IMG/VR virus record: IMGVR_UViG_3300009605_000123
Span: 1-25,839 of that record
Length of the DNA stretch: 25,839 nt
DNA from: a virus
Direction: 5' to 3' (one strand)
Part shown: positions 1 to 25,839 of the stretch, in pieces
Layout: each line of letters begins with the position of its first letter
Numbering within the stretch: position 1 is the stretch's first letter
Notes under the pieces: model-generated
Seen by the model: the letters and a program-made list of their open reading frames with translations, nothing else
What the model was told of the DNA's origin: nothing
Database searches by the model: none
Made by a program: the position numbers and the translations under genes

Positions 1-252
1 CTTCTCAAACAATGCTTCAATTTTTTTAGTGTTTTCATTAGAAACAATACGGTTCTCATTGATCTCACTATTTTTTTCTTTTGCTTCTATGAAGTTATTA
101 GTAATTTTTTCTTCTGATTTTTCCAATAATCTTTTGAGTTCGTCAAGCTCCCTGCGTAAGTAACTCGTCTCAGCTTGCACCATAGTAAAAGAAATAATAA
201 CAATAAGTCCCCCACCAACAATGGTAAGTAAGGGTTCAAGAAATCCGTCCAC
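1..252 (-). CDS. membrane-anchored coiled-coil protein, partial at left edge
   Basis: The reading frame runs off the left end of the window; 84 codons are visible. I place the start at a GTG at 250-252 because an AGGA Shine-Dalgarno lies 7 nt upstream, between it and the previous stop, and no ATG in this frame fits. Residues about 8-25 form one hydrophobic segment (LLTIVGGGLIVIISFTMV). The rest is charged and helical (SYLRRELDELKRLLEKSEEK onward), a likely coiled coil. This layout suits a phage inner-membrane accessory, for example a lysis or ejection protein, but no family is recognised. It follows another single-TM protein, which hints at a membrane-related end of the tail operon. Confidence 0.6.
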   Translation of the reverse strand, partial: MDGFLEPLLTIVGGGLIVIISFTMVQAETSYLRRELDELKRLLEKSEEKITNNFIEAKEKNSEINENRIVSNENTKKIEALFEK

Positions 253-261
253 ATATCATTC

Positions 262-714
262 CTAATAAGTTGCTACAAAAAAAAGGACACCGCCAACAAA
301 GCAAAGCCCACAAAGAGTAATAAAAAAGGTTTGGAATATTTCATTAAGCATTTTCCTCCGATTATACGCTTCTTTAGCTAATTGCTTTTCAGCTTCCTCT
401 CTTCTTTTTTTCGCATCACTTTGCCATTTGAGCCAATCTACATGAAGGTTAGGTCTGCCTGAGTAAATCATTATCTCGTATAGTTCTTTTTCTTTCTTTC
501 TTATTTCTTCTTGAGCGCAAAACTCGTCCCATAAAGCATGATCTTTATAACCACCCTTAGACTTTTGTGTTGCGTTTACTGCTTTTTGAATATTTGATTT
601 AGCATTAAAAAAACTGTCAACAGCCTTTCCTGCATCCATCAATTCTTTTCCGTCTTCGATTGCCGACTTAATCGCTTTGAAAGCCGTTATTGCTATACCT
701 AATTCTGCAATCAT
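262..714 (-). CDS. small protein with C-terminal membrane segment
   Basis: A 150-aa protein of unknown function. The N-terminal 30 residues (IAELGIAITAFKAIKSAIED) look like an amphipathic or weakly hydrophobic helix. The middle, about residues 70-125, is strongly charged and helical with many Lys, Arg and Glu. Residues about 128-149 (FFITLCGLCFVGGVLFFVA) are a clear membrane segment ending almost at the C-terminus, as in tail-anchored proteins. The ATG lies 2 nt after the previous stop with no good Shine-Dalgarno, so translation is probably coupled. Together with the truncated gene downstream this may be a lysis or DNA-ejection pair; that is inference from position and topology only. Confidence 0.7.
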   Translation of the reverse strand: MIAELGIAITAFKAIKSAIEDGKELMDAGKAVDSFFNAKSNIQKAVNATQKSKGGYKDHALWDEFCAQEEIRKKEKELYEIMIYSGRPNLHVDWLKWQSDAKKRREEAEKQLAKEAYNRRKMLNEIFQTFFITLCGLCFVGGVLFFVATY

Positions 715-716
715 AA

Positions 717-992
717 CTACACTGTCACCGAAACAGTTCCAATAGATCCTGTTGCAGTAATTCCTGATAATGATATTTCATTAGCAACTGTAACTTTTAC
801 AAACCCATCATGTTGGTAAAGTGCCCCGTTCTTCAGGTTAATATTATTAGTAGGCAAGTCTGATAAGAATCTTTCTTTATTATTTATTTGAGAGACAAGA
901 AGAGAAAACTGTCTTGTTATTTCATCAAAATAAGTTTGATCATACTCTTTAGGAGGAGATCCAAATCGAGGTGGAGCAACTCTTGATGACAT
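717..992 (-). CDS. small structural-type protein ending in a tail-repeat unit
   Basis: A 91-aa protein whose ATG overlaps the stop of the upstream 633-aa gene (TAATG). The N-terminal half (APPRFGSPPKEYDQTYFDEI) is followed by a helical stretch (TRQFSLLVSQINNKERFLSD). The last 15 residues (ITATGSIGTVSVTV) match the 22-aa repeat of the 755-aa tail protein encoded at 6509-8776. The match extends to DNA: 733-757 and 6708-6732 agree at 22 of 25 bases by my alignment. I infer a virion or tail-associated protein bearing a single copy of the beta repeat. Its real role is not recognised. Confidence 0.75.
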   Translation of the reverse strand: MSSRVAPPRFGSPPKEYDQTYFDEITRQFSLLVSQINNKERFLSDLPTNNINLKNGALYQHDGFVKVTVANEISLSGITATGSIGTVSVTV

Positions 993-2893
993 TATCTTCT
1001 ACCATCTGCTCTGATTTCTATTCTTGGTGTGCCCAATCTCCATTGAACACCCGTTGCACTTGATTCAACCCTTATTGCAATAGATCTTCCTCTGAGTCTT
1101 ACAAAAGCCTCGTTTGTGAATTGCTCTATAACAGTGGAAGAACCCGCTACACTTTGCGTAACAGTGCTTGGATCTGTAGTTAAGTAACTAGCACCGGGAA
1201 AGTTTCTTGATTTAAGAGTAGCAACAACACTAGGTGTAGTACTTGTTGATCCTGAGAAAGTAAAATCAGGTATTAATTTACTTACAAAAGAAAATCTATT
1301 GCCATCTTCTATGTCAAACTGAGAACTTTCTATATGACTAGTTATACCAACTTCAGGAGTAACACTTCCATCATTTAAACCAAATTCATGGTTATATAGA
1401 TACCCTCCTGATGCGGCTATAGGATAATCGTTTACACCCCTGTCCAACCAAACCGTTCTTGACAAATTTCCAAAATACCAAGTTTGATCAAGGTAATTAT
1501 AAACAACATATCTATCATTTTCTGTAGATGAAGAAGAAGGGTAAAACCACCAAACTTCAGAAAAACTTGAGTTAAGTCCTGCTGTTGCTTTTTCTTTTTG
1601 CTCAAGATTAAAATCATTAAAAACATAATTTTTTACAGGGCACGGTATTGTAGATACACGACCATTATAAATATAAAAATCTTGGCTACCCATCCATATT
1701 ACAGAGTCATCTACAGCTATTGATGAGAGAGGACTCATAATTGATGTATTCATTGATATTTGATCTATACCAAATATAAAAGGATCTCCTACATAAGTCA
1801 TATTATGTAAAGAAGCATCAGTAAATATAAGTATTCCCTGTTTAGTTTCTACAGCAGTAATTATTTCCGAACCTGACCCAAGCCTTAATTCACCTGCGGT
1901 ATTCTCAGATGATGCCGCCCAAGTAAAAGGATCTTCCTGAGAAGAAAATCTTATTAGAAGAGGATCTTGTGTTCCTATAGTTGTCTGACCATCACAACCA
2001 AAAGCTATAACATGACGATCTACATCAGATACCAGTATTTGTTTAGCTATTGTTGGGCAAGTTGCATCATTTGTTAAAGAAAAGAAAGTGGATGCCGCTG
2101 TATTTAAAGAGACCGCCCTTTGCGTGGCAGATGCAGTACTTTTATCAAAATAAAAAATACCTCCATTTCTTACATTGATTAAAAGGTCTTCTCCAAAATT
2201 GTCATGTGACCATATACGCATAATATCACTTGCAGAACTTAGTGCATAACCTGTTCCCCAACCTTCTGTTGAAGCATCAGTTCCCGGCTGTCTTCCCCAG
2301 TTACCTACACCCCAACCTGTTCCAAACACAGAAGTATCAAGACCAACATTTATTTGATATGCCGCACTTACACTTCCACCACCACCCGCTCCGCTTCCTG
2401 AAGCATTACTGTCGGCAGTTATAGTATAAGTATTTCCCGATCCTGAATAAGTAATTTGAAACTCTTTATTCAAATCAAGACCATTAACAGCACTTCCACC
2501 TGAAAAAGTTACAAAATCATTGGTGACATAACCACCATTAGCATCAGTAACCGTAACAATATTAGAACCGCTTGAAGTTGTAAAAGGATTAGAAGCAAGA
2601 GTAACAGTAGAACGAATAGGAGTTATATCCCGATAAGCCCCACCTGTCTGAATGTAATATTTTAAATTAGTTCCAAGACCTATTACATTGGCACCTGATA
2701 AAGAAACATATTGAATAATAGCTCTTGCTGTTCCAAGAAAAACATTAAAAGACTGCTTGACCCACCCACCTATTTTTTCAGGAAATCCTAATCTAAATCT
2801 TATTTTATCACAATCAAACCAACCACCATCATTAGAATAAGAAGTGTTATCCCTGACTATTCCCGGTTTAAACTGTAAGTTCTTTAAAGGCAT
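992..2893 (-). CDS. large tail protein, propeller/nozzle-like (P22 gp10-like by inference)
   Basis: A 633-aa protein rich in beta-type sequence with no signal peptide. The N-terminus (residues 1-50, with NLQFKPGIVRDNTSYSNDGGW and FRLGFPEKIGGWVK) resembles podovirus tail-hub proteins of the packaged-DNA-stabilisation/nozzle type, which are beta-propellers. Segments such as DPLLIRFSSQEDPFTWA and VIWMGSQDFYIYNGR look like propeller blades. A Ser/Thr/Gly-rich insertion at about 95-180 (FTTSSGSNIVTVTDANGGYV) may be an extra domain. The start has no clear Shine-Dalgarno and lies 6 nt after the previous stop, suggesting coupling. Two adaptor-like proteins elsewhere in the cluster support a podovirus-style tail. 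The exact family is inferred from memory of sequence patterns. Confidence 0.7.
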   Translation of the reverse strand: MPLKNLQFKPGIVRDNTSYSNDGGWFDCDKIRFRLGFPEKIGGWVKQSFNVFLGTARAIIQYVSLSGANVIGLGTNLKYYIQTGGAYRDITPIRSTVTLASNPFTTSSGSNIVTVTDANGGYVTNDFVTFSGGSAVNGLDLNKEFQITYSGSGNTYTITADSNASGSGAGGGGSVSAAYQINVGLDTSVFGTGWGVGNWGRQPGTDASTEGWGTGYALSSASDIMRIWSHDNFGEDLLINVRNGGIFYFDKSTASATQRAVSLNTAASTFFSLTNDATCPTIAKQILVSDVDRHVIAFGCDGQTTIGTQDPLLIRFSSQEDPFTWAASSENTAGELRLGSGSEIITAVETKQGILIFTDASLHNMTYVGDPFIFGIDQISMNTSIMSPLSSIAVDDSVIWMGSQDFYIYNGRVSTIPCPVKNYVFNDFNLEQKEKATAGLNSSFSEVWWFYPSSSSTENDRYVVYNYLDQTWYFGNLSRTVWLDRGVNDYPIAASGGYLYNHEFGLNDGSVTPEVGITSHIESSQFDIEDGNRFSFVSKLIPDFTFSGSTSTTPSVVATLKSRNFPGASYLTTDPSTVTQSVAGSSTVIEQFTNEAFVRLRGRSIAIRVESSATGVQWRLGTPRIEIRADGRR

Positions 2894-2899
2894 CGTGGA

Positions 2900-3199
2900 T
2901 CACGGTTTAGGGTACTTGGCTTTAATCGTATTAATAGTGTTTTGCCAAATTTTCGTACCGTTTTTCTGATCGTCATACCAAAGTTCCCACTGATTTAACT
3001 TGTCGTATTCTGCTTTACGTTTTCTTGCATAATCTTGTGCATCCCACGCTGTTTTAAGTTCTGCTTGCTTTGCTTGTATTGCTGATTTTGAAATTGGAGT
3101 TGTGCCACCTACCCATTCAATCGTGTCAATATTTTCATTATTAACATTGACTAAGGCGTTTGGATTAATTGCTAGAATCGCATCAATTACATCTTTCAT
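2900..3199 (-). CDS. small helical protein of the fibre module (copy 2)
   Basis: A 99-aa protein paralogous to the 98-aa protein at 4377-4673. Both share a start like AILAINPNALVNV, a central AELKTAWDAQDYARKRKAEY segment and an end of the type IKAKYPKP. Such short proteins follow tail-fibre genes in many phages and resemble XkdW-like or fibre-assembly proteins; a chaperone or fibre-tip role is therefore plausible but unproven. This copy diverges after the RKRKAEY motif: it reads KLNQWELWYDDQKNG where the paralog has PSIEDQLDKIYHSG. It sits 6 nt after the stop of a 175-aa fibre-like protein, repeating the fibre-then-small-protein order seen upstream. Confidence 0.75.
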   Translation of the reverse strand: MKDVIDAILAINPNALVNVNNENIDTIEWVGGTTPISKSAIQAKQAELKTAWDAQDYARKRKAEYDKLNQWELWYDDQKNGTKIWQNTINTIKAKYPKP

Positions 3200-3205
3200 G
3201 TCACC

Positions 3206-3733
3206 TCATGCTCCGATTTCATAGGCGGTTAAAGTTGAAATAGGGTTATCCCTGCCATCATCGTTGTCTGAGTTAATTTTTAACGGATAGCTCCCTGCAC
3301 TTGTTCTTGCACTACTTTTCATTTGAACTTTGTAAGTAATCTGTGATGTGGTTGAAGGAGAATCCAAAAAACTTGAAGTTGTTGAACGCACACACCTATC
3401 TGAAATAACTTCAGTAGTCATAAATGCGGCATTGTAGGCACTAAACGGACTGCTCCCTGTTGTTCCGATCCCTACGGCTGTGGAATCACGCATAAACCGG
3501 AAACCCATACCATTTAAGTACCACCAATCGCCTCCGAAATGCACAAGCGCAATAAGAAATATTTTATTAGAAGATGCTGTAGGAGTAATATTCAAAGTTA
3601 AATTTGTTATATCTGTAAAAGTTCCATTAGCGGCGGTGCTACTTTGCTGACCCGTTAAAACTGCTTGGACAACTTGCATAACACCACCGACAAAACCCGT
3701 GACTGTTCCGTTTCCATTTAAAACTAAAGCCAT
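3206..3733 (-). CDS. tail fibre-like or receptor-binding structural protein
   Basis: A 175-aa beta-rich, Ser/Thr/Gly-rich protein without membrane segments. The N-terminus MALVLNGNGTVTGF is a motif seen at the start of many marine phage fibre-like proteins. It continues with strand-like segments (ITNLTLNITPTASSNKIFLI) and a compact C-terminal end (NPISTLTAYEIGA). It lies inside the fibre module between two paralogous fibre proteins and the small helical proteins. I infer a distal tail or receptor-binding component. The fold and receptor cannot be determined from sequence. Confidence 0.75.
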   Translation of the reverse strand: MALVLNGNGTVTGFVGGVMQVVQAVLTGQQSSTAANGTFTDITNLTLNITPTASSNKIFLIALVHFGGDWWYLNGMGFRFMRDSTAVGIGTTGSSPFSAYNAAFMTTEVISDRCVRSTTSSFLDSPSTTSQITYKVQMKSSARTSAGSYPLKINSDNDDGRDNPISTLTAYEIGA

Positions 3734-3737
3734 AAAC

Positions 3738-4373
3738 TTATCCTATTGATGTAATGCTTAAAGTTGGTCTGCGTAAAGAACTTGGTGAAGACCCATTAAT
3801 ACCACTTCTTGTAATGTGCAAAGCACTTTCGTAATCAGTTGAATGCTCTCCATACTGTAGTTTTATTGTTTTTGCAGAAGTCCAAGAAGCTACTCGTCCA
3901 GTATCCGTATCGGCTGATCCACCAATAGCAAAGACCCAATGGAAAGAATAATATCCATCACTATAAGCTTGACCAGTTCTTTTTGTAGATACAGAATTAG
4001 CTACTACCGTCCCATCTAAAACTAGCTGAAAACAAGATATTGCATTGTTTTCTTCTGCATTATTGGCGAAATTAAACTCATAAATAACTTGTTTAGTTCC
4101 TGTTGGTGGCGTGTAAGAAATACTACTCCCAGTAACATCTGCAAAAGTAGTTGTACCAAGTTGTGTACCTGAAACATTGCTCAATGTATAGGTTCCACTT
4201 GGTACTGTTACAGAAGAGCCATCACAAACGCCACTAAAACTTTCTATTACTGTACCACCACCAAACAATACTAAACTTCTGTCAGCCGGGATATCACCAC
4301 TTGTCAATTTAGCATAATAAGAATCACCGCCACTGTCTTTCAAGCTCATGGTGCTTGTAATGATTTCGCTCAT
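3738..4373 (-). CDS. fibre protein, paralog B
   Basis: A 211-aa beta-rich protein clearly paralogous to the 206-aa protein at 4678-5298. Shared landmarks in order: FGGGTVxESFS followed by CDGSxxTVPSG near residues 37-60, GSSISYTPPTGTK and VIYEF near 82-100, then IGGSA, GRxASWTSAKT in the second half, and the C-terminal end LSITSIG. The middle of the second half and the N-terminal 30 residues are the most divergent, as expected where host or receptor contacts vary. The family is typical of phage tail fibres and appendages. It is followed 4 nt later by another fibre-like gene. Confidence 0.8.
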   Translation of the reverse strand: MSEIITSTMSLKDSGGDSYYAKLTSGDIPADRSLVLFGGGTVIESFSGVCDGSSVTVPSGTYTLSNVSGTQLGTTTFADVTGSSISYTPPTGTKQVIYEFNFANNAEENNAISCFQLVLDGTVVANSVSTKRTGQAYSDGYYSFHWVFAIGGSADTDTGRVASWTSAKTIKLQYGEHSTDYESALHITRSGINGSSPSSLRRPTLSITSIG

Positions 4374-4376
4374 TTT

Positions 4377-4673
4377 TTACCCCTTGGGATACTTATCTTT
4401 AACTGCTTTAATATCAGCTTTCCACGCATCAATCCCGCTATGATAAATTTTATCTAATTGATCTTCGATAGACGGATATTCTGTTTTGCGCTTTCGTTGA
4501 TAAGCTAATTTATCGTAAGCTGTTTTCAATTCTGCGGCTTTGTTAGCCACAACAGTCATATCTAAAGAAATGGGTTTGTGATCTTTATCCAACGCTTCAA
4601 CAGGGTCATTAAAAGCGGTAATCGCATTCGGATACAGTTGAAGGACTGCTTTTTGGTGAAATAATATACTCAT
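4377..4673 (-). CDS. small helical protein of the fibre module (copy 1)
   Basis: A 98-aa protein lying between the two paralogous fibre genes, with 3-4 nt spacing on both sides. Its middle (AELKTAYDKLAYQRKRKTEYPSI region, about 47-70) and its end (KADIKAVKDKYPKG) match the 99-aa protein at 2900-3199. The pattern, short helical protein following a fibre gene, suggests fibre assembly or tip function, of the XkdW-like type; this is inference. This copy carries the fuller YPSIEDQLDKIYHSG segment, which I take as the family's usual form, whereas the other copy has changed it. Confidence 0.75.
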   Translation of the reverse strand: MSILFHQKAVLQLYPNAITAFNDPVEALDKDHKPISLDMTVVANKAAELKTAYDKLAYQRKRKTEYPSIEDQLDKIYHSGIDAWKADIKAVKDKYPKG

Positions 4674-4677
4674 AAAA

Positions 4678-5298
4678 TTACCCTATGCTCGTGATCGAAA
4701 GTTGCGGTTGTTGAAACTGATTAGAAGAACTACCATCAAATTCATACGCATTAAATAAGATAGCTTCATAGCTTGCAGAATAATCTCTTGCTTGAATTTT
4801 TAAAGTTTTTGCAGAAGTCCAAGAAGCTAGTCTTCCCGTAGCTGTTACAGCAGACCCTCCAATGTTGATACTCCACTTTAAAGTTCTCATTCCAAAATCT
4901 CCAATGTAACTTGCTAAAGTGTTTCTAAAATTTGTAACTTCATCACTGTCAATATAAAATTTAAAGTGTGCATAAGGGTATGTATCTCCTCTACCGCCAT
5001 TAAAACTAAATTCATAAATGACATTTTTAGTCCCGGTGGGAGGGGTATAAGAAATTGAACTTCCATTTGCATCGGCATAAGTCGTTGAAAGTGTTTGTGA
5101 TGCAGTCACATTGCCAACAGTATAAGAGCCACTAGGAACTGTAATAGTAGAGCCATCACACGGAGTTGAAAAACTTTCTAAAACAGTTCCACCGCCAAAG
5201 AATGTAATCTCTCTGCCTGACCCACCAATAGAGGAAGGAGCTTTAAGTGCAACAGTATTTGAACCACCACCTGTCTCTGTAAGATTAATACTACTCAT
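4678..5298 (-). CDS. fibre protein, paralog A
   Basis: A 206-aa protein starting MSSINLTETGGGSNTVAL. It shares with the gene at 3738-4373 the blocks FFGGGTVLESFS, CDGSTITVPSGSYT, NGSSISYTPPTGTK, GRLASWTSAKTLKI and the terminal LSITSIG. The two are tandem duplicates, separated by a small helical protein that also exists in two copies. Its ATG overlaps the end of the 387-aa fibre gene by 4 nt, so the pair is likely co-translated. A role as a short fibre or appendage bound to the tail is inferred from the family style and location. Confidence 0.8.
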   Translation of the reverse strand: MSSINLTETGGGSNTVALKAPSSIGGSGREITFFGGGTVLESFSTPCDGSTITVPSGSYTVGNVTASQTLSTTYADANGSSISYTPPTGTKNVIYEFSFNGGRGDTYPYAHFKFYIDSDEVTNFRNTLASYIGDFGMRTLKWSINIGGSAVTATGRLASWTSAKTLKIQARDYSASYEAILFNAYEFDGSSSNQFQQPQLSITSIG

Positions 5299-6458
5299 AG
5301 AATCACCAACCTTCCATTTGCACCCATCGTTATTGTAACACCACTATTCACTGTGATAGGCCCAGTAGTCATGGCACTTGCTGAAATAGTAGTATTTGTT
5401 GCTAATGTTTGTGCATTTTCATAAAAAACATCATTTGTTGTTCCACCACCTATACTACCCCAAGCATCAGTATATCCTTCAAAAGCACCTGTGGTACTAT
5501 TATATCTAAAATCACCTGCGGCAGGACTTGAGTTTCTTTGTGCAGTTGTTCCTACGGGAACTTTAATAGAACCTGTACCACTAAAGTCTGTGCCATCGGC
5601 TGTGGTTTCAATTCTTAAACTTCCATTATGATATAGCTTAGGAACATAATTAGTATTATCTACCGCTATAGCAATATTAGAACCTACCGTTGAGCCTGTT
5701 CCTATAAGCAGATCATCTGCGGAATCATCTAATGCAATATAAAAATCAGTAGCATTACCATCAAATACTATTTTTGTATCTTCTGCCCCTGCATCCCCGA
5801 TAGTTAAGGTAGGAGTAGTGCCTGACATAATAACATCAGAAGTTATTGAAATATTAGTATCATCTGCTGTTATGGTATCTAACGCTATACTACCTACATT
5901 AGTTATATTCGCATCATTAAAAGATGTTGCACCTAATGTATTCGATGCACCTGTGGATGTAATACCGGCAGAAGCCGTAACCGCACCTGTTAAAGTAGAT
6001 GCCCCGGCTACGCCTAAAGTACCTGCTAATGAAAGGTTAGTGAAAGCATCTATCATAGCACCACCGGAACCTGCACCATCTGAATAAATAGCTTTTGTTT
6101 CACCATTAGCTATAGTTACAGTGGCACCACTTCCCTGTTTTATTATTATATTTTGTGAGCCTGAAGTTGAATTTTGTATTAACCAAAGTTTACTAACTGT
6201 ATTGGGAGCTATTGTTATAGTGCAAGCAGAATCAAGCGTTCCTGTATACTTTAAAAATATAGATCTACCGGGATCAGTAGCACCATCAGCTATAGTTGTT
6301 GTATGCGTATCTGCATTGGTGGTAATACCCTCAGTACCATAACCAAATGCTTCAGCGATTAACTCAAGATTTTCATTGGTAGTTGTGCCCCAAGAACCTG
6401 CCTGTTCTCCATCGCCTATCTCTTCAAGCCTAAGATTATTTACAAAAGTACTTGCCAT
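5295..6458 (-). CDS. tail fibre protein
   Basis: A 387-aa protein with the layout of long tail fibres from marine phages. The N-terminal domain (FVNNLRLEEIGDGEQAGSWG, then TTTNENLELIAEAFGYG) probably attaches to the virion. The middle, about 140-215, has repeated strand-turn units (LAGTLGVAGASTLTGAVTAS and similar). Segments such as RIETTADGTDFSGTGSIKVP, GTTAQRNSSPAAGDFRYNST and TGAFEGYTDAWGSIGG near 285-340 are common in phage fibre ends. The ATG has a good GAGGA Shine-Dalgarno 6 nt upstream. The upstream gap of 50 nt holds one copy of the palindromic element described separately. Confidence 0.85.
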   Translation of the reverse strand: MASTFVNNLRLEEIGDGEQAGSWGTTTNENLELIAEAFGYGTEGITTNADTHTTTIADGATDPGRSIFLKYTGTLDSACTITIAPNTVSKLWLIQNSTSGSQNIIIKQGSGATVTIANGETKAIYSDGAGSGGAMIDAFTNLSLAGTLGVAGASTLTGAVTASAGITSTGASNTLGATSFNDANITNVGSIALDTITADDTNISITSDVIMSGTTPTLTIGDAGAEDTKIVFDGNATDFYIALDDSADDLLIGTGSTVGSNIAIAVDNTNYVPKLYHNGSLRIETTADGTDFSGTGSIKVPVGTTAQRNSSPAAGDFRYNSTTGAFEGYTDAWGSIGGGTTNDVFYENAQTLATNTTISASAMTTGPITVNSGVTITMGANGRLVIL

Positions 6459-6480
6459 AACATTTCCTCATTTCAGCACA

Positions 6481-6496
6481 AAATACCTAGGTATTT
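6481..6496. repeat. intergenic palindrome, copy 1 (perfect)
   Basis: AAATACCTAGGTATTT is a perfect 16-bp palindrome in the 50-nt gap between the 755-aa repeat protein and the 387-aa fibre gene. It is one of four related intergenic sites sharing the core TAC-CTAG/CTAA-GTA. A dimeric protein-binding site is the simplest reading. A small RNA hairpin with a CUAG loop is also possible. Confidence 0.8.
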
Positions 6497-6508
6497 ATTG
6501 CGCTAAGT

Positions 6509-8776
6509 TTAAGCCGCTACATCCACCCATTCAGGACTTTGCGTTGTTGATATCTCTGTCCAGTTAGGAGTCTGCGTAGTTGCAATAGTAGTATAGTTTG
6601 GATTTTGTGCAGTATCAATAACAGACCAAGCATCTATTTTTATAGATCCAACCTGAGAAGTCGCAGAAACAGAAGGTAAAGTAATACCAGTTGTTACATT
6701 TACAGTAACTGTTCCAATAGATCCAGTAGCAGATACAGATGGTGAAGTTACATCGATCAACCCGGTTGCAGTAACAGTTCCTATTGCTCCCGTTCCTGAA
6801 ACAGAAGGAGGAACAACAAGGGATGTACCCGTAATAGTCAAAGATCCTACAGATCCTGAACCCTGAACAGAAGGTGGAGTAACTATTATCAATGTTGATA
6901 CAGTAACTGTATTTACCGACCCTGTTCCTGAAACAGAAGGTGGAGTAACTATATCTCCGGAAACTACAGCAACACTTCCTATACCACCTGTTCCGGAAAC
7001 AGATGCAGTAGTCAGAAAAGATCCGGTTGTTATAGATACAGAACCTATAGATCCTGTAGAAGAAACCCCTGAGACAGGAGCTAAAGTTCCCGTATTTATA
7101 GATACAGAGCCTATGCTTCCTGTAGAAGAAACAGAGGACGGGACAATAGACTGACCAGTTTGAATCGAAACAGATCCAATTGAACCTGAACCCGATACAG
7201 ATGGCGGGACAATACTTGAACCACCTATTATTGATAAAGAACCTGCTGATGCAGTAGATGATACAGAAGGAGACAGTACATTAGCTCCCCCTTTGACATT
7301 ATTGACTACAGATCCAACAGCAGTAATAGATACTGTAGAAGGAAGAACAAAATCACCCGCATTTCCTGAAACACTTACAGGTATAGATTCAGGAGTATTT
7401 GCCTGACCTCCCATTGCAGGGTGGTTACTACAGTAGTAATAAAGAGTAGGCGCACCTGTAGCAACAGTAATTTGCGTATATGCACCTGAAGAACCTGCAC
7501 TTCCTGAAGTGGTTACACCCGTAGTATATTCAGATCCACCACTATGCGTCCCATCAGAAGTTGTCGAGAAACGTAAAGGGTGCGTACCATTAGTAGAGTC
7601 ACTTTGATCAAATCTGTATGTGTTGCCTTCTACTAAAGATAAAGTATCTTGTTGAACCCCATCAATAAAGTACTTATTGCCTGATCCTGTACTAACTACA
7701 GTAACAATCTTTATTTGAATAGCACTAGAACTTTGAGCAATAAATCCTGAAGCAGAAACAGATGGCAGAGTTACAGCCATAAAAGCATCTACAGTTACAG
7801 ATCCTACTGCACCTGTTCCTGAAACACTTAGTAATGTAACAGGTGCAGAACCTGAAACAGAAACAGAACCAACACCACCAGTAGAAGAAACACCCGATAA
7901 TGTTGTATTAGAAAAACCTGTTACAGATACAGAGCCTATAGACCCCGTCCCTGAAACAGATGGAGCAATAACTACAGTTGCAGAAGATGCCGTTGCATTA
8001 CCAATAGCACCTGTTGCAGACACAGAAGGTAAAGTTACCCCATCATCTATCTGAACAGATACAGAACCCACTGCACCTGTACCTGAAACAGATGATACTG
8101 TTAAAGCAGATGAACCAACAGCAGAAACAGTAGTAACCCCTCCTGTTCCTGAGACAGATGCAGTAGTTAAAGTTGATGATGCCGATATAGAAACAGTAGT
8201 AATACCACCAGTACCGGATACAGATGGAGTAGTTATAGAGGAAGTACCAACTATAGAAACTGTTGTTATCCCACCTGTAGCAGATACAGATGGGACGAGT
8301 GCTTCTGCATTTCCTGCACTACTTAAATCACCTACTCTTCCTGTACCTGCAACAGATGGAGTAGTGAGAAGAGAAGATCCTGAAATAGAAGAGCTTGAAC
8401 TAACTGATCCGGTAGCAGATACAGAAGATGGAACAACACCAACCCCCGCAAATACAGTAACAGTATTAACTCCACCAGTACCTGATACAGATGGAGGTAC
8501 TACAATTTGACTTGCAGAAGCAGTAACTGTAGTAACACCACCTGTACCGGATACAGATGGAGATGTAATATTAGAGGTACCTGTTACAGATACAGAACCT
8601 ATAGATCCCGTAGCAGATACGGATGGAGGTACAGTGTTTTGGCCTACAGCTACTGAAACAGTTCCAGTAGCCGCAGACATTGCGGTTGGGGTGGCAGTAT
8701 CCCTGTTCCAAGCGGCAGTATTCCAACCACGATTGGAATTATTCCACCCTTGAAAAACTACATTAGCATCTGCCAC
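6509..8776 (-). CDS. 22-aa-repeat tail protein with cupredoxin-like domain
   Basis: A 755-aa protein starting at GTG with AAGGG about 9 nt upstream. Residues 1-48 are Trp/Asn-rich (FQGWNNSNRGWNTAAWN). Residues 49-357 hold 14 units of 22 aa of the type VPPSVSGTGSIGSVSVTGTS, and residues 501-720 hold ten more. Between them, about 358-475, lies a different domain: YFIDGVQQDTLSLVEGNTYRF, then THPLRF, EYTTGVT and LYYYCSNHPAMGGQ. His399, Cys449, His452 and Met455 are in the order of type 1 copper ligands of cupredoxins. The last 35 residues have three short NPNYTT/TPNWTE/SPEWVD repeats. Its place between tail adaptor and fibre genes suggests a virion appendage. Copper binding is inferred. Confidence 0.8.
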   Translation of the reverse strand: MADANVVFQGWNNSNRGWNTAAWNRDTATPTAMSAATGTVSVAVGQNTVPPSVSATGSIGSVSVTGTSNITSPSVSGTGGVTTVTASASQIVVPPSVSGTGGVNTVTVFAGVGVVPSSVSATGSVSSSSSISGSSLLTTPSVAGTGRVGDLSSAGNAEALVPSVSATGGITTVSIVGTSSITTPSVSGTGGITTVSISASSTLTTASVSGTGGVTTVSAVGSSALTVSSVSGTGAVGSVSVQIDDGVTLPSVSATGAIGNATASSATVVIAPSVSGTGSIGSVSVTGFSNTTLSGVSSTGGVGSVSVSGSAPVTLLSVSGTGAVGSVTVDAFMAVTLPSVSASGFIAQSSSAIQIKIVTVVSTGSGNKYFIDGVQQDTLSLVEGNTYRFDQSDSTNGTHPLRFSTTSDGTHSGGSEYTTGVTTSGSAGSSGAYTQITVATGAPTLYYYCSNHPAMGGQANTPESIPVSVSGNAGDFVLPSTVSITAVGSVVNNVKGGANVLSPSVSSTASAGSLSIIGGSSIVPPSVSGSGSIGSVSIQTGQSIVPSSVSSTGSIGSVSINTGTLAPVSGVSSTGSIGSVSITTGSFLTTASVSGTGGIGSVAVVSGDIVTPPSVSGTGSVNTVTVSTLIIVTPPSVQGSGSVGSLTITGTSLVVPPSVSGTGAIGTVTATGLIDVTSPSVSATGSIGTVTVNVTTGITLPSVSATSQVGSIKIDAWSVIDTAQNPNYTTIATTQTPNWTEISTTQSPEWVDVAA
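6617..7276 (-). repeat. tandem array of ten 66-bp coding repeats
   Basis: Ten consecutive units of exactly 22 residues (residues 501-720 of the 755-aa protein). The period is unbroken. Degenerate half-units at about residues 476-500 join this array to the cupredoxin-like domain. Confidence 0.8.
7706..8632 (-). repeat. tandem array of about 14 66-bp coding repeats
   Basis: In-frame tandem units of 66 bp (one of 69 bp) encode 22-residue copies of the pattern PSVSGTGxxGxVSV within the 755-aa protein. Units have diverged in DNA but keep period and glycine/valine positions, consistent with stacked beta strands. The array stops at the cupredoxin-like domain. Confidence 0.8.
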
Positions 8777-8822
8777 CTAACCAACCCTTGGAGTTACATA
8801 ATTGGGCACTCTCAGTTTTGAG

Positions 8823-9254
8823 TTAAGCAATCCTAATAATAGCAGTACTTGCACCAACAGTAGGGAAAGTAATTTGAAACGTACCCCCGGTTGATGTCTT
8901 AGTGCCTCCAAAGTCAAGAGTACAAACCGTTTTATCACCATTTGTGTCGTTATAAATCATAGCCCCTCTTGCGGCTATTGTTGCGGTAGTAAAACTAATA
9001 TCACCAAAATCTGTGACCCCAACTGTAGTTCCTTGATTTGTGGGAGCAACTTTAGTTAAAGTGCCTCCTCCACTTGAATAAGAACCACTGTTTCCAACTT
9101 GACCTGTTGTTGTAAAAGTAGCAGTAGCGGCTCCAATGCTTGCGGCAGTAGTATACAGTGCAAGTTTAAATGCATTCCCATTTGTCGCAAAGTTATGAGT
9201 TGCAGTCAACAACTCTTTTTTAAAAGTATTCGCCATAGCGGTAGTAATAGCCAT
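8823..9254 (-). CDS. small virion structural protein (conserved in marine phages)
   Basis: A 143-aa protein starting MAITTAMANTFKKELLTATH. The order FKLALYTTAASIG (about 29-41), a Gly/Ser loop (GNSGSYSSGGGTLTKV), ARGAMIYNDTNGDKTVCTLDFGG (about 94-117) and the terminal STAIIRIA is a pattern I recognise from many marine and freshwater phage genomes, where it occurs among tail genes. No enzymatic motif is present and the composition is beta-rich. I infer a tail or decoration protein. Its ATG overlaps the stop of the preceding gene by 1 nt. A 46-nt gap follows it before the repeat protein. Confidence 0.8.
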   Translation of the reverse strand: MAITTAMANTFKKELLTATHNFATNGNAFKLALYTTAASIGAATATFTTTGQVGNSGSYSSGGGTLTKVAPTNQGTTVGVTDFGDISFTTATIAARGAMIYNDTNGDKTVCTLDFGGTKTSTGGTFQITFPTVGASTAIIRIA

Positions 9255-9553
9255 TAGTAACTCCTCAAATTTTTAACTGTTTCTTCATGCCCATTTATAC
9301 GCAACTCTGCATAAATTGTAGCTCTTTCTTCCTGACGGGCAAGTTTTAACGAATTATACATAACATCCCTTACTCTATCAGAAAAAACTCTTGCCTGTTC
9401 ACGCAAAGGCATAGGAGAATTGTCGGCAACACTAATTATCTTCTTCATTGCTGATTCAATAATCTGCTCATCAGACAAACCTCCATTATGACTTGTCTGT
9501 ACAAAAGGAGGCGTAATACCACCAACAGCACCTGTAAAACCATTAACCGACAT
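9254..9553 (-). CDS. small conserved phage protein of unknown function
   Basis: A 99-aa protein with a Gly-rich N-terminus (MSVNGFTGAVGGITPPF) and a helical remainder. The helix region contains PLREQARVFSDRVRDVMYNS and LARQEERATIYAELRINGHE, ending VKNLRSY. I recognise the style from marine phage tail clusters but know no function. It overlaps the upstream gene by 11 nt and the downstream gene by 1 nt, indicating tight co-translation. The helical part could bind another tail protein, which is speculation. Confidence 0.7.
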   Translation of the reverse strand: MSVNGFTGAVGGITPPFVQTSHNGGLSDEQIIESAMKKIISVADNSPMPLREQARVFSDRVRDVMYNSLKLARQEERATIYAELRINGHEETVKNLRSY

Positions 9554-10328
9554 TCTTTAATTCCTTTTTATGTATATGCATAGATTTTTCACTGTAATTT
9601 CTATCAAATAGCTGAGGTTTTATAGAGGTAACATCAGCAGGTTCAGGCAGTTCAGCTTTTGATTTTTTTGTAACAACATATTCATTGTCATCCTTGGGCA
9701 CACAAATATAAGGATCATCAAGCCTATGATACCCATAAAGTTTTTCTGTAGGGGGAACATTATTATCAAGTAAAGTAGAATTAGGGCAAACCTCTATTTT
9801 AATCCCTTTTGTAACAGCAATGGAAAGCCAAAATTCACAACATCCTCTCCCTGACTCAGCCATAGAAGGAAGATTAGCGTATGTATAATCTATTCCGTAA
9901 AGAGATATAGAAGATACTTTTTTATAAATTGCATATGCTATTGCATAAGGAACCGTATTATTTAAGTAACTTATCTTAAATTCAGATAAGACTTCTTCTA
10001 TAGGATACTCTTGTATAGAAGGGACACGACTATCTAGCTCACATGAATATATTGGATTTTTTTGTTCTTTATCAAGAAGAAACTTTCTTGCAAGAATTGT
10101 CTGCGTTCCTGCATTTTCAGTATCCAAATACCTTGAAGCAGGATCAAGCATAAAAGTTCTATCAACTTTTATGATTCCACCAATAGAATTGATACCCCAA
10201 ACTTCATCAAAACTTTCACCCGCAACACTTTCAACAAGATAATCAGACAAAGACCTGCCCATAGCAAGAATTGCAATCCTGCTATTCAATAATTTTTCAT
10301 GTTTATTTTTGTGTTGTTTAGATTTCAT
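9543..10328 (-). CDS. DUF115/MptE- or GT42-like Rossmann protein (tentative)
   Basis: A 261-aa protein. Residues 18-30 (IAILAMGRSLSDY) resemble the nucleotide-binding G-x-S-L loop of DUF115/MptE-like proteins and sialyltransferase-like GT42 enzymes. This is followed by DEVWGINSIGG and RTFMLDPASRYLD, the usual position of a DxxxxxDP strand. Later, SISLYGIDYTYAN resembles the I-x-L-x-G-x-D strand of the same families, followed by AESGRGCCEFWLSIAVTKGI. The C-terminal 60 residues are polar and may be a tail. A sugar or nucleotide-sugar role is inferred, with moderate doubt. The start forms an ATGA overlap with the adaptor gene upstream. Confidence 0.6.
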   Translation of the reverse strand: MKSKQHKNKHEKLLNSRIAILAMGRSLSDYLVESVAGESFDEVWGINSIGGIIKVDRTFMLDPASRYLDTENAGTQTILARKFLLDKEQKNPIYSCELDSRVPSIQEYPIEEVLSEFKISYLNNTVPYAIAYAIYKKVSSISLYGIDYTYANLPSMAESGRGCCEFWLSIAVTKGIKIEVCPNSTLLDNNVPPTEKLYGYHRLDDPYICVPKDDNEYVVTKKSKAELPEPADVTSIKPQLFDRNYSEKSMHIHKKELKNVG

Positions 10329-11179
10329 AGTATAGCTTGTACCCTGCTTTCCCCATTACGATAAGAATCCATTCTGTTTTTTCCAATACCAAGATCAAAT
10401 AACTGCTTTAATGCTTCATCATATCTTTTTTGATAAAGATTCATTATATCTGCTTCACCCTTCATAAAAGTATAAGACTCTATTAAGGAACCGTAAAGCA
10501 AGACAGTAGTTGCATTTTTACTAAACCAACTTTCCGTTGTGTCTGAGGTAATTGATTTAAAAACAGCAGTTGCACCACTTGAAGATCCGGTTAGTGTTTC
10601 ATCCAAAGTAAATGAAGAAAATATTGCACCCACTGTCAATGTAGTTGCATTGGGAAATGTTTTAACAATAGCAGTATTTCCACTAACAGAACCTGTAATT
10701 GTCTCACCTGCTGTAAAGGTTCCACTAGAACTAGCTACAGTTATAGTTTGTGAACTCTCAGTAATACTAACAGGATCATAGTAATAATGAAGCTGAACTG
10801 AGTATTCTGCTGAAGGCAAAGGAGCAATAATAAATGTCGTATCATCAAACAACCCATAATACTTGGGCACACCTGATGTACTTAAAGATGAATATGCTTC
10901 ACGCATAAAACTAACATCTTTATGCAGAAGAAACTGATAGTCATTGCTTCCATCAACAACAGCCATTGAAAAAACAGCAAGAAAATCAGAGGGAGTATTT
11001 AAAAAACGATTACTCTGACTTATTGTTCCTGTGACATTTTTCCTTAAATCAGGAACAGAAACAGATCTGTTTATTCGTTCCTCTGCCTGTTTTATAAACG
11101 TAGATATTTGATTCAGGAATGTGGTTTCCTGATTCTGCGTATAATCTATGATTGCTTGTCTAAGCTCTGTATAAGTCAT
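10325..11179 (-). CDS. head-to-tail adaptor-like protein with inserted beta repeats
   Basis: A 284-aa protein. Its N-terminus (TYTELRQAIIDYTQNQETTF, then LNQISTFIKQAEERINRSVS) and the mid region (FLNTPSDFLAVFSMAVVDGS, MREAYSSLSTSGVPKYYGLF) match the SU10-type adaptor family as I know it. The C-terminus (LLYGSLIESYTFMKGEADIM, then LYQKRYDEALKQL) is the conserved helical end. Between them, about residues 146-212, two related segments (GTFTAGETITGSVSGNTAIV and FTLDETLTGSSSGATAVF) look like an inserted duplicated beta module that many relatives lack or vary. The role would be joining the portal to the tail of a short-tailed virion. Confidence 0.75.
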   Translation of the reverse strand: MTYTELRQAIIDYTQNQETTFLNQISTFIKQAEERINRSVSVPDLRKNVTGTISQSNRFLNTPSDFLAVFSMAVVDGSNDYQFLLHKDVSFMREAYSSLSTSGVPKYYGLFDDTTFIIAPLPSAEYSVQLHYYYDPVSITESSQTITVASSSGTFTAGETITGSVSGNTAIVKTFPNATTLTVGAIFSSFTLDETLTGSSSGATAVFKSITSDTTESWFSKNATTVLLYGSLIESYTFMKGEADIMNLYQKRYDEALKQLFDLGIGKNRMDSYRNGESRVQAIL

Positions 11180-11181
11180 AA

Positions 11182-11619
11182 TTAAATTATTTTAGTGTTT
11201 TTCTTTTTAGAGACAATACCTGATCCACCACTTAGAACCATGCCACCTGAATTTTTTCTTTCTACATATAATGTATTAGGATCTAAATCTTCTTTGTTTA
11301 TCACTCTTCTAGCTTTTGAAGGTTGTTGAAGATTGCTTTTTTCTTTTTCTTTTTTTGTAGCAGGTCTTGTAATAGGCCCAACACTAAGAAATTTTCTTTT
11401 TGATATCGGGACATCAGGATTTCTTTTATCTTTAATTTTCCCAACATCCATAGCCTTTCTTTTTTTTCTAACAAGAGAGTTATGCTCTCTTATTTCTTTT
11501 GGTGATACTCCCGGTATCTGACCTGAACCCCCAAGAAGACTTCCAGTATCAACATTATGGATAAAATCCATAGATTTTTTAGTAAGACTTTTTTTCTTTT
11601 TGTTATCTTCTTTAGACAT
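11182..11619 (-). CDS. lysine-rich basic protein 1
   Basis: A 145-aa, strongly basic protein (MSKEDNKKKKSLTKKS, LVRKKRKAMDVGKIKDKR, ATKKEKEKS). It has a Gly-rich C-terminal segment (SGGMVLSGGSGIVSKKK). No known domain is recognised. It is one of five Lys-rich small proteins within the structural genes and could be a packaged DNA-binding or internal virion protein; this is inference. A clear AGGAG Shine-Dalgarno lies 7 nt before the ATG. Copy 2 of the intergenic palindrome lies just upstream of that. Confidence 0.7.
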   Translation of the reverse strand: MSKEDNKKKKSLTKKSMDFIHNVDTGSLLGGSGQIPGVSPKEIREHNSLVRKKRKAMDVGKIKDKRNPDVPISKRKFLSVGPITRPATKKEKEKSNLQQPSKARRVINKEDLDPNTLYVERKNSGGMVLSGGSGIVSKKKNTKII

Positions 11620-11633
11620 ATCAAACTCCTATT

Positions 11634-11651
11634 AAAATACTTAGGTATTTT
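11634..11651. repeat. intergenic palindrome, copy 2
   Basis: AAAATACTTAGGTATTTT, symmetric except for the centre, fills the 31-nt gap between the 225-aa protein and basic protein 1. It begins at the upstream stop codon and ends about 14 nt before the start codon, just above the Shine-Dalgarno. Confidence 0.75.
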
Positions 11652-12328
11652 TAGTCTTGCCCATCATTAGCATACAGGTTGTCGAATATTTGTGAAGTAT
11701 CCATAGTATAATCTAAATCAGATTTTGAGTAATGCACATAATGAGAAGGCTTAAAATCAGGGGCACCTTCTCCACACTCAAACCAAGCAGGATGAGTTAC
11801 CCTGACCCGGTTATTAGGAAGAGCCACAATATTACATTGCCACTCACAGTCTTCAAGAATCTCAAGGACATGACTTTGCTTATGTTGAGCAGGGTCATCT
11901 GCTATTTCAGATTCAGTATAGTCAACTGTAAATAAATATCTTGCAGGATAAAAGTTACCGCCTATCTTAGCAAGCCAAGGGGCAGGAGTAGCCCTGTCCA
12001 TTTGATAAACACTTACAGTACTTGATGGACAATCCCAAGGCTGTGCATGATGTACAGGCATCACTTCAGGAACTTCATCCCACTCAAGAGAGTCACCAAT
12101 CAATGCAGTGATTGGCATCCTTGCCCACATAGCACCGCCATGCACATTTTGATCACCTTCATCAAGACCTGTAAATATCATCTGAAAACCTAAACACCTT
12201 CCCGGTATTGCAGTAACACCAATTGCCATAGCATGAAGGACTTCACCATGATATCGCTCATGATTACAGGTGAACTCCCTTCTAACCCAACACTTAAAAT
12301 GCGGGATATTACTATAAAGAAATGACAA
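11651..12328 (-). CDS. conserved phage protein, unknown function (TTG start)
   Basis: About 225 aa starting MSFLYSNIPHFKCWVRREFT. I place the start at a TTG (12326-12328), one base after the upstream stop, because AGGA lies 12 nt before it and related proteins, as I recall them, begin at this SNIP motif. The longer open frame to 12382 would overlap the previous gene by 53 nt. Features: HGEVLHAMAIGVTAIPGRCL, WARMPITALI, PVHHAQPWDCPSSTVSVYQM, and NNRVRVTHPAWF. This order is familiar from marine phage structural clusters. Cys and His occur in several places but no clear metal-binding set. Function is unknown; a structural role is likely from location. Confidence 0.7.
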   Translation of the reverse strand: MSFLYSNIPHFKCWVRREFTCNHERYHGEVLHAMAIGVTAIPGRCLGFQMIFTGLDEGDQNVHGGAMWARMPITALIGDSLEWDEVPEVMPVHHAQPWDCPSSTVSVYQMDRATPAPWLAKIGGNFYPARYLFTVDYTESEIADDPAQHKQSHVLEILEDCEWQCNIVALPNNRVRVTHPAWFECGEGAPDFKPSHYVHYSKSDLDYTMDTSQIFDNLYANDGQD

Positions 12329-12329
12329 A

Positions 12330-13382
12330 TTATCCGTTCTTCCTAAAATACTGAGTTCTAGCGGCCCCACTGCCTCTAGCAACTGTAGCTCCTTTAGGTC
12401 TTTTGTTAACAGACATACCTGTCTTTTTCTTCATGACACCGCCTTTAGCATAACCTTTAGACTTCATCATCCCGCCTTTGGCATAACCCTTAGACTTCAT
12501 CATGCCGCCTTTCATCATCTTTCCAACACCATCCATAGCATAAGTAGGGATCATCTTACCTGTCTTAGGATCTTTACTCATTGGTCTTTTGCCTGATGCC
12601 ATTTTTTTAACAGCAGTTTTACCACCTTTTGAATAGCCTTTAGTCTTCATCTTTCCACCCTTAGCCATTCCTTTAGTTTTTATTTTTCCACCTTTAGCCA
12701 TTCTCTTAGACTTCATCATGCCACCACCCTTAGCACCAAAAACTCTGTTAAATTCATCAAGTAAAGCCTGTTCTTCCATTTCTGTAACTGCTTTTGCTCT
12801 TCCTGTGCCTCCTGTAAATGGATCTCCTGATCTCATCATTTTTAAGTATTTACGATTGTTGTAATCATCAGGGACAGAAGAAAAGTCAGCACCTATTTCA
12901 GTAGCTTTTATTTTAGGGCGAAAATTCTTTACCGATGTTGACCTACCCCCTCTAGTAGACTCAGTAAATTTTCTGCCCTGACTATCTGTTCCTTTATATG
13001 TTTTTCCTGTTGTCTCACCCTTTCTACTTGCAGATGCAATTTTGCTCACTTTTTCTGCTTTAGCAGTATCAGGGTTTCTATATTTTACTTTTCCTTTTGC
13101 TGTAGAAGTTGGGTTACTAATAACTTTTCTTTTTGTTGGTTTTATTCCTTTTCCTGATGCACCAAACTTATCAGCAGAAGAAGTTGTGGATTTTTTTACC
13201 ACAGGTTTCTTTGTTACGGTTTTCTTTGTTACCGACTTCTTTGCTACGGGTTTTTTAGTAGCAGGAGAATCTTTTTTAATATAAGTTTTTCCTTCAAAAG
13301 TGACTAACTTTTGTCCTGATTTAAAAGATCCACCAAAAGGTTTATAATCTCTTTTAATTATTTCCTTTGTCATTTTTGCCAT
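12330..13382 (-). CDS. lysine/glycine-repeat basic protein 2
   Basis: A 350-aa basic protein. Residues about 35-67 hold histone-H1-like repeats of KKPVAKKSVTKKTVTKK type. The middle is polar, with GKTYKGTDSQGRKFTEST. From about residue 219 it is made of repeats of the form MAKGGKIKTKG or MMKSKGYAKGG, at least six copies. It ends ARGSGAARTQYFRKNG. Such K-G-G repeats are frequent in marine phages but lack a known function. DNA binding or phase-separating behaviour inside the capsid is possible, by composition only. A GAGGAG Shine-Dalgarno precedes the ATG. Confidence 0.75.
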   Translation of the reverse strand: MAKMTKEIIKRDYKPFGGSFKSGQKLVTFEGKTYIKKDSPATKKPVAKKSVTKKTVTKKPVVKKSTTSSADKFGASGKGIKPTKRKVISNPTSTAKGKVKYRNPDTAKAEKVSKIASASRKGETTGKTYKGTDSQGRKFTESTRGGRSTSVKNFRPKIKATEIGADFSSVPDDYNNRKYLKMMRSGDPFTGGTGRAKAVTEMEEQALLDEFNRVFGAKGGGMMKSKRMAKGGKIKTKGMAKGGKMKTKGYSKGGKTAVKKMASGKRPMSKDPKTGKMIPTYAMDGVGKMMKGGMMKSKGYAKGGMMKSKGYAKGGVMKKKTGMSVNKRPKGATVARGSGAARTQYFRKNG

Positions 13383-13396
13383 AACAAACTCCTCAG

Positions 13397-13726
13397 TTAA
13401 ACTGTTACTGTAACTTCACCAATATGACCGACTGCCGCCTCAACACACCTCTGAGGATTTAATGTTTCTTCATTCAACAGAGGCCATTGAATAAAAGCAC
13501 CCTCTATAAAATGGTCGGGACGAGGATCGAACAAACTTTGGGGATCAGATATGTTGACACGACCAAGGAAATTTTGAGGCTGATCAGGATCGAAAACATC
13601 ACGACCAACCCGCATACCAGTACGAACCCCATCTCTGACTTCATATACAAGATCCTTCAAAGGATATCGAAAGCCTGTCCTGTCACAAAACCCAAACGCA
13701 TATTTAGCTCTTGCATATACCTGCAT
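13397..13726 (-). CDS. small protein with eroded zinc-ribbon-like N-terminus
   Basis: A 109-aa protein. Residues 8-24 (KYAFGFCDRTGFRYPLK) and DQPQNFLGRV near 49-58 recall a marine phage family in which CxxC pairs form a zinc ribbon (CDRCGFRY and later VCxxC). Here only one Cys of the first pair remains, and the second pair reads RVGRDVFDP. Metal binding is therefore unlikely in this copy. The last residues (AAVGHIGEVTVTV) resemble one unit of the 22-aa tail repeat. It follows the gp4-like gene directly, sharing bases between stop and start. Function unknown; virion component inferred from context. Confidence 0.7.
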   Translation of the reverse strand: MQVYARAKYAFGFCDRTGFRYPLKDLVYEVRDGVRTGMRVGRDVFDPDQPQNFLGRVNISDPQSLFDPRPDHFIEGAFIQWPLLNEETLNPQRCVEAAVGHIGEVTVTV

Positions 13727-14406
13727 TAATAAACTCCAAAACCCATCATAGGAACAAACCTTGAAGATGACCTGTCTCTGTCTTCTTGAGCGGCAAGTGC
13801 ATATTGAAACTCATACTCTGCCTTTAAAGGTGCAACTCTTTCAGATGCTTCAGGTTTCTTCATAGCAACATAATACGCAAGACCTGCAACAAGACAAGGA
13901 ACAAAACGAGAAGGGATTTGAGCATCACCTGATATTCCGGAACTTAGACCATCAACTCCCGCAAGATAAAAATAAGATATTTTATATGTTTCAGTAGAAT
14001 CAGGAACAGGGTAAAGAGTAAATGTAGTACTAGACTTTAATCGTTGGATAAAAGCCTGAGTTGGCCTTCCCTGTTGATTCTTATTACTTTTTTGAGAATA
14101 AGTAGATACAGATATTCTCTGTATATTGTTATCTACCTGATCCGTTCCTGTTCCTGTACGCAATGACATCTCAATAACATCAATCATACTTGTATCAGTA
14201 AATGTATAAGATGCAGTTCCTGCGGTAAGTGTCTGCTCGGCATTAGTTACAGTCCAAAGGTTTAAACCACGGTTTTGCCACTCAAGGGTGATAAAATTTA
14301 AACTTCTTCTGATTGTCTTCAAGTCATAACCGGAACGCAGTTCAAGACCTGCTCTTTCATAAGCATCTTCAAATATTTCAGCTAAATCAGGTGTAACTAC
14401 TGCCAT
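13726..14406 (-). CDS. P22 gp4-like head-completion/adaptor protein
   Basis: A 226-aa protein. Its N-terminal region (LAEIFEDAYERAGLELRSGY, LNFITLEWQNRGLNLWTV) is the helical pattern of short-tailed phage adaptors of gp4 or tail-tubular type. A middle beta region (ASYTFTDTSMIDVIEMSLR, FTLYPVPDSTETYKISYFYL) and a helical C-terminal part (PSRFVPCLVAGLAYYVAMKK) complete it. The end is FVPMMGFGVY. It probably binds under the portal after packaging, sealing the head. The cluster also has a second adaptor-like protein at 10325-11179, so the two may occupy successive rings. The family call is from pattern memory, not a profile search. Confidence 0.75.
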   Translation of the reverse strand: MAVVTPDLAEIFEDAYERAGLELRSGYDLKTIRRSLNFITLEWQNRGLNLWTVTNAEQTLTAGTASYTFTDTSMIDVIEMSLRTGTGTDQVDNNIQRISVSTYSQKSNKNQQGRPTQAFIQRLKSSTTFTLYPVPDSTETYKISYFYLAGVDGLSSGISGDAQIPSRFVPCLVAGLAYYVAMKKPEASERVAPLKAEYEFQYALAAQEDRDRSSSRFVPMMGFGVY

Positions 14407-14408
14407 GT

Positions 14409-14717
14409 TTATGCCTTTTGTGTATTACGATAAGATCGTGTTTTTTTAGCTATTTTTCTTGGTTGACTAGAGAATTGTTGGCCCTTAGCTGTATCTTTTC
14501 TTTTCTTAGCAGTAGTAGCGGCATATTCTTCTTTACTCAGTGCCGCAATTGCTTTTTTAGGTAAGTACCGCTCTCCTGTTTTTGCACTTGGCTCACCTGA
14601 TTTTGTTTGCCATTTTTGATCACCCCAATTTTTCAAAGACTTTTGGGATGGCTTCAATGTCGATCCACCGGATTTCTTTTTTACAACAGATTTAGTTTTC
14701 GTTTTTTTTAGAGGCAT
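14409..14717 (-). CDS. lysine-rich basic protein 3 (KTGERYLPKKA type)
   Basis: A 102-aa basic protein. Its N-terminal third is Lys/Ser-rich. Residues about 28-75 (LKNWGDQKWQTKSGEPSAKT, GERYLPKKAIAALSKEEYAA) are a conserved block found in many marine phages and, as I recall, related to DUF5872. The C-terminus is again Lys/Arg-rich (PRKIAKKTRSYRNTQKA). Function is unknown. The conserved block together with charge suggests nucleic-acid contact, but this is inference. Its start shares a base with the stop of the preceding gene, and the 226-aa adaptor gene follows 2 nt later. Confidence 0.75.
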   Translation of the reverse strand: MPLKKTKTKSVVKKKSGGSTLKPSQKSLKNWGDQKWQTKSGEPSAKTGERYLPKKAIAALSKEEYAATTAKKRKDTAKGQQFSSQPRKIAKKTRSYRNTQKA

Positions 14718-15085
14718 TAAGATGTATAGCCTCCACCTGCTTCTTTATATTTCTTAGCAAGTATCTGTGCTTTTCTTGCGCTCCACTGACCCGGATTGCC
14801 ACCACTTGAACCTGCCTTTACTTGATTAAATAAACGCTTACGCAATGTTGGCTTCGTATAATTTCCTGCTTCATTTACTCTAGACTTAACTTTTTTTCCT
14901 TCTTTCATTTTTAAAGTACTACTCAGTTTTTTAGCTTGTGAAGCATGGGTTTTTGATGCTTTCTCAAGCCCTGAGATAACCTTTTTGACAGTCTTTACAT
15001 TCTTGTTTTTTGATGTAGCAGACTGTTTTTTCGATGAACGAGCAGGGTTTTTTATTTCCTTTCCCATGTTTGATCTTGAAATCAT
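14717..15085 (-). CDS. lysine-rich basic protein 4 (NPGQWSARKAQ type)
   Basis: A 122-aa basic protein. The first 70 residues are Lys/Ser-rich and low-complexity. The last 50 form a conserved block (VNEAGNYTKPTLRKRLFNQV, then GGNPGQWSARKAQILAKKYK, ending GGGYTS) that I recognise as very widespread in marine phages. I choose the ATG at 15083-15085 rather than the one 18 nt later (MGKEIK) because a complete GGAGGTGA Shine-Dalgarno lies 9 nt upstream and the codon overlaps the previous stop as ATGA. Function unknown. Being next to basic protein 3 suggests a working pair. Confidence 0.75.
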   Translation of the reverse strand: MISRSNMGKEIKNPARSSKKQSATSKNKNVKTVKKVISGLEKASKTHASQAKKLSSTLKMKEGKKVKSRVNEAGNYTKPTLRKRLFNQVKAGSSGGNPGQWSARKAQILAKKYKEAGGGYTS

Positions 15086-16029
15086 AAAGTTTCATCACCT
15101 CCAAAAATAACATTGCTATCTCCCTGAGTTGATATTGGATTTGCAGGAACAACTCCAAAACTCGGCCCTCCAAATATTCCTGTTCCGGGTTCTCTGTCTG
15201 AAGTAATTTGAGTATCTGCCATTAATTGTTGTATAGCATCATTAAAACTACTATCAAAACTTGATGTCCCATAAGTTGGAATATTATCAAGAAAACCTAC
15301 TAGGTCATCTTGAGAAATAGATCCTTCACCTACACCTAATGTACTTCCCGGCACAAAGTTATAATTCGTTTCCAAAGGCTGAAGACGGGTCGTTCCAAAA
15401 CGAGTGTCCATATTCAAAGGACTTACAATATCTTCCAATGAAGTATCATCATCTTGCACAGATCCTTTGAAGGTTGCAAACTGAGGAGAAAATGTTTTAT
15501 CAGGAAGCCTATAAGAAAGAGATCCTGAAATATCTTGGACAGCACTCGGATTAGAAGCAACATAATCCATCATTTGATCAAACTCATTATTGTCTGTGCC
15601 ACCCGGATCACCACGACCCGAATAGATGTCATATTTAAGTGCATCCCTGTAAGCATCTCGCATTTCAGGGCCAAAGGCAGTTTCAAAAGAATTGGAAACA
15701 ACCCGACCATCTCCAAAAGTTGCTCCTATAAGATTTCCTCTCTCTAAAGGATGATCATAAAATGAATAAATTGGAGTAGCACCACTTCTAACAGCTTCGT
15801 TTACATCTTCTTGAGTATGAACATTATCCATGATTGCTTCAATTGCATTAGGAAGAATACTTATGTCTTCAAAAAAATCAGCAAATCCTTCCCCAATAGA
15901 TTGAAAATCAGAATTAATTTCAGAAAAAGAGTTACTTTTATTTGAGGATTCATTGTCTTCAGGGACATCTCTTGATGTGAAAGTTGTACCTGAAGGAAAT
16001 GTAGAAGGTATATCAAAACCATTAGCCAT
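15082..16029 (-). CDS. acidic protein of unknown function
   Basis: A 315-aa acidic, Asp/Ser-rich protein with no Cys and no membrane segment. It begins MANGFDIPSTFPSGTTF. Landmarks: FQSIGEGFADFFEDISILPN (about 42-61), IYSFYDHPLERGNLIGATFG, then DALKYDIYSGRGDPGGTDNN, and a Gly-rich C-terminal end GIFGGPSFGVVPANPI. I do not recognise the family. It sits among basic small proteins, so charge pairing within the particle is possible but speculative. It could be an internal virion or scaffold-associated protein. The gene ends in an ATGA overlap with basic protein 4. Confidence 0.7.
   Translation of the reverse strand: MANGFDIPSTFPSGTTFTSRDVPEDNESSNKSNSFSEINSDFQSIGEGFADFFEDISILPNAIEAIMDNVHTQEDVNEAVRSGATPIYSFYDHPLERGNLIGATFGDGRVVSNSFETAFGPEMRDAYRDALKYDIYSGRGDPGGTDNNEFDQMMDYVASNPSAVQDISGSLSYRLPDKTFSPQFATFKGSVQDDDTSLEDIVSPLNMDTRFGTTRLQPLETNYNFVPGSTLGVGEGSISQDDLVGFLDNIPTYGTSSFDSSFNDAIQQLMADTQITSDREPGTGIFGGPSFGVVPANPISTQGDSNVIFGGDETL
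15095..15102 (-). promoter_or_regulatory. full-length Shine-Dalgarno inside upstream gene
   Basis: GGAGGTGA, complementary to the 16S rRNA 3' end over all eight bases, lies inside the last codons of the 315-aa gene and 9 nt before the ATG at 15085. It decides the start of basic protein 4. Confidence 0.7.
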
Positions 16030-16034
16030 TTATA

Positions 16035-16319
16035 TCACCACGCCTTACAAGACCAATATCTTGCTGAGAATTTATCTTTGGCAGAAGCACATTTATGTCG
16101 GGCACGAAAACTACTTCGGTTTTTAGGTTGATCTTTTTTAATAGACATATTGGGATCACCGAAACGCACTATCTTGATCTCACTTCCTTTCTTTGCCAAG
16201 ACTGCACTCTTCTTAGCTTTGCCGGGAGTTCTCTTCGGCTTGTTAAAACCCGAAAAGGTTTCTCCCCGGTAGCTTATTCTTCCTGAAGGAAGCCTTTTGA
16301 CATCTTTAGTCGTAGCCAT
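16035..16319 (-). CDS. small basic protein with ARYWSC motif (basic protein 5)
   Basis: A 94-aa basic protein. Residues about 24-35 (GFNKPKRTPGKA) and the C-terminal 27 residues (SSFRARHKCASAKDKFSARY then WSCKAW) form a strongly conserved pattern seen in very many phages, especially marine ones. The two Cys and nearby His (HKC, WSC) could bind a metal. The role is not known. Small size, charge and conservation next to capsid genes fit a head-associated DNA-contact protein, by inference. The ATG directly follows the previous gene, with a 2-nt gap. Confidence 0.8.
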   Translation of the reverse strand: MATTKDVKRLPSGRISYRGETFSGFNKPKRTPGKAKKSAVLAKKGSEIKIVRFGDPNMSIKKDQPKNRSSFRARHKCASAKDKFSARYWSCKAW

Positions 16320-16321
16320 AG

Positions 16322-16597
16322 TTATGAAAAGAAGAAAGTTGCTTTTTCATGATTAGCAATAGTTGCGTGTACGTCTGTTTGAAACAATATCCCATTGTCA
16401 GGGATATTAACAGAATGCGACTGACTAGAAGTAAACTTCATGTCAAGTTTAGTCTCACCACTTGCACCGCCATCTCTTAAAACTAATGTTGCCGCACCTG
16501 AACCAGTATGCACTGCAATTTGCCTTAGCCTCACCCTTGAGGCATAAGCAGTTCCAGTACTAGTTAAAGTAACAGCAAATACATCTGAAGAAGACAT
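16322..16597 (-). CDS. small conserved structural protein
   Basis: A 91-aa protein with beta-strand pattern: VFAVTLTSTGTAYASRVRLR, QIAVHTGSGAATLVLRDGGA, SGETKLDMKF, HSVNIPDNGILF and a hydrophobic end HEKATFFFS. I recognise this order from marine phage structural clusters; it looks like a compact beta sandwich, suited to decoration of head or tail. No enzymatic motif is seen. It lies between the 206-aa decoration-like protein and the ARYWSC basic protein. A GGAG Shine-Dalgarno precedes the ATG. Confidence 0.75.
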   Translation of the reverse strand: MSSSDVFAVTLTSTGTAYASRVRLRQIAVHTGSGAATLVLRDGGASGETKLDMKFTSSQSHSVNIPDNGILFQTDVHATIANHEKATFFFS

Positions 16598-16608
16598 AAT
16601 TTACTCCT

Positions 16609-17229
16609 TTAAGATGCAACATCATATCCAGTGATTTCAATGATAAACCTTCCTGCTGAATAAGTTGCATCGCCTGTGCCCTGACTTGTTAGATACAAGT
16701 ACTGATCAGCGGCAATCACACCACCTGCTGTTCTTGTTCCTGCGGCTTGGGTTCCTGCATTAATAATCAGAGTTTCTGTTAGATCAGAAATAGCAGTATC
16801 GTTAACACCAGTTCCTTCCGTAGCAGAGTGCAGATCAATGTCTGAACTACCACCGGCAGGTGCTTCCAAACATTGCATGGTTACACCAAACACAGTTCCC
16901 TGATCAGCAGTAGTCACTCTTCCTATATAAGCAACACCTGATCCATCTTTACCAATAATATCACCTGCCGAACCACCATCTTTCAGTCCGGTTAGGTCAA
17001 TTATAATTGTGGTCTTAACAATATTAACATTGGTTGTTGTGTCACTCTTGAGTCGGTTAACCTGAGTGACGTAGACCTCGGCTGTTCCTTCAATACCTGC
17101 ACCGCCTAACGCTTCAGTTAACATTTTATTGCCACTGATTACGGTAATAGCACCTGTAGTTGCATTCTTTGAAATTACTTCAAACCCGTTTTCTGAACGT
17201 ACCGGGCCTGAAAAAGTTGTGTTAGCCAT
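16609..17229 (-). CDS. beta-rich virion protein, decoration or fibre-like
   Basis: A 206-aa protein starting MANTTFSGPVRSENGFEVIS. I place the start at the ATG 17227-17229 because AGGAGAT lies 4 nt upstream; a longer TTG-started frame to 17250 would read through that Shine-Dalgarno. The N-terminal FSGPVRSENGFEV motif is common in marine phage virion proteins next to the major capsid gene. Further segments: TTIIIDLTGLKDGGSAGDII, AYIGRVTTADQGTVFGVTMQ, and RFIIEITGYDVAS at the end. It is the first gene after the capsid terminator and the candidate promoter, so its transcription may be set separately. Decoration protein is the best guess. Confidence 0.75.
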   Translation of the reverse strand: MANTTFSGPVRSENGFEVISKNATTGAITVISGNKMLTEALGGAGIEGTAEVYVTQVNRLKSDTTTNVNIVKTTIIIDLTGLKDGGSAGDIIGKDGSGVAYIGRVTTADQGTVFGVTMQCLEAPAGGSSDIDLHSATEGTGVNDTAISDLTETLIINAGTQAAGTRTAGGVIAADQYLYLTSQGTGDATYSAGRFIIEITGYDVAS

Positions 17230-17233
17230 GTGT

Positions 17234-17240
17234 ATCTCCT
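17234..17240 (-). promoter_or_regulatory. Shine-Dalgarno deciding the 17229 start
   Basis: AGGAGAT 4 nt before the ATG at 17227-17229 on the minus strand. It excludes the longer TTG-started frame to 17250. Confidence 0.7.
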
Positions 17241-17279
17241 GTCGTGGCAAGTGTCAGCATAAAGCTGTCAGGTAATAAG

Positions 17280-17307
17280 ATAATAACAGGAAACATTTTA
17301 TTTTCAA
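17280..17307 (-). promoter_or_regulatory. candidate sigma70-type promoter downstream of capsid terminator
   Basis: On the minus strand TTGAAA (17302-17307) and TATTAT (17280-17285) are separated by 16 nt. Each differs from consensus by one base. It lies between the terminator of the major capsid gene and the 206-aa gene. In AT-rich DNA such matches arise by chance, so the call is tentative, but the position is apt. Confidence 0.4.
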
Positions 17308-17311
17308 TAAC

Positions 17312-17329
17312 AAAATACTTAGGTACTTT
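17312..17329. repeat. intergenic palindrome, copy 3
   Basis: AAAATACTTAGGTACTTT, an imperfect copy of the palindromic element, is directly next to the U-tract of the capsid terminator and just upstream (in transcription) of the candidate -35 box. Confidence 0.7.
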
Positions 17330-17330
17330 T

Positions 17331-17356
17331 AAAAAAAAAGGGGCTAAAAGCCCCTT
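17331..17356 (-). terminator. intrinsic terminator after major capsid gene
   Basis: On the minus strand, an 8-bp stem AAGGGGCT with loop TTT closes with AGCCCCTT and is followed by a run of about nine T (A-run 17331-17339 on the plus strand). It lies 18 nt after the capsid stop codon. This is a textbook rho-independent terminator in an otherwise gapless operon. Confidence 0.85.
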
Positions 17357-17373
17357 CTTCTTCAGAGTACGAA

Positions 17374-18285
17374 CTATGGAGTTCCGGCAGTTCCATAGAT
17401 CCCAAGAGGATCTGAAACACCAAAACTATAACGCTCTCTTGCTTTGTAACGTACATTTCCGGTATCAAAATCACCATCCATGCTTGTTGACATTGGAGTA
17501 CGCTCAAAATGTTTCATACCATTAGGCACATCAGTAATGATGAAGAATGAGTCACTATCAGTTAAATAGTGGTTCACTCTGTACCCTTCAGGTATAGAAC
17601 CGTTGTTGCGTATCGCATTGATATCATTATCCGCAGTTCCTGTTCTCAGTTCAGAGTCAAGCAACCTTGTCGCTATGAACATAGAAGCAGGTGGGACAAT
17701 CAATCTACGAGGTCGAGCCGCTATCAGAAGACCCCTTTCATCTGTAAAAGCCGCAATATCAATTACTGCTTGTTCTAGAGAGGTTTCATTCAAGTCAGCC
17801 GCAGTTGCCAAAGTATTAGAATTTACACCACCCTGAACAGTTGGATGACTTGTATTAAACAAGCTAACACCATCACCACTGTTATAAGTTGTAAATCCAA
17901 AGTTTAGAGGAACAACCGCTTTTGTCTGCTTGGTATAAGCCATTGCTCTTGCAAGAGCCTTGGTATATCTAGCTGACAAAGAATCATAAAGATTATCCTC
18001 CATAGCTTCCTCTGTAATAGAGAAACCCATAGCGATAGTTTCATGATTGTAACGTGCTGTGAAACTTTCCTGTGCCCTGTCATAAGAAATAGCCGCACCC
18101 TCTGTTTTCACAGGAGCCGCACCAAATCCGGAAAGTTTTACTTCCTCTTCAAATGAACGATCAGAAGTTTCTGTTTCATAGATTTCTTCATGTTCATCTT
18201 CATACTTAGCATATTCTAAACCAAAAAGAGCATTCAGACCGGGCAATAACTCTTTAAGGAGTTGTGAACGAGAAATAGTAGCCAT
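17374..18285 (-). CDS. major capsid protein, gpT-like HK97 fold
   Basis: A 303-aa protein with the pattern of Mu gpT-like major head subunits. Landmarks: LLPGLNALFGLEYAKYEDEH (13-32), then the SDRSFEEEVKLSGFG strand, EGAAISYDRAQESFTARYNH (62-81) corresponding to the spine region, TIAMGFSITEEAMEDNLYDS, LFNTSHPTVQGGVNSNTLAT (about 141-160), IAARPRRLIVPPASMFIATR, and the end VRYKARERYSFGVSDPLGIY. It forms the icosahedral shell around the portal. Length fits the family. A strong terminator follows it, as expected for a protein needed at high copy number. A GGAG Shine-Dalgarno precedes the ATG. Confidence 0.9.
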   Translation of the reverse strand: MATISRSQLLKELLPGLNALFGLEYAKYEDEHEEIYETETSDRSFEEEVKLSGFGAAPVKTEGAAISYDRAQESFTARYNHETIAMGFSITEEAMEDNLYDSLSARYTKALARAMAYTKQTKAVVPLNFGFTTYNSGDGVSLFNTSHPTVQGGVNSNTLATAADLNETSLEQAVIDIAAFTDERGLLIAARPRRLIVPPASMFIATRLLDSELRTGTADNDINAIRNNGSIPEGYRVNHYLTDSDSFFIITDVPNGMKHFERTPMSTSMDGDFDTGNVRYKARERYSFGVSDPLGIYGTAGTP

Positions 18286-18296
18286 CGTGTGCCTCC

Positions 18297-18959
18297 TTAA
18301 ACGCCTGTGCTATTTTGATAAGAATGTACACCGACATTCAATTTTACGACAAACTCAGGATAAGTATCTTCTTGAGTACCTTCCCTAAAACCTACAATAC
18401 GCACACCATAGCTTTGTGTAGTCACAAGGCCATTTCCGTTTGTACCTGTAAGTAAGTTCATCCCCGAATTACCTGTAGTGGTATTACCTGCTGTAGAAAA
18501 TCCAAGCTGTGCATTCTTACCGACTGCACCTGCAAAGCCTGAACCTGAACTTCCACTATTGAAAGTGCCAAGAGCCGCACTTGCCTGAATTTCCATCAAC
18601 GCATCAGGATCATCCATAACACGAACAAAAACATCAGATGCTCCACCTGTCACAAGTCCGGCAGGGAGATAGTTATTGAACGTAAGCTGACCTTCGCTAT
18701 TCACATACCTAGCACCAACACAAACACCAACAATACCTGCGGTTGCAATAACCGAAGTTGCGGCAAGAGTGATAGCGACAGGAGTTGAAGTTACTGCTGA
18801 TGGAAGACCTGCTGAGGAAAGAACAACTAAATCACCGTTAAATATAGCGGCTGAATTATTTGCTTTAACAGGAAACTCCCTGATAACACCACCGTTAAAT
18901 GCCTGACCACCAATTAAATTAACAGGTCTCAGGCCATAAGGGCTTGCTGTAGAAGCCAT
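18297..18959 (-). CDS. capsid-associated protein upstream of major capsid (YGLRPV type)
   Basis: A 220-aa protein starting MASTASPYGLRPVNLIGG. The SPYGLRPV start, the GVCVGARYVNSEGQLTF strand (about 78-94), and the YGVRIVGFREGTQEDTYPEF segment near the end are familiar from marine phages, in which it lies directly before the major capsid gene. Its composition is Gly/Ser/Ala-rich and beta-like with no enzymatic motif. I infer a decoration or minor head protein, possibly made in amounts near that of the shell. The spacing to the capsid gene is 11 nt, with a GGAG ribosome site. Confidence 0.75.
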   Translation of the reverse strand: MASTASPYGLRPVNLIGGQAFNGGVIREFPVKANNSAAIFNGDLVVLSSAGLPSAVTSTPVAITLAATSVIATAGIVGVCVGARYVNSEGQLTFNNYLPAGLVTGGASDVFVRVMDDPDALMEIQASAALGTFNSGSSGSGFAGAVGKNAQLGFSTAGNTTTGNSGMNLLTGTNGNGLVTTQSYGVRIVGFREGTQEDTYPEFVVKLNVGVHSYQNSTGV

Positions 18960-18992
18960 TGTTTAACTCCTTTAAATAAAAGAACCGGGAAA

Positions 18993-19439
18993 TTAACCCT
19001 TCCCGAAACTAACCTTCGTTTGACGCTCCGGTTTAAGTACGGGCATCCTTGGGTCAGACTCACGGAGATAGTTATTATCAACAGACTCCATTTGTCTTTG
19101 TGCCATTTCACCAAAGTACTCATTCCTAGAGGCCACATTCTCTTCAGAGTTTTTGCATAAAAGAAGTCCACCAACTTCAACATTTCCTTCAAACCTTGAT
19201 CCAATGTCAGACATCACTTTAAGCTCAGGGTGATCTTGAGAACGAACAGGCTCCCATCCTTCACGCATTTTTGCTGAAACATTTGTGTTATCTGCCTGAC
19301 CCATAACAGATGTTCGTACCCATCGATACTTATATCCGTCTTGGGAATCCGGTTGAGGAATTCTTGATGCAGGTTGCCAAGGCTTGGATCGCTCATTCTT
19401 TGTTCGGGTCTGAGATTCCCGGTTAGCCCTATCCGACAT
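18993..19439 (-). CDS. conserved head-cluster protein
   Basis: A 148-aa polar protein. The conserved segments are YKYRWVRTSVMGQADNTNVS (about 36-55), EGWEPVRSQDHPEL, RFEGNVEVGGLLLCKNSEEN, VASRNEYFGEMAQRQMESVD and NNYLRESDPRMPVLKPE. This order recurs in marine phages between scaffold and capsid genes. It overlaps the end of the scaffold-like gene by 11 nt. Structure is probably helical and partly disordered, with Arg/Lys at both ends. I infer a head assembly or internal protein. No catalytic motif is seen. Confidence 0.75.
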   Translation of the reverse strand: MSDRANRESQTRTKNERSKPWQPASRIPQPDSQDGYKYRWVRTSVMGQADNTNVSAKMREGWEPVRSQDHPELKVMSDIGSRFEGNVEVGGLLLCKNSEENVASRNEYFGEMAQRQMESVDNNYLRESDPRMPVLKPERQTKVSFGKG

Positions 19440-20355
19440 TATTCATTTCCTTTAGTTTTTGAGCGGCAAACTGCTGAGTAGTGATACCCAACCGTTTAGC
19501 CAATTTTACCTCTGACTGAGTTAAATTCACCTTGCGTGGATTCTTGCCTGAATTTCTTCCGGCAGGGGCAACCACGTTTCCCCTGTTTTGCACATTACCA
19601 GAATCGTAACGGTTTGGAAAAGTATTTTTTAAATCTTTATCAATTTCACTGTAATATTCATCAGATTTAGGATCATATCCTTCCGACACTAGCTTTTCAT
19701 GAAGACCAAAAACATAAGATGTCATTGGTTTGTCTTTACCAAACCAAGAATTTTTTGACGCCCAATCCTTTGCTTTAGGATCAGGTTCAGGGATATTTAC
19801 CTTGGGAACAGGTTTTTGATTAAACTCTTCGACAGGCTTTTCGGTTTCCTGTTGATTTTTCATACTATTGGATCTTGCTGTTATTTGTGCCTTAACTCCT
19901 GCAAGGGTTGCCATCTTTTCCTGAGCATCAACAATCGCATCAGAATCACCGGATTCATATGCATCCTTTAACTCTTTTTTAGTCTTTGCCATTTCAGCAT
20001 CGACTCTTGCGGCAACATGAGTATGCGACTGAACATCGCTCTGCTTGAGTCTTTTCCGGAGATCCTCTATTTCTTTGTTTTTAGTTTTTGCAAAATTAAC
20101 CGCTTCTTCCTGTAATCGGATGGCTTCTTCTTTTGCTCTTCTTTCTTCATGAAATTCGTAAGAAAGTTTTTTAATTCGACTTTGCACACGATCAGAATAA
20201 TTTCCAATCTCGTCTTCATCAGGGATATCCGGCTGAACACCTTCTGCTCTTCTAGGAATTCCTTTATCTTTTTCAGGAGTGTCATCTATAACTTCAACTT
20301 CTATTTCTTCAGAAGTATTTACTACTTCTTTGCCATCGTCTTCCTGATCGGTCAT
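19429..20355 (-). CDS. scaffold-like coiled-coil protein
   Basis: A 308-aa protein with strongly acidic N-terminal 30 residues (DQEDDGKEVVNTSEEIEVEV), a long charged helix at about 50-165 (SRIKKLSYEFHEERRAKEEA, KEIEDLRKRLKQ), a Pro-rich linker near 185-200, a KAKDWASKNSWFGKDKP segment, and a basic C-terminal end. This is the usual design of phage scaffolding proteins, whose C-terminus contacts capsid subunits and which leave the head during packaging. The NSWFG motif is common to marine phage scaffolds. It lies between portal and capsid genes. The ATG overlaps the stop of the GroES-like gene as ATGA. Confidence 0.85.
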   Translation of the reverse strand: MTDQEDDGKEVVNTSEEIEVEVIDDTPEKDKGIPRRAEGVQPDIPDEDEIGNYSDRVQSRIKKLSYEFHEERRAKEEAIRLQEEAVNFAKTKNKEIEDLRKRLKQSDVQSHTHVAARVDAEMAKTKKELKDAYESGDSDAIVDAQEKMATLAGVKAQITARSNSMKNQQETEKPVEEFNQKPVPKVNIPEPDPKAKDWASKNSWFGKDKPMTSYVFGLHEKLVSEGYDPKSDEYYSEIDKDLKNTFPNRYDSGNVQNRGNVVAPAGRNSGKNPRKVNLTQSEVKLAKRLGITTQQFAAQKLKEMNNVG

Positions 20356-20720
20356 GCTCTCTCCAATCCTGTGGGATCAGAAACAACCGCTTCAACTGTA
20401 TCATCATTGATCAGTCTAAACTCAGATCCCTGAAATTTAAAACGTGTTCCTGAATAAGAACGAAAAATAATAGTATCACCTTCTTTGCAATATGCCCCGG
20501 AAGGAAACTTATCTTCATCCATATAAGCATCCTCTCCCATTTCAAGAACATAACCAATAATACTAGCAGTTGATTCTTTTGTTCTTGTTGATTCATGGAG
20601 CATGATTCCACCAGAGGTTTTATCATCTACACCGGGACAGGCAACTAGGATTTTATAGCCTCTCGGCTGAGGGAGTTTATCGATGGTTTCATCATCGATA
20701 TCAATCTTCTTATAATGCAT
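20352..20720 (-). CDS. GroES-like co-chaperonin
   Basis: About 122 aa from the ATG at 20718-20720 (MHYKKIDIDDETIDKLPQPR); the longer TTG-started frame to 20768 has no support. The layout follows GroES: the first strand (PRGYKILVACPG), a mobile loop TSGGIMLHES with the GIML core at 38-41 that would contact GroEL, KEGDTIIFRSYSGTRFKFQG at 79-98, and FRLINDDTVEAVV at 101-113. It is longer than bacterial GroES (about 95 aa), mainly in loop regions. Placement directly before scaffold and capsid genes suggests help in folding the major capsid protein with the host GroEL, as T4 gp31 does; this is inference. Confidence 0.8.
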   Translation of the reverse strand: MHYKKIDIDDETIDKLPQPRGYKILVACPGVDDKTSGGIMLHESTRTKESTASIIGYVLEMGEDAYMDEDKFPSGAYCKEGDTIIFRSYSGTRFKFQGSEFRLINDDTVEAVVSDPTGLERA

Positions 20721-20768
20721 TGTTCTCTCGCTTACGAATGGAAGGTCGTAGTACCTTTTATAAAACAA

Positions 20769-20951
20769 TCATAGGTCATTTAATTTTTTTTGCAAATCCT
20801 TTATTTGAATTTTTATATCTTCATAGGCAATCAATTGACCTGTTAGGTGTCTATAAGACTCAATATCCTTGCAATTTCCACTAATAATAAATTCTGAACA
20901 ATCATGAATTCTTTCTTCAAGGACACTTGTTATGTATTCCAGTTCATTCAT
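20769..20951 (-). CDS. small helical protein
   Basis: A 60-aa protein predicted to be almost entirely helical (LEYITSVLEERIHDCSEFII, YRHLTGQLIAYEDIKIQIKD, LQKKLNDL). Short proteins with the pattern ISGNCKDIESYRHLTGQL occur next to portal genes of marine phages. It could be a portal- or scaffold-binding peptide, but nothing in the sequence proves it. The start lies 21 nt after the portal stop. The palindrome copy 4 fills that gap, and its AGG is the only Shine-Dalgarno-like sequence. Confidence 0.65.
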   Translation of the reverse strand: MNELEYITSVLEERIHDCSEFIISGNCKDIESYRHLTGQLIAYEDIKIQIKDLQKKLNDL

Positions 20952-20954
20952 ATA

Positions 20955-20972
20955 AAAGTACCTAGGTATTTT
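20955..20972. repeat. intergenic palindrome, copy 4
   Basis: AAAGTACCTAGGTATTTT with the perfect core TACCTAGGTA fills the short gap between the portal stop codon and the 60-aa gene start. Its AGG may also act as a ribosome-binding site for that gene. Confidence 0.75.
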
Positions 20973-23408
20973 TTATCGATCAATAGTATTCTTCATCATA
21001 TCAATACCTGCTTTTAATCCTTCTATAGATTCCTTTGACTCTAAAGTCGCATTATCAGCGGCTATCTTAACTCCAAGCCTTGCCCCTTCTTTCCTTTCTT
21101 CAGAATCAATACGTTCTTTTTCTACAGCTATTGTCTTATCTTTCGATAAATTATCTGCCTGAATCTTCATCATATCCACACGCATCTTATGTTTAAGTTC
21201 AGTCTCTTTTATCTCAAGTTCTTTTCTTTGGATAATATTTAAAGGGTTTTGGTCTTCTTCATTTTTCTTTTTCTGTGCGGCTTCGGCCTGATCTTTTTTA
21301 AGTAATTTATCAGCGGCTTTAACAATCGTAGAAGAAAGCTGATACTCAAGATCTTCCGGCAACGGTTCATTAGGATCGGGTAAAGGGGCACCAAGTTGTA
21401 ATTCAATTTCTTTTCTGTACTGCAATGCAATATGTTCTGCAATATGTTCAGACATAGCACCCTGAATAGCAGAAGCAAAAGGAGACTGACCAACCATTTC
21501 CCTAATTTTTGGATCGTTTGTAAATGCCATATGTACCTGAATATGTGCTTCATGATCCTGATAAGAAAAAGCCTTGATGGCTTCCTGCTTTAAAACACGC
21601 ATATTTTCAGTGACAGGGTCATATGGTTTTACTTCATCAGGAAGCTCAATAATTTTATCTGCATCCTTGATACCAAGAACCTCAAGCATTTGTCGATGTA
21701 AAAGACCAAGGTCATATAACTGAGGTGCTTGCTGTGCTAACTGCAATGCGGCTTGATACTGAATCACTTTCTGTGACATGGTTGCCGCATTCGGATCGGA
21801 TACAGGTATCACATCAACCCGACCATCAAAGTCCTGCTTTCTAGATACAGAAACATCTTCCATATAGTCATATGTTTCAGGCATAAAGTCATGAACAATA
21901 TTAGATATTAATTTTAGTTCTTTTCTAAGTGAAGCATGAAGCCTAGCCTGTACACCGGACATCACTTTCATGGATCTTTCTAAAAGAGCAAGTGTGGTTC
22001 CCACAGGAGCATTTGCATTAGTCGATGAAATATCAATATCGGCAACCGAGCCTATTCTTCTTCCCTCCTCCACAATATTAGTCAAAAGAGAATACAAGAC
22101 CTGACTTGGTTCTTTGTAAGGAAGCATATAAATATTATCTTTTATTGCTCCACCGGGAATATCCACATCCCTGAATTCACCGGGGGTTAAAGGACTGTCA
22201 TTCCCTTTTACCCTAAGACCTCTTGCTTTAAGACCCGCAGGTAAATTTGATAAAGTTCCTGCATCGACAAGCTGTCTAAGAATAGAAGTCGCAGACTTGG
22301 CAAGTCCACCCATTAAATGTATTAGACCTGTTCCATAAAATCCAAGACCGGGAAGGTATCGATAATGAGTAAAGTGCATACGTTTTTCTTTTCTTGGATC
22401 ATCTTCATACCAGTTCCTACGAATCGATAATATTTTATTTCCTGTTTTACTAATGGTAATAATATAAGGTCTTGCTATTTCATCAGGATCTTCAAACGGC
22501 TCAGGAAGGTTTATATCAACGTGCATTTCAAGAAGAGTGTATCGGTCATCATCTTCTGTATTAAATGCAGATTCCCCATCTAATTCATTTTCTTTTCTAG
22601 TAATATCATTGAGTTCAAAAGAAGGATCAGATAACTCTATGTCAGAATAAAAACCGGAAAGCATTAACTTGCGTATTTCATTTGTTGTTTTTTTCATGAC
22701 ATGGGTAAATCTTGGGCAAGACTCAAGATCAGAGGCACCATACTCCACCACAAAATCTTCAGCAGGGACAAACATAGCGACAGGTTTTTCACTGATCGGG
22801 TCAAAATAAACTTTTTTAAACGCAGATCCCGCTAAAGGAAGTTTAAACAATAACTGTTCAAATTCATCACGATACTCTGTCATCTTTTCCGTCAAAAGAT
22901 AATTAAGTTCATCCTCGACCCTAGATGCCTGTTTTGATTTCTTAGGATCTATCACTCCAAGTATCTGCGTTCTTACCGGGCCTGATGCAGGAAATATTTC
23001 AGTAATTGCCTGAGCCTGAAAACGAACCACAGCCTCGGTTAATATAGGATGATAAACACCACAGGCACCCATCCAAGGCTGATCCCTTTCCTCAATCTTT
23101 AAACCAAGAAGGTCAAGACCCTTAACATAAGCCCTCGACCAATCCTTTCTTGACTGAACATCATTCTCATAAGAACTGACAAGCTCTGAACCCAAAGCCT
23201 GAAGATCACCATCATCTATAAAATCTGCATAATTGGAATCATGGTCAGGGCCAACAATTTCTTCCTGCATTTGCTCATCAAAAATAATTGTTGTCGAGCC
23301 ATCTCCTTCATCAATACTGACTGCATCCGGATTCACAATCTCTATTTCTATTTCTTCTGTATCCGTTTCTTCTGTAACAAAAGGTAAATAGGCTTTATCC
23401 ACACTCAT
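20973..23408 (-). CDS. portal protein (P22/SU10-type)
   Basis: An 811-aa protein. Residues 1-70 are acidic and variable. The conserved core includes RKDWSRAYVKGLDLLGLKIE (about 86-105), VYHPILTEAVVRFQAQAITE (118-137), LFKLPLAGSAFKKVYFDPIS (186-205), YRYLPGLGFYGTGLIHLMGG and ASILRQLVDAGTLSNLPA-like segments, and SSTNANAPVGTTLALLERSM. The C-terminal 120 residues are a long charged helix (QRKELEIKETELKHKMRVDM), as in portals with a barrel or extended tail. It forms the DNA-entry ring that docks terminase and later the adaptors. The start overlaps the terminase stop (TGATG). Confidence 0.9.
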   Translation of the reverse strand: MSVDKAYLPFVTEETDTEEIEIEIVNPDAVSIDEGDGSTTIIFDEQMQEEIVGPDHDSNYADFIDDGDLQALGSELVSSYENDVQSRKDWSRAYVKGLDLLGLKIEERDQPWMGACGVYHPILTEAVVRFQAQAITEIFPASGPVRTQILGVIDPKKSKQASRVEDELNYLLTEKMTEYRDEFEQLLFKLPLAGSAFKKVYFDPISEKPVAMFVPAEDFVVEYGASDLESCPRFTHVMKKTTNEIRKLMLSGFYSDIELSDPSFELNDITRKENELDGESAFNTEDDDRYTLLEMHVDINLPEPFEDPDEIARPYIITISKTGNKILSIRRNWYEDDPRKEKRMHFTHYRYLPGLGFYGTGLIHLMGGLAKSATSILRQLVDAGTLSNLPAGLKARGLRVKGNDSPLTPGEFRDVDIPGGAIKDNIYMLPYKEPSQVLYSLLTNIVEEGRRIGSVADIDISSTNANAPVGTTLALLERSMKVMSGVQARLHASLRKELKLISNIVHDFMPETYDYMEDVSVSRKQDFDGRVDVIPVSDPNAATMSQKVIQYQAALQLAQQAPQLYDLGLLHRQMLEVLGIKDADKIIELPDEVKPYDPVTENMRVLKQEAIKAFSYQDHEAHIQVHMAFTNDPKIREMVGQSPFASAIQGAMSEHIAEHIALQYRKEIELQLGAPLPDPNEPLPEDLEYQLSSTIVKAADKLLKKDQAEAAQKKKNEEDQNPLNIIQRKELEIKETELKHKMRVDMMKIQADNLSKDKTIAVEKERIDSEERKEGARLGVKIAADNATLESKESIEGLKAGIDMMKNTIDR

Positions 23409-24940
23409 CAGTAATACTCCACAGGTCTTTTATAACTTATATCCTCTTCCCACTCATCCATCTCAACCCTCAGCCATCCACCTTGACGGAATCGCAGAAG
23501 TGCCTGAGTCATTGAGTCAACAAGATCATCATGATCTCCTGAAGGAAAAGCGGCACACTCCTCAATCATCTCATCTGCCCACCTAGTAGCAGGATACCAG
23601 ACTACACCGGAAGCGAACAAATCACTAACAGCATTCACCCTTGCAATCTTATCCTGACCCCTGCTTGGTGTAAATTCCTGAACAGGAATTCCCATTGCTC
23701 TTAACTCAAATACAAGCGGGGCACCGGAAGCCTTGGCTTCAATAATCAACTGATCAGGTTCCCATTCCCAATACGTTTCATGTGCCACACGTTTCAATTC
23801 AGGAAATTCCATTTTTGATTTAAAACTATCAAGCAATATAAGGTTTGGTGTTTCTATTCCGGATTCATTTGGTTTATGAAAAACACCCCATGTAGAACAA
23901 GCACTGTAATCTGATCTTTGTGTTTTTAAAAAAGCAGTATCCCAAGACTGAATAATTATTTCGCATGGGGGAGGATCATCATCAGGCCACTCTCTCCACC
24001 AATCTCTTTTTATAAGTGCCCCTTCTTCTGAAGTTGGGTCTTGTTGGTACTGTGCATTCCATTTGGCAACCGGGAGTTCTGCTTTTAGAGACTCAAGTTC
24101 AGGAAGTTCCCAAAACTCAGGCCATAGTGCCTTACCTGATGGTAAAATAGCAGGAAGTTCTATAACTTCCCAACCATCGGCACCCTCTCTTCTTGATGCA
24201 GATTTTATAATTTGACCCGTTAAATCCCTCGTACTCCAACGAGTCATCACTAAAATAATAGATCCGCCGGGCTGAAGTCTCTGTCTTGGCCCTGATGTAT
24301 ACCATTCATAAACCTTGTCATACACTTCAGGGTTATATGCACCGAGTGCGGCATCCTGCTCTGAATGCGGATCATCAATAATTAATATATCTGCACCTTT
24401 ACCAGTAACCGCACCACCAACACCTATGGCAAAATATTCACCACCTTTATTGGTTGACCAACGACCTGCGGCTTTACTGTCTGAAGCTAAAGTTATGTCA
24501 GGGAAAATATCTTTAAAATCCTGCTGACCAAAAAGATTTCTAACCTTCCTGCCAAAGTTAACCGCAAGCTCTGCTGTATGTGCTGTTTGAATAACTTTCT
24601 TTTCCGGGTTCCTGCCTAAAAACCATGCAGGAAACAGATAACTAGCAAATTCACTCTTGGTATGCCTTGGAGGCATATTAATAATTAATCGTTTTAACTT
24701 TCCATTAGCTACATCCTGAAATGCCTCTGCCATAATCTCATGATGTCTTCCACCAATAAAGCTAGGCCATGCATGACGAACAAACTGAAGAAAATCTACC
24801 CTTGATCCTTCCTTTATCTTTGCAGTTTCTAAATTCCTGACAAGTTCAAGTATTTCTTTTTTTTCTTCATAAGGAAGTTTTTCTATTGCAGACAGTCTGC
24901 TTTTTATTTCCTTTGCAAGATCAACCTTGGCAACAGTCAT
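23408..24940 (-). CDS. terL: terminase large subunit
   Basis: A 510-aa packaging motor. ATPase part: Walker A-like loop PPRHTKSE at 90-97 (a variant with Thr-Lys-Ser), Walker B ILIIDDPHSE at 185-194, coupling motif VMTRWS at 231-236. Nuclease part: Asp334 in QSWDTA, Glu401 in LIIEAKASGAPL, and the pair Asp471-Asp472 in HDDLVDSMTQAL, which fit RNase H-like metal ligands. The N-terminal region FVRHAWPSFIGGRHH is common to this terminase group. It cuts and pumps phage DNA through the portal. No small terminase subunit is seen in the window. Its ATG shares a base with the stop of the nuclease-like gene upstream. Confidence 0.95.
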   Translation of the reverse strand: MTVAKVDLAKEIKSRLSAIEKLPYEEKKEILELVRNLETAKIKEGSRVDFLQFVRHAWPSFIGGRHHEIMAEAFQDVANGKLKRLIINMPPRHTKSEFASYLFPAWFLGRNPEKKVIQTAHTAELAVNFGRKVRNLFGQQDFKDIFPDITLASDSKAAGRWSTNKGGEYFAIGVGGAVTGKGADILIIDDPHSEQDAALGAYNPEVYDKVYEWYTSGPRQRLQPGGSIILVMTRWSTRDLTGQIIKSASRREGADGWEVIELPAILPSGKALWPEFWELPELESLKAELPVAKWNAQYQQDPTSEEGALIKRDWWREWPDDDPPPCEIIIQSWDTAFLKTQRSDYSACSTWGVFHKPNESGIETPNLILLDSFKSKMEFPELKRVAHETYWEWEPDQLIIEAKASGAPLVFELRAMGIPVQEFTPSRGQDKIARVNAVSDLFASGVVWYPATRWADEMIEECAAFPSGDHDDLVDSMTQALLRFRQGGWLRVEMDEWEEDISYKRPVEYY

Positions 24941-25395
24941 TAAAACAAACGCTCCCCTAACTTATGTATATTAGACCACCTAAAAAAATGCATAGATTCT
25001 TTGTCCATTGGATCGTTCCTGTCAAATCGACCACACATGGCAATCTTACTTTCTTTGTCCGAACAGTTAAAATAAAAAACACCATCCGGAGTGTGAACTA
25101 TAATATATACAGGAACAGAAAAATCTTTTGAAGCATTCCTGCACTTATATATTTTGTTACTGCTAATCATAAAATCAGGAAACAGTTTATTTTCTTTATT
25201 CCTAGTTTTTACTTCAGTAAAACATTTGATCACATAAGAAGAAGTGCCCTGTTCTCTATGTATCAGAGCAAAGTCCATAAAGTATTTATTTGGGAGTTTA
25301 AAGTAATTACAGTTCCAAGCAGAAGAAACAAAGTCAATAACAGATCTTTCACGTTGAACATCTTCTGATTTCTCATATAGAGGTCTAGTGCCCAT
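24940..25395 (-). CDS. small PD-(D/E)XK nuclease-like protein
   Basis: A 151-aa protein, first of the operon. The pattern fits a PD-(D/E)XK nuclease core: Glu16 in an N-terminal helix, Asp41 in FMDFALIH, then Glu61-Val-Lys63 in FTEVKTRN, followed by a helix and strand (YKCRNASKDFSVPVYIIVHT). It occupies the position where a small terminase subunit often lies. It could nick or trim DNA during packaging, or act in host takeover; these are inferences. The ATG at 25395 has a TAGGA site 11 nt upstream. The non-coding repeat region begins directly before it. Confidence 0.65.
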   Translation of the reverse strand: MGTRPLYEKSEDVQRERSVIDFVSSAWNCNYFKLPNKYFMDFALIHREQGTSSYVIKCFTEVKTRNKENKLFPDFMISSNKIYKCRNASKDFSVPVYIIVHTPDGVFYFNCSDKESKIAMCGRFDRNDPMDKESMHFFRWSNIHKLGERLF

Positions 25396-25463
25396 AAATA
25401 GTATTATCCTAGTGAATGATACTCAAACTTTTTTTAAAAACTTGAAATTTTGGTGAAAATATG

Positions 25464-25618
25464 ATATTTTATTATCAATGTATTGTTAGGATCATTCCAT
25501 ACTAACAGATACTGTTTTCAAATAATATCAAAATATCCTGAGTTGTTCCCTAACTCACTGACTCCTAACAATATTAGACATATTGTTATTAGACCTGATT
25601 ACATTGATAATAAAATAT
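25464..25618. repeat. 19-bp inverted repeat with nested 11-bp inverted repeat
   Basis: Outer arms 25464-25482 (ATATTTTATTATCAATGTA) and 25600-25618 are perfect reverse complements. Inside, 25481-25491 (TATTGTTAGGA) and 25563-25573 (TCCTAACAATA) form a second perfect pair. A 26-nt stretch with a repeated TATTAGAC interrupts the right side. A cruciform or structured RNA is possible. Confidence 0.8.
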
Positions 25619-25807
25619 TTAATTGGGCACAATCTCAAGATATATTTTTCATTATGCTCCTGAACCTAATTGCCTTACCGGGGTGGTTACTATATATCAC
25701 TCACTGTAAAACAACATCCCATATTTAGTTAGGGCACCTCCTCAAAATTATGTAATCGTATGATCGGAACACTATGTATACACACACCCAGTGGGCACCC
25801 GCGTACA

Positions 25808-25829
25808 GGGGGGTACGGGGTGGGTGGGG
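25808..25829 (+). other. G-quadruplex motif
   Basis: Four G-runs of 6, 4, 3 and 4 bases (25808-25813, 25817-25820, 25822-25824, 25826-25829) are separated by loops TAC, T and T. Short loops favour a stable parallel quadruplex. It is exceptional in this AT-rich window and lies at its right edge. Confidence 0.75.
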
Positions 25830-25839
25830 TCATGCGTGA

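Follow-up and report, generated by a model that had tools for sequence, protein, structure and literature searches.

A turnover island of small basic proteins behind a marine-phage-type capsid gene, with a candidate nucleic-acid-binding module in it

The window, the whole 25,839-nt stretch of viral DNA analyzed here, carries five strongly basic ORFs (A to E), all on the minus strand, between the major capsid gene and a second virion gene. Net charges are K+R−D−E, and the genes are given in the direction of transcription.

17374 to 18285, minus strand: major capsid protein, the upstream border of the basic island and the anchor for locus comparison.
16035 to 16319, minus strand: E, 94 aa, net +20; DUF5754/Tlr6F family homolog as judged by sequence, modeled as strands followed by two helices.
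15082 to 16029, minus strand: acidic protein, 315 aa, net −35; overlaps the start of D by 4 nt and lies outside the module.
14717 to 15085, minus strand: D, 122 aa, net +26; a Lys-rich N-terminal part and a DUF5872-type N-half (phrog_17747).
14409 to 14717, minus strand: C, 102 aa, net +23; a DUF5872-type C-half (phrog_14910), its start codon sharing 1 nt with the stop of D.
13726 to 14406, minus strand: SU10-type adaptor protein, following C (PF24175, 50.1 bits, cut-off 27).
12330 to 13382, minus strand: B, 350 aa, net +69; contains H1-like and KGG repeats and, at its C-terminus, the motif RGSGAARTQYFRKNG.
11182 to 11619, minus strand: A, 145 aa, net +21; an orphan with a single identical copy.
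10325 to 11179, minus strand: virion structural protein (phrog_2941, with a weak match to the head-closure family phrog_460), the downstream border of the island.

The charge of A to E amounts to 0.145 to 0.225 per residue, and the highest net charge among the other listed window genes (34 in all) is +5. The cluster of five small, strongly basic proteins singled out by the first-pass annotation is thus real, these being the only strongly basic products among the 34 and grouped together, although "small" suits A, C, D and E and not the 350-aa B. The motifs it had pointed to are all present (GERYLPKKA, NPGQWSARKAQ, ARYWSC and, in B, the H1-like stretch KKPVAKKSVTKK and the KSKGYAKGG repeats), as is the 315-aa acidic protein. 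The chance of five genes out of 34 falling within a run of at most nine is 0.0067, calculated post hoc, once the cluster was known. Searched singly against NCBIfam and Pfam, A to E return nothing that counts. In its structural genes, the window phage is akin to HTVC023P-type pelagiphages.

Comparison of 18 relatives, each with a capsid gene and a homolog of the 10325 gene on one contig, reveals the same enrichment. Strongly basic ORFs make up 63 of 192 between these two genes and 9 of 235 outside them (Fisher 3.5e-16), and rotation of the gene order within each locus yields a mean of 33.4 and a maximum of 55 in 2000 rotations against the 63 observed. These p-values serve only as a guide because ORFs were called crudely, by taking the longest ones on the capsid strand, and because some relatives are near copies (L021 and L025). 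The 18 remain from 80 capsid loci after setting aside 61 with <6.5 kb downstream and one more without a 10325 match. The region bounded by the capsid and 10325-type genes is an island of small, basic proteins with a membership that changes from relative to relative. Of 384 to 600 matches, several of these totals being lower bounds, most scans here and below retained the top 80, so that their counts describe near relatives.

Two of the five basic proteins stand apart. One close relative of A, an identical copy, was found in a scan reaching close relatives only, and no match appears in named phages. B is a KGG-repeat protein that is not tied to C, D and E; it has matches in 6 of the 19 long loci, four next to the 11651 homolog at a distance from the island and two at a window-like place. 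A tblastn search of named phages with B gave no match, a result made uninformative by the low-complexity filter. A shared G...F.W.GK.Y tag at the N-terminus of B was considered and rejected, as the pattern occurs in 8 of 29,662 ORFs and is absent from B. A and B are probably separate basic proteins outside the C/D/E set. The shared purpose proposed for all five proteins accordingly narrows to C, D and E, for which fusion, co-occurrence and an E-or-F exclusion speak; the five-member version falls on the independent occurrence across genomes that the first-pass annotation had named as its refutation. The acidic neighbor, which has no PHROG, Pfam or NCBIfam match of note, had been thought to balance the charge, a role that its poor conservation does not support: a comparably acidic ORF is present in the stretch of just 2 of the 18 relatives.

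D and C correspond, by alignment, to the two halves of one DUF5872-type protein, encoded in the window by two genes with a 1-nt overlap and not as a single chain. In the L211 stretch (L211:4019-4528), residues 1-62 match window D and residues 69-141 match C, each at 47% identity and without overlap, and L211 passes PF19197 (28.6 bits against 27.5). PF19197 gives no match at E up to 10 to D, to C or to both joined as one chain; homology to the PF19197-positive protein holds over both halves. Among the best 80 D matches in genome contigs, C is present in 78 loci and fused to D in one ORF in 45, in the order D-C in 26 and C-D in 19, with all 19 C-D fusions in records titled Pelagibacteraceae. Tested on eight fused proteins, PF19197 passes one, scores four below cut-off and misses three, including a C-D one. 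The 19 long capsid loci carry both genes (13) or neither (6) and never a single one; in the full set of 80 capsid loci, which includes many short ones, six have just one of the two by profile. Among named phages, 16 records match both genes, with HMO-2011 entering twice. Hodr, the record with C alone, encodes a diverged D-C fusion, and S-EIV1, the record with D alone, has an adjoining C-like ORF.

Fused D/C genes are also found on large bacterial contigs amid metabolic genes, as on the SAR11 contig L228, where one lies beside DUF1365, cyclopropane synthase, DUF3833, SDR and TspO genes. Some fused cellular forms end in Lys-rich tails, and L236 additionally carries Rho_N (25.5 against 24.9) and a sub-cut-off SAP match. 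In L264, L276 and L296, C is in frame with a long ORF; those of L264 and L276 have no Pfam match, and the L264 ORF touches tape-measure families. The one C-E fusion seen (L280) may reflect a lost stop codon. The fused D-C model has a pLDDT of 80 and a pTM of 0.51, and the E model a pLDDT of 83 and a pTM of 0.71. Comparison with solved structures gives no convincing relative for either model, and a PDB sequence search with the D-C profile gives no match. In a viral-structure library, the D-C model has three matches at E up to 0.001; a weaker one (5.4e-3) covers 48 columns of a 1022-aa "ParB/Sulfiredoxin" phage protein.

Assignment of E to the DUF5754/Tlr6F family, likewise by sequence, runs through L309, which is 41% identical to window E over 100 columns and scores 43.2 bits against PF19058 (cut-off 27.4). 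Eight of 20 E-family rows match PF19058 at E up to 1, the best at 4e-11; window E itself matches no Pfam family and stays below the curated PF19058 score. PF19846 (DUF6321) is touched by two of the 20 rows at E up to 1 (best 0.0041) and not by window E. In 12 phage proteins, E is joined to a prohead protease: Peptidase_S78_2 lies on the same chain in 10 of 10 long E proteins from one scan and in ICP1 and P018-4, with the E domain on either side of it. Phrog_9979 and phrog_1530 are probably prohead proteases with an E domain. The GR7B E gene, annotated as Peptidase_S78_2, has no Pfam match. Solitary E genes elsewhere lie near RNR genes (Aegir), DnaD (HTVC026P) and lysozyme (S-CRES1), and among the best 80 matches the closest relatives of window E are accompanied by a diverged C paralog (RCLP), without D, in 56 loci.

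A further small basic protein, F, occupies the same late island in relatives, is complementary to E and is absent from the ORFs of the window. One of its matches bears the deposited annotation DUF6321, and its motif is presumably that of DUF6321. Around C, 131 loci were compared, those with <2.5 kb on either side or the same C end being excluded: E is present in 42, F in 43, neither in 46 and both in none, against 14.4 expected overlaps, and 5000 stratified shuffles never give fewer than 6. None of 478 loci across six sets has both. A less sensitive search for F gives 42 loci with E, 29 with F and again 0 with both, against 10.2 expected. All 21 capsid-anchored loci among the 131 have exactly one of E and F, as do seven named phages with C and D in the part of each that was read; in S-EIV1 (16.1 of 79.2 kb read), neither is seen. 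Among cultured phages, HTVC034P and HTVC033P carry C, D and F, CRP-13 carries C, D and E, and HTVC023P and HTVC027P carry F. A capsid tree of 47 loci requires at least seven changes of the E/F label, supported branches forcing five of them, and includes two identical capsids with different labels. The D/C fusion, the co-occurrence and the E-or-F exclusion give C, D and E the appearance of a single module, D + C + (E or F). What the compared genomes show directly is the composition, the fusions and the co-occurrence.

The first-pass annotation suggested packaging-linked DNA condensation or delivery with the genome as a purpose, which stays hypothetical. Genes related to C, D and E are in many cases located away from the virion block, either upstream of terminase or where the late genes end. 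Placement outside the capsid-tail block is seen in HMO-2011, CRP-2 (E only), CRP-13, MEP402, HTVC034P and Lederberg.

Our best guess for the C/D/E set is a late, head-associated nucleic-acid-binding module. D and C, made late as separate chains, would fold together into one nucleic-acid-binding unit, which would act with E (or F) on phage DNA during packaging. E would be the part that engages the prohead, as suggested by its being built into the prohead protease elsewhere, and would fill the slot that other phages give to F. DNA binding, a D-C contact and presence in the head are predictions of this scheme. To the reading as a whole, a turnover island with C, D and E as a recurrent set whose D-C part binds nucleic acid and acts with E or F during packaging, we assign a probability of about 0.4.

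An unlikely but serious competitor is that D, C and E coat or protect phage or host nucleic acid late inside the cell and stay out of the virion, as cellular DUF5872-type proteins may do. The fused genes on large bacterial contigs such as L228 fit this, as do the phage copies in HTVC034P and Lederberg far from the capsid gene; the basic genes of the window clade, however, sit between the capsid and 10325-type genes, and the 12 E-protease fusions point toward the prohead. It is improbable that the island is mostly a dumping ground of late genes whose composition is loosely controlled, with a few modular small families passing through and no common function. The turnover between relatives, the orphan A, the low-complexity B and the unconserved acidic neighbor would suit such an island, but random cargo would hardly produce the D-C linkage, fusions in both orders and an E-or-F exclusion accompanied by repeated switching. 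Least probable is that E and F are non-equivalent markers of phage groups that rarely exchange the other gene: their labels do cluster in the capsid phylogeny (7 changes, versus 14.7 when shuffled) and their slots differ (E mostly directly after C, F mostly before it), but at least five supported switches, the identical capsids with different labels and the exclusion in the named phages oppose it.

An extension of the packaging-module reading, speculative and itself improbable, makes E and F interchangeable head-entry modules of phages, and perhaps of giant and polinton-like viruses, that take a protease (when E is fused to it) or a partner, here D-C, into the prohead, where D-C would coat DNA or be delivered with it. 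In the portion consulted, a 2015 report (PMC4642659) describes Tlr6F as functionally unexplained and as conserved across polinton-like viruses, virophages, giant viruses and a number of phages. If head entry is true, it would give this widespread family its first function. The excerpts consulted of the literature on DUF5872, DUF5754, DUF6321 and Tlr6F report neither a function nor a prohead-protease link. These families are linked to one another and to head maturation by the fusions of E with the protease, by the DUF5872-type pair encoded as two genes and by the mutual exclusion of E and F.

All three families, DUF5754/Tlr6F, DUF5872 and DUF6321-like, are spread over phages, the first two also over giant viruses and DUF5872 also over bacteria. 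In comparison with DUF5872 (PF19197), window D and C align to both halves of a positive protein and are encoded by two overlapping genes, whereas their genome-contig relatives are often one chain, reversed in SAR11. Window E differs from DUF5754/Tlr6F (PF19058) in its RARHKC...YWSC Cys/His pattern and its sub-model score; it shares its domain with the E-bearing prohead protease (Peptidase_S78_2; ICP1 gp125) but stands alone, protease-free. The DUF6321-like F of HTVC023P and other marine phages has no significant similarity to E, with a profile comparison probability of 6% that leaves a common origin of the two unsupported. Nucleoid proteins with H1-like tails resemble B and the N-terminus of D in composition, a low-complexity likeness only.

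Strongly basic genes are concentrated on the minus strand of the window, a virus record of 25,839 bases, between the major capsid gene (17374-18285) and a virion structural protein gene (10325-11179), a stretch termed here the basic island. As the first-pass annotation had it, five ORFs are strongly basic:

11182-11619, minus strand: protein A, net charge +21
12330-13382, minus strand: protein B, H1-like with KGG repeats, net charge +69
14409-14717, minus strand: protein C, net charge +23
14717-15085, minus strand: protein D, net charge +26
16035-16319, minus strand: protein E, net charge +20

After these, the most basic of the 34 window genes listed reaches +5. The clustering is right for the window and recurs across its clade. 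In 18 contigs, taken from 80 capsid-protein matches by requiring 6.5 kb or more downstream together with a 10325-11179 homolog, 63 of 192 ORFs between the capsid gene and that homolog are strongly basic, versus 9 of 235 elsewhere on the same contigs. All 18 relatives carry at least one such island ORF and 13 carry three to five, with families varying from contig to contig. Because an acidic ORF resembling the window's 315-aa protein (15082-16029) occurs in the island of only 2/18 relatives, the suggestion that this protein balances charge is without comparative support.

A purpose shared by all five proteins had also been proposed; this narrows to C, D, and E, which form a recurrent module. 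The five-member version is unsupported: A has one close relative among viral contigs, identical over A's length in a scan that finds close relatives only and probably the same virus, and B matches lie mostly off the island. B matches occur in six of 19 long loci (unfiltered tblastn, to which composition may contribute), two at a window-like place and four (L016, L021, L031, and L074) away from the island, beside a homolog of the window's 11651-12382 gene and upstream of the capsid gene. The 11651-12382 gene is labelled phrog_3704 "ferredoxin". The C-terminal residues of B, RGSGAARTQYFRKNG, fit the motif [RK]G.GAA followed by F or Y, found in 42 of 43,586 ORFs and in 0 shuffled ORFs; the motif also ends ORFs that lie just ahead of the 10325 homolog in contig loci L004, L007, L029, and L030. 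Its bearers, otherwise different and mostly basic phage proteins, include:

12330-13382, minus strand of the window: protein B
L004:14851-15279: motif-bearing ORF
L007:11824-12177: motif-bearing ORF
L030:14586-14762: motif-bearing ORF

At the sequence level, C and D each match one half of a single protein, and they are probably one functional unit. In the window their genes share a one-base overlap. Of 19 long capsid loci, 13 have the pair and 6 have neither; across all 80 capsid loci, many of them short, profiles detect both in 32, one alone in 6, and neither in 42. A D-profile scan of genome contigs retained 80 loci, of which some probably come from viral contigs in metagenome bins; 78 of the loci contain C, and 45 hold both in a single ORF, 26 in D-C order and 19 in C-D order, the latter all in Pelagibacteraceae-titled records. 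Named phages carry the split pair, a fused form (Hodr), or a pair split at a different point (S-EIV1). Profile matches place the fused family in Pfam DUF5872: among eight fused proteins scanned, L211 passes the cut-off (28.6 versus 27.5 bits), L222 (26.4), L236 (21.9), L219 (20.7), and L223 (14.4) fall below it, and L203, L234, and the C-D protein L226 have no match. L236 additionally matches Rho_N above and SAP below cut-off. Window D and window C match separate parts of L211 and neither alone reaches the model, so they are best described as split homologs rather than Pfam members.

Two C-D fusions lie on 377- and 385-kb contigs, surrounded by metabolic genes. The reversed fusion on the SAR11 contig L228 (2-5848) has around it DUF1365, cyclopropane (CFA) synthase, DUF3833, TspO, an FAD oxidoreductase, and a pair of SDR genes; in L220, DUF1365 recurs together with genes resembling several of the others, and L226 has the SDR gene, the one tested for. 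This type of neighbourhood may resemble a light or singlet-oxygen stress cluster.

E and F look like alternatives within the module. F, a small, basic, DUF6321-like protein ending RRKSFCAR...RRWKC, is present in relatives' islands and in HTVC023P and HTVC027P, and several larger PHROG families of unknown function match it in their C-terminal part. Among 131 C loci with different C ends and at least 2.5 kb of sequence on each side, E occurs in 42, F in 43, neither in 46, and both in 0, against an expected overlap of 14.4 (minimum 6) when shuffled within the four locus sets, a figure that is no strict probability because the loci are related. A weaker single-sequence F search gives E 42, F 29, both 0. 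In the main search exactly one of the two occurs in 21/21 capsid-anchored loci among the 131, and they co-occur in 0/478 loci across six sets. C and D accompany E in HMO-2011 (20.6 of 55.3 kb read) and CRP-13 (50.0 of 55.0 kb), and F in HTVC033P (50.0 of 53.1 kb), HTVC034P, Lederberg, MEP402, and Hodr; S-EIV1 has neither E nor F in 16.1 of 79.2 kb read. On a capsid tree of the 47 loci carrying E or F, labelled by profile search, E/F changes at least seven times. Well-supported branches require at least five of these changes, and in one pair identical capsids carry different labels; the labels are nonetheless clustered (14.7 changes in shuffles).

E itself belongs, on profile evidence, with DUF5754/Tlr6F (PF19058), matched by 8 of 20 diverse E rows (best 4e-11). 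L309 passes the model (43.2 versus 27.4 bits) and shares 41% identity with window E, which has no PF19058 match of its own. Published accounts describe Tlr6F, its function unassigned, as conserved in some phages as well as in polinton-like viruses, virophages, and giant viruses (PMC4642659, PMC12220804), and one algal giant virus is listed as having proteins of both DUF5754 and DUF5872 (PMC12085832). All ten long E proteins, taken from one scan (79 new loci) with its own length threshold for extra stretches, contain the phage prohead protease Peptidase_S78_2, some also ChaB or DUF5824; no such E-protease chain appears in the Tlr6F/DUF5754 passages seen. The protease precedes E in ICP1 gp125 and follows it in Vibrio phage P018-4. 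Melnitz-3 joins a cytidylyltransferase-like protein, DUF5824, and E, and the GR7B E gene is annotated as Peptidase_S78_2 yet has no Pfam match. The phrog_1530 profile (379 positions) is matched by window E at 100-185 and, further along, by the protease parts of L371 and L369; this family is therefore probably E plus protease, its name "DNA methyltransferase" looking mislabelled. DUF5824, a family of unknown function, also adjoins or lies within E proteins at L327:2085-4276 and L338:2345-4294.

The most economical reading is that the module would bind nucleic acid and work at the head, with D and C acting as one unit and E or F as alternatives. Scattered placements and a D-less C paralog count against one tidy story. 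This diverged paralog (RCLP instead of RYLP) adjoins window E's nearest relatives, with no D match, in 56/80 loci, lying 3' of E with Cys residues and a CGAVLENRRK-like end in L085:1836-2171 and similar. In several phages the module genes are not in the virion block: HMO-2011, CRP-2 (E only), CRP-13, and MEP402 carry them upstream of terminase, and HTVC034P and Lederberg at the late strand's far end. Other settings of E include one next to RNR genes (Aegir), one downstream of DnaD (HTVC026P), one close to a lysozyme gene (S-CRES1), and, in a Flavobacterium phage, a place flanked by NAD synthetase and primase genes.

By eye, GSIGxVSVTV-like stretches are common to three window products (717-992, 6509-8776, and 13397-13726), as a C-terminal tail in two and a long repeat array in one. 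Near the tail-fibre end, 2900-3199 resembles 4377-4673 and 3738-4373 resembles 4678-5298, as if by gene duplication.

The window portal shares 41 and 45% identity with the HTVC023P and HTVC027P portals and ~40% with the portals of the roseophages CRP-901 and CRP-902 (coverage 77-89%). A GroES-like co-chaperonin gene (20352-20768) has the portal on one side and the scaffold on the other, and HTVC023P shares a similar gene order of portal, GroES, scaffold, and capsid.
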